Source of the DNA: Bacteroidota bacterium
Lineage (GTDB): Bacteria; Bacteroidota; Bacteroidia; Bacteroidales; SZUA-534
Reading direction: 5' to 3'
NCBI GenBank assembly: GCA_003250355.1
Contig: QKGS01000007.1
Location: 1-64,000, forward strand
Length of the DNA: 64,000 nt
A model generated the notes under the pieces. The model saw only the letters and a program-made list of their open reading frames with translations. It searched no databases and was not told where the DNA came from. Positions 1-64,000 of the stretch are shown one piece after another (position 1 is the first letter of the stretch; each line of letters opens with the position of its first letter). The position numbers and the translations under genes were made by a program.

Positions 1-86
1 TTCCACCTCTTCCCATACCGAACAGAGAAGTTAAGCCCTATAGCGCCGATGGTACTGCATTACGTGGGAGAGTAGGTCGCTGCCTG
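1..86 (+). rRNA. rrf: 5S ribosomal RNA, 3' part
   Basis: The sequence carries the conserved 5S loop segments CCGAACAGAGAAGTTAAG and GCGCCGATGGTACTGC, followed by GTGGGAGAGTAGGTCGCTGCC, the usual 3' end. The 5' third of the gene lies outside the window. A strong intrinsic terminator follows at 93-127, so this is the end of an rRNA operon. The exact mature 3' end is an estimate. Confidence 0.95.
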
Positions 87-92
87 ATTTTC

Positions 93-127
93 AAGCCTTG
101 TTACTAACGTAGCAAGGCTTTTTTTGT
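93..127 (+). terminator. Intrinsic terminator of the rRNA operon
   Basis: A 12-bp stem (93-104 with 109-120, one G-T pair) has a 4-nt loop and is followed directly by a run of T. It starts 7 bases after the 5S end. Confidence 0.9.
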
Positions 128-129
128 TT

Positions 130-476
130 GTATAGGTTTGTTATACAGAATATACGACAAAACATAATTATCTTTTGCATTTCATGACAAAAGTAAGTTT
201 TATCCTATTGTTATTAATTTTACCCTTTCTTACATTTGTATTGTGCGGTTTAAAATACTATTATACAGTTATAAAGTTTTTTTGCACGTTTTAATTCATT
301 TTCGTGAGCCAACCACTAACGACTCGCCGGAATTTATCGAAAAGAGTAATTTGCATTTTGAAATGATAATATAATATGTTGTATTTCAATTTATTTTTGT
401 AATACTATGAACACTTTATATTGTTGTTTATATTTATACCTAAAACCTATTAAGTTAAACATTATAAAAAAATAAA
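130..476. other. Intergenic leader region upstream of the methylmalonyl-CoA genes
   Basis: No gene is supported in this stretch of about 350 bases. It is very AT-rich. TATTTTTG at 392-399 fits the Bacteroidota -7 element TAnnTTTG and is a possible promoter for the gene at 477, but I see no good -33 element at the normal 19-21 base spacing. Confidence 0.5.
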
Positions 477-881
477 ATGAAACCGACACACATTGAACAC
501 ATTGGAATAGCAGTTAAAAGTCTCGAAGAATCAATTCCTTTTTACGAAAAGGTTTTAGGTCTTGAGTGTTATTCAATAGAAGAGGTGAAAGATCAAAAAG
601 TTAAAACAGCATTTTTTAAAATTGGTGATGTTAAAATAGAGTTGTTGGAATCAACCGATCCTGAAGGACCTATTGGTAAGTTTATTGAGAAAAAAGGTCA
701 GGGTATTCATCATATTGCATATGCTGTTGATGATGTAAATGAAGCACTTAAGCAAGTTGAAGAAGCAGGTGTTCAGTTAATTGATAAGCAGGGGCGGAAA
801 GGGGCCGAAGGACTTAATATTGGTTTCTTACACCCAAAATCGACCATAGGAGTGCTTACTGAATTATGCGACAATAAATAA
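477..881 (+). CDS. mce: Methylmalonyl-CoA epimerase
   Basis: A 134-residue protein of the vicinal oxygen chelate fold. It converts (R)- to (S)-methylmalonyl-CoA in the propionate/succinate pathway. Visible family features are [20 protein letters not shown] at the N-terminus, [14 protein letters not shown] in the second half and a terminal VLTEL, which supply the metal-binding His and Glu residues. Length is normal for the family. It starts 8 bases before the carboxyltransferase gene and is surely its operon partner: the epimerase makes the isomer the decarboxylase uses. No transfer signs. Confidence 0.93.
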
Positions 882-889
882 TTAACAAT

Positions 890-2449
890 ATGGCAAATCA
901 GGATAAAATCAATGAATTAATTGAAAAACGTGCAAAAGCACGTATGGGTGGAGGTGAAAAACGGATAGAAGCCCAGCATGCCAAAGGTAAATTTACCGCT
1001 CGTGAACGTATTGAAATGTTGCTTGACGAAGGTAGTTTCGAAGAGTTTGATATGTTTGTTACTCACCGTTGTAATAATTTTGGATTAGAAAATACAAAAT
1101 TCCTTGGCGATGGTGTTGTTACCGGACATGGAACTATTGATGGTCGTGTAGTTTATGTTTTTTCGCAAGACTTTACTGTATTCGGTGGGTCGTTATCAGA
1201 GACATTTGCACAGAAAATATGCAAGGTTATGGATATGGCAATGAAGGTGGGAGCACCTGTTATTGGTATTAATGATAGTGGAGGGGCTCGTATTCAGGAG
1301 GGAGTTACCAGTTTGGCAGGTTATGCAGAGATTTTTCAACGCAATATTGAAGCCTCGGGGGTAATACCACAAATATCTGCAATATTTGGTCCTTGTGCCG
1401 GAGGTGCTGTTTACTCTCCCGCATTGACTGATTTTATCCTAATGTCAGAGAATTCAAGTTATATGTTTGTTACCGGACCTAAGGTTGTAAAAACAGTAAC
1501 CGGCGAAGATATTACGACAGAAGATCTTGGTGGAGCAAAAGTTCATGCCTCAAAATCGGGAGTTTCACATTTCCTTTCGGAAAATGAGGAGGAAGGAATT
1601 ATGATTATTCGTAAGCTCCTTTCTTATTTGCCTCAGAATAACCTTGAAGAACCTCCTGTCACTGTAAGTAGTGACCCAATTGATCGTTTAGACGAAGGTT
1701 TGAACGTGATAATACCGGAAAGTTCAAATCAACCATACGATGTGAAAGATGTTATATACTCATTGGTCGATTCTCAGGAATTTTTAGAAGTACACCGAAA
1801 TTATGCCAAAAATATTGTTGTAGGTTTTGCAAAATTCAATGGCGTACCAACAGGTATTATTGCAAATCAGCCTAATTATCTTGCCGGGGTTCTTGATATT
1901 GAAGCTTCGCGTAAAGCGGCTCGGTTTGTCCGTTTTTGTGATGCGTTTAATATTCAGATACTAACTCTTGTTGATGTTCCGGGTTTTCTGCCGGGAAGTG
2001 CTCAGGAGTATGGAGGTATTATAACACATGGAGCAAAGCTTATGTTTGCTTATGGCGAAGCTACTGTACCGAAAATTACAGTTACTCTTCGTAAATCATA
2101 TGGCGGAGCTCACGATGTAATGAGTTGTAAACAATTGCGAGGTGACCTTAATTATGCTTGGCCAACAGCCGAAATAGCAGTTATGGGAGCAGCCGGTGCA
2201 ATTGAGGTTCTTGAAGGCAGGCGACTTAGTGAAATTACCGACCCTGAAGAGCGAGCTAAATTTGTTCAGGAAAAAGAAGAAGAGTATAAAAATAAGTTTG
2301 CAAACCCATACCAGGCAGCTGCTTATGGTTATATCGACGATGTTATAGAGCCTATGAATACTCGGTTTAGAATTGTTAGGGGATTTGAAAGTTTATCAAC
2401 TAAGAAAATTAAGAATCCACCAAAGAAACATTCTAATATTCCATTATAA
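890..2449 (+). CDS. mmdA: Methylmalonyl-CoA decarboxylase carboxyltransferase (alpha) subunit
   Basis: A 519-residue biotin-dependent carboxyltransferase of the PccB/MmdA family. It moves the carboxyl group of methylmalonyl-CoA to biotin on the small carrier subunit. Both crotonase-like halves are present, with [17 protein letters not shown] in the N-terminal half and [20 protein letters not shown] plus [12 protein letters not shown] in the C-terminal half. The following genes encode OadG-like, biotin carrier and OadB-like subunits, so the context favours the Na+-pumping decarboxylase over soluble propionyl-CoA carboxylase. Without the neighbours the two could not be told apart. Confidence 0.93.
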
Positions 2450-2460
2450 ATTAAATAGTT

Positions 2461-2820
2461 ATGAGTAGTATAATATTAGGAGCAATAAGTGCAAGCGGAG
2501 GCTGGACAGTAGCTTTTGTAGGCTACGGTATAGTATTCGTTGCATTGGTATTACTGGTTTTTATTTTTAATTACTTGTCGAAGTTAATTAATTTACAAAC
2601 CCGATTGGAACTAAAGAAAAAAGGAAAGAAAATTCCTGTACACCCCGATGATTTTTCTATTGAAGGAGATGTAAATGCAGCTATTAGTATGGCATTATAC
2701 CTTTATATGAACGAAATGCACGACGATGAATCAAATGTGATTACTATTAATAGAATTACCAAGCGTTATTCGCCGTGGAGTTCTAAAATTTATAATGTAT
2801 ATAACACCCCGGTTAAATAA
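2461..2820 (+). CDS. OadG-family small membrane subunit of the sodium-pumping decarboxylase
   Basis: A 119-residue protein with one membrane segment near residues 15-40 (VAFVGYGIVFVALVLLVFIF) followed by a charged cytoplasmic tail. This is the layout of OadG/MmdD-type gamma/delta subunits, which hold the soluble alpha part to the membrane beta subunit. The tail ends in ITRITKRY-like basic sequence (ITINRITKRYSPWSSK). It lies 11 bases after mmdA and 6 before the biotin carrier. Sequence conservation in this family is poor, so the call rests on topology and position. Confidence 0.82.
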   Translation: MSSIILGAISASGGWTVAFVGYGIVFVALVLLVFIFNYLSKLINLQTRLELKKKGKKIPVHPDDFSIEGDVNAAISMALYLYMNEMHDDESNVITINRITKRYSPWSSKIYNVYNTPVK

Positions 2821-2826
2821 GTAACT

Positions 2827-3246
2827 ATGAAGAAATTTGAATTTACCATTAAGGGTCAGAAATATGGCGTTGTTATTAAAGATTTTGAAAACAATACAGC
2901 AAATATTGAGGTAAATGGTACAAGCTACGAAGTAGAAGTGCATCGTGATGTGAAGGTGTCGAAAACGCCAACCCTAATTAGAAAACCTGTGGTTAAGCAG
3001 CCGGGAGAGGGGCAGATAGCAAAGACATCAGGTGGATATAAAGTTAAAGCACCACTTCCGGGAAGTATTTTTAAGCTAAAAGTACAAGTTGGCGATACGG
3101 TTAAAAAAGGCGATGTGCTTTTAATTATGGAAGCTATGAAAATGGAGAATAATATAATATCGGAAAAAGATGGTGTTGTTAAAAATATTTTAGTTGGTGT
3201 TGGCAATGCAGTTCTTCAAGATGATGTATTAATAGAAATGGAATAA
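2827..3246 (+). CDS. mmdC: Biotin carboxyl carrier subunit of methylmalonyl-CoA decarboxylase
   Basis: A 139-residue protein with a C-terminal biotinyl domain. The biotin attachment motif MEAMKMEN is near residues 101-108, with Lys105 the acceptor. The N-terminal 45 residues form a short beta-rich domain joined by a Pro/Lys-rich linker (residues 48-65), as in other decarboxylase carriers. It carries CO2 from the carboxyltransferase to the membrane subunit. It is packed between the OadG-like and OadB-like genes (6- and 10-base gaps). Confidence 0.93.
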   Translation: MKKFEFTIKGQKYGVVIKDFENNTANIEVNGTSYEVEVHRDVKVSKTPTLIRKPVVKQPGEGQIAKTSGGYKVKAPLPGSIFKLKVQVGDTVKKGDVLLIMEAMKMENNIISEKDGVVKNILVGVGNAVLQDDVLIEME

Positions 3247-3256
3247 ATTTTCACTC

Positions 3257-4942
3257 ATGAAGTTATTGTTAAAATATAAAGCATTATTGATGTTGGCTCT
3301 TGCAGTATTGTTATTTAATAATAGTAATGCAAAGGAATTTAACACAATAGAAGAACAGGTTACTTACGGTAAATGGGTTAATTATTCCGATGGGTATATA
3401 CCTCAGGCAACTATTAATCCGGACTCAGTAAAAGACTGGTCGGAAATAAAAACTGTAAAGCGCTATAAAACTATTCAGTTTAAAACTACAGTTACACATG
3501 GTGTAGAGCACAATACATTTGTGATGGATACTGTTAAGCAACGGTATAGTGGTACTTGGAAAGTTGTTGACGGAAAAGTTGAAATGTCATTTTTTACAAA
3601 ACCGGTAGTGCATTACAGTAAAAATCTCGACCCCGATGCTTCAAATTACGAATATGCAACTACACCCGATACTGTGTATTTGCCAATAAGGTATATGGAG
3701 TTTAAAAATGGTCAGATGTATGAGGTTGGTTCAGAGGTATCGTACAAGCATATGTCAAATGCAACACAGGGATTGATAAATTTCTATGAGTTTACAGGTT
3801 TTGCAAATGCAACACGCGGCAACCTTATTATGATACTTGTAGCATTGTTGTTTATTTATTTGGCTATTCGATACGATTATGAACCACTGTTGCTTATACC
3901 TATTGGAATGGGAATAATTATTGGTAATATACCAATGTTTCAGGGGGTCGATTTTAATTTGAAGTTAGGTGTATATGAGCCTGGTAGTGTTATGAATATA
4001 CTTTATCAAGGAGTATTGCAAGGGTGGTATCCTCCATTGATATTTCTTGGTATTGGAGCTATGACCGACTTCTCTTCGTTAATATCGAGTCCGCGATTAA
4101 TGCTCTTGGGTGCGGCTGCACAAGTGGGTATATTTGCTACTTTTTTAGGTTCTTTATTGTTGGGCTTTGCCCCACCAGAGGCAGGAGCAATTGGTATTAT
4201 TGGTGGTGCCGATGGACCAACAGCAATATTTCTTTCCTCGAAGCTTGCCAATGGGGTAAATGTAATGGCTAATGGCGAGGTTGTTAAAAATTTAATTGGC
4301 CCAATTGCGATAGCTGCATATTCGTATATGGCATTGGTTCCGGTTATTCAGCCTCCAATTATTAAGCTTTTAACTACCAAAAAGGAACGTATGATAAAAA
4401 TGCGCCCTCCGCGTTCGGTTAGTAAACTTGAGAAAATACTTTTCCCAATTATTGCACTTCTAATAACAGCTTATATTGCACCAACATCGTTGCCTCTTTT
4501 AGGTATGTTGTTCTTTGGAAACCTATTGAAAGAGTGTGGTGTTACAGCTCGTTTGGCCGATACTGCCAGCAATGCTTTAATAAACACTATTAATATACTT
4601 TTAGGTATTACAGTAGGCGCATCAACACAGGCTGATGTTTTTTTAACGCCGGATTCAATTATGATATTTGGTTTAGGTGCAGCTTCGTTTATGATAGCAA
4701 CAGCCGGTGGAGTGCTTTTTGGAAAAGTTATGAATTGGCTAAGTCCTAAGAATAATCCTGTTAACCCCATGATTGGAGCTGCGGGGGTTTCGGCTGTACC
4801 CGATAGTGCCAGGGTAGTTCAGAATATGGGATTGGCCGAAGATCCAACGAACCACCTGCTGATGCATGCAATGGCTCCCAATGTATCGGGTGTTATTGGT
4901 TCTGCAGTGGGTGCAGGTATATTGTTAAGTTTTCTGATGTAG
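3257..4942 (+). CDS. mmdB: Sodium-pumping decarboxylase beta subunit with N-terminal exported extension
   Basis: A 561-residue OadB/MmdB-family membrane protein. It decarboxylates carboxybiotin and pumps Na+ out of the cell. The core begins near residue 185 and contains the conserved IIGGADGPTAIFLSSKL segment and many membrane helices. Typical OadB proteins are about 375-430 residues. Here a signal-peptide-like start (KYKALLMLALAVLLFNNSNA) is followed by about 155 residues of beta-rich, soluble-looking sequence before the first core helix, which should face the periplasm. It is the last gene of the operon, and a terminator follows at 4966. Confidence 0.92.
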   Translation: MKLLLKYKALLMLALAVLLFNNSNAKEFNTIEEQVTYGKWVNYSDGYIPQATINPDSVKDWSEIKTVKRYKTIQFKTTVTHGVEHNTFVMDTVKQRYSGTWKVVDGKVEMSFFTKPVVHYSKNLDPDASNYEYATTPDTVYLPIRYMEFKNGQMYEVGSEVSYKHMSNATQGLINFYEFTGFANATRGNLIMILVALLFIYLAIRYDYEPLLLIPIGMGIIIGNIPMFQGVDFNLKLGVYEPGSVMNILYQGVLQGWYPPLIFLGIGAMTDFSSLISSPRLMLLGAAAQVGIFATFLGSLLLGFAPPEAGAIGIIGGADGPTAIFLSSKLANGVNVMANGEVVKNLIGPIAIAAYSYMALVPVIQPPIIKLLTTKKERMIKMRPPRSVSKLEKILFPIIALLITAYIAPTSLPLLGMLFFGNLLKECGVTARLADTASNALINTINILLGITVGASTQADVFLTPDSIMIFGLGAASFMIATAGGVLFGKVMNWLSPKNNPVNPMIGAAGVSAVPDSARVVQNMGLAEDPTNHLLMHAMAPNVSGVIGSAVGAGILLSFLM

Positions 4943-4965
4943 TACAGTGTTTTGTATGATTTATA

Positions 4966-4998
4966 TTAAGGGTGTTTATTGCACCCTTATTTTTTTTG
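4966..4998 (+). terminator. Intrinsic terminator of the decarboxylase operon
   Basis: The stem AAGGGTG (4968-4974) pairs with CACCCTT (4982-4988) and is followed by a T-rich run. It lies 25 bases after the mmdB stop. Confidence 0.85.
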
Positions 4999-5143
4999 TC
5001 CAAGAAGAATTGATTTCTTAGATTTGTTTGATATGTGTTAAAATAATATTACAATTTTTTTACTGTTAAAATATAAATAGTCAGTAGGTTATCCTTCTTT
5101 TTTAATAAAATAGCGGATATGAGTGAGTATTCTTAACATGGAG

Positions 5144-5176
5144 TTAACATTCGGGAAATTTATTCAGGTATTTTTG
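5144..5176 (+). promoter_or_regulatory. Candidate Bacteroidota promoter of the phosphate transporter
   Basis: TATTTTTG at 5169-5176 matches the -7 consensus TAnnTTTG exactly. The -33 side is weak: TTAA at 5144-5147 lies at a 21-base spacing. The start codon is 22 bases downstream of the -7 element. Confidence 0.4.
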
Positions 5177-5198
5177 TGTCGAACTTTAAAACATAATC

Positions 5199-7460
5199 AT
5201 GGATATTTATTTAATCTTTGTATTTCTATTATTTGCTTTGGCAATTACAGACTTAATTGTTGGAGTTAGTAACGATGCTGTAAACTTTTTAAATTCAGCA
5301 ATCGGGTCGAGAGTTGCTCCTAAAAACGTGATAATGATTGTTGCCAGTTTGGGTATTTTGGCAGGAGCATTATTTTCGAATGGTATGATGGAGGTAGCGC
5401 GTAAGGGTATCTTTCACCCTCAGCATTTCTACTTTTCTGAAATCATGGTCATATTTATGGCTGTAATGATAACAGACATTTTGTTGTTGGATTTCTTTAA
5501 TACAATTGGAATGCCAACATCAACAACAGTATCAATTGTATTTGAAATACTAGGTGCTGCGGTTGCTGTTTCTGTAATTAAGCTTCATGCCGGAGAACAA
5601 ACAATTTTAGTCGATGGTGTTGAGCGAATCGCTACTATGAATGACTACATTAATTCCGGTACTGCTCTAAAGATTATTTCAGGTATACTATTATCGGTTG
5701 TTATATCATTTACCGTAGGAGCACTGGTTCAGTGGGTAAGCCGTTTGGTTTTTTCATTCAACTATGGTAAACCATATAAATATTTTGGTGCAATTTGGGG
5801 TGGTATTGCAATTACAGCCATCACTTACTTTATTCTAATAAAAGGTGCTAAAAATGCATCTTTTATGTCGAAAGAGACAAAGACACTGATTGTAGAAAAC
5901 TCTAAAAATATTATTTGGATGAGTTTTGTTTTTTGGACAATTTTCAGTCAATTATTGAAATGGATTTTTAAAACAAATATTCTTAAGGTAGTTGTATTAA
6001 CAGGAACATTTGCATTAGCAATGGCATTTGCCGGTAACGACTTGGTAAATTTTATTGGAGTACCTTTGGCCGGCTATGAAGCATTTAATCAAGCAGGAGG
6101 CGAAGATATACTTATGTCAGGTTTGGCTAAGAAAGTTCATACACCAACAGAGTTTCTGGTTATTGCAGGTGTAGTCATGGTTCTTACGCTATGGTTAAGT
6201 AGGAAAGCTCGTTCCGTTACTGAAACAGAACTTAATCTTAGTCGTCAGGATGAAGGTAGTGAGCGTTTTGGTTCTTCATTAATAGCTCGTGTTATTGTTC
6301 GTAAGGCGGTAGAAACAGATACTTTTTTTAGTAAAATAATACCGGATAGAGGTATTGAATGGATGAAAAGCCGATTCGATAAAACTCAGGTTCATAAGAA
6401 AATACAGAAGCAGGAAAATCCTCCTATGTTTGACTTGATAAGAGCTTCTGTGAATTTAACTGTAGCATCTATTCTTATAGCATTTGCAACTTCATTGAAA
6501 TTGCCACTTTCTACAACTTATGTAACTTTTATGGTAGCAATGGGTACTTCATTGGCAGATGGTGCATGGGGGCGCGATAGTGCAGTGTATCGTGTAACCG
6601 GTGTATTTGCAGTAATTGGAGGTTGGTTCTTAACAGCTATGATAGCTTTTACAGTAGCATTTGTTATAGCATTGTTTATAAATTGGGGCAGTGTTTATGC
6701 AGTTGCGGTATTGGTAGTATTTGCAGTATTTGCAATTGTTAAAACTACACGTTCGCACAAGAAAAAGCAGATTGAAAAAGAACTCGATTCTGACGAATAT
6801 CACGCTGTTGATGATTCAATAGAGAAAGTGCTTCAAAAATGTAATAAGTCGGTTAAATCGGTTTACGATGTTTCATCTGTAATTATTGTAAAGGCAATAG
6901 AATATTTTGTAAGTGAAGATCATAAGCAAATGCGTCAGTTGTTTAGTGAGTTAAAGGAATTTAACCTGAAAGTTAAAAAGAATAAAGACCGTTTGCCAAC
7001 AACAATTAATCTTCTTAAAGAAGGTTCAATTGAAACCGGACATCATTTTGTTCAGGTAATAGACCATCAGAGAGCAATGATGCATGCTTTGCGACATATT
7101 GTGGAACCTTCGTATGAGTATATTGCGAATAAGCATAAGCCTATTTCTGAAATGCAGCAGCTCGAACTAACAGGTAAAGCAGAACAAATAGCATCGTTTA
7201 TTAAATATGTAAGTAAGCTTGTTGCTGATAAGAACTATAGCGAGTTGCCTAATGTGTTAGATAAGCAAAATGAATTGATTGTGGGTCTTGAGTTTGTTCG
7301 TAAGAGTCAGATTAAGCGAATTAAAAACAATGAGACAGGAACTAAAAATAGTATGTTATTCTTAAATATAATTAATGAAATGAAGAATATTGTACTTAAT
7401 ACAGTTAATATATTTAAAGCTCAAAGAGATTTTTCGAGCTATACTGAAAAAACGAAATAG
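5199..7460 (+). CDS. PiT-family inorganic phosphate transporter with C-terminal PhoU-like domain
   Basis: A 753-residue inner-membrane protein. The N-terminal part (about 1-330) and the middle part (about 410-520) carry the two PiT signature regions, VSNDAVNFLNSAIG and later AFAGNDLVNFIGVPLAG, plus LPLSTTYVTFMVAMGTSLAD. PiT proteins cotransport phosphate with H+ or Na+. From about residue 530 the protein is no longer membrane-like: it is a long helical, charged tail (CNKSVKSVYDV..., repeated HH/HQ helices) that resembles PhoU/DUF47 accessory domains, usually separate proteins that gate PiT transport. It is monocistronic, with its own terminator at 7480. Confidence 0.9.
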   Translation: MDIYLIFVFLLFALAITDLIVGVSNDAVNFLNSAIGSRVAPKNVIMIVASLGILAGALFSNGMMEVARKGIFHPQHFYFSEIMVIFMAVMITDILLLDFFNTIGMPTSTTVSIVFEILGAAVAVSVIKLHAGEQTILVDGVERIATMNDYINSGTALKIISGILLSVVISFTVGALVQWVSRLVFSFNYGKPYKYFGAIWGGIAITAITYFILIKGAKNASFMSKETKTLIVENSKNIIWMSFVFWTIFSQLLKWIFKTNILKVVVLTGTFALAMAFAGNDLVNFIGVPLAGYEAFNQAGGEDILMSGLAKKVHTPTEFLVIAGVVMVLTLWLSRKARSVTETELNLSRQDEGSERFGSSLIARVIVRKAVETDTFFSKIIPDRGIEWMKSRFDKTQVHKKIQKQENPPMFDLIRASVNLTVASILIAFATSLKLPLSTTYVTFMVAMGTSLADGAWGRDSAVYRVTGVFAVIGGWFLTAMIAFTVAFVIALFINWGSVYAVAVLVVFAVFAIVKTTRSHKKKQIEKELDSDEYHAVDDSIEKVLQKCNKSVKSVYDVSSVIIVKAIEYFVSEDHKQMRQLFSELKEFNLKVKKNKDRLPTTINLLKEGSIETGHHFVQVIDHQRAMMHALRHIVEPSYEYIANKHKPISEMQQLELTGKAEQIASFIKYVSKLVADKNYSELPNVLDKQNELIVGLEFVRKSQIKRIKNNETGTKNSMLFLNIINEMKNIVLNTVNIFKAQRDFSSYTEKTK

Positions 7461-7479
7461 AAATTGAAGGTATAATTTT

Positions 7480-7518
7480 AAAAAAGGGTATCCAAAGCAA
7501 ATCGGATACCCTTTTTTA
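7480..7518 (+). terminator. Intrinsic terminator after the phosphate transporter
   Basis: A long stem, AAAAAAGGGTATCC with GGATACCCTTTTTT, spans about 7480-7517 with an 11-base loop. It is symmetrical and could also serve transcripts coming from the minus strand (the IclR gene ends at 7597). Confidence 0.9.
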
Positions 7519-7596
7519 TTTTAAGTCTTAGCTATATGTTAGTGTTTTATGTGAGTAGTATTGTTAGTTCTGAGAGCGTAGTATTTCAAATTTAGC

Positions 7597-8361
7597 TTAT
7601 TGCTTCCCAAGTACAGATAGCGATTTATTTATCCCTTTAGCAGCTTCTTGTATTTTTTCAATTAAAAATTCACCCGATTTATTTTTTTCCGATATACTGG
7701 TAAGGCTCGATATTGCTAAAACACTAAATACCCCGGTATCAATATCACCAATAGGAACGGCAATGTCGGTTACTCCCCGTGTTATTTCGCTGTTGTCGAG
7801 TTCATAACCTCTAATTTTCACTGCCGATATTCTTTTTTCTAAGTCTTCTTTTTTCTTCTCTGTCAATTCTATATAATCTTCGTCTTCTGATAGTATTTGT
7901 TCTCGGCGTTTGTCGGTTACATGAGCTAATATAACCCTGCCCGATGTTGTTTTACTTATTGGAAACAAACTACCCTCTTCTATAGATAAAGAAACAGGGC
8001 CCGGACTTTTAATTTGAGCTACTATCATTATTTTACCATGATACAAAATACTCATATGGCACGACTGTTTTGTTTCCTGCGATAATTTCTCCATATATGG
8101 CTTAGCTACACGTAATAAACCATCAATAGGGCTGTGTCGGTGCGATAAGTGATACAGTTTTAACGATAAAGAGTATTTGCCCGAAAGTGATTTTATTAAA
8201 TATCCGCGCTCTTCCAAGCAAACAAGCATTCGATATATTTCGTTAGGTGATTTCCCTAAACCTTGCGATATTTCAATTTGCGACTGAGGAATGGCAACCT
8301 CTGAAAGATATTCCATTATATCTAACCCTTTATCTAAAGCAGGTGCTAAATATTTACTCAT
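7597..8361 (-). CDS. IclR-family transcriptional regulator
   Basis: A 254-residue regulator with an N-terminal winged helix (residues about 5-70; IPQSQIEISQGLGKSPNEIYR contains the recognition helices) and a C-terminal IclR effector domain (about 80-250; TSGRVILAH, ITRGVTDIAVPI). IclR proteins usually control catabolic genes in response to a small acid or aromatic ligand. It is divergent from the GH2 gene at 8487. A perfect 7-bp inverted repeat in the shared spacer (8403-8419) is a plausible operator. Its likely targets are the enzyme genes at 8487-17487; the ligand is not visible from sequence. Confidence 0.93.
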   Translation of the reverse strand: MSKYLAPALDKGLDIMEYLSEVAIPQSQIEISQGLGKSPNEIYRMLVCLEERGYLIKSLSGKYSLSLKLYHLSHRHSPIDGLLRVAKPYMEKLSQETKQSCHMSILYHGKIMIVAQIKSPGPVSLSIEEGSLFPISKTTSGRVILAHVTDKRREQILSEDEDYIELTEKKKEDLEKRISAVKIRGYELDNSEITRGVTDIAVPIGDIDTGVFSVLAISSLTSISEKNKSGEFLIEKIQEAAKGINKSLSVLGKQ

Positions 8362-8402
8362 AGCTTTTCATTTATATATAAATATTGTAACTTCTATGTA
8401 AA

Positions 8403-8419
8403 TTATTTGAAACAAATAA
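8403..8419. promoter_or_regulatory. Perfect inverted repeat, candidate IclR operator
   Basis: TTATTTG-AAA-CAAATAA is a perfect 7-bp inverted repeat with a 3-base centre. It lies 41 bases upstream of the IclR start and 10 bases before the -33 element of the divergent GH2 promoter. The position and size fit an operator that can act on both genes. The sequence is AT-rich, so a chance palindrome cannot be excluded. Confidence 0.5.
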
Positions 8420-8429
8420 AAGGAAATAA

Positions 8430-8461
8430 TTTGGTATATTCAAATATGAATTTTATTTTTG
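8430..8461 (+). promoter_or_regulatory. Bacteroidota-type promoter of the GH2 gene
   Basis: TTTG (8430-8433), 20 bases, then TATTTTTG (8454-8461) match the Bacteroidota housekeeping promoter at both elements. The GH2 start codon follows 25 bases after the -7 element. Confidence 0.75.
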
Positions 8462-8486
8462 TATATAAATTTTAAAACAATTCAAA

Positions 8487-11042
8487 ATGCGAAGTTATTT
8501 AAGATTATTTAGAAAAGCAGCCTTGGGGATAGCCCTCGGATTTTCTACGTTTTCGCTATTCGCACAGCCTAACACGACATTTTCTCACGATAGTGTTGTT
8601 CAGGCAGTGAGAGATTTTAGCGGAATGAACTGGAAAATGAAAATGATGCGACCCGGTGAAGGTGTTAATTACGGTTTTCCGCAGATTCCGCCAGAAGACA
8701 TTGAAACTCTTGTTTGGAACAATGCAAAAGTTCCAGGTGATGTGTATACCGACCTTTGGAGAGCAGGAGCAATTGAAGATCCTTACTTTGGACGCAATAG
8801 TATAAAAGCTCAATGGGTTCAACATTATGAGTGGTGGTATTCGCTTCAGTTTCACTATCGTCAGCCAATTAAAGACGAAGTTATTGAAATAGTTTTTGAG
8901 GGTGTTGATTATAGTTGTGAAGTGTGGTTAAATGGTAAGTATTTAGGAAAGCATGAAGGTGCTTTTACTAAGTTTTCGTTCGATGTTACCAATATTATCC
9001 GTACTCATGATTGGGATTGGAGAAAGCAATCGAATATGCTTATGGTAAAACTTGATCCTCCTCCGCAAGTAAATGCTTTAGTAGCAGGAGCAAAAACGCC
9101 ATGGTTTGGTGATTATTGGAGAGATCTTATTCCTTTTGGAATATTCCGTCCTGTGAAGATGGTTACTACCGGTAAAGTTCGTTTCGACGATGTTTACGCT
9201 AATAATAAGATAAACAAAGATGGTTCAGCTGATGTAAATCTTGAGCTTACAGTTGAAAACCGTTCCGATAAAGCTCGTGAAATGACATTTACAGCTTCTC
9301 TTGAAGGGTATAACTTCGATATGGAGAAAAAGGAGGTTGAATTTAAGAAAACTGTTAAACCCGGAATTAGTAAAGTAGTAGAGACTATACATATTGATAA
9401 TCCTCAATTGTGGTGGCCGTGGGATTTAGGTAAGCCTAATTTGTATAAAACTAAGGTTTCAATGAAAGAGGGTGAAAATAATCATGATGTATACGAAACT
9501 ACGTTTGGTATTCGTGAAGTTACTTCACAATGGAATCCGGGTTTTGTAAAAGATGTTGATGTTTCGTTCCCTCGCTCTACATATATTAACGGTAAATTCC
9601 ACTTTATCCGTTCTGCTTGTTGGGGAGGTCCACCGGATATTTTTGTAGGTCGTACATCAGTTGAAGAATACAAAGAGTTAATTCGTTTGGCAAAAGAAGC
9701 TAATATGAATAACATTCGTATTTTCGGATGGCATCCGCCTGAAATACCTGAATTTTATCAGTATTGCGATGAAATGGGTATTACTATTTGGGCCGATATG
9801 ATTCCGCTTGGAACAGGTAATATACCTACCGATCGTGCAGCGTTAGGAAAAATATTCAATACCGCTGTACACGTAACAAAAGAGCGTCGTAATCACCCGT
9901 CGTTTATTCAAACCGAAGGTGGAGAAGAAATGTTACTTCGTACAAGAGATGCTCACTTTGGTCGCTCGTTCCTTGAAGAGTTAGGCGATTCTATTAAGGC
10001 TTATAATAATATTCCTTATGTTGATGATTCGCCAATGAATGACCGTTGTCATGTATCGCAAGAAGCCGGTTATAAGCCAAGAGAAGCTATTCATGCATTA
10101 CGTTATTTTTACGAAATGGGTCGTTGGTTACACGAAGACTGGATTCGTGATTTTACCGATGGATATCCTATTGTACCTGAGTATGCTATTACATCAGTTC
10201 CTTCGGTTGAAAGTTTGAAAAAATTTATACCTGAAGATGAGTTATGGCCTCCTGGATTAAGCTGGGGACACCACTGGGCAGACCTTACTCGTTTGCGTAT
10301 GCAAAATTGGGATGTGTTTGGCGATGAAATGAAAGGTTCGTTAGAGGAATTTGTTAATGCTTCGCAAGATGCTCAGGGTATTATTTTCCAAAATGGGATT
10401 GAGTTCTATCGTCGTCATAAGCCTAGTATGAGTGGTATTGCACTTTGTCACTTTATTACTTACTGGCCCGACATGAAATGGGGTATTGTTGATGCGTACC
10501 AACAACCTAAACGTTCGCATGGATTTGTAAATAAGGCGTATCAGCCATTATTGGTAAACTTCGATTTTACAAAACGTCGTTGGCATAAGGATGAGCCTTT
10601 TGTTGGAGATATATGGATAGTAAACGATTTTTATGAAACATATAATAACTGTAAGGTTTCATTTATTATAAAAGATGATAACGGAAAAGTGTTATCAAAG
10701 AAGTCGTTCGATGTAGCAACAGTTGAAGAAAATAGTGCGAAGAAGTTCTTTTCAGTAGAAGAAAAAGTACTTAAATCGGTTACTAAGAAATTCTATATTG
10801 AACTGGAATTAACAGACAAGGGAGGTAAGGTAATTTCGAAAAATGATTACTTCTTCTTAATAGGCGATCAGGCAGAGGCTACAAAATATTTCAATGAGTG
10901 GCAGGCTAAACGTATTGAAAGAGAGAATAGTAATAACCGTTCTGGATATGGTTCGTACTACCACTTCTTCGATGAGTTAATTGAGGTAGATGGTAAGAAA
11001 TACGAGAGTGATACTCAAAAGCCCAAAGCTTTTGGTTATTAA
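8487..11042 (+). CDS. Secreted GH2 beta-mannosidase-like glycoside hydrolase
   Basis: An 851-residue enzyme with a signal peptide (about residues 1-27, ending SLFAQ). The domain order is GH2 sugar-binding domain (about 60-240; FEGVDYSCEVWLNGKYLG), an immunoglobulin-like domain, a TIM barrel (about 350-660) and a C-terminal beta domain. The barrel has NNIRIFGWHPPEIPEFYQYC. The likely acid/base Glu is in QTEGGEE (Glu480 or 481) and the likely nucleophile is Glu565 in VPEYAITSVPS, where beta-mannosidases have SEYGFQSWPS. Family placement is firm. The sugar is inferred as beta-mannoside or a similar exo substrate. It is divergent from an IclR regulator. Confidence 0.85.
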   Translation: MRSYLRLFRKAALGIALGFSTFSLFAQPNTTFSHDSVVQAVRDFSGMNWKMKMMRPGEGVNYGFPQIPPEDIETLVWNNAKVPGDVYTDLWRAGAIEDPYFGRNSIKAQWVQHYEWWYSLQFHYRQPIKDEVIEIVFEGVDYSCEVWLNGKYLGKHEGAFTKFSFDVTNIIRTHDWDWRKQSNMLMVKLDPPPQVNALVAGAKTPWFGDYWRDLIPFGIFRPVKMVTTGKVRFDDVYANNKINKDGSADVNLELTVENRSDKAREMTFTASLEGYNFDMEKKEVEFKKTVKPGISKVVETIHIDNPQLWWPWDLGKPNLYKTKVSMKEGENNHDVYETTFGIREVTSQWNPGFVKDVDVSFPRSTYINGKFHFIRSACWGGPPDIFVGRTSVEEYKELIRLAKEANMNNIRIFGWHPPEIPEFYQYCDEMGITIWADMIPLGTGNIPTDRAALGKIFNTAVHVTKERRNHPSFIQTEGGEEMLLRTRDAHFGRSFLEELGDSIKAYNNIPYVDDSPMNDRCHVSQEAGYKPREAIHALRYFYEMGRWLHEDWIRDFTDGYPIVPEYAITSVPSVESLKKFIPEDELWPPGLSWGHHWADLTRLRMQNWDVFGDEMKGSLEEFVNASQDAQGIIFQNGIEFYRRHKPSMSGIALCHFITYWPDMKWGIVDAYQQPKRSHGFVNKAYQPLLVNFDFTKRRWHKDEPFVGDIWIVNDFYETYNNCKVSFIIKDDNGKVLSKKSFDVATVEENSAKKFFSVEEKVLKSVTKKFYIELELTDKGGKVISKNDYFFLIGDQAEATKYFNEWQAKRIERENSNNRSGYGSYYHFFDELIEVDGKKYESDTQKPKAFGY

Positions 11043-11064
11043 TCGAGTATGTAGTTTTAGGTTT

Positions 11065-11099
11065 ACGGTAGGCTGTATTTTTATTATATAGTCTACCGT
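11065..11099 (+). terminator. Stem-loop after the GH2 gene
   Basis: ACGGTAGGCT (11065-11074) pairs with AGTCTACCGT (11090-11099) across a T-rich loop. No long T run follows, so it may be a weak terminator or an mRNA-stabilising hairpin. Confidence 0.5.
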
Positions 11100-11205
11100 T
11101 TACTGTACTAAACATATTATAGTTTTGAATTGTAATAGGAGCTTTTCAATATTTGGTTTTGCTTTAATCAAGTAAAAAATATATCTAATTATTTAATAAC
11201 AACCC

Positions 11206-11239
11206 GGTATCATGATGTTTAATAATTAATCATGATGCC
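11206..11239. promoter_or_regulatory. Inverted repeat just upstream of the binding-protein homologue
   Basis: GGTATCATGAT (11206-11216) and ATCATGATGCC (11229-11239) form 11-bp arms with one mismatch. Each arm contains the 8-bp palindrome ATCATGAT. The right arm ends 15 bases before the ATG at 11255. It may be an operator or a translational hairpin. Confidence 0.5.
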
Positions 11240-11254
11240 AATTTATGTACACAA

Positions 11255-12394
11255 ATGAGTCAGGAAAGAATACATTTAAAAGGAATTACTTGGGATCACA
11301 GTCGTGGTTTTACTTCTATTGTAGCTGCTTCGCAGCGTTTCCACGAACTTAACCCAAATGTAGAAATTACTTGGGAAAAACGTTCACTTCAGGCATTTGC
11401 CGACGAGCCTATCAATGAGTTGGCAAAGCGTTATGACTTGTTAATTATAGACCACCCATGGGCAGGTTTTGCTGCGCGTACAGGTGTTATAGTAAAGCTT
11501 AGCGATTATATTTCGGAAGAGTTTTTACAAGATCAGGCAAACAACAGTGTGGGTAAATCGCACATAAGCTACTGTTTCGATGGTTATCAAAGTGCTTTGG
11601 CTATTGATGCAGCTACTCCGGTTGCAGCAAGTCGTCCTGACCTTATTTCTGATTTGCCGAAAACATGGGACGAACTTGTTGAATTTGCCAAAGGTGGTAA
11701 GGTTGCAATACCTGGTATACCTCAGGATACCCTAATGAGTTTCTATATGGTATGTTGTAATTTAGGTGAAGATGTTGCTTCAACTAAAGAGTATTTTATA
11801 TCAAAAGAAATAGGTTTAAAAGGTTTAGAATTGCTTCGTAATTTAGGACAGTATATCGATAAGGAGTGTTACGACTTTAATCCAATTAAAGTATATGAAG
11901 CTATGACACGTGGCGATAAATATGCATATTCACCATTTGCTTACGGCTATACAAACTATTCACGTAAAGGATATGCACGCAAGTTTCTTAAATTCCACGA
12001 TATGGTTGAACTTAACGGAGAGAAGTTAATTACAACATTAGGAGGTACAGGTCTTGCTATTTCAGCAGATTGTAAGCATAAAGAGATAGCAGCAAAATTT
12101 GCTGAATATACTGCTTCACCAGCAACTCAAAAGTCAGTGTTTTTTGATAATGGAGGTCAGCCGGGACACCGTCAGGCATGGTTAGATACTCATACAAACT
12201 ACATGACAACCGACTATTTTAAAGATACACTACCTGCTTTAGATAGAGCGTTTTTACGTCCTCGTTATCATGGTCATATGTTCTTTCAAGATAACTCAGG
12301 AGCCCCTATTCGTGAGTATATGATGAATGGCGGTAATCCTCAAAAGGTTCTTGATAAGTTGAATGAACTATACAAAAAATCATTAGAATTATAA
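11255..12394 (+). CDS. Solute-binding-protein homologue without signal peptide
   Basis: A 379-residue protein of the family 1 extracellular solute-binding fold (ABC transporter sugar/oligosaccharide binding type). Family-like features are the LKGITWDHSRGFTSI start, YDLLIIDHPWAGFA, and FAEYTASPATQKSVFFDNGG near residues 285-304. There is no signal peptide or lipobox: the mature-like sequence begins directly after MSQERIH. No ABC permease or ATPase gene is nearby. It sits before two CoA-transferase genes, so it may act in the cytoplasm as a ligand sensor or substrate carrier. The function is unknown and the cytoplasmic location is inferred. Confidence 0.8.
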   Translation: MSQERIHLKGITWDHSRGFTSIVAASQRFHELNPNVEITWEKRSLQAFADEPINELAKRYDLLIIDHPWAGFAARTGVIVKLSDYISEEFLQDQANNSVGKSHISYCFDGYQSALAIDAATPVAASRPDLISDLPKTWDELVEFAKGGKVAIPGIPQDTLMSFYMVCCNLGEDVASTKEYFISKEIGLKGLELLRNLGQYIDKECYDFNPIKVYEAMTRGDKYAYSPFAYGYTNYSRKGYARKFLKFHDMVELNGEKLITTLGGTGLAISADCKHKEIAAKFAEYTASPATQKSVFFDNGGQPGHRQAWLDTHTNYMTTDYFKDTLPALDRAFLRPRYHGHMFFQDNSGAPIREYMMNGGNPQKVLDKLNELYKKSLEL

Positions 12395-12400
12395 ATAACT

Positions 12401-12505
12401 AGTCCTTGGTCTTCAGTCCTCAGTCTTCAGTTTGCAGCCCGTTATTTGTAGGGGATAACTGTATAATTGAGACTGCCGACTGCTGACTGCCGACTGCTGA
12501 CTATT
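12401..12505. repeat. Spacer of degenerate CAGTC/GACTG words
   Basis: The left half repeats cttcagtc/cctcagtc/cttcag words (12409-12437). The right half repeats gactgccgactgctgactgc (12471-12503). The halves are rough inverted copies of each other and could form a long imperfect hairpin. The same words, in the same opposed arrangement, occur in the next spacer at 13655-13740. Confidence 0.7.
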
Positions 12506-12510
12506 TAATT

Positions 12511-13653
12511 ATGTTACCATTAGAAGGAATAACAGTACTGGAATTTGCACAATTTATGGCAGGTCCATCGGCCGGTTTAAAAATGGCCGACCTTGGTGCA
12601 AGAGTAATAAAGATTGAACGTCCGGGCTCGGGAGAAGCTGGTCGGAAAATTGCGCTCAAAAATATTTATATTGATGAGAGTAGTATGGTATTCCATACTG
12701 CAAATAGGAACAAACAATCATATGCTGCTGACTTAAAAGACCCCAATGACCTTGAAAAGGTTAAAAAGCTTATTGCAAAGGCTGATGTTATGACACATAA
12801 CTTTCGTCCCGGAGTAATGGAAAAAATAGGTCTTGATTATGAAGATGTAAAAAAAATTAATCCTCGTATAATTTATGGCGTTGTATCCGGTTATAGCGCT
12901 GTTGGTCCTTGGGCTACAAAACCGGGGCAAGATCTTCTAATTCAGTCGTTATCGGGTTTTGTTAATTTAACAGGAAACGAATCTGATGGACCAACAGCCA
13001 GCGGTTTGGCAACATCTGATATTTTTACAGGTGTTCACTTGGTTCAAGGAATATTAGCTTCATTAATTAAGCGTAGCAAAACAGGAGTTGGTTCAAAAAT
13101 TGAGGTTAGCCTGCTTGAGTCAACACTTGATATTCAATTCGAAGTTCTTACTACTTATCTTAACGATGGTAATAAACTGCCTCAAAGAGCAAAAAAGGGT
13201 AGTGCTCATGCGTATCTCGATGCACCTTATGGCATATACAAGACAAAAGACAGTCACATTGCAATTGCTCTTACCCCGTTAAATGAATTAGCAAAGGCTA
13301 TAGGTTTAAATTTACCCGATGAGTATAAAAACAAGGATACATGGTTCGGCAAGCGTAATGAAATTATGCAGCTTATATCACCGGTACTTGAAAAGGAAAC
13401 AACAGCACATTGGCTTGGAATATTTGAACCTCTTGATTTTAGATGTAGTGATGTGTTTACATATGAACAGCTATTTAAAACAGAAGGATTTAAAGCCATT
13501 GACATGATGCAGGAAGTTGAAACTACTGATGGGATTACAATGAAAACAACACGTTGTCCAATAAGAATTGATGGTAAAAAAATATTTAATCGAAAATCAG
13601 CTCCTAAGGCCGGTGAAAACAATGCGTTAATAGAGAAAGAATTTAATTTGTAA
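12511..13653 (+). CDS. Class III CoA-transferase (CaiB/BaiF family), first copy
   Basis: A 380-residue enzyme that should move CoA between carboxylic acids. It has the family start LEGITVLEFAQFMAGPSAG, the NRNKQSYAADLKDP segment, THNFRPGVMEKIGLDY, and KPGQDLLIQSLSG, whose Asp141 aligns with the catalytic Asp of formyl-CoA transferase. It is a clear paralogue of the next gene (13750-14904), probably from tandem duplication. Acceptor and donor acids are not visible. The spacers on both sides contain the same inverted word repeats. Confidence 0.9.
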   Translation: MLPLEGITVLEFAQFMAGPSAGLKMADLGARVIKIERPGSGEAGRKIALKNIYIDESSMVFHTANRNKQSYAADLKDPNDLEKVKKLIAKADVMTHNFRPGVMEKIGLDYEDVKKINPRIIYGVVSGYSAVGPWATKPGQDLLIQSLSGFVNLTGNESDGPTASGLATSDIFTGVHLVQGILASLIKRSKTGVGSKIEVSLLESTLDIQFEVLTTYLNDGNKLPQRAKKGSAHAYLDAPYGIYKTKDSHIAIALTPLNELAKAIGLNLPDEYKNKDTWFGKRNEIMQLISPVLEKETTAHWLGIFEPLDFRCSDVFTYEQLFKTEGFKAIDMMQEVETTDGITMKTTRCPIRIDGKKIFNRKSAPKAGENNALIEKEFNL

Positions 13654-13654
13654 T

Positions 13655-13740
13655 TCAGTCAGCAGTCAGTAGTTAATATTAGTATATGTTATAAAAGCTT
13701 ATTGTTTTATAATATTAAGAAATCTGCCGACTGAAGACTT
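13655..13740. repeat. Second spacer with opposed CAGTC/GACTG words
   Basis: cagtcagcagtcagtag lies at the left end and ctgccgactgaagact at the right end. They are imperfect inverted copies that resemble the words at 12401-12505. A short inner hairpin (ataaaa...ttttat) lies between them. Confidence 0.65.
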
Positions 13741-13749
13741 TTTAAATTT

Positions 13750-14904
13750 ATGAAAATGGAAAACAAACCATTAGAAGGAATATTGGTTATTGATTTTAGT
13801 CAATATTTATCAGCACCTTCAGCAAGTTTACGATTAGCTGACCTTGGTGCAAGGGTAATAAAAATTGAAAAGCCTCAAACAGGTGATAATTGCCGGAGTT
13901 TATATTTTTCGAATTTGGTGATGAATGGCGAGTCGTCAATGTTTCATGCTATTAACAGAAATAAACAGAGTTACTGTGCTGATTTAAAAGTTGAAGACGA
14001 CCGGAAGAAAGTATATAAGTTGATTGAAAAGGCTGATGTTGTAATGCACAATTTTCGTCCGGGGGTTGTTGAAAAATTAGGTATTGATTTTGATACCGTA
14101 AAGTCGATAAACCCGGGAATAGTATATGCCGAATTGTCGGGATACGGAAAAGAAGGGGTGTGGAAAAATAAGCCCGGACTCGATTTATTGCTTCAGTCAA
14201 TATCGGGGTTAACACAGCTTAACGGTAACGATGGAGCCGGGCCTGTACCTATAGGTTTGGCTGTTGTCGATATTTTATCGGGAGCACATTTAGCTCAGGG
14301 TATTTTATCGTGTTTGTATCGTAAAGTTACAACAGGTAAAGGTGGTAGAGTTGAAGTGAGTATGCTTGAATCGGCTTTAGAATATCAGTTTGAATCGGTA
14401 ACTTGTTTTCATCGCGATGGAGGCAAACCAACAGTTCGTCCTAAGTCGAATTCAGCTCATGCTTATTTAGGAGCTCCTTATGGAGTGTATCCTACAAAAA
14501 ATGGTCATTTGGCTTTAGCAATGGGTTCAATACCTGTATTGGGCGATTTATTGGGATGTCCTGCGTTGAAAAATTATGAAACTCCACAAAGCTGGTTCGA
14601 TAAGCGCGATGAAATTAAGGATATTCTTGCTAATCATTTGCAAACCAAGAATACTGCCGACTGGCTTGCTGTTCTTGAACCTGCCGATTTTTGGTGTGCT
14701 GAGGTTATGAATTGGAAAACATTGTTTGATAAAGAAGCTTTCAAAATATTGAATATGATTCAGGAAGTGAGTATGAGCGATGGTTACAAATTTAAAACAA
14801 CTCGTTGCCCAATTCAGGTAAATAGTGGTTGGCTAACTTCAGAAATTGGAACTCCTAAGCTTGGAGAACATACAGCTGTAATTCAAAAAGAATTTTCACT
14901 ATAG
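13750..14904 (+). CDS. Class III CoA-transferase (CaiB/BaiF family), second copy
   Basis: A 384-residue paralogue of the preceding gene, sharing the same landmarks: LEGILVIDFSQYLSAPSAS, NRNKQSYCADLK, MHNFRPGVVEKLG and KPGLDLLLQSISGL, with the likely catalytic Asp145. A second in-frame Met two codons later is an alternative start. Two adjacent paralogues may form a heteromer or act on different acids. The gene is followed by a strong terminator at 14908, so the hydratase gene downstream may have its own transcript or depend on readthrough. Confidence 0.9.
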   Translation: MKMENKPLEGILVIDFSQYLSAPSASLRLADLGARVIKIEKPQTGDNCRSLYFSNLVMNGESSMFHAINRNKQSYCADLKVEDDRKKVYKLIEKADVVMHNFRPGVVEKLGIDFDTVKSINPGIVYAELSGYGKEGVWKNKPGLDLLLQSISGLTQLNGNDGAGPVPIGLAVVDILSGAHLAQGILSCLYRKVTTGKGGRVEVSMLESALEYQFESVTCFHRDGGKPTVRPKSNSAHAYLGAPYGVYPTKNGHLALAMGSIPVLGDLLGCPALKNYETPQSWFDKRDEIKDILANHLQTKNTADWLAVLEPADFWCAEVMNWKTLFDKEAFKILNMIQEVSMSDGYKFKTTRCPIQVNSGWLTSEIGTPKLGEHTAVIQKEFSL

Positions 14905-14907
14905 TAT

Positions 14908-14942
14908 AAAAAACGAGAGAAATGAATGTCTCTCGTTTTTTT
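14908..14942 (+). terminator. Intrinsic terminator after the second CoA-transferase
   Basis: AAAAAACGAGAGA (14908-14920) pairs with TCTCTCGTTTTTTT (14929-14942). The T tract is part of the right arm, so the hairpin could work on both strands. Confidence 0.9.
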
Positions 14943-14987
14943 GTACCTAAACAGATATTTACATAAGTTAATATAACAGTAATAAAA

Positions 14988-15770
14988 ATGGAAGAATTAT
15001 CATCATTAATATTAACCAAGATAGATGGCAGCAAGGCTACAATTAGTCTGAATAGACCAAAAGCAAACAGTTATTACAAAGATTTTTTACAGTATTTGGC
15101 CGATCAAATTAATCAAGTGAGTGCTAACAGTAAGGTGAAAGTAATACTACTGAATAGTACTTCAGAGAAATTCTTTTGCGCAGGTGCCGACATAAAAATA
15201 TTTGCATCGAATACAACCGAGCAAAATGCTGAAATGGTTGTGGCTGCACGAAATGTTACTTCGGCTATGGTTAATAGTGAAAAAATAATTATAGCTGCTA
15301 TTAGTGGTCATATATTAGGTGGCGGACTTGAAATGGCTATGGCTTGCGACATACGTTTAGCTGCCGAAGGCGATTATTTGGTAGGATTACCCGAAGTAAA
15401 GCTTGGTTTAATGCCCGGCAATGGTGGAACTCCTCGTATGATTGACTTATTGGGTGCAAGTCGTGCTATGGAATTGCTTGTAACAGGTAATAATATCACT
15501 CCACAAAAAGCCTATGAATTTGGACTTTTTAACCAATTGTTCAAAGCTAATGAATTTGAAGCTAAGGTTGAAGAGTACGTAACCAATTTAGCAAATGGGG
15601 CAGGAGAAGCTATGGCTGCAATTAAAAAATATGTGCAAAACCATAAAGGTATGGATAAAGACCGAGCTTTAGATTATGAAACAGAATGTGTTCAAGCTTT
15701 ATACGATACCCACGATGCTAAGGAAGGTTTTTTAGCATTTGTTGAAAAACGTGAACCAAAATATTTGTAG
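14988..15770 (+). CDS. Enoyl-CoA hydratase/isomerase family protein
   Basis: A 260-residue crotonase-fold protein. It shows ISLNRPKANSYYKDFLQYLA at the N-terminus, FCAGADIKIF (oxyanion-hole loop 1), ISGHILGGGLEMAMACDIRL (oxyanion-hole loop 2) and PEVKLGLMPGNGGTPR, which holds the usual catalytic Glu region. It should act on a CoA thioester made by the adjacent CoA-transferases. Hydratase, isomerase and hydrolase activities cannot be separated by sequence alone. Terminators lie on both sides (14908, 15841). Confidence 0.9.
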   Translation: MEELSSLILTKIDGSKATISLNRPKANSYYKDFLQYLADQINQVSANSKVKVILLNSTSEKFFCAGADIKIFASNTTEQNAEMVVAARNVTSAMVNSEKIIIAAISGHILGGGLEMAMACDIRLAAEGDYLVGLPEVKLGLMPGNGGTPRMIDLLGASRAMELLVTGNNITPQKAYEFGLFNQLFKANEFEAKVEEYVTNLANGAGEAMAAIKKYVQNHKGMDKDRALDYETECVQALYDTHDAKEGFLAFVEKREPKYL

Positions 15771-15840
15771 TTTTTGATTTCGATATTCTAGAATTTATTA
15801 TGATTTTATAAGTTGAATATTTAGGGTAGAACTTAACATT

Positions 15841-15880
15841 AAACATCAAGTATGATAAAAATCACATTTGATGTTTTTTT
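15841..15880 (+). terminator. Intrinsic terminator after the hydratase gene
   Basis: AAACATCAA (15841-15849) pairs with TTGATGTTT (15868-15876) and is followed by more T. Confidence 0.85.
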
Positions 15881-15897
15881 ATTTTGGCCGATATGTA

Positions 15898-15905
15898 TAT
15901 ATTTG
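15898..15905 (+). promoter_or_regulatory. Candidate -7 element of the aldehyde dehydrogenase gene
   Basis: TATATTTG fits TAnnTTTG. The only TTTG nearby (15883-15886) is too close (11 bases), and the correctly spaced stretch is only T-rich, so the promoter is uncertain. The leader to the start codon would be about 120 bases. Confidence 0.35.
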
Positions 15906-16029
15906 CAACTCGATATATATGAATTGTTATTTAAAATCATTTTAAACAACAGGAGGTTTAAAAGTGTTAAGTATTTATTCATATACAAAAATGTCTTTTG
16001 TATTAAATATTTAACTAAATAATTATAAT

Positions 16030-17487
16030 ATGAGCAGAAATATTCAACACTACAATTGTTACATAAATGGAGAGTGGATAGGTAGTCGGAATCACGAAGT
16101 TATAGAGGTTCAAAACCCGGCCAATAATGAAGTATTTGCAACAGTTACAGCTTGTAATGCGACTGATGTTCAATATGCTCTTGCAAGTTCAGAGAAAGCA
16201 CAGCTTGGCTGGCAGCTTACTCCGGCACATAAAAGAGCCGGTTATATATATGCTATTTGCGAAAAGCTAAAAGAGAAAAAAGAGCATTTTGCAAAGCTGC
16301 TTGTTATGGAGCAGGGGAAAACATACAAAGAGGCACTTGCAGAGGTTGACGATACAATCAGATATATGACTTATGGAGCAGAGGCGGCACGAAGAATACA
16401 GGGAGCAATATTTCCGGCCGATAATGAAGATGAACAGTTGCAGATACATAAGGTTCCTTATGGGGTAACTGTTGCTTTATGTGCATTTAATTATCCATTG
16501 GCACTAATAGGTCGTAAAGTTGGCCCTGCGTTAGCTACCGGCAATACTATTATACTTAAACCTCATGAACTTACACCGGTTACAGCATCGGAATTCTGTA
16601 AACTGGTTCAGGAAGTTGGAGTACCCAATGGGGTTATTAATTTGGTGGCTACAAAGAATGCTCAGGCTGCTTCGTTGCTTGTAGAAAGCCCTATTACCCG
16701 ATTAATAAGTTTAACCGGAAGCACCAATGCCGGCAGAGCTATGTACAAAGCTACGGCAAATAATATTACCGGTCTAATTTTAGAACTAGGTGGTAAAGCA
16801 CCGCTCATAATTTGCGACGATGCCGATATTGATAAGGCAGTAGAATCGGCTGCGGTATCGCGTTTTGCAAACTGCGGACAGGTATGTATCTGTAACGAAA
16901 TGGTAATGGTAGATGAGAAAATTGCCGATGAGTTTACTGAAAAGTTAATCAAGCGTGTTAAGCAAGTTAAGGTTGGCGATCCGTTTGACCCGTTAACTAA
17001 TATGGGGCCAAATGTTAGTACTTTGGGGTTAGAGCGTGTACATAAACTTGTTCAGGAAGATATTGCCAATGGTGCTGAATTATTAGCCGGAGGTAAACGT
17101 CCCGACGGTAGAATGTTTAAAAAAGGTAATTGGTATGAGCCTACTATTTTATACAATGCTAAAAACGACCATGCAACCATGCGCGATGAACTATTTGCGC
17201 CCGTACTGCCAATTATGAAAGTATCGGGGTTTGATGAGGCTATAAGCCTAACCAATAAGCGTGAAGAAGGGTTGTCGGCATATTTGTATACCAATAATTA
17301 TAAACGACAAATGCAGGCAATTAACCTTATGCAGGTAGGAACAATTTTTATAAACAGACCAATAGTAGGTTACGTGCAGGGATACCATACCGGGCATAAA
17401 ACATCGGGTTCGGGAGGTGAAGATGGTATTTTCGGTATAGAGGGATATTTGCAAAAGCGAACTATATATCTCGATTATTCAGCTTAG
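16030..17487 (+). CDS. AldA-like NAD-dependent aldehyde dehydrogenase
   Basis: A 485-residue aldehyde dehydrogenase that oxidises an aldehyde to its acid. [18 protein letters not shown] carries the general-base Glu and [10 protein letters not shown] the catalytic Cys (Cys286). The C-terminal [20 protein letters not shown]...YLQKRTIYL pattern is close to E. coli lactaldehyde/glycolaldehyde dehydrogenase AldA rather than betaine or succinate-semialdehyde types. The acid product could feed the CoA-transferases of the same locus, but this is inference. It appears to have its own leader. Confidence 0.88.
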
Positions 17488-17513
17488 TAGTTTTCATTAT
17501 CATAATTAACACA

Positions 17514-17570
17514 TTTCAGAGCTTTGTATATATCCTCACCCGGATACTCCCCCCCCCTAAAGCTCTGAAA
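17514..17570. repeat. Perfect 12-bp inverted repeat enclosing a C9 tract
   Basis: TTTCAGAGCTTT (17514-17525) and AAAGCTCTGAAA (17559-17570) are exact inverted copies. Between them is a run of nine C (17549-17557), unusual in this AT-rich DNA. Confidence 0.75.
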
Positions 17571-17574
17571 CCTT

Positions 17575-17634
17575 AGAGGGGTTGTCTTACAGTTGAAAGT
17601 GTTACACCCTAATGTTTTTATTAACAGCCCCTCT
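17575..17634. repeat. Second inverted repeat in the same convergent spacer
   Basis: AGAGGGGTTGT (17575-17585) pairs with ACAGCCCCTCT (17624-17634) with one G-T pair and a 38-base loop. Together with the neighbouring element it looks like a small palindromic mobile or extragenic repeat. Confidence 0.55.
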
Positions 17635-17646
17635 TATTTTATAACT

Positions 17647-17677
17647 AAAAATGCGGATCGTTATGACCCGCATTTTT
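17647..17677. terminator. Bidirectional terminator between convergent genes
   Basis: AAAAATGCGG (17647-17656) pairs with CCGCATTTTT (17668-17677). The dehydrogenase gene ends upstream and the minus-strand GH3 fusion ends at 17698, so the A/T-flanked stem can stop both. Confidence 0.85.
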
Positions 17678-17697
17678 GGTATTGTATGAACAGTTAT

Positions 17698-20637
17698 TTA
17701 TTCAAAAGCATTGTAAAATTCCTGATGTATTTTAGTTCTAATATCATCTTTTATAAGCTTACGGTTCGACGCATCGGGGAATGTTCTGTTTGAAAGGAAA
17801 ATAAAAATACTGTTATTGGCAGGGTCAACCCAAAAGTAAGTACCGGTAAAGCCCGAATGCCCGAAACTTGAAGGCGATGCCGACTTGCACGATGGACCTG
17901 ATTCGCCTATATTCAATGGAGGTTTGTCGAAACCTAAAGCTCTGCGATTCCCTTTTTTATCGAAATATGTTTTGTTAAATGTTTTAATGGTTTTTGCCGA
18001 CATATATTCATCGCCTCCGTAAGTCCCGTTATTTAAAAGCATTTGACATAGTTTTGCCAAATCATTGGCATTGGAAAATAAACCGGCATGACCACTTATA
18101 CCACCTAACATTGCTGCCCCCTGATCATTGACAAAACCGTGAACTGCCGATTGACGAAAAGAGTTATCGACCTCGGAAGGTACTATTTGCGGATAGCTGA
18201 ATTTATTAGCAGGGCAAAAAGTAGTGTAATTCATACCCATAGGTTTGTATATTTCAGAGTTTGCAAATTCATCAATACTTTTACCCGATACTGTTTTAAT
18301 AACTTCGGGCATCCAGTAGTATCCAAGGTCACTGTATAAATATTTTTTCTTTCTATTGAGTGGTTCTTCAAGTATTGCTTTGAAAATAGTGTCGGCATAG
18401 TCGGTTCGTAAATATAGGTTTTCCATAACTTTTATTGCAAAAGTATCAGACTTCGATTGTGAATATAGTTCTTTGCGGAGCATTCCGGCGGTATCGAGTG
18501 TGTTTTTATAGAAAGGTATCCATGGGTGAAGTCGGGCATTATGGCTTAGCACTTCCGATATTTTTATGTTTTTCATATCTGTACCCAAAAGGGTTGTATT
18601 GTATTCTGATACTTTATTGAATGGGTCAAGTTTTTTGTTGTCGTATAGCTTCATTAACGATACTGTCGATGCTGCAACTTTTGTTACTGAAGCTAAATCG
18701 TAAAGGTCAAACTCGGTTACTTTTCTGTTGTTGTTATATGTATGATACCCAAACGATTTATTGTAAATAACTACACCATCTTTAACATACATAACCTGGC
18801 AGCCGGGCATAGCTTTATCGGCAATAGCTTTTTCAACTATAGAATCTACTTTGTAAAATGCATTTTCAGGTAGGTTGAAATATTCAGCATTGGAATACAT
18901 TAATCGAACAGGCTTGTTGCTTTCACTTCCTGAACCTTCGGGTAGATAATCGTTAGCAGTAACAGGTAGTTTGCCGTTATAACCAATACCACCAAATATT
19001 AGTTGAGCAATACTGCATTTTACATTAAGGTCGGAGCTGTATCCTATTACTATTGTTTTTCCTTTTGTTGCATCTTTAATATATTCCAACGCATAGGGGT
19101 TTCCATATAGTGCCAATATCGACGATTCGTATAGTAATAAGTCGGCTACTATTTGATATTCCCATGCGTTGATGCCATATTTTTTATAAGCTGAATTACT
19201 TTTTTGGTTTAATCCAACAAGTACTATATCGTAACTGCCAAGGGTGTCAAATATGGTTTTATTCTCATGTGAAAGAACTTCAAAGCAATCTACTTTAGTG
19301 TATAAATTAAGTGTTCTGGCTATTTCGGGAAAATTATCTTCCCAGCCAACAGATACATAGGCTATGCGAGTGTTTGCAATATTTTTAATTGGTAATACTC
19401 CTTTGCCGTTAACAACAGTAAGTGATTTGTGAATAAGAGATTCGTTAATTTTATTTGCAGCAGGAGTGTGCAAATCGGCATATAGGTTTGTAGTATCAAC
19501 AAAATTGTTGTTGTAAACTTTCATCCACGATTTTGCGGCAAGTACTTTTCTGCATTTATTGTTAATGTCAGATTCTGATATTTGGCCATTTGCAACAGCT
19601 TGCGATATTTTAGAGATAGCCAAAGGGATATCGAGAGGGAATAGAAGTATGTCGTTGCCGGCTTTTAGTGCTTCAACTTCAATGTCGCCCGGTTTAAAGT
19701 GAGTATTTACTCCTTTCATATTTAAAGCATCGGTAAATACAAGACCTTCAAAACCAATGTCGTTTCTGAGAATGTCGGTAATAATATCTTTCGATAACGA
19801 TGCCGGGCGGTTGGCGTCGTCTATTAGTTCCGGTACTGCAATGTGCGCAATCATCATAGCACCAACACCTGCTTTGGTTAGTTCACGGAACGGATAAAAT
19901 TCGAGTGTATCCATACGTTCGCGACTATTTTTTACTACCGGTAAGGTATAATGACTATCGGAGTCGGTGTCGCCATGACCCGGAAAATGCTTTCCTACAG
20001 CAAGTACTCTTTCGCTTTGCATTCCATTTGAGTATTGCGAAGCCAAATCAGACACATTAACTTTATTTTCGCCAAATGAGCGATAGTTAATAACCGGATT
20101 TTCGGAATTTGAGTTAATGTCTAAAACAGGAGCAAAGTTTACATGAATACCCATTCGGTTACACTGGCGACCAATTTCTTTGCCCATATCGTAAATAAGT
20201 TTTTTGTCAGAAATAGCACCTAATGCCATTGCTTTGGGAAAGTCTATGGTGCTGTCGAGTCGCATTGCAAGTCCCCATTCTCCGTCTATTCCTATCATTA
20301 GCGGAATGTTACTTACTTGTTGCAGCTTGTTGTTTAGCATGGCTTCTCTTTTGGGGCCGCCTTGCATAAATATTATGCCTCCCGGTTGATAGTCTTTTAC
20401 CAGCTGAATCATTTGCCTGTTGTAGGCTTCATTCTTGTTGGAGTATACAGCAACCATTACCAGTTGCGATATTTTATTTTCAAGTGTTAAGTTATTCATA
20501 ACAGAATCGGCCCAGCGATAGTCTGATTCTGAGAATAATATAGGGATGTTTGTGTTTGCAGGTTTGGTGCCTGAAAGCATTATAATGGGAGTAAATAGAA
20601 TTGCTATTATTAAAATGAACGATAATTTATATTGCAT
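17698..20637 (-). CDS. GH3 beta-N-acetylglucosaminidase fused to a serine beta-lactamase-fold domain
   Basis: A 979-residue exported protein. The N-terminus has a hydrophobic signal or anchor. Residues about 40-390 form a GH3 NagZ-like domain with the KHFPGHGDTDSDSHYTLP motif, which carries the NagZ-type His/Asp acid-base loop, and FTDALNMKGV with the nucleophile Asp. Residues about 400-600 match the GH3 C-terminal domain. Residues about 610-979 are a class C beta-lactamase/esterase fold with SVTK (Ser650), YSD and HSGFTG motifs. It likely acts on peptidoglycan or muropeptides in the envelope. Similar fusions are known in Bacteroidota. The start was chosen for the signal sequence. Confidence 0.9.
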   Translation of the reverse strand: MQYKLSFILIIAILFTPIIMLSGTKPANTNIPILFSESDYRWADSVMNNLTLENKISQLVMVAVYSNKNEAYNRQMIQLVKDYQPGGIIFMQGGPKREAMLNNKLQQVSNIPLMIGIDGEWGLAMRLDSTIDFPKAMALGAISDKKLIYDMGKEIGRQCNRMGIHVNFAPVLDINSNSENPVINYRSFGENKVNVSDLASQYSNGMQSERVLAVGKHFPGHGDTDSDSHYTLPVVKNSRERMDTLEFYPFRELTKAGVGAMMIAHIAVPELIDDANRPASLSKDIITDILRNDIGFEGLVFTDALNMKGVNTHFKPGDIEVEALKAGNDILLFPLDIPLAISKISQAVANGQISESDINNKCRKVLAAKSWMKVYNNNFVDTTNLYADLHTPAANKINESLIHKSLTVVNGKGVLPIKNIANTRIAYVSVGWEDNFPEIARTLNLYTKVDCFEVLSHENKTIFDTLGSYDIVLVGLNQKSNSAYKKYGINAWEYQIVADLLLYESSILALYGNPYALEYIKDATKGKTIVIGYSSDLNVKCSIAQLIFGGIGYNGKLPVTANDYLPEGSGSESNKPVRLMYSNAEYFNLPENAFYKVDSIVEKAIADKAMPGCQVMYVKDGVVIYNKSFGYHTYNNNRKVTEFDLYDLASVTKVAASTVSLMKLYDNKKLDPFNKVSEYNTTLLGTDMKNIKISEVLSHNARLHPWIPFYKNTLDTAGMLRKELYSQSKSDTFAIKVMENLYLRTDYADTIFKAILEEPLNRKKKYLYSDLGYYWMPEVIKTVSGKSIDEFANSEIYKPMGMNYTTFCPANKFSYPQIVPSEVDNSFRQSAVHGFVNDQGAAMLGGISGHAGLFSNANDLAKLCQMLLNNGTYGGDEYMSAKTIKTFNKTYFDKKGNRRALGFDKPPLNIGESGPSCKSASPSSFGHSGFTGTYFWVDPANNSIFIFLSNRTFPDASNRKLIKDDIRTKIHQEFYNAFE

Positions 20638-20741
20638 TTTTAAAGTATGTAAAGTTATATGAATGTTGAATTTTTAACGACCCCAAATATAACTTAATAA
20701 TGCGGAAGCAAGAAGTGGAATAAAGAATAAAGGATAAAGAA

Positions 20742-22358
20742 TTAAAGGCTATTCAGCATTTTTACAAATTCCTGGTTAGGAATATAAATACTACCATCGG
20801 AGTATTTGGGTTTAAGGCCGTTAACAAAATACATATCGGTTTTGTCGGCATTTTTAATCTGAATTTTACCGCGATATTCACAATCGAAGTAATCTTTTAT
20901 ATACTCATATGTAGTTCCCGAAATATTGAGACGACCTATTTCGCCTTCTTGTTGCATACGGGCTGCAACGTTAACTGTATCGCCCCAAATATCGTACATA
21001 TATTTTTTCTTACCTACCACACCTGCAATTAGCGGACCGGTATGTATTCCAATACGGCAGTTCCATTCGAGGCCTTCTGGGGTTTTTGTTTCAGTAATAA
21101 GCGAATTAACACACTCTTGCATTTCAAATGCAGCAACAACCATATCGAAAGGGTTGCTTTTATTGCTCAAAGGTAATCCGCCGGCACACATATATGCATC
21201 GCCAATAGTTTTAATTTTTTCAAGGTGATGTTTGCTTACTATGTCATCGAACCGTTTAAAGTATGAGTCGAGTATATTAACCAAATCTTTTGGCGATAGT
21301 TCTTTTGCCAGTTTTGAGAATGCCACAAAATCGAGAAACAGAACTGTTGCAAATTTATAGTTTCGAGGGCGGGCTTCACCTTTTGATTTTAGCTGACTAC
21401 CAACCTCTTTGGGTAGAATATTTAAAAGCAACTCTTCCGATTTTTGCTGTTCCTCTTCTAATTTTTTACTTTGAGCCTGGATTTTTTCACGAGTCTCTTC
21501 CAGGTCTTTGTTCATTTTTATAAGATTGTCTGTAAGTACAGACATATACTCATTTTTATTATTCAGCGAACGTTCAGCTTCTTTTTGTTTTGTAATATCA
21601 GTTTCTATGGCAATAAAACGGTCTACTTTACCCGAAGCAGTAAATATAGGGGTAAGCGTAGTTTGTATCCATTTATATTCGCCTGTACGGGTTTGTGAAT
21701 AGGTTACATATTCGGCCGAGCGTTTATTTTTAATACAAGCCTCTACTTCTTGTTTTACATCAATGCCTCTTTCTGCATCGAATAATGTGCGTCCAAACAT
21801 ACGTTTGTGTTCATCGACAGTACAGTTGTGCATACGTGTAAAACCGGCATTGGCCCATTCTATTTCAAATTCTTCATCGTATATTATAAATGAGTTATCG
21901 GCCTTGTCCATGAACAATATTAGGCGATCCATTAAACTCAGTGTCTCTTTCGATGAAATATTTTCCACTATCATTTCCCTTAATCGGCGATAACGGTTTA
22001 GCTGGTTTTCTATTCTGCTTAATATTTCAATTTCATCGGAATCGCCGTGTATATACTCAGCAGCTCCCGACTGAAATGCCAAACGCATATTGTTGGGGAT
22101 TAAAAATGGGCTTTTGTCAACAATAAGTATGGGGGCGTTTAAGAAGTTTTCGTTTCGGCGATACCCTTCTATCAGGTTTACATCGTGTAAGAAATTGTCG
22201 TTTACCACTATAATAATAGCATCGTATGCTCTGTTGGTGGTTACTTGTTCAAGGTAGCTTATGGTTCCCAAGTCAACGAATTGGCAAACAAAATCGTGCT
22301 TTTCAAGCAATTCAACAAAGTTATTATTCTTATCAAGAATTAACAGATTTCTTCTCAC
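20742..22358 (-). CDS. Class III adenylate cyclase with degenerate receiver and PAS domains
   Basis: A 538-residue cytoplasmic signalling enzyme. Residues about 1-130 resemble a response-regulator receiver, but the usual phospho-acceptor Asp is replaced (YDAIIIVVND). A PAS/PAC domain follows (about 140-265), then a coiled coil (about 270-315) and a class III cyclase domain (about 325-510). The catalytic features are complete: FLDFVAFS and GDAYM metal Asp residues, KTIGD Lys and YDIWGD Asp for adenine selection, and NVAARM Asn/Arg. It is therefore predicted to make cAMP rather than cGMP. The Crp/Fnr proteins of the cell are possible readers. Confidence 0.9.
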   Translation of the reverse strand: MRRNLLILDKNNNFVELLEKHDFVCQFVDLGTISYLEQVTTNRAYDAIIIVVNDNFLHDVNLIEGYRRNENFLNAPILIVDKSPFLIPNNMRLAFQSGAAEYIHGDSDEIEILSRIENQLNRYRRLREMIVENISSKETLSLMDRLILFMDKADNSFIIYDEEFEIEWANAGFTRMHNCTVDEHKRMFGRTLFDAERGIDVKQEVEACIKNKRSAEYVTYSQTRTGEYKWIQTTLTPIFTASGKVDRFIAIETDITKQKEAERSLNNKNEYMSVLTDNLIKMNKDLEETREKIQAQSKKLEEEQQKSEELLLNILPKEVGSQLKSKGEARPRNYKFATVLFLDFVAFSKLAKELSPKDLVNILDSYFKRFDDIVSKHHLEKIKTIGDAYMCAGGLPLSNKSNPFDMVVAAFEMQECVNSLITETKTPEGLEWNCRIGIHTGPLIAGVVGKKKYMYDIWGDTVNVAARMQQEGEIGRLNISGTTYEYIKDYFDCEYRGKIQIKNADKTDMYFVNGLKPKYSDGSIYIPNQEFVKMLNSL

Positions 22359-22483
22359 CCCTTTATCTTACAATTGTTATAAAAAGCAATAATAGACATT
22401 TTTATTTTAATTAGCTATATCAATTGTAATAAAACAATAGAGTTTCAGGGGTTTGCAGAATAATGTTACATAGAACTACTTTA

Positions 22484-22930
22484 TTAACTAATATGACTTA
22501 TTGAATATGTATTATTTTGAAAATGTACAATATTTTTCTCAGCTTTTTCGGCAAATGCTTTGCCGATAGGTGAAGCCGCTGATAATGCAAAATATTCGGT
22601 GTTTTCTATCTTAATTTTCCCAAAAGGGATACTTATAAAATAAATGCCGTTGTTGGTTTCAATAATGCTCCCAAATTCAGCTTTTGTATATTTTTTTGTA
22701 GTGTCAATACTTAGTATAGTCTCTTTTAGTTTAATGGTTTTTGCGAGTTGTTCTCTGTTTTTATCAAGTTCTATTTGCATCATTTCGCGACCCGTTTCGT
22801 ATTTATCGCCTGCACTACTTTTGGTTTCATTCCCTTGCGATTCGGCAATTGCCTCTATTGAGCTTTTTAGAGCCTCAATTTTACTGTCGAGTTCCTGAGA
22901 TATTATTTCTATGAGTTTATTCTTGAGCAT
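22484..22930 (-). CDS. GreA/GreB C-terminal-domain-like protein
   Basis: A 148-residue protein with an N-terminal helical region holding SSAGDKYETGREMMQIEL and a C-terminal part with SAASPIGKAFAEK, like the FKBP-like domain of GreA. The family is common in Bacteroidota and is often labelled 3-oxoacyl-ACP synthase, which the sequence does not support. It probably contacts RNA polymerase, but the acidic tip of the Gre coiled coil is not evident, so transcript cleavage is doubtful. Confidence 0.75.
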   Translation of the reverse strand: MLKNKLIEIISQELDSKIEALKSSIEAIAESQGNETKSSAGDKYETGREMMQIELDKNREQLAKTIKLKETILSIDTTKKYTKAEFGSIIETNNGIYFISIPFGKIKIENTEYFALSAASPIGKAFAEKAEKNIVHFQNNTYSISHIS

Positions 22931-22954
22931 ATATACTTGTTTGGGATAAATTTT

Positions 22955-23030
22955 AGACAGTAGGCTTGAAAACGGAAACCAGAGACTAGAAACTAATTAC
23001 TATTACTATAGAAATCTATAACCTATAACT
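22955..23030. repeat. Spacer with degenerate word repeats
   Basis: Short related words follow each other (gaaaacggaaaccagagactagaaact, then tctataacctataact). The style matches the other word-repeat spacers of this window, but the words differ. Confidence 0.45.
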
Positions 23031-23034
23031 TAAA

Positions 23035-23634
23035 TTACCACGTTGGCTCAACCCATTTGCGAATGTCGGTAGCAATCATTCCACCTGCCAGTGCGGCTTG
23101 TATGCCCGGGTCGCCATCTTCAAATACTTCGCAGTGTTCGGGAGCTATGCCAAGTAGTTCGGCACATTTTAAAAAAGTATCGGGTGCAGGCTTGTGGTTA
23201 TCAACATCTTCGGCTGCTATTACTATGTCGAAATATTTTCCTATGCCGGTGTGTTTCAGTGTTTCGGTAATTGTACGGCGGCTGCCACCTGTACCTATTG
23301 CCATGGGTATAGTGCCATGATATTTTTTTACTATATCAAATACTTCATCAATAGGGGTTACTTGTGGTAGTAGATTCATGTAGTTTTGAGCTTTGGTTTC
23401 AAGGAGTGAATCTATTGGCATATTTTCGGTTATGCCATGGTTTTCGCATAGTTTGCGTGCAATAACTTTTGCAGCGCTGCCCATCATAGAGCGTAAAAAA
23501 TCTTTGGTCATTGTCATTCCGTGAGCTTCGGCTGTTAATCGCCATGCTTCGTAGTGATAAGGCATGGTATCGGCAAGTGTGCCGTCGAGGTCAAAAATTA
23601 GTGCTTTTACATTTTGTGTTATGTCGTACTTCAT
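23035..23634 (-). CDS. HAD-superfamily phosphatase, YqaB/beta-phosphoglucomutase type
   Basis: About 199 residues from the chosen start. It has HAD motif I DLDGTLAD with the nucleophile Asp, a helical cap domain (residues about 15-85), motif II GTGGSRR, and motifs III/IV around KPAPDTF and FEDGDPGIQAA. This pattern fits YqaB-like sugar-phosphate phosphatases or beta-phosphoglucomutases. I chose the Met at 23634 because it leaves the usual short lead before motif I. An in-frame Met at 23655 would add seven residues. Confidence 0.88.
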   Translation of the reverse strand: MKYDITQNVKALIFDLDGTLADTMPYHYEAWRLTAEAHGMTMTKDFLRSMMGSAAKVIARKLCENHGITENMPIDSLLETKAQNYMNLLPQVTPIDEVFDIVKKYHGTIPMAIGTGGSRRTITETLKHTGIGKYFDIVIAAEDVDNHKPAPDTFLKCAELLGIAPEHCEVFEDGDPGIQAALAGGMIATDIRKWVEPTW

Positions 23635-23768
23635 TTGTGTATATTTTGGGTGCAAAGAAATATATTATCTCCGAATTACACTAATTTTTACGAAAGTGAT
23701 ATGCTAATGTTAATTCGATTACTATTATTTAATATTATATTTTATTTTTGGTCAGATAATTATACAGA

Positions 23769-24188
23769 ATGAACCAAAATATTGTCATTAGGTGGATTCA
23801 GCGGTTTCAGAATTTTGAAAAAGCATTCTTGTTGTTGAAGGAAGTGGTTGATGTTGAATTTGATATTTTAAAAAATGAATCAATTGTTAAAGAGGGAATA
23901 AATCATAGGTTTCAATATACATTTGAGTTGGCTTGGAAAACACTCAGAGATAAGTTGTAATATGATGGTATTCAGCTTGAGCGAATTTCGCCAAAATATG
24001 TAATAAAGAAAGCCTTCCAGTTAAAGTATATTTCAGAGATAGAAATATGGATATCAATGGCAAATGATAGGAACTTAATGAGTCACACTTATGATTTGCA
24101 GACTTTTGATGAAGTTTTGGAGAATCTGCAAAGGAAATACTTTTATCAGATAGAAAATTTGTATAATTTATTTATTGATGAGCAGTAG
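23769..24188 (+). pseudogene. HI0074-like HEPN protein interrupted by one nonsense codon
   Basis: Reading straight through a single TAA at 23958-23960 gives a 139-codon protein of the nucleotidyltransferase substrate-binding family (HI0074 type). Upstream is GINHRFQYTFELAWKTLRDKL, downstream YDGIQLERISPKYVIKKAF and the HEPN motif RNLMSH (Arg-x4-His). Relatives have a Glu at the stop position (DYLEYxGI), so a GAA to TAA change is likely. No MNT nucleotidyltransferase gene is adjacent. It looks like a decayed half of an MNT-HEPN toxin-antitoxin pair. A sequencing error is possible. Confidence 0.8.
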
Positions 24189-24239
24189 TGAGAGAGTTTA
24201 TGTTTTTGGGATAATTAATTGTTAAAAAATATTTGAGTT

Positions 24240-24767
24240 ATGACAATGGAGACATTTTACGAAATAATGAAATATACACTACCGGCATTGGTAGTACTTG
24301 GAGCAACTTATTTGGTGCTTTGGAGAACACTCAAGAGTGAAGAGGATCGAAAAAAAGTTGAAATAGTATTGAATAACCAAAAAGTAATAACTCCCGTTAG
24401 GTTACAGGCATATGAACGCATGATATTGCTTTTGGAACGTATATCGCCACAGTCGATGGTTATGCGCACTCAGCAGCCCGAAATGTTGAGTCGTGAGCTT
24501 CAAAGCCGTTTGTTGAAGAATATCAGACATGAGTTTGAGCATAATGTGGCTCAGCAAATATATGTTAGTGATAAGGCTTGGGAGTTAGTGAAAAATGCAA
24601 AAGAAGACCTTGTTAAAACTATTAACCAAATATCGATTGGAGTTAAACCCGAGGCACCGGCTATTCATTTGAGTAAGCGTTTGTTGGAGCATTATATGAA
24701 CAAGCAAAAAGACCCGTTGAATAAAGCTTTGGAGTATTTGCGTAATGAGGTGAGAACGTTGTTTTAA
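24240..24767 (+). CDS. Conserved Bacteroidota membrane-anchored protein of unknown function
   Basis: A 175-residue protein with one N-terminal membrane segment (about residues 10-28, YTLPALVVLGATYLVLW) and a long, charged, mostly helical cytoplasmic part. ITPVRLQAYERMILLLERISP and the Arg/Glu/Gln-rich following helices look well conserved in this kind of protein. I do not recognise an enzymatic motif. A second Met at codon 3 is an alternative start. Its neighbours give no hint. Confidence 0.75.
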   Translation: MTMETFYEIMKYTLPALVVLGATYLVLWRTLKSEEDRKKVEIVLNNQKVITPVRLQAYERMILLLERISPQSMVMRTQQPEMLSRELQSRLLKNIRHEFEHNVAQQIYVSDKAWELVKNAKEDLVKTINQISIGVKPEAPAIHLSKRLLEHYMNKQKDPLNKALEYLRNEVRTLF

Positions 24768-24776
24768 CCCGCTTTA

Positions 24777-25258
24777 TTCATTAGGTAATCAATTATTAGT
24801 CAGTATCTTTCTAATACAACGCATTGGATCGGGTTGAACCCGGATGGTTATTGTGTTTGCTATTAACTTGCTGTACTGCTTCCATTTACCCTCATTATTT
24901 TAATTCTATTGCATAGTTAGGGTTTAAAAGGCTACCTAATAAATATTAGGCAGCCTAATTTATGAGGTTTATTTGTAAACGGTAATATTCATTTTGGAAC
25001 TGTGAGAATTAATAAACCGTATTACAGATTCCGGCTGGTGTATTTATGTATGTAGCGTGGTGGGAAATTGTACTCTGATTATTGACTTATTACTGTACAA
25101 TTATTTGCCGAAAATGTCTGTTCACTTCACCTCATAATATCTTTTTTCAAAATCTCAATCCATATTCTAAACCCTATTACAGCTGAGTTTAGTAATGGTT
25201 AACAGTTATGTGCTAATTTTTTGAAAAATATTATTAGTATTTTATGTGAATAGTATTT
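24777..25258. other. Long intergenic region between convergent genes
   Basis: No gene is supported here. It contains a small perfect palindrome, CGGGTTGAACCCG (24830-24842), and a stem-loop at 24930-24955. The rest is AT-rich without recognised RNA or mobile-element features. Confidence 0.5.
24930..24955. terminator. Stem-loop in the convergent spacer
   Basis: GGCTACCTAATA pairs with TATTAGGCAGCC (11 of 12 positions) around a 2-base centre. It is flanked by A- and T-rich sequence. It may end transcripts from either side, but the T tract is weak. Confidence 0.5.
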
Positions 25259-28200
25259 TCAAATTCTAAACCCAACAATCAGAATATCGTCCATTTGTCC
25301 GGTTTTGCCATCGGGGTGGTTTTTCCATTCTTCAATTGTAGTGTCAAGAATTGTATGTTGTTCTACAAATGGTTTTGAGTGTATTTGCAACAGTAGTTGG
25401 CGCATATTCTTTTTCATAAACTTACGACCGTCAGGACCCCCTATCTGGTCGTGAAATCCATCGGAATACATATATACACAGTCGCCTTTATGCAATTGTA
25501 TATTTGTTGATGTAAAACTATCCATAACTATATGATAACCAACAGGCATACGGTCGGCTTTTATTTCGCTCGCTTCGTTATTGCTTATTAATACAGCCGA
25601 ATTATATGCTCCGGCAAATTCCATTACAAGTGTATTGAGGTCAATTGTGGCAATAGCCATATCCATACCGTCTTTTGTGCTACCTGAGTAGTCGCCCTGC
25701 TTTAGCGACTCTATTATATTACTTCGCATATTATTCAGTATTATATTGGGCGAATAAATATGCTGCTCCATCACAATTTTGTTCATAAAACTAATGCCAA
25801 GCATACTCATAAAAGCACCCGGTACACCATGTCCTGTACAGTCGGCAGCGGCAACAATGAGTTTATTATCAATACGTTCTATCCAATAATAATCGCCGCT
25901 TACTATATCGCGTGGTTTGTACAGTATAAAACAGTCGTTGGTATAGTTTTGTAAATTAGTAAAAGCCGGTAATATAGCGTGTTGTATGCGTTGAGCATAG
26001 GTTATACTGCCTGTAATCTCGTTTTTCTGATGCTCTATTTCTTCCTTTTGTGCAACCACCTCGGCGGTACGCTCTTTTACAACTTTTTCAAGGTGTTGCT
26101 TTTCCTTTATCAGTTTGTTTTCACGATACCGGATATATATTATTATAATAATGGCTATTAACAAAACAACTAATGTTAAAAACCATATTGTTTTCCAAAA
26201 TGGGGGGCGAATTACTATGAGGTATGTAATTGGTGCAGACCAGTTTTCATTATCGGAACTAGCTATAACCGAAAAAGTGTATTTTCCGTTACCAAGCCCC
26301 GAATATGTAACCGATGTGTTGTTTGAAACCGGCGACCAATCTTTTTCGTCGGGTTCAAGTTTGTAGCGGTAAACTACATTATCGGGATTTTTCAAAAATA
26401 TTCCTTCGTAATCGAATGTTATGTGATTCTCATAATACGGCAGCTCCAACTTTTCAGGATAACTTGTCCAATCACCGTTATTAAAACCTTTGGCAGCCCA
26501 GTTAACATTTTCAAACGACAGTCTTATATTTTTAATATGAACATCCGGTATCGCAATAATTTGATTCTCATATGCAGGTTTATAGCAGGTTAACCCGTTT
26601 ACAGTTCCGAACCAGATATTGTTATTTTTATCGGTACAAACTGAGTTGTAATTGGTTTCGCTCCAAATGAATCCGTTTGTATTATTGTAAGTATATACTT
26701 TTAATACAAGGGTGTTATTATTGATAAGTTGTATTTTATTAAAACCCTTATTTGTAGATGCTATAAGTATGCTATCGTTATAAAACAGAAGTGAATTAAT
26801 GGTTTTTGAGTTCAGTTTATCACATTGTAATTGAATTATGGTATCGGTTTCATGATTATAGTAATATATTCCGTTGTTTGTACCAATCCACACTTTGTTG
26901 TATTTATCAACCGCAAGTGTATGCACCGACAAGTCGAAAAGCCCTTCCTGTTCGTTAAAATCGCGATATAGGCTTTTTCTATGATTGAATGTAGCCAAAC
27001 CACCTAAAGTACCTATCCATACGTTTTGTTCATTGTCGGTTATAATTGTCTGAACTTCAGGATTGATAAGGCCATGTTCTTCGGATATGGTTTTAATTTT
27101 ATTGGCTGATATTTCATTGAAACCCAGATTGGAACCAACATAAATATTTCCCGTAAGGGTACTATATACACAGTTAATGGTATTGTTGAGTAACCCAACC
27201 GATTTGTCAATGTATCTGAACCTGTTGTTTTCAAATATTGCCAAGCCATGCTCGCTGGTACCTGCAATCAATTGACCTTTGCTGTTAAAGTTAATTGCAT
27301 TTACGTCCGATTTTCGGAAGCCATGCGTTGAATTAAATTGCTGTATGTTTAGTTTGTAGTCTGAAATTGAGGCTTTTACCAAACCGTTGTTTTCGGTGGC
27401 TATGTAAATATTATTAGCTGAATCGGCCTTAACGGCAAATACCGATGAACCGGGCAAGCCATCATTTACAGAATAGTGAATAAACCGGAACCCATTAAAT
27501 AGTACCAAACCTTTGCCCACTGAACCCAGCCATATATTCTGGTTTTTATCGTTATAAATTGAAAATATCTGGTTGCCGGGTAATCCATTTTGTGATGTGA
27601 TATTTTGAACACAATTGTTTTTTAAAACAAATATTCCCTCTTTTTCGGTGGCAAACCAAACGGAGCCGTTACTATGACAATATATATCCCATATTCGCAA
27701 ATCGGTTATTCCCAATGAATTATACGATATAAAATTGGTTGTATTCTTTTTCCACAGAAACGCACCCTTATCGAGAGTTCCGAGCCATAAATTCCCGTCT
27801 TTATCTTTTTCAATACACGATATGTAAAGGCTTGGCAAATTGAGTGAATCACCAATATTTTTAATTTCAAATTTATTGTTTACATAAGTAACCGAGCTTA
27901 GTCCGCCTATTGAAGCTAGCCATATATTACTATCGGTATCAGATATAATATCGAGAATAAAGTCGGAGCATAAACCATGCTGCGATGATATATTTTCAAT
28001 AACTATCGAATCGTTTATAAACGATATTATATTTACTCCCGCATCGTTGGTTGCAGCCCATATATTGCCGTTGTTATCGGGTAATAGTTTTGTTACTGAT
28101 GAACCTTCTAATCCTTGTTTGCTGTTAATTGTTTGCCAACTGTTACCATTATATATTGCTATGCCGTTGTCGGTTCCGAACCATAGGTTTCCTTTGGTAT

Positions 28201-28459
28201 CTTCAATTATACTGCGAACGGTATTTCCCGGAAGGTGATTGCTGCGGTCATATACTTCAAACGATTTTCCGTTGAATCGGGCTGCTCCTGCCTCAGTACC
28301 CACCCACAAATACCCTCGTGAATCAAGTATTGAGCAGAATACTGTCGACTGCGGCAAGCCATGCTCAAGCGAGTAGTTTGTAAAGTTATATAGCTGTGCA
28401 AATGTTGATAGTGTGCAAGATATATATATTATAAGGGCAATAAAGGTTGGTTTTAACAT
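25259..28459 (-). CDS. Propeller-type sensor with SpoIIE/PP2C phosphatase output
   Basis: A 1066-residue transmembrane sensor. A signal peptide (about 1-21) is followed by many two-component-regulator propeller repeats (about 25-640; repeated NIWLGT/NLWFGT strands), a Y_Y_Y domain (about 650-745; YRYKLEPDEKDW), one membrane helix (about 750-775), a coiled coil, and a C-terminal PP2C-like SpoIIE domain (about 840-1066; AADCTGHGVPGAFMSMLG, YMYSDGFHDQ). In place of a histidine kinase, the output is a Ser/Thr phosphatase that probably acts on an anti-sigma or STAS-type partner. No partner is encoded next to it. Confidence 0.9.
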   Translation of the reverse strand: MLKPTFIALIIYISCTLSTFAQLYNFTNYSLEHGLPQSTVFCSILDSRGYLWVGTEAGAARFNGKSFEVYDRSNHLPGNTVRSIIEDTKGNLWFGTDNGIAIYNGNSWQTINSKQGLEGSSVTKLLPDNNGNIWAATNDAGVNIISFINDSIVIENISSQHGLCSDFILDIISDTDSNIWLASIGGLSSVTYVNNKFEIKNIGDSLNLPSLYISCIEKDKDGNLWLGTLDKGAFLWKKNTTNFISYNSLGITDLRIWDIYCHSNGSVWFATEKEGIFVLKNNCVQNITSQNGLPGNQIFSIYNDKNQNIWLGSVGKGLVLFNGFRFIHYSVNDGLPGSSVFAVKADSANNIYIATENNGLVKASISDYKLNIQQFNSTHGFRKSDVNAINFNSKGQLIAGTSEHGLAIFENNRFRYIDKSVGLLNNTINCVYSTLTGNIYVGSNLGFNEISANKIKTISEEHGLINPEVQTIITDNEQNVWIGTLGGLATFNHRKSLYRDFNEQEGLFDLSVHTLAVDKYNKVWIGTNNGIYYYNHETDTIIQLQCDKLNSKTINSLLFYNDSILIASTNKGFNKIQLINNNTLVLKVYTYNNTNGFIWSETNYNSVCTDKNNNIWFGTVNGLTCYKPAYENQIIAIPDVHIKNIRLSFENVNWAAKGFNNGDWTSYPEKLELPYYENHITFDYEGIFLKNPDNVVYRYKLEPDEKDWSPVSNNTSVTYSGLGNGKYTFSVIASSDNENWSAPITYLIVIRPPFWKTIWFLTLVVLLIAIIIIIYIRYRENKLIKEKQHLEKVVKERTAEVVAQKEEIEHQKNEITGSITYAQRIQHAILPAFTNLQNYTNDCFILYKPRDIVSGDYYWIERIDNKLIVAAADCTGHGVPGAFMSMLGISFMNKIVMEQHIYSPNIILNNMRSNIIESLKQGDYSGSTKDGMDMAIATIDLNTLVMEFAGAYNSAVLISNNEASEIKADRMPVGYHIVMDSFTSTNIQLHKGDCVYMYSDGFHDQIGGPDGRKFMKKNMRQLLLQIHSKPFVEQHTILDTTIEEWKNHPDGKTGQMDDILIVGFRI

Positions 28460-28495
28460 ATATGAACAATTATAAATAATAGAATTACCTTTTTC

Positions 28496-29377
28496 TTAGT
28501 CATTTTCTTCATAGTAATATGAATAATCAATTCCTTTCATAAACATTTCACGATCATCTATTTTATTCGTCAGAGATTTTTCTAAGAGTTTTTTCAAAAC
28601 AATACTATTAGTTGGGCTTTGTATCATTGCATTCATATAATCAGCCTTACTAATCTTACTCCAGTCAACGCATTTTTTTAAACGTTTTTTAAGAATCAGA
28701 TCGAGCCATATTCTAGCACTTCTGCCATTACCCTCCATAAAAGGGTGAGCTATATTCATTTCTATATATTTATCTGCAATTTCATCGAAAGTTGATTCAG
28801 GCATTATTTCTATTTGGTTTAAGGTATTTTCTAAAAAATGAGATACCGCAAACTGAAAGCCACCTTTTGAAATATTTTTTTGCCTTATTTGTCCTGCAAA
28901 ATTATATAAGCCACCAAATAAATAAGCGTGTATTTGTTGTAATCCTTTTGTTGTTCCAATTTCAATGCTATTAATGAATGAACTCTCAAATAGCGCATAA
29001 GCCTTTGTTTTACTTTTTTCATCAATGCTTTCGCTACTATAAGTAAACCATTCAATAAATCTGTTTGCCTTTTTTCCGGGAAATTCTTTTCCTAAATCAA
29101 TAATTCCATTAAAATCGAGCATATCAGAAATACGTTTCTTACCATCAGGAGCCATAATCTTCAACTGGGTAGTAGAACTAACCACTTTACTGTTTTCTTT
29201 TTTTAGCTTGGCTTTAAGATATTTCCAATAGTTACGTGTTTTGGTATAATTATCCTGATTGGTAAGAACTGCAACAATATCTAATACGGAAAACCACCAC
29301 TTGTCATTTTCTTCGTCCCATATCGCTCGAACTTCACGGTCGTTAAAAAAGCGTATTGATATTTTTGTATTGCCCAT
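28496..29377 (-). CDS. Fic protein with BRO/DinD-like N-terminal domain
   Basis: A 293-residue protein. Residues about 1-115 resemble the N-terminal domain of BRO/DinD antirepressor-like proteins ([25 protein letters not shown]). Residues about 130-260 are a Fic domain with the full active motif [12 protein letters not shown] (His211 to Arg222), so AMP transfer to a target hydroxyl is expected. The C-terminus reads SYYYEEND, close to the class III inhibitory motif (S/T)xxxE(G/N), so it may be self-inhibited. The target is unknown. It is minus-strand, between the caspase-like and propeller genes. Confidence 0.87.
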
Positions 29378-29416
29378 AATAGAATTTATATATTCAAAGT
29401 TAAGAATATTTCAATC

Positions 29417-31285
29417 CTATTTTTTTATAAAAATAAATTGCCCTCCTTCATCGCCTGTGTTTACTATCGGACTGAATCCGGGGGTTTGGTTCGAGTTGTT
29501 TATTACTGCTACTTTCAAATCGTTATATAGCTGGCTTGCGTCGAAGAACTTATTTTCGTTATTAGTAAGCGATTTAAGCAAATAGTATGCAAAAACCGAA
29601 TGACCATCTTTGCCGCCATCCATTACCGGTTCTACTCCACCCGATGTTAAAGCCGTGCGCGATGGCTTTGAGTATATCTGGTTGTAATACTTGAACGAGT
29701 TTTCGTAAGGAATGGTAAGTGTTTTACCGCGGAATATATCGCCGCTAAAGCAGGCATCGGCTATCAGAAATGTGTGTTTCGATTTTATACCGCTCAAAAA
29801 TGCCTGAATATCGGTATTGGCTATAAGGGCAGAAATAGAACTGCTCTGAGCATCGACAGGAACCCAGAATCCGCGTTGCAGCTTATCGTTATAATCGCCA
29901 TGACCCGAGTAGTAAATCAACAGGTTGTCGTTAGCCTTTATGTTTGCCATAAGCCATTCGTACTCCTTAATAATATTGGCGCGGGTAGCCTGTTCGTTGT
30001 AAAGTGTACGTATCGATTGAAATTCATATTTAGTACGCAATTGTTGCTCAACAGCTTTGGCATCGTTTACCGCGTTTTTCAATGGTTTCCATTCGCCCGA
30101 ATATTTATCAATGCCAATAATTAAGGCATAATAGTTACCAATGGCAACCTCCTGCATGGCTTTAGCTGCGCCAAGTCCTTTCAGTGGGTCGTTGCTGCTG
30201 CGATACAGTGCAAGCTTTTTGTTTGTGCTTGTTGAACCTTCAACAGTTTGGTTCAGAGCAAGTGAAAAATTCTTTGAATTGCCCTCTTTCAATTCCGCAC
30301 CTTCAATAGTTATGTTAGCTGTAATATTTTCAGTGTCAACATCTTTGTTTATGTAAAATATCAATTCTATCTCCTTGCTTGTTGCGGAAGGCAGTTGAAT
30401 ATCTGTTTTGCTTTCGAGCAGCATAACCGATTGTGGCAGGTTGTAGCGTAGCTTTAAGTTATCGGCGTTTGATTGCGAACTGTTTTCAACTGTGAATTTC
30501 ATTGATACTGTTTCACCACCTTTAATAGTCCCCGATGAGCAAGTGTATATGGCATCGGAAATATTAATTACAGGTAGAGTGTTATCTGCATTGCTTGCCA
30601 ATTTCCATACATACAAATAATCAATCTGTACCGATGAATTTTCGGCTACCTGAAAGCCAACGCCGTTTCCGAACATAGGCTCGAAAGGCATTTTGTGAAC
30701 CAACTGCTTATTAATAAAAAAATAGTAGTTCAAACCCGATTTTCGTACAGTCAGGGTATTGTATGTATAATTATTTATGAGGTTTGAAGATGTAACAGGT
30801 ACAAAATCGTGAAATGAACCGGTGTATTTGTCAATGGTAAACTGCCCCTGACCGTTTATGAAAAAATCGAACTGTTTGCTGTCTGAGGCCGATTTGCCCC
30901 ACTGTAATCCGTAAAATTTGTTTTGTATCCCTTTATCGAGGCGTAGTTTCAGTTCAATTTCAAAATCATAGGCAGGGTTTATTATTACATCCTTATAATC
31001 TTCTTTTGCCACACTTTCATACGATTGAAAATAAAGAACACTATCCTGAATGTTTTCATACCATACATTCTCTTTTATCCCCAGATACCAGTTGTTGTTA
31101 TTGTTATTGAAATTTTCAATAAACAAAGGTGTTTTCATTTCTGGAGTATAGCTTGTGTAGTTTTCTGCAATTATTATTGGTTGAGCATTTGTTGCAAATG
31201 TTATACACACCAATAATAAGCACAATGATTTGAGAGGGGTTAAAAAATCAATTAATGACTTTTGTTTTAAATTCTGAGTTTCCAT
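29417..31285 (-). CDS. Secreted caspase-like (peptidase C14) protein
   Basis: A 622-residue exported protein. After a signal peptide (about 10-34, ending FATNAQ) comes a laminin-G/concanavalin-like region (about 50-230; FEIELKLRLDKG), a CARDB-like beta domain (about 240-350), then a caspase domain (about 380-622). The catalytic dyad is visible: His462 in YYSGHG and Cys512 in DACFSG. Caspase-fold enzymes cut after Arg, Lys or Asp; the specificity is not readable here. There is no T9SS tail. It sits near a Fic gene and a propeller phosphatase, without evident operon linkage. Confidence 0.88.
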   Translation of the reverse strand: METQNLKQKSLIDFLTPLKSLCLLLVCITFATNAQPIIIAENYTSYTPEMKTPLFIENFNNNNNNWYLGIKENVWYENIQDSVLYFQSYESVAKEDYKDVIINPAYDFEIELKLRLDKGIQNKFYGLQWGKSASDSKQFDFFINGQGQFTIDKYTGSFHDFVPVTSSNLINNYTYNTLTVRKSGLNYYFFINKQLVHKMPFEPMFGNGVGFQVAENSSVQIDYLYVWKLASNADNTLPVINISDAIYTCSSGTIKGGETVSMKFTVENSSQSNADNLKLRYNLPQSVMLLESKTDIQLPSATSKEIELIFYINKDVDTENITANITIEGAELKEGNSKNFSLALNQTVEGSTSTNKKLALYRSSNDPLKGLGAAKAMQEVAIGNYYALIIGIDKYSGEWKPLKNAVNDAKAVEQQLRTKYEFQSIRTLYNEQATRANIIKEYEWLMANIKANDNLLIYYSGHGDYNDKLQRGFWVPVDAQSSSISALIANTDIQAFLSGIKSKHTFLIADACFSGDIFRGKTLTIPYENSFKYYNQIYSKPSRTALTSGGVEPVMDGGKDGHSVFAYYLLKSLTNNENKFFDASQLYNDLKVAVINNSNQTPGFSPIVNTGDEGGQFIFIKK

Positions 31286-31428
31286 GGGTGGATAAATATT
31301 ATTATTGAACCGACAAATAAAGCTATGATTGGCGATTGTTTATTTATCAAATCGTACAAATAAGGTATGAAAATGACAAAAATGTGATGCATTTAATTAA
31401 TTTTGGGCATATTATATTTTTGTAATAA

Positions 31429-32574
31429 ATGGGATTCAGCTTATATTTTTTATCAAATTCAATACTCTTTGTTGTTTGTATAGCAATGGGTATTATGTTT
31501 GTAACTATACCCATTCCCAAAAATAAAGGGCTGATAACCTATAGGTTTTCACTCAGAGTATTATCGGCAGCTTATTTTTTACTATCAGCATTAGCAATTC
31601 TGGTTATATTGTTTAATATTACCGACTCGGGTCGTGAACATTTTGCATTTACATCTATTAGCATTTCATCGTTTCAGGCACTTTTATATACCGGAGCTTT
31701 AATAACCTTATTTAATCCGGGGTTTGTAACAAGTAGATTTCTTGTTAAACATATTTTGCCATTTATAATATTTACAATTCTGTTTGTAATATCGTCGGTA
31801 TTGTATGGTAATCCGGTAATTGCACATTTGAACGAAGTAACAACATTTGTAAAAAAACCTTCGGTTATTATACGGTTGTTGTTTTTTTGTTATTACATAT
31901 TTCAACTTGTTTTATACACATACTTATTTTTCAGGCAGGAAAAAAGGTTCAGAAACAGGGCAATGAACTATTTCTCCGATGAACGTTGGGTGAAGCTGAG
32001 TTGGGTAAGGGTTGCTTTTTTGGCTGCTCTTACTATTGGAATTATTGTAATGCTAACTAACTTCTTCCCCCGCAAATACGATGGTTTTTTTACACTACTA
32101 TATTCGGCTTTTTATTTGCTTTTTGCCATAAACTATATCCGGTACAATAAAATATTCAGGTTAATTGAACCGGTTGTTATTCAAGAGCAGGCTGCCGAAA
32201 TAATTGAGGTTAAGACACGCCAAAAGATAGAATGGCCCTATTTGAAAAATACAATACTTAGCGAAAAATACTATCTGGAGTCAGGGATAAATATTGAAGA
32301 AATTGCCCGCAGATTGAAAGTAGGTCGCACCACTTTATCGAACCTGATAAACAAGGAAGAGGGGATAAACTACAACGGATGGATTAATAATTTACGCATT
32401 GAATATGCAAAACAAATATTGATTAAAAATCCGGCAGAACCCCTTTCATCTGTATCGGAAAAAGTTGGTTTTACAGAGCAGGCAAATTTTAGCCGTCAGT
32501 TTCGCAAAGCTACAGGTTTTGCTCCCACACTTTGGAGACAGAGGGAGTTGGGTGGAGTATTGAATGATAACTAA
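31429..32574 (+). CDS. AraC-family regulator with N-terminal membrane domain
   Basis: A 381-residue protein. The first about 240 residues form seven or so hydrophobic helices, and the last 110 carry an AraC-type double helix-turn-helix (IEEIARRLKVGRTTLSNLIN, then SVSEKVGFTEQANFSRQFRK). This makes a one-component membrane regulator. A -7-like TATTTTTG at 31415-31422 is so close to the start that the message would be nearly leaderless, or the real start is one of the later Met codons. A terminator follows at 32641. Confidence 0.88.
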   Translation: MGFSLYFLSNSILFVVCIAMGIMFVTIPIPKNKGLITYRFSLRVLSAAYFLLSALAILVILFNITDSGREHFAFTSISISSFQALLYTGALITLFNPGFVTSRFLVKHILPFIIFTILFVISSVLYGNPVIAHLNEVTTFVKKPSVIIRLLFFCYYIFQLVLYTYLFFRQEKRFRNRAMNYFSDERWVKLSWVRVAFLAALTIGIIVMLTNFFPRKYDGFFTLLYSAFYLLFAINYIRYNKIFRLIEPVVIQEQAAEIIEVKTRQKIEWPYLKNTILSEKYYLESGINIEEIARRLKVGRTTLSNLINKEEGINYNGWINNLRIEYAKQILIKNPAEPLSSVSEKVGFTEQANFSRQFRKATGFAPTLWRQRELGGVLNDN

Positions 32575-32640
32575 ACTGAATTTACTAACTCGTTTAGTAG
32601 ATAATACTTAAAATATCCCTTTCGGGAGAATAAATAACAG

Positions 32641-32672
32641 CCCGGTGCATTTGTGCCGGGTTTGTATTTTTT
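32641..32672 (+). terminator. Terminator after the AraC-type gene
   Basis: CCCGGTGC (32641-32648) pairs with GTGCCGGG (32653-32660) with two G-T pairs, followed by TTTGTATTTTTT. This overlaps a possible upstream GTG start for the next gene and argues against that start. Confidence 0.75.
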
Positions 32673-32712
32673 AATAAAGAGTAATTACATTTGTATAAAC
32701 ATTTACATAGCA

Positions 32713-33330
32713 ATGGATTTATTTTTACTATTCGACTATATAGGAACTTTGGTTTTTGCAATCAGCGGTACATTATCGGCAGCCCAAAAACGATTCGACC
32801 TGTTTGGGGCAGTTTTTATAGGTTTTGTAACGGCAATAGGCGGAGGAACAGTGCGAGATATTATGCTTGGCGACACTCCGGTAGCCTGGATAAGATCAAT
32901 GGATTACTTCTATATTATTATTGCCGGAATATTAATTACCGTTTTATTTCAGCGAAGTGTAATAAAACTCCGTAGAACCATGTTCCTGTTTGATACAATA
33001 GGTATTGGGGTATTTATGATGATAGGACTTGAAAAAGCACTGAATATGGGAATTTCAGAGCCAATAGCAGTTATTATGGGATTATCGTCGGCAGTTGTGG
33101 GTGGAGTAATTCGCGATACACTCAACAATGAAGTGCCTTTAATATTCCATAAGGAGATTTATGCAACAGCCTGCATATTGGGAGCTTTAGTTTATTTAGT
33201 ATTAAAGCATTTTGAAGTTCCGCTGTATATTAATCAAACAGTAACATCTGTTATAATTATAATTATCAGACTGTTTGCAATAAAATACAATATATCATTA
33301 CCAAAAATAACTTTGAACGAAAGTAAATGA
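32713..33330 (+). CDS. TRIC-like / UPF0126 family membrane protein
   Basis: A 205-residue protein with about seven membrane helices in two similar halves. Each half has the signature GGGTVRDIMLGDTPVAW (first) and GGVIRDTLNNEVPLIF (second). The family includes prokaryotic trimeric cation channels (TRIC) and YicG-type proteins, possibly glycine-linked. I chose the ATG at 32713: an in-frame GTG at 32653 would put a terminator stem inside the coding region. Its neighbour downstream is a Crp/Fnr regulator 31 bases away, possibly cotranscribed. Confidence 0.87.
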   Translation: MDLFLLFDYIGTLVFAISGTLSAAQKRFDLFGAVFIGFVTAIGGGTVRDIMLGDTPVAWIRSMDYFYIIIAGILITVLFQRSVIKLRRTMFLFDTIGIGVFMMIGLEKALNMGISEPIAVIMGLSSAVVGGVIRDTLNNEVPLIFHKEIYATACILGALVYLVLKHFEVPLYINQTVTSVIIIIIRLFAIKYNISLPKITLNESK

Positions 33331-33361
33331 TTCAGGGATATTGATTTAAATAAGAGCAATT

Positions 33362-34027
33362 ATGAATGTATACTCCGAAAAACTAGCACCCGAAATTATA
33401 GCCAAGCGATTTCCAACTTTAGAAATGGAACTTTGTAGTGAAATATCTGAGGTAGGGCAGTGGATTGCAATAGCTCCCGGCGAAAGTATGATAACCGACG
33501 ATAAATATATAAAAAGCTTTCCGTTGGTTCTCGATGGTGTGTTGCGAGTATATCGAAGAGATACCGATGGTAGAGAGTCGCTCCTATACTACCTAACATC
33601 GGGGCAGGTATGTTCTATGGCTCTAACTTGCTGTTCTGAAGGTATAAAGGCCAATATTAATGTTGAGGCCGAAACCGAAGCCGATATTATTCGCATACCC
33701 GTACAAAACCTCGATGAATGGATGGTTAAATATCCAACCTGGAAAATTTTTGTAATGCATTCATATCGCCAACGCTTCGATGAACTTCTGCGTACTATCG
33801 ACAGTTTGGCATTTTCCAAACTCGATGAACACTTAATAAAGTTTTTTAAAGATTTTCACCGTACCCGTAATACAACCACCTTTATAGGCTCACGTGCCGA
33901 TATTGCCAAAGCACTTACTACGCACCGCGAAGTTATTTCCCGTTTGCTTAAAGCATTAGAAAAGAAAGGGTGCATTAAGCAAAGCAAATTTGCAATTGAT
34001 TTTTCAAGGTTAATAGAGGGGTGTTAA
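33362..34027 (+). CDS. Crp/Fnr-family transcriptional regulator
   Basis: A 221-residue regulator with a cyclic-nucleotide-binding-like beta-barrel (about 20-140) and a C-terminal winged helix (about 150-215; GSRADIAKALTTHREVISRLLKAL). It lacks the N-terminal Cys set of true Fnr. Instead the barrel contains GQVCSMALTCC, a tight cluster of three Cys seen in some Bacteroidota Crp proteins; a redox, metal or sulfur signal is possible. It follows the TRIC-like gene at a 31-base gap and converges with the PspC gene. Confidence 0.88.
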   Translation: MNVYSEKLAPEIIAKRFPTLEMELCSEISEVGQWIAIAPGESMITDDKYIKSFPLVLDGVLRVYRRDTDGRESLLYYLTSGQVCSMALTCCSEGIKANINVEAETEADIIRIPVQNLDEWMVKYPTWKIFVMHSYRQRFDELLRTIDSLAFSKLDEHLIKFFKDFHRTRNTTTFIGSRADIAKALTTHREVISRLLKALEKKGCIKQSKFAIDFSRLIEGC

Positions 34028-34040
34028 ACCAATATATTAG

Positions 34041-34250
34041 CTACTTGTAACTAATCGTCATATCATCGTCGGGCATTACAATCCATAATAGTACATATAC
34101 AAGTATCCCCGGGAATGCAGCACTTATTAAGCTTGCAAGTATATAAATAATTCGTACAGTGTTAATATCCCAACCGAGCCATTCAGCTATTCCGGCACAA
34201 ACCCCGGCTATAACTTTATTATTTGAACGAGTTAGCTTTGCTTTTTCCAT
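34041..34250 (-). CDS. PspC-domain protein
   Basis: A 69-residue single-domain PspC protein: VIAGVCAGIAEWLGWDINTVR followed by a hydrophobic segment with GILVYVLLWIVMP. Such proteins sit in the inner membrane and are linked to envelope stress. I chose the Met at 34250 because the sequence before it is not PspC-like and overlaps the HtpG terminator region. It converges with the Crp/Fnr gene, 13 bases away. Confidence 0.9.
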   Translation of the reverse strand: MEKAKLTRSNNKVIAGVCAGIAEWLGWDINTVRIIYILASLISAAFPGILVYVLLWIVMPDDDMTISYK

Positions 34251-34295
34251 AATTGTTCTATTTTTTGTAAAAATAGAAAACAGTTTCCACAAAAT

Positions 34296-34326
34296 AAAAA
34301 ACCACCCCATTGCGAGGTGGTTTTTT
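34296..34326 (-). terminator. Intrinsic terminator after htpG
   Basis: AAAAAACCACC (34296-34306) pairs with GGTGGTTTTTT (34316-34326). A and T tracts flank the stem. It lies between the htpG stop and the pspC start, both on the minus strand. Confidence 0.85.
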
Positions 34327-34395
34327 ATATTTATAATTAGCACAAGTTTATGTCTTTAGTGTAAATCTCATACCAATTTATCTTGATACCTGATA

Positions 34396-36441
34396 CTATT
34401 TAATCAACTCAATGCTACGGGTTACAAATTTATTAAGTTCTTCTCCCTTAAGCATATTATTAGCAAGTAGAGCAAGGTCAACAAGCTGTTTTACAAGTTT
34501 ATTATCTTTTCCAAATGTTTTCAAAATATCACTCTTTTTGTTATTCAAATCAGTGATTTTTTTAGTTACTTCCTCAATTTTGTCTTTTAGTTCTTGAGAA
34601 ATTTCATCGTTCTTTTTACCCTCTTTTTGCTTGTTAAGGTCTGCTTTTTCACCATCTAAAGGGAGTAGCTCTGCGTTAATGTCTTCAAGTTCTTTTCCTA
34701 AAGCATCACTTTGTTCACTTAGTACACGTTTTACAAGCGGGTGCGATGAATTTACAACTAAGTTATAACTATCGGGCATTTCGCCGTAGAAATTCATTCC
34801 GCTCATTCCACCCATATCTTTCATGCGGCGCATAAATTCGCTTTGAGTTATAATAATAGGCTTGGCATTCTCGCCCAAATCGCTGAACTCAACAAGGTAT
34901 GAAGCACCTTTAGGAACTACTGCCTGAAATACATTTGAAAGGTTGCTGCGCTCTTCATCTTTAAACGACGATTTTGCCTCGTCATCTTTCTGAATCAGCT
35001 TATTAATTACATCTGAATCAACACGAACAAAACGCGAATCTTTAAACTTTTGTTCAAGTTGGTTAACCGCATGAACATCAAGTTGTCCGTCCATTAGTAT
35101 TACGTCGTATCCCTTCTCTTTAGCTGATTCTATATAAGTATACTGGTTATCCTTATTGGTAGCATACAAATATATTAACTGATTATTTTTATCTGTTTGG
35201 TTCTCTTTAATCAGTTTTTCATACTCTTCGAAAGTGAAATATTTTCCGTCTACATTTTTAAATAAAGCTATTTTCTCAGCTCTTTCGTAGAATTTTTCAT
35301 CCGATAACATTCCGTATTGGATAAATAGTTTCAGATTATCCCATTTTTCTTCGTATTCAGTACGGTTATTCTTGAATATTTCAGCAAGCCTGTCTGCTAC
35401 TTTTTTGGTAATATGGCTCGAAATCTTTTTTACATTACCATCGCTTTGTAAGTAACTGCGCGATACGTTAAGCGGAATGTCCGGTGAGTCTATTACACCA
35501 TGAAGAAGAGTTAAAAATTCAGGAACAATACCCTCTACGCTATCGGTAACAAAAACCTGATTGCAGTAAAGTTGAATTTTATTTTTCTGAATTTCTATGT
35601 TGTTTTTAATTTTTGGGAAATACAAAATACCTGTTAGGTTAAACGGGTAATCAACATTCAGGTGAATGTGAAATAAAGGCTCATCGTGAACCGGATATAA
35701 TTCGCGATAAAAATCGGCATAATCTTCATCTTTTAGGTCAACCGGCTTTTTAGTCCATGCAGGAGTTGTATTGTTTATAATATTAGGCTTTCCTGTATCA
35801 ACCATTTTGCCATCTTTCCATTCTTGCTCTTCTCCAAATGCAATTGATATAGGTAAAAATTTACAATATTTATTTAACAGCTCATTAATTTTTGAATCCT
35901 CTAAAAACTCTTTGTTATCATCGTCAATGTGAAGGATAATATCGGTACCAAAATCGGCTCTTTCGCTATCTTCAATTGAGTATTCCGGACTGCCGTCGCA
36001 ACTCCAGTGTACAGCAGTAGAGCCTTCTTTGTACGATTTTGTTATTATTTCTACTTTCTCTGAAACCATAAACGACGAGTAGAAACCTAAACCAAAGTGT
36101 CCGATTATTGAATCTAAATCGTCTTTGTATTTGTCTAAAAAGTCGCCGGCACTCGAAAAAGCTATTTGGTTTATGTATTTTTCAACCTCTTCTTTGGTCA
36201 TACCAATACCGTGATCTGATATTGTAATAGTTTTTGCATCTTTATCAACAGCAACTTTTACTATTTGCTCGCCAAGTTCACCTTTATATTCACCACTCGA
36301 AGCTACGGCTCCCATTTTTTGAGTAGCGTCTACCGCATTTGATACTATTTCACGTAAGAAAATTTCGTGGTCAGAATAAAGAAATTTTTTAATAATAGGG
36401 AAAATGTTTTCACTGGTAACCCCAATTTTTCCTGTTTGCAT
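34396..36441 (-). CDS. htpG: Molecular chaperone HtpG (Hsp90)
   Basis: A 681-residue Hsp90. It has the GHKL ATPase motifs FLREIVSNAVDATQK, ISDHGIGMTKEEVEKYI and IGHFGLGFYSSFMV, then the middle domain (DIPLNVSRSYLQ) and the C-terminal dimer domain. Bacteroidota HtpG proteins are longer than the E. coli protein (624 residues), partly through a charged region in the C-terminal half (near DLNKQKEGKK). It is monocistronic with a terminator at 34296. Confidence 0.97.
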   Translation of the reverse strand: MQTGKIGVTSENIFPIIKKFLYSDHEIFLREIVSNAVDATQKMGAVASSGEYKGELGEQIVKVAVDKDAKTITISDHGIGMTKEEVEKYINQIAFSSAGDFLDKYKDDLDSIIGHFGLGFYSSFMVSEKVEIITKSYKEGSTAVHWSCDGSPEYSIEDSERADFGTDIILHIDDDNKEFLEDSKINELLNKYCKFLPISIAFGEEQEWKDGKMVDTGKPNIINNTTPAWTKKPVDLKDEDYADFYRELYPVHDEPLFHIHLNVDYPFNLTGILYFPKIKNNIEIQKNKIQLYCNQVFVTDSVEGIVPEFLTLLHGVIDSPDIPLNVSRSYLQSDGNVKKISSHITKKVADRLAEIFKNNRTEYEEKWDNLKLFIQYGMLSDEKFYERAEKIALFKNVDGKYFTFEEYEKLIKENQTDKNNQLIYLYATNKDNQYTYIESAKEKGYDVILMDGQLDVHAVNQLEQKFKDSRFVRVDSDVINKLIQKDDEAKSSFKDEERSNLSNVFQAVVPKGASYLVEFSDLGENAKPIIITQSEFMRRMKDMGGMSGMNFYGEMPDSYNLVVNSSHPLVKRVLSEQSDALGKELEDINAELLPLDGEKADLNKQKEGKKNDEISQELKDKIEEVTKKITDLNNKKSDILKTFGKDNKLVKQLVDLALLANNMLKGEELNKFVTRSIELIK

Positions 36442-36781
36442 ATCTTATATAGTTTTTAATGTATTTAATAATATTTACGATACATTTTTTACAAACTATA
36501 TGCCATTTGGGCAAAGTGTCATTTTTGCATAGTGTTTAAATACAATAATTGACATTTCGGCAGTTATTTCATGAAAATGAAAGTAGATAATAATAACGTG
36601 CGTTCGATGTAAGGAATTGCTCAGGGTATTGATATTCGAACCTTTAGTATCAAGTACATAGTACAAAGTATCAAGATTAGTGTAGTTGTTTTTGTGTTAA
36701 TTGGTGTAATTCGAGAAAAACATTTGAGTATTAAGGGAGAGTTTCTATTCTTAAATATTCATTAGTAGGCAAATAAGAAAC
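36442..36781. other. Intergenic region between htpG and the receiver-protein gene
   Basis: No gene is supported. The htpG promoter must lie near 36450-36550, but I cannot assign it firmly. The stretch holds the word AGTATCAAG twice (36646-36654 and 36667-36675) around a TACATAGTACAA core, in the style of the other word-repeat spacers. Confidence 0.5.
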
Positions 36782-37306
36782 TTATAATGAGGCTAATGTA
36801 AAATATATAGTGGCTGCAATTGCAATAGTTGCAAATATAAGTGAAGCTTTCTTTAGTTGGCGGGTTCTTCTTTTTAATTGCCATCCTATGTAATTGAATC
36901 GCAGTAGGTTTTGTATGCCAAGATATCCGTGTTCCGATTTTTTTACAAACGATATTACATTGTCATTATCTTCAGTAAATGCATTAAAATCGAGTTTGTT
37001 GTCGCTTTCGTATGCCGAATATATAATTATACTGGTACTTGGGTATTTCTCTTTCAATATTTGAACAATAGTATCTGCATTTGATGTGTTGGTGTTCTTT
37101 TCATTTTGCAAAAAATAATCAAGTATTACTATATTGAAATTTTTACTTGATAAATTTTTGTCAAAATCGGTATATAGTTCATCTTCATTTGTAAATACCT
37201 TAATTGGAGTTCCTTTATTAAGTTCAGAAAGTTTGTCTCTGAGTATCTCAGCCTGTATTTCATCGTCTTCAATAATGTATATTCTTATATCTTTAGCTAT
37301 CAGCAT
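36782..37306 (-). CDS. Receiver-domain protein with C-terminal membrane anchor
   Basis: A 174-residue protein. Residues about 5-130 are a response-regulator receiver: acidic pocket IIEDDEIQ, phospho-acceptor Asp in NIVILDYFLQ, conserved Ser in IIYSAYES and Lys in VISFVKK. There is no DNA-binding or enzyme domain. After a short basic stretch the chain ends in one hydrophobic helix (about 154-172, ASLIFATIAIAATIYFTLA). This would tether the receiver to the inner face of the membrane. No histidine kinase is adjacent. Confidence 0.85.
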   Translation of the reverse strand: MLIAKDIRIYIIEDDEIQAEILRDKLSELNKGTPIKVFTNEDELYTDFDKNLSSKNFNIVILDYFLQNEKNTNTSNADTIVQILKEKYPSTSIIIYSAYESDNKLDFNAFTEDNDNVISFVKKSEHGYLGIQNLLRFNYIGWQLKRRTRQLKKASLIFATIAIAATIYFTLASL

Positions 37307-37415
37307 ATTTTTACAATTATATGTCGTGCAATGTATAAATTATCATACTAAAAACAAAATTGGCAATGTGTTACTATTTGGCAGGTTGAATAATATTTGT
37401 AACGGATTGTATTGT

Positions 37416-38285
37416 CTATTTTTTCTTCTTTTTCTCCTTTGGTCTTTTATAATCGATTGTCTCTTTATAATCCCAAAACTCTCCATTGTATTCAAAAGCA
37501 TCGTACGAAAGGTCGGGTCCGTAGAATTGAAAATTTCCGGCTTGCATTGGCTCTATTGGTGAAAGGTGGTCTAGTACTATCATTTTTAGTTTTTCATCAT
37601 ATCTAAGCATCATATCGGCCATTCTACTATATTCAAATATTATCCGCTTGTATTTTTTTTTGCCTGCTTTAAGCAACGATTTTCCAAACTTTACCTTGCC
37701 ACTTTCGGTAAAATACATTGTTTCTATTACCTTTTTATTCGACATTAGGTTGTTGCCGTGCCAGCCTAATAGTATATAATGCTCACCCGATTCGTTTTTT
37801 TCTTCTATTATATCATAATATATAGCTCCATACCATTTATCATCGCTCAGAACTGCCGATTCTAAGTCTTCTATTTCATTTGTTTTATCATGTAGTTCTA
37901 TAATGCTATTTACATCTTTGTTATTGTAGTGAATAATCCCATAATGTGTATGTGTGCCATTATAGTGTACAATATTCCATGTAAATATTCTTACATTTCC
38001 TTTGGGTGACGATATTTTTGTAATCGGAAACACCGAATCGAAAGGGTATTTTTGTGCATCGGGATGAGATAATGCTTGCTTTAGCAAAAGTGTTATCTGA
38101 ATACTTAACTCTTCCGATTTTTTATCGTTTCTTCTTGAATTGTATAATTGAGTGCCAAGTAACTGAATACTATGCTCTAAAGTTTTTAAACTTTCAGTAT
38201 CCTGCGATCCTGCTATTGCTTCACCTGCATTAATGCATTTAACAGAGGTGATAAATAATATTGCTATAATGAATACTAACTTCAT
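37416..38285 (-). CDS. Conserved exported protein of unknown function
   Basis: A 289-residue protein with a clear signal peptide from the chosen start (MKLVFIIAILFITSVKCINA). The rest is soluble, with segments such as WNIVHYNGTHTHYGIIHYN, DDKWYGAIYYDIIE and YILLGWHGNN. It ends in a Lys-rich tail (KRPKEKKKKK). I recall similar conserved proteins in Bacteroidota but no assigned function. A longer reading from 38348 would overlap the upstream aminotransferase and lose the signal peptide. Confidence 0.75.
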   Translation of the reverse strand: MKLVFIIAILFITSVKCINAGEAIAGSQDTESLKTLEHSIQLLGTQLYNSRRNDKKSEELSIQITLLLKQALSHPDAQKYPFDSVFPITKISSPKGNVRIFTWNIVHYNGTHTHYGIIHYNNKDVNSIIELHDKTNEIEDLESAVLSDDKWYGAIYYDIIEEKNESGEHYILLGWHGNNLMSNKKVIETMYFTESGKVKFGKSLLKAGKKKYKRIIFEYSRMADMMLRYDEKLKMIVLDHLSPIEPMQAGNFQFYGPDLSYDAFEYNGEFWDYKETIDYKRPKEKKKKK

Positions 38286-38328
38286 ATTCCTATAACGAAT
38301 TCCTGTTAGTGTTATTGTTAATAATGGT

Positions 38329-39522
38329 TTAACTGTTTTTTGCTTCATTTAAAGCTTCCAATAGTATTTCAACAATCATATGTATTTCATCGTTGCTTAT
38401 AGTTAATGGGGGAGCTATTCTAAATGAAGTCCTGTTAAAAAGAAACATGTCAAATATAATTCCTTTTTTAACGCAAATATTAAGAAAATTATCAATGTTT
38501 ATTTCAGGCTTTAGCTCTACTGCTAAAAATAAACCTTTGCCTCTTATGTGATCTATGCTGTCATGTTTTAAAAGTGTACGAAATAAATCACCTTTTGCGT
38601 TGGCTTTTTCTACCAAATTTTCGTCATTTAGTACAGAAAGGGCAGCATTGCCAGCAGCACAAGAAACAGGGTGGCCGCCAAAAGTTGTAATATGACACAA
38701 TGCCGGATTATATGTGAGAGTGTTCATTATCTCTTTTGAAGAAACAAAAGCACCAACCGGCATTCCTCCACCCAATCCTTTTGCAAAGCATATAATGTCA
38801 GGTTCTATGTTGTAATGCTCAAATGCAAACAGCTTTCCTGTTCTTCCAAATCCTGTTTGTATTTCATCGAATATTAGTAATGTGCCGGTTTCGTTACACT
38901 TAGTTCGTACAGCTTCAATAAAATCTTGTTCTGCACTAATTATTCCACCTTCGGCTTGTATAACTTCCATTACTACACAAGCTGTTTTGTTAGTAATTCT
39001 ATTAAGCGATTCGGTATTGTTAAAATCCATAAAGCCAACCTCGGGCAATAATGGTTGTATTGCTTTTTTTAGTTCGTCGCCTCCATAAATACTTATGGCT
39101 CCATGGGTACTTCCGTGGTAAGCTTTGTTGAATGCTAGTATCTCTCTTCTTCCGGTTACCCGCTTGGCCAGTTTTAAAGCCCCCTCTATAGCTTCCGAGC
39201 CTGAATTTACAAAGTATACACTTTCAAAGTGTGCAGGTAAACTATCAACTATTGCTTTTGCAAAATTAACTTGAGGATCTTGTACATATTCACCATATAC
39301 CATTAGGTGCATATATTTTTCGACTTGTTCTTTAACTGCATTTACAACTTTTGGGTGACAATGGCCTACATTACTTACCGATACCCCGGATACTAAATCA
39401 ATATATTTTTTTCCGCTTTTATCATATAAGAAAATACCCTTTGCTTTTTCAATTTCTAAAGCTAAAGGGCATGGAGAAGTTTGTCCTACGTGTTGTAGAA
39501 ATAAAGTTTTTTGTGAAATCAT
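38329..39522 (-). CDS. Class III pyridoxal-phosphate aminotransferase
   Basis: A 397-residue enzyme of the acetylornithine/ornithine/4-aminobutyrate aminotransferase group. It has VNSGSEAIEGALKLAKR, LLIFDEIQTGFGRTGKLFA with the PLP-binding Asp, and the PLP Lys in CFAKGLGGGMPVGAF. The amino donor cannot be fixed from sequence. No arginine-biosynthesis genes are nearby, which makes a strict ArgD role less likely. It precedes the exported unknown protein on the same strand and follows the LytTR gene by 9 bases. Confidence 0.88.
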   Translation of the reverse strand: MISQKTLFLQHVGQTSPCPLALEIEKAKGIFLYDKSGKKYIDLVSGVSVSNVGHCHPKVVNAVKEQVEKYMHLMVYGEYVQDPQVNFAKAIVDSLPAHFESVYFVNSGSEAIEGALKLAKRVTGRREILAFNKAYHGSTHGAISIYGGDELKKAIQPLLPEVGFMDFNNTESLNRITNKTACVVMEVIQAEGGIISAEQDFIEAVRTKCNETGTLLIFDEIQTGFGRTGKLFAFEHYNIEPDIICFAKGLGGGMPVGAFVSSKEIMNTLTYNPALCHITTFGGHPVSCAAGNAALSVLNDENLVEKANAKGDLFRTLLKHDSIDHIRGKGLFLAVELKPEINIDNFLNICVKKGIIFDMFLFNRTSFRIAPPLTISNDEIHMIVEILLEALNEAKNS

Positions 39523-39531
39523 GAAATGTTT

Positions 39532-40242
39532 TTATTTCGAAATAAGATTCAGGTCGTTCATCAAGTTATCGCGGTACGATTTGCCTATTGGTATAATTTT
39601 AGAGCCACCCTCCACTTTTATAATAAGGCTGTTGTCTTCTATAACTTCTATTTGGTGTATGTTAACAATATATGACCTGTGAATTCTCTTAAATTTTAAT
39701 GGCGGAAGTTTGTTCTCTATTGCCTTCATTGTAAAGTGAATAGTGAACTTTTCATTGTAAGTACTTATTATTACATAGTTTTCAAGTGCTTCTACCCAAA
39801 GTATTTCATCATATCTGAGTCTTACCAGTGTTGAGTTTTTCTTTTTTATAAATATCTCCTCAGGGTATTTTGCAATGCTCTCTTTATCAATATAGCGCTT
39901 TTGTGCTTTATTTACTGATTTAATAAAACGCGGTAAAGCTATTGGTTTTAATAGATAGTCTACAACGTCGTATTCGTAAGCTTCTAACGCATATTTCTCT
40001 TGACCCGATACTATTATTATACTTGGAGGAGATTCCAGGGTGTTAAGAAATTCAAGACCCGACATTTCAGGCATCTCAACATCTAAAAATATAAGATCAA
40101 TTGGTTCCGGTGATTCAAAAGCCTTTAGCGCTTCTATTGCATTGTCATAAGAGCCAACAAGTTCAAGAGAGTCGGTTTTATTAACAAATCCTTCTATAAC
40201 TTTGCGGCTTAAAATGTCGTCGTCAATTATTATACAATTCAT
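39532..40242 (-). CDS. LytTR-family response regulator
   Basis: A 236-residue regulator with a receiver domain (about 1-120; CIIIDDDILSRK, phospho-Asp in LIFLDVEMPEMSGLEFL) and a C-terminal LytTR DNA-binding domain (about 135-232; ILWVEALENYVIIST, FKRIHRSYIVNI). Partner kinases are usually of the LytS/histidine-kinase 5TM type, but none is next to it. It is divergent from the T9SS subtilase gene at 40381 and could control it. Confidence 0.93.
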   Translation of the reverse strand: MNCIIIDDDILSRKVIEGFVNKTDSLELVGSYDNAIEALKAFESPEPIDLIFLDVEMPEMSGLEFLNTLESPPSIIIVSGQEKYALEAYEYDVVDYLLKPIALPRFIKSVNKAQKRYIDKESIAKYPEEIFIKKKNSTLVRLRYDEILWVEALENYVIISTYNEKFTIHFTMKAIENKLPPLKFKRIHRSYIVNIHQIEVIEDNSLIIKVEGGSKIIPIGKSYRDNLMNDLNLISK

Positions 40243-40380
40243 AATATAGTCTTGATTTTTACAAATATAATCAAATAGAAATAACTATTTATCAACTTTC
40301 TTGTAAAAGATAATTAAAAACATTCAAAAGTCTTGTGTTTTGTTAATAATTATTGATACTTTATTTCAAAAATACCGACT

Positions 40381-43086
40381 ATGAAACGAATGCATTTATT
40401 GTTAATTATAATTACACTTTTTCTTTCATTTTATTCAATTGCTCAAAGTAACGTTATTGAAAATGCCCTTATTTTCAGGGTAAATAACAGTATGGAAAAT
40501 AGCTCAAAATCATTGCAGCCTAAAGATGTAATTAATGATTTTTTAAAAAGTGAATTTAATTTGAGTGCCAATGAAATGTTTAAAAATAAAGGTAAATCGA
40601 AAAGTAATGATGTGAGTGTACTTAGTGATATTTTCATAGTGCAACTCAACTCTACAGATGATTATCATAAATGTTTCACTGAATTAAACAATAAGGCGGA
40701 AGTTTTATATGTTCAACCTTACTATGTTCCCCATTTACTTAATTCACCCAACGACCCTAAAATTAATAGCCAGTATGCATTGTATATTACTAATGCATTG
40801 GAAGCCTTTAATATTTCAACAGGTGATACTAATATGGTTATAGGTATTGTAGATACCGGAGTTGATGCAGATCATGAAGATTTGATGGCAAATATAAAAA
40901 TTAATTATGCCGATCCTGTAAATGGCATTGATGATGATTTAGATGGATATGTCGATAATTTCAGGGGATGGGATATTGCAATGAATGACCCAAATCCGGA
41001 ATGTACAGAAACTCAACCGCATGGAGTGTTGGTTTCGGGTATTGCCGCAGCAGTTACTAATAATGGTGTAGGAATTGCCGGTGCCGGATATAATTGTAAA
41101 TTTTTACCCATAAAAATATCAGATGAATACGATCGTTTAACGGCTGCTTACCAGGGGATAGTATATGCAGCCGATCATGGTTGTAAAATTATTAATTGTT
41201 CGTGGGGTGATACTGTACCAAATCAGGTACTTCAGGATGTAATAGACTATGCAGTAAAAACAAGAGGTTGTGTTGTGGTGGCTTCTGCCGGAAATACAGG
41301 TAAGGATGTTTCGTATTATCCGGCTTCATGCGAAGGGGTTTTTAGTGTGGGGGCAACTAATTGGTCTGATGTAAAATGGGAAAATAGTAATTTCGGCACG
41401 GTACTCGATATTTGTGCGCCCGGAGTTGGTATTCTTACAACTCAGAATAAAGGAGGCTATTCATCGAATTGGGTAAATGGCACAAGCTATTCGGCTCCTA
41501 TGGTTTCCGGCGCTGCGGCATTGCTGTGGTCAAAAAAGCCTGAGTTAACTAACGAACAGGTTTTAGAGCAATTAAGAATATCGGCCGATGTGATAGATAC
41601 TATTTATGAAAACTCATATTATAAATATAAAATGGGGTATGGCAGATTGAATGTAAATAGTGCATTGCAGAATGATACTACCCCTTCTGTAAGAATAGTA
41701 GATACCAATATAAAATCTTCTGCTATTAAACATTTTGCCGGCGGCGATACGCTTAGTATTGTTATTGCATTGAAAAATTATCTTGCTAATGCAAAATCTT
41801 GTTTGGTTGAGCTGAGTACAGATTCTAAATACGTAACAGTAATTGATGATTTTTATAATGCCGGAAATATAAAAACATTTGAAACTAAATTAAACGAAAG
41901 TTATCCTTTTAGAATAGTATTGCATAACGAAATTCCATTTAACCATAAGGTTCAATTATTATTTAAAATGTTAGTTAATGGCAAGGACGATTATCAAATA
42001 TTTGATTTGGAGTTGAATCCTTCATATATTAATGTGAAGGGTGATAAAATCAGTACAACATTCACCAGTAATGGCTTTGTTGGTTACAGTAATCCCGGAA
42101 AAAGAACCGGCAGGGGAGTTGTTTATAATAATATATACAGCTTATTAAACCGGGGAGGAGTTATAATTGGTACCGATAAGTATCATATAGCAAGTGCCAT
42201 TGAAAATTCCGAGTTTTCAGTAGTTGAAATTATTGATACTGTTGTATATGAGGATAGAATAACAGGGAGTACAGTTTTTAAGCCTAATGAAAATAAATGG
42301 AATTCGGGGCTAAGAATTGAACAGGTAAGTGAAGTTTTTACTAATAAAAGTAATGAAGGTATAGTATTGCACAAGTATTCTGTTTTTAATGAAGGGGTAA
42401 GTAATTTGGAAGAAGTTAGGTTTGGTTTATTTGCCGATTGGGATATTTGGGAGAAGTATGCCAATAAGGCTAAATATGATAATGATTTGAAAATGGTGTA
42501 CACATACAGTACGAAACAAATTATAATGTATGCCGGCATAGTATTGCTTTCAGATTATGAAGCCTTGCCGTATTGTTTCGATATGGGAAATAGTGGTAAT
42601 GGAGGTATTGATATATCTTCCGATTTTTCTGATGAAAAGAAAATGCTTGCAATATCCAATTCAAGAGAAAGTACAGTAGCTCCAAGTTTCGATGTTGCTA
42701 CTTTACTATCTGTTGAGCCGTTTAATTTAAAGGTGTCAGAAGCTGTAGAATTGAATTTTGCTTTTATAGTGGCAAATAATCTGCTGGAATTAAAAGAAAA
42801 AGCATTGGAGCTAAAATTAAAGTTTAATGCTATTGGTATAAGAGAAAAAAAGTCAGGAGTATTTATTTATCCCAATCCTGCTTCTGAAACTATCCATATT
42901 GCAGTTGAAAATTATTCAGATCCGGTAACGGCGAAAGTGTTTAATGTTTCAGGGTATAGTGTTGATACATATACGAATATAGGGTCTTTTGAAATAAATG
43001 TCAGAGATTATTTGCCGGGCGTTTATTTTTTGAAAATAGTTCAAAATAATTGTGAATTGAATGAGATTTTTATTGTAAAACCATAA
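40381..43086 (+). CDS. Subtilisin-like serine protease exported by the type IX system
   Basis: A 901-residue protein. A signal peptide (about 1-21) and a propeptide (about 25-120) precede an S8 domain (about 130-430) with the full triad: Asp158 in IVDTGVD, His214 in QPHGVL and Ser369 in GTSYSAPM. A long beta-rich region follows. The last about 75 residues are a type A T9SS sorting domain (IYPNPASETIHI ... LPGVYFLKIV). It is expected on the cell surface or outside. A weak promoter-like pair (TTG 40333, TACTTTAT 40357) lies just upstream. Confidence 0.93.
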   Translation: MKRMHLLLIIITLFLSFYSIAQSNVIENALIFRVNNSMENSSKSLQPKDVINDFLKSEFNLSANEMFKNKGKSKSNDVSVLSDIFIVQLNSTDDYHKCFTELNNKAEVLYVQPYYVPHLLNSPNDPKINSQYALYITNALEAFNISTGDTNMVIGIVDTGVDADHEDLMANIKINYADPVNGIDDDLDGYVDNFRGWDIAMNDPNPECTETQPHGVLVSGIAAAVTNNGVGIAGAGYNCKFLPIKISDEYDRLTAAYQGIVYAADHGCKIINCSWGDTVPNQVLQDVIDYAVKTRGCVVVASAGNTGKDVSYYPASCEGVFSVGATNWSDVKWENSNFGTVLDICAPGVGILTTQNKGGYSSNWVNGTSYSAPMVSGAAALLWSKKPELTNEQVLEQLRISADVIDTIYENSYYKYKMGYGRLNVNSALQNDTTPSVRIVDTNIKSSAIKHFAGGDTLSIVIALKNYLANAKSCLVELSTDSKYVTVIDDFYNAGNIKTFETKLNESYPFRIVLHNEIPFNHKVQLLFKMLVNGKDDYQIFDLELNPSYINVKGDKISTTFTSNGFVGYSNPGKRTGRGVVYNNIYSLLNRGGVIIGTDKYHIASAIENSEFSVVEIIDTVVYEDRITGSTVFKPNENKWNSGLRIEQVSEVFTNKSNEGIVLHKYSVFNEGVSNLEEVRFGLFADWDIWEKYANKAKYDNDLKMVYTYSTKQIIMYAGIVLLSDYEALPYCFDMGNSGNGGIDISSDFSDEKKMLAISNSRESTVAPSFDVATLLSVEPFNLKVSEAVELNFAFIVANNLLELKEKALELKLKFNAIGIREKKSGVFIYPNPASETIHIAVENYSDPVTAKVFNVSGYSVDTYTNIGSFEINVRDYLPGVYFLKIVQNNCELNEIFIVKP

Positions 43087-43418
43087 TGAGTTTTTCAAAG
43101 TATTATGGTTCTTGCAGAATCAAGTCATTTGCTTGCTGACAGCATTTTATGAATTGACAAATGTAGGCATTTGGAGCAAACTAATTGGATTTTTTAATTT
43201 TTTAGAGTATAACAATCTGTTATTCAGGTTGTAATAAAACAAAACAAATAGTTTTGTGGTGACTATAGCTTTTCATCTGGTAGAGGTAAAAAAAAATATT
43301 TCTAATTTTTGTTACCTGTAATTAGAGTTGCGTCTAAATAGCGATATTAAATCATAAAAGCTGCTTTATGCAAATTATATGATTAAATAACAGATAAACA
43401 ATTTTAAAATTTAAACAA
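43087..43418. other. Intergenic region before the lipoprotein gene
   Basis: No gene is supported. One small stem-loop (43212-43232; ACAATCTG with CAGGTTGT) may end the subtilase transcript. The promoter of the next gene must be here, but no good TTTG/TAnnTTTG pair is seen. Confidence 0.5.
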
Positions 43419-44027
43419 ATGAAAAAAGGATTATTAAAAAGTATCGCATTTTTAGGGTTAGCAGTTGTGTTATTATCGAGCTGTGCAAAAGTACCACAGG
43501 CTGAAATTGATGCAGCAAAAGCAGCAATAGCTCAAGCCGATTCTGCAGAGGCTAATGTTTATGTGCACGAAAGTTTTGTAGCATTGCAAGATTCTATGAA
43601 TAGCATTATGGTAAGTGTTGAGGCGCAAAAATCGAAGCTTTTCAAAAAATTCAATGCTGAAAAAGAAAAATTAACTGCTCTAACAGTACTTGCAGGTGAA
43701 GTAAAACAAAACGCAATTATTAAAAAAGAAGAATTGAAAGTTGAAGTTCAAAACACAATTACTGAAGTAAAAGCTTTAATTGAAACTAATAAAGCGTTAA
43801 TTATTGAAGCACCTAAGGGTAAAGAAGGTAAGGCTGCTATTGAGGCTATTAAACTTGAGCTTGATGCTGTTGAAATATCGGTAAATGAGGCAACTCAATT
43901 ATTTGATGCAGGCAATTATATGGCTGCCAATGACAAAGTTAAAGCAGCTAAAGACAAAGCATCGTCAATTAATACTGAACTTACCGATGTAATTGCAAAA
44001 TATAAAGCAAGCAAAGGTAAAAAATAG
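43419..44027 (+). CDS. Alpha-helical lipoprotein (DUF4398-like)
   Basis: A 202-residue lipoprotein. The signal ends in the lipobox LLSSC (Cys22 lipidated). The rest is almost purely helical and rich in Ala, Lys and Glu, with heptad-like patterns. The segment QLFDAGNYMAANDKVKAAKDK near residues 160-182 is typical of DUF4398-type helical proteins. The N-terminal half of the next gene product has the same helical layout, which suggests they interact or share a binding partner in the envelope. It has its own terminator at 44053. Confidence 0.85.
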   Translation: MKKGLLKSIAFLGLAVVLLSSCAKVPQAEIDAAKAAIAQADSAEANVYVHESFVALQDSMNSIMVSVEAQKSKLFKKFNAEKEKLTALTVLAGEVKQNAIIKKEELKVEVQNTITEVKALIETNKALIIEAPKGKEGKAAIEAIKLELDAVEISVNEATQLFDAGNYMAANDKVKAAKDKASSINTELTDVIAKYKASKGKK

Positions 44028-44052
44028 TAACCGGCAATAACATAATTATTTT

Positions 44053-44089
44053 AAGCCCGGTTTCGGTTATATCGGAATCGGGCTTTTAA
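44053..44089 (+). terminator. Terminator after the lipoprotein gene
   Basis: AAGCCCGGTTTCG (44053-44065) pairs with CGGAATCGGGCTT (44073-44085) with two G-T pairs, then TTAATTT. Confidence 0.85.
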
Positions 44090-44168
44090 TTTATAAATGT
44101 CAGCTTAGAATATTAGTATCTTAAATATATTAATCTGATTAGTACTAAAGCGTTAAATATATTTTTAA

Positions 44169-45281
44169 GTGAAGTATAGAGTCATATTTATAGTAATACT
44201 ATTGTTAGTTCTTATATCTGCCGGTATTATTACATATAAAGTTAAGGAAAATAGCCCTCCCGAATCGTTGTTGAAAGAAGCAACCCAATGGTTATCAACA
44301 GCCAAGTGTGCTAAAGCACAGAGTTATGCATTAAAAGAGTTCAATATGGCCTCCAATTATTACGATTCGGCCATGCTGTACTGGAATCAGCAAAACAAAA
44401 AAATAATAGTATCCAGAAACTATGACAATGTGGTATCTAATGGCAAGCAATCAATTGAGTACAGTAAAAAATCTATCAGCAAGACTAATAAGTATATATC
44501 TGATATTAAGGAGGAGATAAATAAAAAATTTAATAAGCTGGATGAGAGCATTTCAGTTTTTGATTCCAAATTTACCAACTACCCCATTAGCAAATCAGAT
44601 AAAGCTAAATATGAGAAGTATAAATTAATATTGTCGGAAAGCAAATTGGCCTTTCGTAATAAGGAGTATAAAGGGTGTATTTCAAAAATTAATTCAATAG
44701 AAACCGATTTGAATGAAATAATTGAATTTTACAATACCGACATTGAAGAATATTTTCAAGATTATCCTAAGTGGAAAAAGGATATTGAACAATCAATATC
44801 AGTATCGAAAAAGAGTAAAACAATAGTTCTGATTATTGATAAGTATGCTAGGGAGCTTACTGTATATAAGCATGGTAATATATATAAGAAATACAATATT
44901 GAGTTGGGGGTAAATTGGGTAGGCGATAAAATGCATCAGGGCGATAATACAACGCCGGAAGGTATTTATAAAATAACAAGCAAAAAAAACAACGGACAGA
45001 CCAAATATTATAAGGCTTTGCTGTTGAATTATCCTAATGAAGAAGATAAAAAACGTTTTGCGGAGAATAAGAAAAAAGGGATAATTGGGCGAAATGCAAA
45101 AATAGGAAACCTGATTGAAATACATGGAAACGGAGGCAAGGGGGTAGACTGGACTCAGGGCTGTGTTGCATTGGCAGATTCTGAAATGGACGATTTATAC
45201 CAAATATGTCAAGTTGGTACAATGGTATCAATTGTTGGTTCAGCAAAGAAACTCAGCGATCTGTCTGAAGTGGCTGATTAA
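44169..45281 (+). CDS. L,D-transpeptidase with helical DUF4398-like N-terminal region
   Basis: A 370-residue protein that starts at GTG. One N-terminal membrane anchor (about 4-22) is followed by about 180 helical residues resembling the neighbouring lipoprotein (LSTAKCAKAQSYALKEFNMA, FRNKEYKGCISKINSIETDL). A YkuD domain follows (about 215-365; VLIIDKYARELTVYKHG, EIHGNGGKGVDWTQGCVAL). His and Cys332 of the active site are present. YkuD enzymes make 3-3 peptidoglycan cross-links or attach proteins to peptidoglycan. It is first in a tight run with the next three genes. Confidence 0.9.
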   Translation: MKYRVIFIVILLLVLISAGIITYKVKENSPPESLLKEATQWLSTAKCAKAQSYALKEFNMASNYYDSAMLYWNQQNKKIIVSRNYDNVVSNGKQSIEYSKKSISKTNKYISDIKEEINKKFNKLDESISVFDSKFTNYPISKSDKAKYEKYKLILSESKLAFRNKEYKGCISKINSIETDLNEIIEFYNTDIEEYFQDYPKWKKDIEQSISVSKKSKTIVLIIDKYARELTVYKHGNIYKKYNIELGVNWVGDKMHQGDNTTPEGIYKITSKKNNGQTKYYKALLLNYPNEEDKKRFAENKKKGIIGRNAKIGNLIEIHGNGGKGVDWTQGCVALADSEMDDLYQICQVGTMVSIVGSAKKLSDLSEVAD

Positions 45282-45363
45282 TAACTATATAATTATTTAA
45301 TTACATACATTGTTTTTGCATTTCTTCTATTGCAAAACAAAAGATAGCTATTATCTAAAAAAA

Positions 45364-46095
45364 ATGAAAAAAGAATATTTAAGATACATTAAGGAATTGT
45401 CCGGAAAAATAGTTTCATTATTTACGGATTGTTCAAAAATGCACCTATTGACAATTGTTAAATTTATTTATCCTATTGTAATAGGCTTGTGTTTAGTGTT
45501 TCTGATTCCATATGCAATGAAAATAATAGTATGGAAAAGCATTGAGTTGAAAAGCGAAATTGCTTTTGATAATGAAGAGGCTGTAAATGCAACAAAGCAA
45601 AAAATTGAGAGTAGAATAGCTGCCATAGATAAAAAGCTAAACTCAAAAAAGCCCAAAGCATTTTATTTGGTAATAAATAGTGCCAGTAATGAATTTAATT
45701 TATATAAAGGCGATAAATTAATAAAGAGTGATAAATGTTCAACCGGTAGTTATGTTTTATTGAAAAACGGCGATAATCAGGAGTGGATGTTTAAAACACC
45801 CAAAGGGGTATTTCAAATAAGAGGTAAAACTACTTCGCCTGTATGGAAAAAACCTGATTGGGCATTTGTTGAAGAGGGTTTGCCTGTTCCTTCTGTAAAC
45901 CACAATTCGAGGTTTGAGTATGGTGTTTTAGGCGATTATGCTCTTAGTTTGGGCGATGGTTATATGATTCACGGAACACTATATCAACGATTTTTAGGTT
46001 TACCTGTAACTCATGGTTGCATAAGGCTTAACGATGAAAATCTTAAGTTGGTATACAATTCTCTTCAAACGGGTTCGAAAGTATTTATATATTAA
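45364..46095 (+). CDS. Second L,D-transpeptidase (YkuD/ErfK type)
   Basis: A 243-residue protein with one membrane anchor (about 34-57) and a periplasmic YkuD domain (about 98-243). FYLVINSASNEFNLYKGD, TPKGVFQIRGKTTSPVW and MIHGTLY ... THGCIRLNDENLK carry the HxGxx-type His and catalytic Cys219. I chose the ATG at 45364, since the longer reading from 45310 only adds unlikely sequence. It ends one base before the ATG of the next gene. Confidence 0.88.
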   Translation: MKKEYLRYIKELSGKIVSLFTDCSKMHLLTIVKFIYPIVIGLCLVFLIPYAMKIIVWKSIELKSEIAFDNEEAVNATKQKIESRIAAIDKKLNSKKPKAFYLVINSASNEFNLYKGDKLIKSDKCSTGSYVLLKNGDNQEWMFKTPKGVFQIRGKTTSPVWKKPDWAFVEEGLPVPSVNHNSRFEYGVLGDYALSLGDGYMIHGTLYQRFLGLPVTHGCIRLNDENLKLVYNSLQTGSKVFIY

Positions 46096-46096
46096 A

Positions 46097-46894
46097 ATGG
46101 AGATGAAATATTCTAAAGAGATGAAAACGAAGTTGCCAAAAATTATTTTATCAATAATAGGTATAATAACTATTTCATACCTTATTACTGTATCATTGGC
46201 TCCGGCAAACAAGAATAAGCAATATGTTGAAAGTGTTTATTCCGATACTGTTTTAATCAAAAATTTTGATACAGCTTATTGTCATTCTGAAATTATAGAA
46301 ATGGCCAGAGAGATGTGGTACAAAGAATCATTGCTTGAACTATCAAAACACGACTCTATTCATATGGTTATTGATTTGATTGATAGCACTGTAAGTTTGT
46401 CGATAAGTGGTGTTTTTATTCATAAAACAAAGATTGAAAAATTTGAAAAAGATAAGCTGCTCAATAATTTTTCATTAATACAAGAGTTTAAATTTTTGTT
46501 GCATCCATTACTTATAACTTCACAATATGCCACTATTGTAAAAGAGCCAATTGTTGAAAGAGATGCCCCAAAAGATACACTTGAAGCCTCACTTAATGCA
46601 TGGAAACCTGATACATTGGTTCAAAATCCTGCTTTTGCTTCGTTTATGCTTGAAAATGATATAAGAATAATTTTTGAGCAAGATACAATCACAAATTCAG
46701 TTGATGAGTATGCGAAACAACAGTTTTCGAAATATATTTATGGGACTCAATTCAAAAAAACAATCTCTAATTTTGTGAAATTCAAAAAGCAGGAATATAT
46801 ACCAACAATTGTTATATATATGCCTGTTGATGATTTAAGAGCCGTTTACAGAGCCTTGCCATATAGATCTTATGTTGTATTACGATATAAATAA
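46097..46894 (+). CDS. Membrane-anchored protein related to the YkuD neighbours, without catalytic motif
   Basis: A 265-residue protein with one membrane helix (about 14-36) and a periplasmic part. HMVIDLIDSTVSLSISGVFIH resembles the first strands of a YkuD domain, and the end IVIYMPVDDLRAVYRALPYRSYV has the layout of the YkuD C-terminus. The HG...HGCxR active-site block is absent. It is translationally linked to the preceding transpeptidase (one base between stop and start). A scaffold or regulator role is inferred. Homology to YkuD is weak and needs a profile check. Confidence 0.7.
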   Translation: MEMKYSKEMKTKLPKIILSIIGIITISYLITVSLAPANKNKQYVESVYSDTVLIKNFDTAYCHSEIIEMAREMWYKESLLELSKHDSIHMVIDLIDSTVSLSISGVFIHKTKIEKFEKDKLLNNFSLIQEFKFLLHPLLITSQYATIVKEPIVERDAPKDTLEASLNAWKPDTLVQNPAFASFMLENDIRIIFEQDTITNSVDEYAKQQFSKYIYGTQFKKTISNFVKFKKQEYIPTIVIYMPVDDLRAVYRALPYRSYVVLRYK

Positions 46895-46900
46895 TTACTT

Positions 46901-47029
46901 ATGAGACAGTCAACTTCTATTGAAAATGAAAAACTTAAAGAAGCTATTAGGAGTATATTAATGGCAACCGGTATTGTTGCTGTTGTTTATTTGGTTTATA
47001 AGCTTTTGAGCAAGCAAAGTAAGTTTTAA
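46901..47029 (+). CDS. 42-residue membrane peptide at the end of the transpeptidase run
   Basis: The ATG at 46901 lies 6 bases after the preceding stop. The peptide has a polar, charged start (MRQSTSIENEKLKEAIRSI) and one hydrophobic helix (MATGIVAVVYLVYKLL) ending in a basic tail. Operon position, good spacing and a coherent single-helix layout support it as a real gene. A weak stem-loop (47031-47062) follows, then a stronger terminator at 47119. Confidence 0.65.
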   Translation: MRQSTSIENEKLKEAIRSILMATGIVAVVYLVYKLLSKQSKF

Positions 47030-47118
47030 ACAGTAAGCAATTGTACATATTTGTGTTTACTGGAAATGCTAATCTTTTTGTCAGTAAGGATTGGCGAATG
47101 TATTATGGTAATTAAAAA

Positions 47119-47159
47119 TAAAAGAGGGTGTCCAATAATGGATGCCTTTTCTTTTTTTT
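47119..47159 (+). terminator. Intrinsic terminator of the transpeptidase operon
   Basis: GGTGTCCA pairs with TGGATGCC (two G-T pairs) around an ATAA loop, with A-rich and T-rich flanks (CTTTTTTTTA at the end). The rest of the 47030-47396 spacer holds only the promoter described next. Confidence 0.75.
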
Positions 47160-47336
47160 ATAGCAATAACTATGGAGTATTTATGGCGAGTTTTGTTTAT
47201 GTAGGGTGCAAAATTATTTAAATCATACCAAAATACTATGTAAATATAATTACAAATAGCCGATGTTAATATATTGATATTGTGTATTTTATATATTATC
47301 ATACGATGTTGGCATGACTTTATAATTTGTATATCC

Positions 47337-47368
47337 TTGGAACTTTAAAGGACTTTGCTGTATCTTTG
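47337..47368 (+). promoter_or_regulatory. Bacteroidota-type promoter of the Rrf2-type regulator
   Basis: TATCTTTG (47361-47368) matches TAnnTTTG exactly. TTG (47337-47339) lies at a 21-base spacing and serves as the -33 core. The start codon at 47397 is 28 bases downstream. Confidence 0.6.
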
Positions 47369-47396
47369 TATGGAACAAATACAAAAACACTAGGAT

Positions 47397-47816
47397 ATGT
47401 TTTCAAAGAAAGTACATTACGGATTACAGTTTTTACTGGCTCTGTCAAATTTAGACCCCAAAAGAGTATTGGGAATAGCAGTAGCTGCTCAAAAGCACAA
47501 ACTGCCCGTAAAATTTCTTGAAGCCATTGCTGTACAATTAAAAAAGGATGGAATAATAGAGGTGAAAAAAGGTGCCGGAGGGGGTTATAGGTTAATAAAA
47601 AAAACCGATGAAGTTTCACTATACGATATTATAAACATACTTGAAGATAAGGAACGAAACAACAACGATGAACCAAAAACAACAATTGAAAAAGTTGTGT
47701 TAAAGGTTGAAGACAATTTAATAAACGACTACACAGAATTATTGAAAAGCTATAAACTAAGTAAACTAAAAAAGCTTTATGATTCAGAGAACGAAAATTA
47801 TATGTTTTACATTTAA
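47397..47816 (+). CDS. Rrf2-family regulator without cysteines, CymR-like
   Basis: A 139-residue Rrf2 winged-helix protein. The start MFSKKVHYGLQFLLALSNL and KKGAGGGYRLIKK wing are typical. It contains no Cys at all, so it cannot hold the Fe-S cluster of IscR or NsrR. In this it resembles CymR, the cysteine regulator of Firmicutes that works in complex with CysK. It lies 33 bases before cysK, which strengthens the comparison. The proposed role is to repress the cysteine/sulfite genes when sulfur is plentiful. Confidence 0.88.
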   Translation: MFSKKVHYGLQFLLALSNLDPKRVLGIAVAAQKHKLPVKFLEAIAVQLKKDGIIEVKKGAGGGYRLIKKTDEVSLYDIINILEDKERNNNDEPKTTIEKVVLKVEDNLINDYTELLKSYKLSKLKKLYDSENENYMFYI

Positions 47817-47849
47817 AAAATAGAATTTAACATTTTAATATTTATAGTT

Positions 47850-48770
47850 ATGAGTAAGATAGCAAACAACATTACCGATTTAATTGGTAACACACCACTG
47901 GTGAAAATTAACAAGTTAACAAATGGCAAAGGAGCAGAATTAGTAGCAAAACTAGAGTATTTTAACCCTGCAAGCTCGGTAAAAGACCGCATTGCAAATG
48001 CAATGATAGCCGATGCCGAAGCAAAGGGATTACTCGATAAAGATACGGTAATAATAGAACCAACAAGTGGTAATACCGGTGTAGGACTTGCTTTTGTAGC
48101 CGCCGTAAAAGGATACAAAGTAATACTAACTATGCCTGAAAGTATGAGCATAGAACGCCGAAAATTACTTGTGAAATTCGGTGCAGAACTGGTACTTACA
48201 CCTGCTGCCAAAGGGATGAAAGGTGCTATTGAAAGAGCTAACGAACTGGCTGCCGAGTTGCCTAAAGCATTTATACCTCAGCAGTTCCAAAACCCTTCGA
48301 ACCCAAGTGTTCATCGCAGAACTACTGCACAGGAAATATGGAACGATACCGATGGTAAAGTGGATATTTTTGTAGCAGGTATAGGTACCGGAGGAACTAT
48401 TACCGGAGTTGGCGAAGTGCTGAAAGAGAAAAACCCGAATGTGAAAATTATTGCAGTAGAACCCGAAGCATCGCCGGTATTATCGGGTGGTAGCCCGGGC
48501 CCGCACAAAATTCAGGGTATTGGAGCAGGTTTCGTTCCCGATGTTTTAAACACTTCGGTTTTCGATGAGGTAATTAAAGTAAGCAACGACGATGCTATAG
48601 AAACATCGAATATTGCAGCTACAAAAGAGGGTATTTTATGCGGATATTCTTCAGGGGCAGCTCTATGGGCAGCTACCCAGGTTGCTAACCGTGAAGAAAA
48701 CAAAGGTAAACGTGTTGTAGTGATTTTACCCGACACAGGTGAACGATATTTAAGCGGATTTGAAATATAA
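47850..48770 (+). CDS. cysK: Cysteine synthase A (O-acetylserine sulfhydrylase)
   Basis: A 306-residue PLP enzyme that makes cysteine from O-acetylserine and sulfide. It has [15 protein letters not shown] with the PLP Lys, [31 protein letters not shown], and the C-terminal [12 protein letters not shown]. Length is standard. It is downstream of a cysteine-free Rrf2 regulator and upstream of the sulfite reductase genes that make its sulfide. Confidence 0.95.
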
Positions 48771-48773
48771 TAA

Positions 48774-48862
48774 AGGTAGAAAGGTAGAAGGGTAATGTAT
48801 ATTATCAAACACCTTGAGCCATGAAACTGTAAACCATGAATCTTGAATCTTGAAACTTCAAA
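48774..48862. repeat. Word-repeat spacer after cysK
   Basis: aaaggtagaaaggtagaaggg (48774-48793) repeats GGTAGAA. It is followed by catgaaactgtaaaccatgaatcttgaatcttgaaactt, a run of related ATGAA/CTTGAA words. GGTAGAAA words recur after cysJ (50868) and after the DUF2061 gene (53151). Confidence 0.65.
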
Positions 48863-48886
48863 AATAATTTTACTCAACTATAAATG

Positions 48887-48961
48887 ACAACAAAAAGGCA
48901 ACATATCGACATAAATTTTGTAAGCTATTACTCAAAACAGATATGTTGCTGTATTTGTTGT
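48887..48961. repeat. Long inverted repeat upstream of cysJ
   Basis: A 21-base left arm (48887-48907) and a 22-base right arm (48940-48961) are inverted copies, with ACAACAAA at the outer ends and GCAACATATC at the inner ends and a few mismatches between. The centre is 32 bases. It may be an RNA hairpin in the cysJ leader or a small palindromic element. Confidence 0.65.
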
Positions 48962-49003
48962 AATACTTATCGAATGTGCCCTAAGGGGCTTATATGATAA
49001 TAT

Positions 49004-49022
49004 TTTGACTTACTTGGTCAAA
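49004..49022. promoter_or_regulatory. TTTGAC-N7-GTCAAA inverted repeat upstream of cysJ
   Basis: A perfect 6-bp inverted repeat lies about 52 bases before the cysJ start. It could be an operator, for example for the Rrf2-type regulator, but no second copy was found to confirm it. Confidence 0.4.
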
Positions 49023-49074
49023 TACCTGCACGCTACATTCACATTAGTACATACTTAAAATTTCATACTGTAAA

Positions 49075-50868
49075 ATGTCAACAAAAAACACATTTGATAT
49101 TTTGCCCGGAGAAGTACTGGGCAAAGCAAACCAAATAATACAAGGCTTAAGCAAAGAGCAAATACTATGGCTTGGCGGCTATTTGTCGGGAGTGGGATTT
49201 GCCGGAGGGCAAAATAATATTGAACATAATAGCGTAGGAGATAGCATAAATACAACCGTTAAAGCTAGCGATAAGGTTAAGCTGAAAATACTTGTAGGCT
49301 CACACTCCGGTAATTCAAAAAAAGTAGCCGATGTTATTGCCCGACTTATTTCCGATAATAAAGACGAGGCTGAAATAGTAAATATGACCGACTATAATCC
49401 TCGCAATTTAAGCAAGGAAGAAAATATTCTAATAATTGTATCTACTCATGGAGAGGGAGAGCCACCCGTTGCTGCCGAAGACTTACATAAGTTTCTCGAC
49501 AGCAAACGTGCAGGTGATTTATCGAAGGTGAATTTTGCGGTGGTGGCACTTGGCGACAGTAGCTATAAATACTTTTGCAAAACCGGAATTGACTTTCATG
49601 AACGATTAATTAAGCATGGAGCAAATGCATTGGCCGAACCTGTATTGCTCGACACTAATTTCAGCGACAACCTTATAACTGTTGCAAAGGCGACATACAA
49701 ATTATTTAAAAACTCAGAAACGAATGCAACGGAATTGGCGGTAGAAGAGGTAAAAACAACTACTTCCGAAAATGGAATTTACAAGGCCGAAATTATCGAA
49801 AAAATTCAACTCAACGGGAAAGGTTCCAACAAAGAAACCTACCACATAGAACTGTCGCTCAACGATTCGGGCTTTACATATAAACCCGGCGATGCTCTTG
49901 ATGTGTATCCGGTCAATGAGTCGAAACTGGTGCAGTCTGTTATAAAAAAGCTTGGGTTTAACATTAACAAAATTATTAATATAAATGGCGAAAATACATC
50001 ACTTCTGCAAGCATTGTCGCATCAGCGCGAAGTAACAGTTATAACTGCACAGGTATTAAAGAACTTGGCGGCTTATACCGATGAAACCGGTATAAATGAG
50101 TTGTTAGATAATCACGATAAGCTTGCAGAATTTTTGGAAGGAACCGATTTGTTGGATTTGGTTAATAAATTTAACTTCAAGCTATCGGCTCAACAGCTTG
50201 TAGATGCCCTGCGCCCTTTACCACCGCGAGCGTATTCTATATCGTCGTCGCAGAGCGAGGTTGGCAACGAGGTTCATATAACAGTAGCCCCTGTACGATA
50301 CAACAAAAACGACCGTACTCACCTTGGTGCAGCGTCTGTTTATTTTGCCGACAGGCTTAGTGTTGGGGAAAAAATAGCTGTTCGTATTAAACAGAATGAA
50401 GGTTTCCGCTTGCCCAATGAAAATACTCCTGTTATTATGATTGGTCCCGGAACAGGGGTGGCTCCTTTCAGAGCGTTTGTGCAGGAACGTGCCGCAAATA
50501 ATCATAAAGGTAAAAACTGGCTGTTTTTTGGCGACCAACATTTTGCTACCGATTTTTTATATCAGGCCGAGTGGTTGAAATACCGCGACAAAGGAATTAT
50601 TAATAAACTTGATGTAGCATTTTCACGCGACCAGGACGAAAAAATATACGTACAACACCGCTTAAAAGAAAATGCCGACGAAGTGTACAAGTGGCTCGAT
50701 GAAGGAGCTTGCATATATGTTTGCGGCGATAGAAAACACATGGCTGCCGATGTTAAAAACACATTTGTTGAAATAATTCAAAACAAGGAAAATATAAGCA
50801 AAGAACAAGCAACCGAGAAACTAAACATTTTGCGTAAGCAGAATAGGTACCAGGAGGATGTTTATTAA
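49075..50868 (+). CDS. cysJ: Sulfite reductase flavoprotein subunit
   Basis: A 597-residue diflavin reductase. The flavodoxin domain (about 70-215; ILVGSHSGNSKKVADVIA) binds FMN. The FAD domain (about 235-450; PPRAYSISSSQSE) and NADPH domain (about 455-597; MIGPGTGVAPFRAFVQER, YVCGDRKHMAADV) follow. It passes electrons from NADPH to the hemoprotein subunit CysI. Length equals that of enterobacterial CysJ. The cysI gene follows after a 190-base spacer. Confidence 0.95.
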   Translation: MSTKNTFDILPGEVLGKANQIIQGLSKEQILWLGGYLSGVGFAGGQNNIEHNSVGDSINTTVKASDKVKLKILVGSHSGNSKKVADVIARLISDNKDEAEIVNMTDYNPRNLSKEENILIIVSTHGEGEPPVAAEDLHKFLDSKRAGDLSKVNFAVVALGDSSYKYFCKTGIDFHERLIKHGANALAEPVLLDTNFSDNLITVAKATYKLFKNSETNATELAVEEVKTTTSENGIYKAEIIEKIQLNGKGSNKETYHIELSLNDSGFTYKPGDALDVYPVNESKLVQSVIKKLGFNINKIININGENTSLLQALSHQREVTVITAQVLKNLAAYTDETGINELLDNHDKLAEFLEGTDLLDLVNKFNFKLSAQQLVDALRPLPPRAYSISSSQSEVGNEVHITVAPVRYNKNDRTHLGAASVYFADRLSVGEKIAVRIKQNEGFRLPNENTPVIMIGPGTGVAPFRAFVQERAANNHKGKNWLFFGDQHFATDFLYQAEWLKYRDKGIINKLDVAFSRDQDEKIYVQHRLKENADEVYKWLDEGACIYVCGDRKHMAADVKNTFVEIIQNKENISKEQATEKLNILRKQNRYQEDVY

Positions 50869-51058
50869 AAGGTAGAAAACTTATATTGTTGCAGAGTAAC
50901 AAGGTAATAATCAGATTTTTGCTCTGGACAGAAAAAACCGAAATCAGTAAACAATAATCAACAAATGCATTCTCCATTTTGGAGGTTCTTAAATAGAAGA
51001 TGGGAGGCTTATCTCCTTGAACTAAACAAGTATTTACCAACATTTAAATTATTAGAAG

Positions 51059-52774
51059 ATGTCAAAAAATAAAAACATACCCGAACCAATATCGTGGAAA
51101 TTATCTGATGTAGAGCGAATTAAGGAGGAGAGTAATTTTCTGAGAGGTACTCTTGAGAAAAGCCTTAACGATATAGTTACAGGTTCAATTGCAGCCGACG
51201 ATACACAGCTAATAAAATTTCACGGAAGCTATCAGCAAACCGACCGCGACCTTGATGAAGAGCGTAAAAAGCAAAAGTTGGAACCGCTTTACAGTTTTAT
51301 GATTAGGGCTCGTGTTCCTGCCGGAATTTCAACTGCCGAGCAATGGATAGCATTCGATAATTTGGCAAATAAGTATGGCAATCATACGCTGAAACTTACT
51401 ACACGTCAGGCATTTCAGTTGCACGGTGTGGTTAAGCAAAATCTGAAAGCAACAATGAGGGGTATTAATGAATCGCTGCTCGATTCTATTGCAGCCTGTG
51501 GCGATGTAAACCGTAACGTAATGGCTACATCGAACGAAAGCTTATCGGCAGTAACCGCCGAAGTTGCGGCGTTTGCAAAAGAAATAAGTGACCATTTGCT
51601 ACCTAAAACAACAGCTTACCACGAAATATGGCTCGATAAAAAATTACTTACAGGCGGTGAAATTGATGAAGAACCGATTTTAGGAAAAACATATTTGCCC
51701 CGAAAATTTAAAATAGCAATTGCAATTCCGCCGTATAACGATACCGATATTTATTCGAATGATATAGGTTTGATAGCAATTGAAAGTAAGGGTAAGCTAC
51801 TGGGGTATAATATAGCAGTAGGCGGTGGTATGGGTAAAACTTACAGTATTCCGGAAACTTACGCCCGACTTACCGATGTGATTGGTTTTGCATCAAAAGA
51901 AAAAGCGTTGAACGTGGTTGAAGAAATTGTAAAAATACAACGCGACTACGGTAATCGTGAAAACCGTAAACTGGCTCGTTTGAAATATACGATAGACCGT
52001 TTAGGAACCGAAAACTTTGTTAATATTCTTGAACAGCGACTTGGATTTGAACTTGAAGAATCGAAGCCATATAAGTTTGAAAGCAATGGCGATGTTTTTG
52101 GCTGGAAAAAAGCATCAACAGGCAAATGGTTTTTGGGTTTATTTGTTGAACATGGTCGTGTTCGTGATACAGAACAGTATAAACAAAAAACAGCTTTGCG
52201 CGAAATTGCCGAATTGAAAATAAGTGATTTTCGCCTTACCGGAAACCAAGGGCTTGTACTAGGCAATGTTGATGAAGCAAATAAAGAAAAAATAGATGCC
52301 ATTTTGAACAAGTATAATCTGCTCAACGAAAATAAAATATCAGGTATCCGCAAACACGCAATAGCCTGTGTAGCACTAAATACTTGTACTATGGCATTTG
52401 CCGAAGCCGAACGGTATTTGCCATCGCTAATAGATAAAATAGAGCCTTTGCTTGAAAAAAACGGTTTGCTTAACGACGAGATATTAATTCGTATGACAGG
52501 CTGTCCTAACGGCTGTGGCCGTCCATTCCTTGGCGAAATAGGTTTGGTTGGGCGAAATGCCGGCAAGTACAATTTATATCTTGGTGCAGGGTTTGCAGGC
52601 GAACAACTGAATTCACTATACAAGGAGATGGTTGACGAAAAAGAGATTCTTGAGCTGCTTGAACCTCTATTTGAACAATATGCCAATGAGAGAGAAAAGG
52701 GTGAAAAATTTGGGCATTTTGTTGTTAGAAAAGGTGTGGTAAAACAACCGCCTGCGGTTATATTATTTCGGTAA
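51059..52774 (+). CDS. cysI: Sulfite reductase hemoprotein subunit
   Basis: A 571-residue siroheme/4Fe-4S enzyme that reduces sulfite to sulfide. The siroheme-binding Arg region is in the first third (KLTTRQAFQLHGV). The cluster Cys residues are in CVALNTCTMAFAEAERYL and MTGCPNGCGRP near residues 440-485. It is preceded by cysJ and followed by siroheme biosynthesis genes, so the locus supplies both enzyme and cofactor. No cysH, cysD or cysN is in the window. Confidence 0.95.
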   Translation: MSKNKNIPEPISWKLSDVERIKEESNFLRGTLEKSLNDIVTGSIAADDTQLIKFHGSYQQTDRDLDEERKKQKLEPLYSFMIRARVPAGISTAEQWIAFDNLANKYGNHTLKLTTRQAFQLHGVVKQNLKATMRGINESLLDSIAACGDVNRNVMATSNESLSAVTAEVAAFAKEISDHLLPKTTAYHEIWLDKKLLTGGEIDEEPILGKTYLPRKFKIAIAIPPYNDTDIYSNDIGLIAIESKGKLLGYNIAVGGGMGKTYSIPETYARLTDVIGFASKEKALNVVEEIVKIQRDYGNRENRKLARLKYTIDRLGTENFVNILEQRLGFELEESKPYKFESNGDVFGWKKASTGKWFLGLFVEHGRVRDTEQYKQKTALREIAELKISDFRLTGNQGLVLGNVDEANKEKIDAILNKYNLLNENKISGIRKHAIACVALNTCTMAFAEAERYLPSLIDKIEPLLEKNGLLNDEILIRMTGCPNGCGRPFLGEIGLVGRNAGKYNLYLGAGFAGEQLNSLYKEMVDEKEILELLEPLFEQYANEREKGEKFGHFVVRKGVVKQPPAVILFR

Positions 52775-52794
52775 TAAATAAATGCTGTAATATT

Positions 52795-52817
52795 TTGGCT
52801 AAAGCCTTATTAGCCAA
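52795..52817 (+). other. Stem-loop after cysI
   Basis: TTGGCTAA (52795-52802) and TTAGCCAA (52810-52817) form a perfect 8-bp stem with a 7-base loop. No T tract follows, so it is likely an mRNA 3'-end or leader structure. Confidence 0.55.
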
Positions 52818-52845
52818 ATTATCTCAACAAACGTTCTAAACCTTT

Positions 52846-52892
52846 CGACCCGGGGCTGATACTTGCCTTGTGAAGTTCCGGGTTCGATTTTT
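52846..52892 (+). terminator. Terminator or attenuator before the DUF2061 gene
   Basis: CGACCCGGGGCT pairs with AGTTCCGGGTTCG (one bulged base, two G-T pairs) and is followed by ATTTTTA. It ends 30 bases before the next start codon. It may simply end the cysJI message, or act as an attenuator for the downstream genes. Confidence 0.65.
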
Positions 52893-52922
52893 ATAATTAA
52901 CTCAGTACTAAAAACTATTGAA

Positions 52923-53150
52923 ATGAAAGAAAAAAGATACCGAAGCATAATTAAAACAATATCGTGGAGGGCAACAGGTACTATCGACACATTTATTGTT
53001 TCATATATTATTACAGGACACGTAAAGGTAGCAATATCAATTAGTTCTGTTGAAGTGTTTACTAAATTGATACTTTACTATTTTCACGAACGTATTTGGA
53101 ATAAAATAAAGATAGGGAAAGAACACGTAGCACCGGAGTATCAGATTTAG
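52923..53150 (+). CDS. DUF2061 small membrane protein
   Basis: A 75-residue protein with KEKRYRSIIKTISWRATGTID and a C-terminal YYFHERIWNKIKIG, the two landmark ends of DUF2061, and one or two membrane helices between. Family members often sit with assimilatory sulfate genes; their role is unknown. I chose the ATG at 52923, because the longer reading from 52863 would run through the terminator hairpin. Confidence 0.9.
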   Translation: MKEKRYRSIIKTISWRATGTIDTFIVSYIITGHVKVAISISSVEVFTKLILYYFHERIWNKIKIGKEHVAPEYQI

Positions 53151-53278
53151 GTAGAAAGGTAGAAAGGTAGAAGGGTGCGAATGACGACTATTGAACTTAT
53201 AACCTCTAACCAGCACCTGTAACCTGTAACCAGCAACCCGTAACCCGTAACCAATAACTTATAAATCATGAATCATGA
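53151..53278. repeat. Word-repeat spacer between DUF2061 and siroheme genes
   Basis: Three copies of GGTAGAAA-type words (53151-53174) are followed by a chain of about eight related 7-9 base words (taacctctaacc, agcacctgtaacctgtaacc, agcaacccgtaacccgtaac) up to 53266 and then atcatgaatcatgaat, which overlaps the next start codon. Confidence 0.75.
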
Positions 53279-53775
53279 ATTTTTTACCTGTTTCCATAAA
53301 TATTGAGAATGAAACTATACTAATAATAGGTGGTGGGAGAGTGGCTGCACACAAACTTATTGCGATTGAAAAATTTACAAAAAAGATTAAAATAATTGCG
53401 CCCGAAATTGCCGACGAGATTAAAGAAAAACAGTATATAGAAGTAGTTCAAAAAGAATATGAGCCAAACGATTTGGAAGGGCATTTGCTGGTATATGCAG
53501 CTACCAATAACCATGAGTTGAACAGTTGCATACGAAACGATGCAAGAAAATACCGCTGTATTGTAAATGTTGTTGACAAACCTGCAAACTGCGACTTTGT
53601 TTCGCCGGCTATATATAAAAACAATAATATGTCGGTAGCGGTAAGCTCAAATGGCGAAAATGTATTTGCTGCCATTGAATGGAAAAATGCATTTGAAAGA
53701 CTTGTTAATGAAGGTGTTATTCCACCTGTAAAACCGAAAGAACACTATAAAAGCACCATTTATGCAAACAAATAA
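53275..53775 (+). CDS. Precorrin-2 dehydrogenase / sirohydrochlorin ferrochelatase (Met8p/CysG N-terminal type)
   Basis: A 166-residue protein matching the N-terminal domain of CysG. It has the NAD-binding IIGGGRVAAHKLIAI and PANCDFVSPAI with the conserved Asp region, and MSVAVSSNGENVFAA. It oxidises precorrin-2 and inserts iron to make siroheme for CysI. The last 14 bases overlap the next gene, indicating coupled translation. Short Met8p-type proteins of this size often lack the full C-terminal dimer part. Confidence 0.9.
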   Translation: MNFLPVSINIENETILIIGGGRVAAHKLIAIEKFTKKIKIIAPEIADEIKEKQYIEVVQKEYEPNDLEGHLLVYAATNNHELNSCIRNDARKYRCIVNVVDKPANCDFVSPAIYKNNNMSVAVSSNGENVFAAIEWKNAFERLVNEGVIPPVKPKEHYKSTIYANK

Positions 53776-55147
53776 TATAAAACCACAATACGGCAAGGTG
53801 TTCATAGCCGGATTTGGCCCCGGCAATCCCGAACTGCTTACCATAAAAACAAGCAGATTATTAGATATAGCCGATATTATTTATCACGACGACCTGCTCG
53901 ATGCAGGGTATCTTGACCGGTTTAGTGCCGAAAAAGTATATGTTGGCAAACGAAAAGGGAGGCACAGTGCTAAACAGGACGAAATAAATTCGCTTTTGCT
54001 AAAATCGGCACAAGAGGGTAAAACTGTAGTGCGACTCAAAGGTGGCGACCCACTTATATTCGGAAGAGGTGCTGAAGAGTATTACTTTCTTACGGAAAAT
54101 GGAGTGGATGCCGAAATAGTACCCGGCATTACATCGGCTATTTCTGCCGCAGTCGATGCTATTGCACCGTTAACTTCACGCGGAACAAGTACATCGGTAG
54201 CATTTACCCTGGGGCACGATGCCCAAAACAACAAACTACCCAAGGCCGATACTCTAGTGTTTTATATGGGTGCAACAGAGCAAAAAAAATGGGCGAAACG
54301 CCTTATAAACGAAGGATGGGCTGCAAATACTCCTGTAGCTGCAGTACGCAACGCATCGCTACCAAATAAGGAAATTCGCAGGTATACACTTGAAAAACTG
54401 GTAAATGCCCAAGAGGTACTTCCTGCACCATGTATTGTTATAGTTGGGTACACTGCATCGGACAATGTAAAAGCTCATAACCGTAAATGGCTGTACACAG
54501 GCTCTGATATTAATAATTTTAAGGCAGAGGGAATTGTTATTCACAATCCGATGATTCAATTCTGCAAACTTAGCGACACAGCTATTCCCGACAATACAGT
54601 TAAAAGTCTGAACATATACGACAGAATTGTATTTGCATCGCCGGTGGCTGTGAAATTCTTTTTTTCAATACTGTTTAACAATGGTATAGATACAAGAAGC
54701 CTTGGTAATATTAAAATATCGTCGCTTGGTGTAGCTACTTCGGCAGAACTAAAGAAATACGGCTTGCTTGTAGAACCTGAAACTAAACATAATTCATCGC
54801 AGAAATTAATTGAAAAATTTGCTGCTAAAGGTATAGTTGATGAAAATATTATGATTCCCTGTTCAACAGAAGGATTTGACCAATTGCCGGCAGGGCTTAC
54901 CAATATTGGCAATAGTGTTGATGCTATTGCATTTTATGAAAATATACTGCCTACAAACGCTGTACAGCATAACTTAGCCGATTTTTATGGAGTGGTATTT
55001 ACTTCGCCAACTTCGGTGAAAAACTTTTTTAAGTTTTACGATAATATACCCGGAGAACTGGAAATAATAACACAGGGTAAATTTACGACTGAGCTGTTCA
55101 ATAAACTTGTAGTAAAGAGAGAGAGTAAGTACATTTATTTGGGGTAA
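53762..55147 (+). CDS. Uroporphyrinogen-III C-methyltransferase (CobA) fused to uroporphyrinogen-III synthase (HemD)
   Basis: A 461-residue bifunctional protein. Residues about 10-245 are the SAM-dependent methyltransferase (FIAGFGPGNPELLTIKTSRL, VRLKGGDPLIFGRG, VPGITSAISA). Residues about 250-461 resemble HemD (YDRIVFASPVAVKFFF, GVVFTSPTSVKNFFKFY). Together with the preceding gene it gives the path from hydroxymethylbilane through uroporphyrinogen III to siroheme. It overlaps the preceding gene by 14 bases. The HemD half is divergent, as usual for that family. Confidence 0.9.
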   Translation: MQTNNIKPQYGKVFIAGFGPGNPELLTIKTSRLLDIADIIYHDDLLDAGYLDRFSAEKVYVGKRKGRHSAKQDEINSLLLKSAQEGKTVVRLKGGDPLIFGRGAEEYYFLTENGVDAEIVPGITSAISAAVDAIAPLTSRGTSTSVAFTLGHDAQNNKLPKADTLVFYMGATEQKKWAKRLINEGWAANTPVAAVRNASLPNKEIRRYTLEKLVNAQEVLPAPCIVIVGYTASDNVKAHNRKWLYTGSDINNFKAEGIVIHNPMIQFCKLSDTAIPDNTVKSLNIYDRIVFASPVAVKFFFSILFNNGIDTRSLGNIKISSLGVATSAELKKYGLLVEPETKHNSSQKLIEKFAAKGIVDENIMIPCSTEGFDQLPAGLTNIGNSVDAIAFYENILPTNAVQHNLADFYGVVFTSPTSVKNFFKFYDNIPGELEIITQGKFTTELFNKLVVKRESKYIYLG

Positions 55148-55175
55148 AAATGTAATCAAAATGGTGATACTTGAA

Positions 55176-55208
55176 AAGGTTGATGGCGGCGTTGCCGCCA
55201 TCAACCTT
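55176..55208. terminator. Perfect 15-bp stem-loop after the siroheme genes
   Basis: AAGGTTGATGGCGGC (55176-55190) pairs perfectly with GCCGCCATCAACCTT (55194-55208) around a 3-base loop. No T tract follows, so it may be a terminator, a stabiliser or an extragenic palindrome. Confidence 0.65.
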
Positions 55209-55232
55209 ACCCCTGATATTATAAAGCAGGCA

Positions 55233-55330
55233 GTCATTCCGACCATCGGGAGGAATCTCAACTGTCAATAAATGAGAGATTTGAAAAAATAAGTCATTGG
55301 TAGCGTAATGGAATGAAGCGAAGAATCTAC
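55233..55330. repeat. Extragenic repeat of the GTCATTCCGA...GGAATCTC type
   Basis: GTCATTCCGACCATCGGGAG followed by GAATCTC (55233-55259) resembles the GTCATTGCGAG...GCAATCT extragenic repeat common in many bacteria. A degraded partner (AATGGAATGAAGCGAAGAAT, 55307-55326) follows. Confidence 0.6.
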
Positions 55331-55417
55331 TTGTGGTTAATAACCGGACACTAATGATTCAATATCTATTACATTTGCTAAATTTTTCGCCTTACGTATC
55401 TTGTGAGTAAGCTGGCG

Positions 55418-56155
55418 CTAATACATTGATAATCCCGATGATTCACTAACAATTAGCCATTTTTTATTTGTCAATCTCCATTCTGATAAATATTCACCGC
55501 CTATCGATTCTCCCGAAAGTAACGTTGCTCTCCATTTGCCTTTTTCAACCGCAATAGAATCACATACACTAATACTAGTTGCAGTAATCTCAGTAAATTT
55601 ATACTTAGTTGCTTCTGCACCATAGTAATTTCTAATAAACTCTTTACCACAACCTCTAGCAACAAGACATGCATCGTCTCTGTATAGATTCACCAAAGAA
55701 TTTATATCACCAGCATTAAATAATTGCAAGAAATCTGAATTTGTATTTTGAATTATTTTCTCGACTTTAGAATTCGATTGACCTAAAGTTATATTTGTTA
55801 TTGACGAAATCCCAAATATAACAGCAAATAATGCCACGGATAAAATTGATACTTTTTTCATTGTGTTTGTTTTTAAATTAAATAAATCAATAATGTTTAT
55901 GTAAAATTGCTCGAGCCATTTTTTAAACCACTTTTTATCAGTCTCTTTCGGAGAATTAAAAGTGTTTTCAAAATCCAATTCCAAAACTTTAAGAATCAAC
56001 TTAATTGTGTAAATTCTGGGATTTACCTCTCCAGCCTCAATACGTTGAAGTGTTCGTACACTTAGATTACATTTATCAACAATATCTTCTTGAGTAAATC
56101 CTTTTGATTTTCTGAAATCTGCAATCTTTTTCCCTAGTTCTGGTTGTTGAATCAT
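55418..56155 (-). CDS. XRE-family HTH protein with membrane helix and SnoaL/DUF4440-like domain
   Basis: A 245-residue protein. Residues about 1-65 are an XRE helix-turn-helix (GKKIADFRKSKGFTQEDIVD, LSVRTLQRIEAGEVNPR). One hydrophobic segment follows near residues 101-122 (ILSVALFAVIFGISSITNI), then a SnoaL-like domain (about 130-245; LFNAGDINSLVNLYRDDACL, EYLSEWRLTNKKWLIV). The order suggests a membrane-anchored regulator with an outside sensor. Alternatively, MKKVSILS at residue 99 could start a separate exported protein. I chose the Met at 56155; one at 56173 adds six residues. Confidence 0.8.
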   Translation of the reverse strand: MIQQPELGKKIADFRKSKGFTQEDIVDKCNLSVRTLQRIEAGEVNPRIYTIKLILKVLELDFENTFNSPKETDKKWFKKWLEQFYINIIDLFNLKTNTMKKVSILSVALFAVIFGISSITNITLGQSNSKVEKIIQNTNSDFLQLFNAGDINSLVNLYRDDACLVARGCGKEFIRNYYGAEATKYKFTEITATSISVCDSIAVEKGKWRATLLSGESIGGEYLSEWRLTNKKWLIVSESSGLSMY

Positions 56156-56260
56156 TTTGAAATTTTTTAGCAATTTTAAATTTTAAACTAAAAACAGTCC
56201 ACGAATTACTGTTGTTTTATACCTGTCATTTACCCGACATTTAGTTTATTTCATTGTTAT

Positions 56261-57319
56261 TCATATTATAATATTTGGATAATCCTTAATAATAGAGCTT
56301 ACTATTTTATGTCTTTCTATTTTTCCATTCGGAGTTCGGGGAAATTTATTAACAACAAACACCTCTTTGGGTTGATAATATTTTTCTACACAAGCCGATA
56401 TTTTTTGCAATATGCTGCAATCGTGTAGTTTTTCGCCTTCGACTACTAACACTACTTTTTCGCCAAGTTTAGCATCGGGTATCCCTGTTATACAAAACGG
56501 TTGTGTCAATAAGTGTGAAATAGCATTCTCAACATATTCGGGCGATACTTTCACCCCGCCTGAATTAATTATAAAATCTTTTCGCCCAATCCACTTAAAA
56601 GCACCATTATTACTTAGTTCAATAATATCGTTGGTAGCCATTTTAAAAATTTCCAATTCGGGATAATCAATTATGAGTTCACTATTAGTACCTTGAGATA
56701 TAGAAATATCACGGAGTGGAGTGAAATATTCAATCGAGATGGGTGATACTTTGCGTAAAGCTATATGCGACAAAGTTTCGGTCATGCCAAAAGTTTCGTA
56801 AGCCTCAATATTTTTTTGCTTAAGCAGCTCAACCAGCGAATTGTCAACTTTACCACCACCTATTATAAGCTTTTTCACTGTGTTCAAATCATCAATTGAG
56901 CTTTTTGCTTGCATAGGTATCATTGCTGTAAAATCTACCTGTTGGTTTAGTTCCTTTAATGGGTTTGCCGACGGTTCAATACAAATAAGGTTCATGCCCG
57001 AAACTATTGCCCTTACTATCATCATTTGCCCGGCTATATACTTAGCCGACATACAAAGCAAGGCTGTAGTTTTTTCATTCAACTCAAAATAGTCTACAGT
57101 TTTTTGAGCAGAAATAAAAAGTTTATGTTTATCTACAACTACCTTTTTGGGCTCACCGGTAGAACCCGATGTTTGAAGCTCTATTTGTGGTTCGTTGCTT
57201 ATTAATATTTCAATAAATTCAATAATACTCTGCCACCATTCCAAGTTGTTTTGGGATTTTAGATATGCAAAATTTGTCTGGGTAAGGTTTATTTTAATAC
57301 CGTTTAGTGTAATTTGCAA
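56261..57319 (-). CDS. menE: O-succinylbenzoate-CoA ligase
   Basis: A 352-residue AMP-forming acyl-CoA ligase. It has the phosphate loop TSGSTGEPKKVVV, TFGMTETLSH, WIGRKDFIINSGGVKVSPEY and the C-terminal catalytic Lys in PRTPNGKIERHK. It is shorter than E. coli MenE (about 450 residues), as in other Bacteroidota. It activates o-succinylbenzoate for MenB in menaquinone synthesis. It is last in the minus-strand men run. Confidence 0.9.
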   Translation of the reverse strand: MQITLNGIKINLTQTNFAYLKSQNNLEWWQSIIEFIEILISNEPQIELQTSGSTGEPKKVVVDKHKLFISAQKTVDYFELNEKTTALLCMSAKYIAGQMMIVRAIVSGMNLICIEPSANPLKELNQQVDFTAMIPMQAKSSIDDLNTVKKLIIGGGKVDNSLVELLKQKNIEAYETFGMTETLSHIALRKVSPISIEYFTPLRDISISQGTNSELIIDYPELEIFKMATNDIIELSNNGAFKWIGRKDFIINSGGVKVSPEYVENAISHLLTQPFCITGIPDAKLGEKVVLVVEGEKLHDCSILQKISACVEKYYQPKEVFVVNKFPRTPNGKIERHKIVSSIIKDYPNIII

Positions 57320-57388
57320 AGCTTGTTGGTTTTGAGGTATTTGTATGTGTTTATGCTATAAAAATCACGAATAACCATATATAACACG

Positions 57389-57880
57389 CTAAACCTCGGC
57401 AAATATTATCATATAGTTTTTACCAAACTTTTTGGCACATTTCGGACAATATGAATAGTGTATATAATAGTCTTTTGCTACTTTGCCTGTTTCAGATAAG
57501 TAAGTATTCATTTGCTTAATAAATTTTGGCACAGCATTGTAAGGCCCTTCAAAAACACGTGCAATATAATTACCCGACAACGATACATTATTTGCTCCTT
57601 CTACTTCTTTGGTAACGGCATAAAATATCTCAGACTTAAAAGACGATGGGTCATGAAATAGTACTAAGGCATCGGTAACATCGGGAATATTTACATCTGC
57701 TGCTACTGCCATTTCATACATTTTTGCCATTTTTTGTCCAATCATTGGGGGAAACGGTATATGAAAAAAAGTAGGTATGGTTTCTTTCATAAATAGTTTG
57801 TTATCCCAATTGTACTCTTTATTATCCCATTTTTCCACATTAAATTCCGGACAGCAATCGGTGTATACTTTTTTCATCAT
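57389..57880 (-). CDS. Conserved unknown protein inside the men operon, GyrI-like fold suspected
   Basis: A 163-residue protein starting YTDCCPEFNVEKWDNKEYNW and ending IHYSYCPKCAKKFGKNYMII. The CPKC pair could bind a metal. The middle (FKSEIFYAVTKEV, GNYIARVFEGPYNAVPKF) resembles the small-molecule-binding fold of GyrI/SOUL-type proteins. Similar proteins are sometimes labelled hydrolase without support. It lies between menC and menE with gaps of 35 and 69 bases, which suggests a link to menaquinone metabolism or only shared transcription. Confidence 0.75.
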   Translation of the reverse strand: MMKKVYTDCCPEFNVEKWDNKEYNWDNKLFMKETIPTFFHIPFPPMIGQKMAKMYEMAVAADVNIPDVTDALVLFHDPSSFKSEIFYAVTKEVEGANNVSLSGNYIARVFEGPYNAVPKFIKQMNTYLSETGKVAKDYYIHYSYCPKCAKKFGKNYMIIFAEV

Positions 57881-57915
57881 AATTATGAGTTAAGTTAATA
57901 ATTGAGTTATCAAAA

Positions 57916-58971
57916 TTAAACTATTCCGGTAATATCCCACCCACTATTTTGAGAATACCACAGTTCCTTTTTCCTTATTTCGAGAGGCGACTGAATATTA
58001 TTGGAAAAAACCTGTCCGGTACCCAACCCTTGTGGCATATTTGAGCCATTTACTGCTGTCCATTGGGCTATTGCATTTAACCCTATATTACCTTCAAGTG
58101 CCGATGTAACCCACCACCCAATATTGAGTTGTGTTGCAAGTTGTGCCCAATCGTCGGTTGCCACTAAGCCACCAATTAACGATGGCTTTATAACTATATA
58201 CTGAGGCTTTATAACATTAAGCATCAGCATTTGGCGGTTAGTATCTTCTATACCAATTAGCTCTTCGTCTAAAGCTATCGGCAATGGTGTTTTACTACAC
58301 AATTTTGCCATAGCATACCACTGCCCATGCTTTATTGGTTGCTCAATTGAATGAACATGAAATTTTGCCAATTCTGACATTCGTTCCAAAGCATTCTCTG
58401 TTGTAAATGCTCCATTGGCATCGACCCTAATTTCTAATGTTTGGGCAGAATACTCTTTTCGTATATATTTCAACAACGAAAGTTCTTGTTCAAAGTCAAT
58501 AGCACCAACTTTAATTTTTATACAGGTAAATCCTTGTTCAATTTTCTCTTTAATCCGTTCAAGCATAGTTTCATGCTCACCCATCCACACTAGCCCGTTT
58601 ATAGTAATTCTTTTTTTACCTGAAGTAAATTCTGATGGATACAGTATTCTGTTTCCACTGTTCTTTAAGTCGAGCAATGCTGTTTCTAATCCAAAACGAA
58701 CAGCCGGAAAACCTTTCAAACTATCTTCGGTATTATTTGTAAACAAATGTGGATTTTTACAAATGTCGTTAAGCTTATGCTCAATTTTTTCGGGTGTTTC
58801 GGGCGACAAACCCGGCAATATCGAAACCTCTCCAATACCAAATATATCTTGATTGTTGCTGTCGCTCACTTTTATAAACCACGACTGCTTCTGTGTTAAT
58901 ACTCCGCGCGATGTACCACCGGGGAAGTTGAAATAAAATGTATATGGTGTATATGAAATATTCATTGACAT
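57916..58971 (-). CDS. menC: O-succinylbenzoate synthase
   Basis: A 351-residue enolase-superfamily enzyme. It has CIKIKVGAIDFEQEL with the catalytic Lys pair, EIRVDANGAF (metal Asp), HSIEQPIKHG (metal Glu) and PIALDEELIG (metal Asp/Glu). It dehydrates SHCHC to o-succinylbenzoate. A Met two codons in is an alternative start. It lies 34 bases downstream of menA. Confidence 0.93.
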   Translation of the reverse strand: MSMNISYTPYTFYFNFPGGTSRGVLTQKQSWFIKVSDSNNQDIFGIGEVSILPGLSPETPEKIEHKLNDICKNPHLFTNNTEDSLKGFPAVRFGLETALLDLKNSGNRILYPSEFTSGKKRITINGLVWMGEHETMLERIKEKIEQGFTCIKIKVGAIDFEQELSLLKYIRKEYSAQTLEIRVDANGAFTTENALERMSELAKFHVHSIEQPIKHGQWYAMAKLCSKTPLPIALDEELIGIEDTNRQMLMLNVIKPQYIVIKPSLIGGLVATDDWAQLATQLNIGWWVTSALEGNIGLNAIAQWTAVNGSNMPQGLGTGQVFSNNIQSPLEIRKKELWYSQNSGWDITGIV

Positions 58972-59005
58972 TGTTCTATTGTTTAATGAGGTTCAAAATT
59001 GGTGT

Positions 59006-59908
59006 TTAGCAAAATTTAAACATAAAAACTAAACATATAGTTAATGACAATATAAATGTAAATATCGCTAATCGCTTTAGTTCGGGGTCGAGCTTAACGG
59101 GTTCTTTGGTTATTAATACTTTTGTTAAATGAATAAACAGTAGGATATATGGCAAAACAACCAACCAACTAAATATTTGTTTTGTTACAAAAAACAAAAC
59201 AGATAAAGCTATTGACGATAGTATTAAAACAGTATGATACACTTTACCTCCGGTAAAACCTATTTTCACAATCAGGGTATTTTTGCCACATAGTTTGTCA
59301 TTTTTGAAATCGCGCATATTGTTGATATTCAGCACCCCGGAACTTAACAGGCCTATTGCTGTGGCAGGTAGTAGCATTGTGTAATCAATATTGAATGTGT
59401 GTAGAAAATAAACCCCGCAAACAGCAACCGGACCAAAGAATATGAATACAACAATATCGCCGAACCCTTTGTATCCGAAATTACTTTTTCCAACAGTGTA
59501 TTTAAGTGCAGCAACTATTCCCAGCAGACCTGTTAAAAAATAGAGCAGCATTTTAACCGATGCACCATCGAAAGCAACTAAAAGTAATGATATACCAAAA
59601 GCAAATGATAATAGCGCAAATAAAATAATAGCTTTTTTCATTGACTTAACCGATATTGACCCGCTTTGAACTGTTCTTTTGGGTCCTATGCGATTATCGT
59701 TATCGATACCGTTTTTAAAATCGCCATAGTCATTTGCCAAATTTGAGAGTATTTGTAATAGAAACGTAGTAACTAGAGCAAGTATAAACACAATTACACT
59801 AAACTTACCATAATTGTAAGCAACAGCACTACCAAGCATAATGCCCGAAGCAGCAAGCGGTAAAGTACGTAAGCGAAAGGCTTTTATCCAATTATTCATT
59901 AATAACAA
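59006..59908 (-). CDS. menA: 1,4-dihydroxy-2-naphthoate polyprenyltransferase
   Basis: A 300-residue UbiA-family membrane protein with eight or nine helices. The prenyl-diphosphate site is NLANDYGDFKNGIDNDN (first Asp-rich motif) and MRDFKNDKLCGKNTL (second). FRLRTLPLAASGIMLGSAVA is the usual MenA N-terminus. The Met at 59899 (MNNWIKAFR) fits better than the first Met. It attaches the isoprenoid tail to DHNA. Confidence 0.93.
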   Translation of the reverse strand: MLLMNNWIKAFRLRTLPLAASGIMLGSAVAYNYGKFSVIVFILALVTTFLLQILSNLANDYGDFKNGIDNDNRIGPKRTVQSGSISVKSMKKAIILFALLSFAFGISLLLVAFDGASVKMLLYFLTGLLGIVAALKYTVGKSNFGYKGFGDIVVFIFFGPVAVCGVYFLHTFNIDYTMLLPATAIGLLSSGVLNINNMRDFKNDKLCGKNTLIVKIGFTGGKVYHTVLILSSIALSVLFFVTKQIFSWLVVLPYILLFIHLTKVLITKEPVKLDPELKRLAIFTFILSLTICLVFMFKFC

Positions 59909-59950
59909 AGTTCCTTATGTCAAACAATCGCAAGTCTTATATAGTGCTAG

Positions 59951-60769
59951 TTACGGCAAACGGCGGTATTTACTAAAGTCGGGTTTGCGTTTTTCGAGGA
60001 ATGCTTGTTTTCCTTCCTGCGCTTCGTCGGTAAAGTAATAAAGCATGGTTGCGTTTCCTGAAAGTTCCTGAATGCCGGCTTGTCCATCGAGTTCGGCGTT
60101 TAATCCGGCCTTAATCATACGAAGGGCAATTGGCGAATGTTCAAGCATTTTTTTGCACCATTCTACGGTTTCGTCTTCAAGCTTTTCCAGTGGAACTACT
60201 GTATTTACAAGTCCCATTTCCAAAGCTTCGGCAGCCGAATACTGACGGCAAAGAAACCATATTTCGCGAGCCTTTTTTTGCCCCACAATACGTGCCAAAT
60301 ACGATGAACCGAATCCACCGTCGAAACTCCCAACACGCGGCCCTGTTTGCCCAAATATTGCATTGTCTGAAGCTATTGATAAGTCGCACATTACATGAAG
60401 TACGTGTCCGCCTCCTATTGCATAGCCGTTAACCATAGCTACCACAGGTTTGGGTATTGAACGTATTTGCTTTTGTACATCAAGAATGTTTAAACGTGGT
60501 ACACCATCGCGGCCTACGTAACCGGCACGTCCTTTTACATTTTGGTCGCCACCGCTGCAAAATGCTTTATCGCCTTCACCGGTTAATACTACTACACCTA
60601 TGTTTTCATCTTCGCGACATATTGCCATAGCATCGGAAAGTTCTTTAGTTGTTTCGGGGCGAAATGCGTTGCGTACCTCAGGGCGGTTTATGGTTATTTT
60701 TGCTATACCTTCGAAAAACTCAAATTTTATATCTTCGTATTCTTTTATTGTTGTCCAGTTTCTGCTCAT
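59951..60769 (-). CDS. menB: 1,4-dihydroxy-2-naphthoyl-CoA synthase
   Basis: A 272-residue crotonase-family enzyme with the MenB-specific pattern: [55 protein letters not shown] and [17 protein letters not shown]. It closes the naphthoate ring on o-succinylbenzoyl-CoA. It is the first men gene in this run. menD and menF are not in the window. Confidence 0.96.
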
Positions 60770-60839
60770 TATTATAAATTTTTAGAAAGCGCAAAATAAA
60801 TGATTGTAATTGAAATCAACCATAAAAAACATAAAAAAG

Positions 60840-61826
60840 CTAAATTTCGGGGCAAGGAATCATTTTATATTTCTTTTTAACCCGTCCGGGAGCTTGGAAA
60901 GTATAAATAATGCTTATTTCATGGCTACCACCTGTTTGTGAAATCAGTTTTCCTAAAGTCATGTCGTAAGAGTAACTGAATGTAAAGCTGTAATACTTTA
61001 ATCCTCCAAGGAAAGTAAGAGCATCGGCCGAAAAATATTTATTAACAAGCGGAATGCCTCTATACCATACACCAACAATAAAAGGCAGTCGGTTATAGTA
61101 TCCTCCAATATTGAGCTGGTGAGTATACGATTGATAGTAATACTGAAAAGCAGCCTGTAAATACTCATTATTCTTATCGCGTATGCGTTTGCTGAGCGAG
61201 TATTTGTATCCTCCAAAAAGCGATGCTCTTATATTCAAATACCTAAAATCGTTACGCAATACAGGTGATAAGTTCATTAAATGATCAATATTGTAACCTA
61301 CCCAAAATTTTTTATGATAAAATAAACCCGACATAGTAAAATCGGCATGGCGTACCCTGTCTTCGGGCAACACATCGGATGTTGCACCTATATATTGTCC
61401 GTTGTAATACTGATCGGCAAATGTTATGCGTGAATAATCGGTAAACCTGTCGTGATAATATGCTGCTAACCCGGGTTGGAATACAAGGTTATTTGTAATG
61501 TTAATTTTATACGAATATGCCAAACCTATATTGGTGGTTACAAGTTTACCCTGTCCGGCATTTTCGCTATTAGCATATAATCCGAAACCACTCTTAAACG
61601 GTTCTAAATAATAATCGAATGAGAATGAATATGTAATAAAATTACCCGGAATCTTAGGCCATTGGTCTCTAAAATTAACTACTGCACGCGGTTCTCCGGC
61701 TCCTCCGGCAAATGAAGGTGCAAGATACAATGGGTTTGCATAAAATTGCGAAAAATGCAAATCCTGAGCACTAATGGTTTTCACTAGTCCTATTAAGAAT
61801 AATAATATGATAAGTAACTTATGCAA
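60840..61826 (-). CDS. PorP/SprF-family type IX secretion outer-membrane protein
   Basis: A 328-residue beta-barrel protein with a signal peptide (about 1-20, ISAQDLHFSQFYANPLYLAP at the cleavage area). DLHFSQFYANPLYLAPSFAG is the family hallmark. Aromatic beta strands fill the rest. PorP/SprF proteins pair with large C-terminal-domain proteins that they anchor at the surface. The upstream gene (61829-64000) is exactly such a protein and ends two bases before this ATG. Confidence 0.92.
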   Translation of the reverse strand: MHKLLIILLFLIGLVKTISAQDLHFSQFYANPLYLAPSFAGGAGEPRAVVNFRDQWPKIPGNFITYSFSFDYYLEPFKSGFGLYANSENAGQGKLVTTNIGLAYSYKINITNNLVFQPGLAAYYHDRFTDYSRITFADQYYNGQYIGATSDVLPEDRVRHADFTMSGLFYHKKFWVGYNIDHLMNLSPVLRNDFRYLNIRASLFGGYKYSLSKRIRDKNNEYLQAAFQYYYQSYTHQLNIGGYYNRLPFIVGVWYRGIPLVNKYFSADALTFLGGLKYYSFTFSYSYDMTLGKLISQTGGSHEISIIYTFQAPGRVKKKYKMIPCPEI

Positions 61827-61828
61827 TT

Positions 61829-64000
61829 CTACCTCTCTTTTTCTATTAATAAAACATTGCCTGTAGTTTTAAAAAACTGACCATTATTATACCTTCCCGA
61901 TACTATGTATACATACACATCTTTAGGCATAAGCTTATTTTTATAATACCCGTCCCAACCTATTTTTACATCATCGGTTTTAAAAATAAGTACCCCTGTT
62001 TTATTGTATATAAGCATCTCATATTCTGTTAGTTCTCCATCGGTAATAATAGGATAAAATACATCATTTGAACGGTCTTCGGTATCGTACTCACCTCCCG
62101 ATGGCCCCGATGTACTTGGCGTAAATGCCTGTGGGAAAAAGAATCTGCTACGCGGAATTACCTGTACTATCGCTGTTTTTGTAATAGAATCGGTACAGCC
62201 GGTTGCTGAAATAGCCTTTAAACTTATGTCGAATATTCCCTCTATATTATAGTAATATATTGGTGCATATTCCTGTATTGCATTACCATCGCCAAAATAC
62301 CATATACTCTGAACTGCATCTTGTGAATAATTGTAGCAGCTAATATGCTCATCGGGGATATATATCAGCTTAGGAGCTATATCAAAATTGGCTACCGGAT
62401 TTTTATTAACTACAATAATTGTATCTTTTTCAACTACTTTACCTAACGGAGCCGATGCTTTAAGTACTACTTTATACTTTCCCGGTTCGTTAAAAACGTG
62501 AATAACACTCTGAGCCGATGATGTTTGTCCATCGCCAAAATCCCAAGTATAAGGAGCTCCACCTATTGATGTATTAACAAAATTGACACTCATAGGCGGG
62601 CAACCTACCAGAGCCGATGGCTCAAAATCGGCTATTGGCATTACCACATAGTCAACCACCATTCCATCAGACGATATGCAGCCGTTATTTGTGATAGTCC
62701 AGGTAAATTCATTGGTTCCTGCTCCAAGCCCGGTAACCATAGTTTCAAAGCTAGCCGGTGTTTGAATAGCAGCCGGCGTGGCGGTTGGTATCCAGCGACC
62801 TATGCCGTTGGCCGGTTTGTTGGCTATTAACTGAACGGTAGATGTACTAACCTGAATGTCTTGCCCTGCAAATACATATTCTTTGTTGTTAGTTATAACT
62901 ACATCGTCGTACATAACACAATTACCGTTAGTTACAGTCCACCTAAATGTATTTTTACCAAAAGTTATATTTTCTATTCTGGTTTGGTTGGTATCACGGT
63001 CTACAATAACAGCATCGCCACTTACCAACGACCAATGTCCAATACCTACAACAGGAGGTTCGGCATATAAGCGAACAGAATCGCCGCATATTTCGGTATC
63101 GTAACCTGCAAATGGGTCGGAAGGCTGGTTATTTACAAGTACCATTTCATCGTACGAATAGCAGCCACCTTCATTAATTGTCCATCGCAATGTTGTTCGC
63201 CCCATAGCTATTGATGTTACAACACTGTTTGGTACATTGGGCGATTCTACAATTGCCGCCCCCGATGTTAACACCCATTCGCCTGTTCCTATTACAGGTG
63301 TGTTACCCGCAAGTTTGGTGCTGTCGATACATATTATTTGGTCAGCTCCGGCAAATGCTGTTGACGGTATCTTACTTGAAATAATTACAGTATCTACCAA
63401 ATGACAGTCGGAGCTTGATACCTTCCACAACAAAATATTATTACCTTTACCCAGTTGGCGTATCATAGTATTTGGGTTTGTGGCATCGTCGAATATACCC
63501 TGCCCGCTAATTATTGACCAAAAACCTGTTCCTATCTGAAGAGGAACTGCATCAAGCTCGGCCGAATCGGAGCAGGTTTGTTGATCGTTACCTCCGTTTA
63601 TTTCGGTTGCAAGGTTATTTATAATGGTAGCCTCATCGAACGAAGAGCAGTTTTGCTCTGTAATAGTCCACCTTATGGTATTAATACCTACACCCAAATT
63701 ACGCACAGTAGTGTTGTATAGTGTAGCATTGTCAAATGTACCCGAACCGCTCATTACTGTCCACATACCGGATCCATAAATTGGTTGGTTGGCATTAAGC
63801 TGTGTATTATTAGCACAAACTGATTTATTTTCACCCGCCCATGCTTTGGTTGGCTTATTACTGGTAATAGTAATATCGGAATACGATTCGCACGTACCGT
63901 TAACTATTGTCCAGCGTAAGCTGTTTGCACCATTTGAAAGATTACTTACATAGGTATTCGGATTATTCTGGTTCTTAAATATAGCACCACTGGTTCCAAC
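61829..64000 (-). CDS. Large surface repeat protein with PKD domain and gliding-type (T9SS type B) C-terminus, partial
   Basis: The frame stays open to the window edge, so the 5' end is missing (at least 723 residues present). At least five repeats of about 80 residues share GxGxWxxxSG, a middle LxxGxNxxxWT and a Cys followed by a Ser/Tyr-Asp pair (e.g. GTGFWSIISG, GTGEWVLTSG, GIGHWSLVSG). A PKD domain follows (YTWDFGDGQTSS), then a second PKD-like unit (SIWYFGDGN), and the type B sorting domain (RFFFPQAFTPS ... YNKTGVLIFKTDD). It is expected on the cell surface, with the adjacent PorP-like protein as partner. Confidence 0.93.
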   Translation of the reverse strand, partial: VGTSGAIFKNQNNPNTYVSNLSNGANSLRWTIVNGTCESYSDITITSNKPTKAWAGENKSVCANNTQLNANQPIYGSGMWTVMSGSGTFDNATLYNTTVRNLGVGINTIRWTITEQNCSSFDEATIINNLATEINGGNDQQTCSDSAELDAVPLQIGTGFWSIISGQGIFDDATNPNTMIRQLGKGNNILLWKVSSSDCHLVDTVIISSKIPSTAFAGADQIICIDSTKLAGNTPVIGTGEWVLTSGAAIVESPNVPNSVVTSIAMGRTTLRWTINEGGCYSYDEMVLVNNQPSDPFAGYDTEICGDSVRLYAEPPVVGIGHWSLVSGDAVIVDRDTNQTRIENITFGKNTFRWTVTNGNCVMYDDVVITNNKEYVFAGQDIQVSTSTVQLIANKPANGIGRWIPTATPAAIQTPASFETMVTGLGAGTNEFTWTITNNGCISSDGMVVDYVVMPIADFEPSALVGCPPMSVNFVNTSIGGAPYTWDFGDGQTSSAQSVIHVFNEPGKYKVVLKASAPLGKVVEKDTIIVVNKNPVANFDIAPKLIYIPDEHISCYNYSQDAVQSIWYFGDGNAIQEYAPIYYYNIEGIFDISLKAISATGCTDSITKTAIVQVIPRSRFFFPQAFTPSTSGPSGGEYDTEDRSNDVFYPIITDGELTEYEMLIYNKTGVLIFKTDDVKIGWDGYYKNKLMPKDVYVYIVSGRYNNGQFFKTTGNVLLIEKER

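Follow-up and report, generated by a model that had tools for sequence, protein, structure and literature searches.

Genes of the cluster

The window is the whole 64,000-nucleotide stretch of DNA analysed, from a Bacteroidota bacterium. Between positions 11255 and 15770 an earlier note had placed a solute-binding protein (SBP) gene, two paralogous CoA-transferase (CT) genes and a crotonase gene; their coordinates, order and common + strand were borne out, with Pfam matches for the products (Table 1). Three genes absent from that list, encoding an IclR-type protein, a GH2-family glycoside hydrolase and an aldehyde dehydrogenase, recur in related clusters. The IclR-type gene probably encodes the regulator of the cluster. 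The GH2 gene is a recurrent neighbour in the cluster type of the window (type A), and proteins of its sequence cluster occur in 20 loci, counting the window. The aldehyde dehydrogenase gene comes after the crotonase (ECH) gene in related loci too; the best NCBIfam match of its product was PRK10090, whose 461 bits fall short of the cut-off of 500 and leave membership of that family unconfirmed. The crotonase matched ECH_1 at 177 bits (cut-off 27), and its nearest solved chain was the enoyl-CoA hydratase 2ppy (1.4e-51). It contains GGLEMAM and LPEVKLG, whose glutamates may correspond to the two catalytic ones of crotonases, an assignment by motif with no alignment behind it.

Table 1. Features of the window cluster.
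Feature	Coordinates	Strand	Remarks
IclR-type regulator (probable regulator of the cluster)	7597..8361	-	Divergent; Pfam IclR_C 2.4e-28
GH2-family glycoside hydrolase	8487..11042	+	Pfam Glyco_hydro_2_N2 2.5e-28
SBP1, cytoplasmic homologue of CUT1 carbohydrate solute-binding proteins	11255..12394	+	379 aa; Pfam SBP_bac_8, SBP_bac_1
CT1, CaiB/BaiF family III CoA-transferase	12511..13653	+	Pfam CoA_transf_3 2.9e-95
CT2, paralogous CaiB/BaiF CoA-transferase	13750..14904	+	Pfam CoA_transf_3 2.8e-92
Crotonase / enoyl-CoA hydratase family protein	14988..15770	+	Pfam ECH_1 5.4e-52
Aldehyde dehydrogenase	16030..17487	+	Downstream member of cluster type A; Pfam Aldedh 3.5e-145

The source genome has no CoA_transf_3 matches other than CT1 and CT2. 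They share this domain and the catalytic aspartate with the CaiB/BaiF family III enzymes formyl-CoA transferase, YfdE and succinate-hydroxymethylglutarate CoA-transferase. The aspartate, whose catalytic status we assume from formyl-CoA transferase, was present at the aligned column in all 189 CTs (184 distinct), as D170 in CT1 and D174 in CT2. Unlike the named family III enzymes, the two paralogues adjoin an SBP homologue and score far below the NCBIfam cut-offs: none was met among the succinate-glutarate, formyl-CoA:oxalate, carnitine and mesaconate CoA-transferase models, the best score being 221.9 bits where 750 was required. The solved chains nearest CT2 include 10uh, 4hl6 and 9br6, and 9fn0_B, named as a benzylsuccinate CoA-transferase, was also among the solved chains matched. 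Benzylsuccinate CoA-transferase BbsEF, a two-subunit CaiB/BaiF enzyme, resembles the window CTs in consisting of two adjacent paralogues but differs in its unrelated aromatic substrate, and we know of no SBP partner for it. Family III CoA-transferases elsewhere work without any binding protein. A natural CT1-CT2 fusion exists in one related locus (L091), suggesting that the two proteins form a heteromer. Relatives found with CT2 as query occur singly in the Chloroflexota genomes searched.

Fold and cellular location of SBP1

The description of SBP1 as a full-length family 1 solute-binding protein held up. The protein scored above the curated cut-offs of Pfam SBP_bac_8 (E 1.3e-12) and SBP_bac_1 (6.6e-12). 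Prediction from the single sequence gave a pLDDT of only 34, and a 71-row alignment was needed for a usable AlphaFold model (pLDDT 94.9). This model is predicted to have a two-lobed SBP fold over its full length, superposing on the trehalose/maltose-binding protein 1eu8 (Z 38.0 over 368 residues), MalE3 6dtq (Z 38.0 over 363) and SmoF 7ofy (Z 37.8 over 362). SBP1 thus shares the whole fold and the two Pfam families with these CUT1 SBPs, from which it differs in lacking a signal peptide or lipobox, in its low identity to them (17-19%), in the 29 residues that are invariant in its own family, and in being encoded with CoA-transferases in a genome where no carbohydrate ABC permease was found.

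The 29 residues are identical across 127 distinct sequences, down to 31% identity. Those that are polar or charged include R17, D61, D66, H67, S105, Y106, D118, Y232, Y235, Q292, Q302 and R335; the window protein carries the family hallmarks TWDHSRG, DHP and RPR. This is more invariance than we would expect of a mere binder, a judgement made without a matched control family, and it raises the possibility that SBP1 is itself a pathway enzyme that uses the SBP fold to act on a sugar acid or acyl-CoA, perhaps as a dehydratase, lactonase, isomerase or decarboxylase. Such an enzyme would adjoin a CT because both catalyse related steps. The persistence of SBP1 where the CT gene sits elsewhere in the genome fits such an enzyme, and precedents for it exist in cyclohexadienyl dehydratase, MqnA and others, cytosolic proteins that likewise use an SBP-type fold for something other than import. 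Against this, SBP1 retains the residues aligned with the sugar contacts of the trehalose/maltose-binding protein, as would also be expected of a binder. To our knowledge it has no catalytic motif of SBP-fold enzymes, although no tool search underlies this statement, and we know of no such enzyme that has both the full length of a CUT1-type SBP and a CoA-transferase beside it. We regard an enzymatic SBP1 as unlikely while keeping it in serious consideration.

The earlier note had found neither signal peptide nor lipobox in SBP1, and this finding withstood a check of the reading frame. The frame has 392 codons and the product 379 residues, so at most 13 residues could precede the start; these are not hydrophobic and contain no signal peptide. 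Maximum N-terminal hydropathy over 12 residues was then compared, a simple measure for which SBP1 starts no more than 45 residues from the motif, and all candidate control starts before the match, were used. Among 131 SBP1 genes (126 distinct) no value exceeded 1.72, whereas the 11 secreted controls spanned 2.12-3.32, and by this measure none of the 131 had a signal peptide-like N-terminus. Signal peptides were evident, by a comparably simple measure, in secreted SBPs encoded in the relatives.

In the 3.70 Mb source genome (106 contigs, 99.98% complete), BPD_transp_1 gave only two matches, and both loci read as Mod/Wtp-like, the molybdate type. Next to the first are genes for a ModA-like binding protein and for an ATPase. 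The second also has an ATPase gene beside it, and its contig carries a small-anion-type binding protein at a distance of about 2 kb. No carbohydrate ABC permease was found in this genome. For carbohydrate importers, the reported absence of ABC genes near SBP1 extends to the whole of this genome sequence. Wherever an ABC importer was present in the clusters of relatives inspected, it came with a secreted SBP of its own. An ordinary importer SBP that leaves the cell by a non-classical route and serves a distant ABC transporter would account for the full SBP fold and the Pfam match; it is hardly credible in view of the missing carbohydrate permease, the 131 genes without a signal peptide-like N-terminus and the secreted SBPs that importers in relatives already possess. 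An importer-SBP identity for SBP1 was rejected on the lack of an export signal and the presence of only Mod/Wtp-like permeases.

Conservation of the pairing with CoA-transferases

At least 592 relatives of SBP1 were identified, and 80 of these, from seven named phyla, were taken for locus analysis; plasmids add Actinomycetota. In all, 131 SBP1 genes were compiled, comprising 126 distinct sequences and 5 duplicates shared by two collections. Distances, orientations and invariance were counted on distinct sequences, and phyla and hydropathy on all 131 genes. A CT frame lay within 200 nt of SBP1, measured between open frames, in 104 of the 126 distinct genes, within 1.5 kb in 3 more and within 7 kb in a further 9. 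The pairing is borne out, and it recurs in distantly related bacteria. Of the remaining ten, the CT gene was elsewhere in the genome for five SBP1 genes (L012, L072, L075, L081 and L082), was cut by a contig end in two loci (L078 and L085) and lay about 6.3 kb off on the strand of SBP1 in three (L173-L175). The 116 genes with a CT in the locus comprised 89 with the CT 3' of SBP1, 21 with it 5' on that strand and 6 with it on the opposite strand.

Sampling that was independent of similarity gave much the same picture. A CT adjoined SBP1 in 15 of 16 Bacteroidota genes, and 22 Pseudomonadota genes comprised 18 with an adjacent CT, one with a CT at 560 nt and three with a CT at about 6.3 kb. In the reverse test, a relative of CT1 was found at E<=1e-60 in 11 of 198 Bacteroidota genomes, all 11 of which also carried SBP1. 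Co-occurrence of SBP1 and CT is near-strict in both directions in the genomes sampled. The gene pair is present in the tractable organisms Sinorhizobium and Zobellia, and 4-nt gene overlaps occur in nine annotated records. No frame fusing SBP1 to a CT was found among the loci screened (L001-L114 and L154-L177). All 13 Chloroflexota loci lacked a CT within 200 nt, and in five of them none was scored within the stretch taken, indicating that tight co-translation of SBP1 and CT is not universal. A CT relative in Thioclava (36% identity) has no SBP1 in its 13 kb.

The separation of the two genes in Chloroflexota and in one further genome (G286) is what would be expected if they were merely co-regulated within one sugar catabolic regulon, the role of SBP1 being minor or vestigial. 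The near-strict two-way co-occurrence in the genomes sampled and the high conservation over several phyla make this quite improbable. Mirror-tree correlations gave no uniform picture and failed to mark out the CT as the partner of SBP1: SBP1 tracked IclR (r 0.749) better than CT2 (0.492) over 50 shared loci, and CT2 better than Gfo (0.855 versus 0.631, 50 loci) or MaoC (0.539 versus 0.362, 49 loci). Of the findings that the earlier note named as refuting its reading (an overlooked signal peptide, a cognate ABC transporter at a distance, no conserved pairing), none turned up. As far as sequence and genome evidence can support it, the suggestion that an SBP, a type of protein that normally works outside the cell, had been recruited inside it and linked functionally to CoA-transferases was upheld, and both the putative cytosolic form of SBP1 and its linkage to the CTs are well supported.

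Neighbouring genes and a proposed role in sugar catabolism

A neighbour census was made on 70 loci of at least 16 kb. A CT was present in 68; the remaining two have theirs at another place in the genome or past the end of the contig. The hydratase gene was MaoC alone in 38 loci, ECH alone in 24, both in 3 and neither in 5, so that 62 of the 70 contain exactly one of the two; one of the five (L074) does have a MaoC gene, which fell below the ORF cut-off. An IclR gene was seen in 42 loci and not seen by that scan in 28, and some SBP1 loci carry LacI- or LysR-type regulators in place of IclR. SBP1 may be a cytosolic ligand buffer or sensor, sequestering the imported sugar or acid or signalling its level to the divergent IclR regulator without touching the CT. 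The frequency of IclR genes and their higher mirror-tree correlation than CT2 are consistent with this, as is a second signal-less SBP in loci where a symporter gene replaces the ABC importer. It is doubtful nonetheless, since the scan saw no IclR in 28 of 70 loci that as a set almost always contain a CT, and since other types of regulator can take its place.

That second family, SBP2, lies within about 210 nt of a gene for a Gfo/Idh dehydrogenase in 34 of 35 loci. The signal-less SBP pattern is wider than the earlier note supposed. Gfo/Idh dehydrogenase and rhamnose/fucose genes are also among the neighbours of SBP1, and genes near it in relatives encode an L-fucono-lactonase-like amidohydrolase, an MR_MLE dehydratase, RhaM (rhaM), SDR and FAH proteins, L-fuconate dehydratase and FucP- and RhaT-like symporters. 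Genes of this type recall the non-phosphorylative L-fucose and L-rhamnose pathways, which consist of a dehydrogenase, lactonase, dehydratase, second dehydrogenase and hydrolase, and are not known to include a CoA-transferase, MaoC or crotonase or a cytosolic SBP. No lactonase, fuconate or sugar-acid dehydratase or hydrolase was recognised in the window cluster by reading of its ORFs, which covered the cluster only. The S. meliloti region, by its annotation, does contain genes for a lactonase, a fuconate dehydratase and a hydrolase. SMc02774 and SMc02324 are named in PMC3454389 as fucose- and rhamnose-binding proteins of that organism.

We propose that SBP1 is a sugar-binding protein that has lost its export signal and transporter and now acts in the cytoplasm as a functional partner of a CaiB/BaiF CoA-transferase, a proposal for which we judge the case almost evenly poised. 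A deoxy- or L-hexose would enter by a symporter, TRAP or ABC importer and be oxidised, and its lactone would be opened to a sugar acid. The SBP1 cleft would capture this acid, or a later one, and hand it to the CoA-transferase. The resulting acyl-CoA may then be dehydrated or cleaved, by the crotonase in type A clusters such as that of the window and by the MaoC hydratase in type B, and the aldehyde dehydrogenase would oxidise an aldehyde product. Cytosolic SBP2 could play the same part for the Gfo/Idh dehydrogenase in type B clusters. The ligand, the physical contact between SBP1 and CT, the reaction and its order, and the substrate sugar are all inferred, as are the dependence of the route on CoA, its use for acids of deoxy- or L-sugars and the role of cytosolic SBPs as substrate-binding partners of enzymes.

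More tentative is the general model, which we think could well fail, in which cytoplasmic SBPs dock on soluble enzymes and deliver substrate to them as subunits, SBP1 to the CT and SBP2 to Gfo/Idh. The route they serve would be an unknown, CoA-dependent one for the acids of 6-deoxy- or L-hexoses, spread over many bacterial phyla, and a haloarchaeon would have a form of the cluster with SBP2. Against the partnership of SBP1 and CT proposed above stand the absence of a fusion frame in the loci screened, the gene arrangement in Chloroflexota, the mixed mirror-tree correlations, the Thioclava CT without SBP1 in its 13 kb, and the fact that family III CoA-transferases elsewhere work without a binding protein, with no sign that the present ones need one.

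No published description of the SBP1-CT pair was found in the open-access literature, available mostly as titles and the openings of abstracts, and the pair is not described in the available passages of PMC9007349, PMC3454389 and PMC8407117. The sugar-degrading pathway around it looks undescribed. If cytosolic SBPs do present substrates to enzymes, one of the largest protein families of bacteria would gain a new role, and substrate channelling a possible mechanism. Sugar catabolism would also gain a CoA-dependent branch, in organisms that include marine degraders of agar and fucoidan, soil Bacteroidota and rhizobia. As is routine for SBPs, annotated relatives of SBP1 are labelled as extracellular parts of importers, and these labels are probably misleading in hundreds of genomes.

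Fold, export and transport

The earlier note had placed a solute-binding protein (SBP), two CoA-transferases and a crotonase in this window, and its coordinates and gene calls were right. Pfam matched the signal-less protein, SBP1, to SBP_bac_8 and SBP_bac_1, both above cut-off. An AlphaFold2 model from a 71-sequence alignment (mean pLDDT 94.9) matched carbohydrate-binding proteins along the whole chain: 1eu8 (Z 38.0, 368 residues), 6dtq (Z 38.0, 363 residues) and SmoF, 7ofy (Z 37.8, 362 residues).

Features of the window and of two related loci
Feature	Position	Strand or remark
Cluster: IclR regulator, GH2 hydrolase, SBP1, CT1, CT2, crotonase, aldehyde dehydrogenase	7597-17487	IclR divergent; SBP1 onwards +
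SBP1	11255-12394	+
CoA-transferase CT1	12511-13653	+
CoA-transferase CT2	13750-14904	+
Crotonase (ECH)	14988-15770	+
Aldehyde dehydrogenase (ALDH)	16030-17487	+
Gap SBP1-CT1	12395-12510	short repeats
Gap CT1-CT2	13654-13749	short repeats
Probable decarboxylase operon	477-4942
Fused CT1-CT2, planctomycete locus L091	8046-10460	one frame, 805 codons
SBP2-type protein, Halostagnicola larsenii L201	1885-3402

Only 13 open codons precede the SBP1 start in the window, and the residues they encode are not hydrophobic. Hydropathy over 12 N-terminal residues reached at most 1.72 in the family (median 0.58; 131 genes, 126 distinct), against 2.12-3.32 in 11 secreted SBP controls. The measure is simple, and no trained signal-peptide predictor was used; SBP1 was scored from possible starts within 45 residues of the motif, and controls from all candidate starts before the match. 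SBP1 is thus an SBP to which the usual export routes are closed.

The window's genome (3.70 Mb, 106 contigs, 99.98% complete) encodes two BPD_transp_1 permeases. One, adjoining a ModA-like protein and an ATPase, we read as ModB; the other, adjoining an ATPase, we read as a similar small-anion type, and its contig also encodes, about 2 kb off, a binding protein to match. A carbohydrate importer, on the pattern of MalFG-type systems, requires a different permease pair, and the BPD_transp_1 search of all 3.70 Mb found no carbohydrate ABC importer.

Distribution and pairing with CoA-transferases

SBP1 was found in 16 of 296 Bacteroidota genomes at E≤1e-20, including the window's own, and in 18 of 398 Pseudomonadota genomes at E≤1e-25. 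Matches occurred in 2 of 299 Bacillota genomes; the Bacillota match G931 was ruled out, being a secreted SBP. Scanning GTDB species genomes yielded at least 592 confirmed relatives, and the best 80 of these were analysed: Bacteroidota 39, Pseudomonadota 14, Chloroflexota 13, Bacillota 9, Planctomycetota 2, Acidobacteriota 1, Verrucomicrobiota 1 and unassigned 1. At E≤1e-5, 145 plasmid records also matched, Sinorhizobium, Azospirillum and Streptomyces among them.

Pairing was scored, with the window left out, in 131 SBP1 genes from 130 loci (L002-L108, L154-L176), a sample biased towards close relatives; five genes had been fetched twice, leaving 126. The nearest CoA-transferase frame lay within 200 nt of 104 genes, within 1.5 kb of a further 3 and within 7 kb of 9, and none was scored in the fetched stretch for 10. 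Among those 10, the genomes of L012 and of four Chloroflexota loci (L072, L075, L081, L082) carry a CT2-type gene (56-59% identical) outside the locus, and in L078 and L085, short contigs, the CoA-transferase is truncated by the contig end. In L173-L175 a CoA-transferase and ECH lie about 6.3 kb from SBP1 on the same strand. These three loci (wider stretches L178-L180), from three genomes of the Pseudomonadota sample, carry a divergent SBP1 subfamily with the motif LAWDHRRCWGPLD, adjoining IclR.

In samples not selected by closeness, a CoA-transferase adjoined 15 of 16 Bacteroidota SBP1 genes and 18 of 22 from Pseudomonadota, where one more lay 560 nt and three about 6.3 kb away. The CoA-transferase was 3' of SBP1 in 89 of the 116 distinct genes with one in the locus, 5' on the same strand in 21 (including many of the Alphaproteobacteria) and on the opposite strand in 6; in nine annotated pairs the two genes overlap by 4 nt.

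The reverse test found CT1 relatives (E≤1e-60) in 11 of 198 Bacteroidota genomes, all 11 also in the SBP1 list. CT2 matched 149 plasmid records at E≤1e-60, and six divergent CT2-bearing plasmids were inspected from the 60 listed. Those of Jannaschia, Ponticoccus, Croceibacterium and Variovorax (CT2 identity 36-50%) have SBP1 in the cluster as well. In the archaeon Halostagnicola (35%) its place is taken by a protein resembling a second signal-less SBP, SBP2, and the fetched 13 kb contain no SBP1; beside the Thioclava relative (36%) neither was found.

A whole-genome search for CoA_transf_3 in the window's genome matched CT1 and CT2 only. The aligned catalytic aspartate is kept in all 189 CoA-transferase rows (184 distinct). 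In L091 CT1 and CT2 are fused in one frame adjoining SBP1, and the fusion suggests a CT1-CT2 heteromer.

Possible roles of SBP1

The earlier note proposed that SBP1 was recruited into the cell, perhaps to bind the acid or acyl-CoA handled by the CoA-transferases or to present substrate to them. SBP1 as substrate-binding partner of the CoA-transferase is our preferred reading, held tentatively at somewhat short of even chances. Mirror-tree evidence is mixed. Over all available loci, correlation with SBP1 was 0.836 for CT1 (87 loci), 0.792 for ECH (32), 0.752 for SBP2 (35), 0.722 for IclR (59), 0.698 for CT2 (96), 0.630 for Gfo (51) and 0.393 for MaoC (55). On 50 shared loci SBP1 was closer to IclR (0.749) than to CT2 (0.492); on their respective shared loci CT2 ranked above Gfo and above MaoC. 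No SBP1-CT fusion was found in the loci screened, which, with the Chloroflexota lacking adjacency, counts against an obligate complex.

Twenty-nine residues are invariant in 127 distinct SBP1 sequences (window included) at identities down to 31%, a figure with no control family of ordinary SBPs beside it. Several, such as D66 and R335, align with positions of trehalose/maltose-binding protein that we take to be sugar contacts. A conserved cleft fits a common ligand; it would be compatible with an active site too. That SBP1 is an enzyme of the same pathway is a less likely reading, which we rank second. That SBP1 is a buffer or sensor ranks third and seems improbable.

Each part of the system belongs to a known family. 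Searches of the open-access literature (most subscription papers lay outside its scope) turned up no account of a cytosolic SBP with a CoA-transferase or Gfo/Idh enzyme as its partner, and the system was therefore rated categorically new. Were SBP1 an SBP-fold enzyme, it would be less novel, a precedent of that kind being known.

Pathway context and SBP2

Two cluster types were observed. Type A, the window's, runs SBP1-CT1-CT2-ECH-ALDH, accompanied by IclR and often by GH2. In type B the order is SBP1-CT-CT-SBP2-Gfo/Idh-MaoC, and a symporter, RhaT-like or of FucP type, goes with it. Of the 70 loci spanning 16 kb or more, 38 had MaoC alone, 24 ECH alone, 3 both and 5 neither (one of these, L074, has MaoC by another scan). 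MaoC and ECH thus replace each other, an argument for including an enoyl-CoA hydratase or dehydratase step in the pathway.

Near SBP1 in relatives lie rhaM, an MR_MLE dehydratase, a DHDPS-type aldolase, an alpha-L-rhamnosidase, FucP above its cut-off and an L-fucono-lactonase-like amidohydrolase far under its equivalog cut-off. The CT-SBP1 pair of S. meliloti is separated by 9-11 kb of unrelated genes from a region encoding an amidohydrolase, an ABC importer, rhaM, Gfo/Idh, a dehydratase, FAH and L-fuconate dehydratase. Among marine loci, both cluster types include GH16, sulfatase and genes weakly resembling agarases, and three of these loci (L032, L035, L046) add a P450-ferredoxin-reductase set, similar to genes of agar and porphyran use. 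From these neighbours we infer, as a best guess, that the substrate is a 6-deoxy- or L-hexose acid.

SBP2 (Pfam SBP_bac_1, 7.8e-25), absent from the window's cluster, likewise lacks a signal peptide (highest N-terminal hydropathy 1.57 in 35 loci). In 34 of the 35, drawn from Bacteroidota, Bacillota, Chloroflexota and Planctomycetota, a Gfo/Idh gene stands no more than about 210 nt from it, measured between open frames rather than annotated starts. The one exception is L069, from Acidobacteriota, whose fetched stretch contains no Gfo/Idh. The haloarchaeal SBP2-type protein has no visible signal peptide and neighbours Gfo/Idh, MaoC, rhamnose mutarotase, an AMP-binding protein and a CoA-transferase.

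In L062, L065, L066, L074 and L101 the SBP1 cluster adjoins an OiaX-like RuBisCO-like protein, a kinase like OiaK and a gene of the Asp/Glu racemase family. The set looks like that for D-apionate catabolism; those representatives that were scanned fell under equivalog cut-offs. Beside the window's SBP1 cluster, we read open reading frames as a methylmalonyl-CoA epimerase, a carboxyltransferase, a biotin carrier and a sodium-pump subunit like OadB; together they probably form an operon for a propionyl/methylmalonyl-CoA decarboxylase. GACTGC(C/T)GACTG has six window matches with at most one mismatch (0.15 expected), five of them in the SBP1-CT1 and CT1-CT2 gaps; its 17-base form occurs at five further sites elsewhere in the genome, and the element is a small dispersed repeat.
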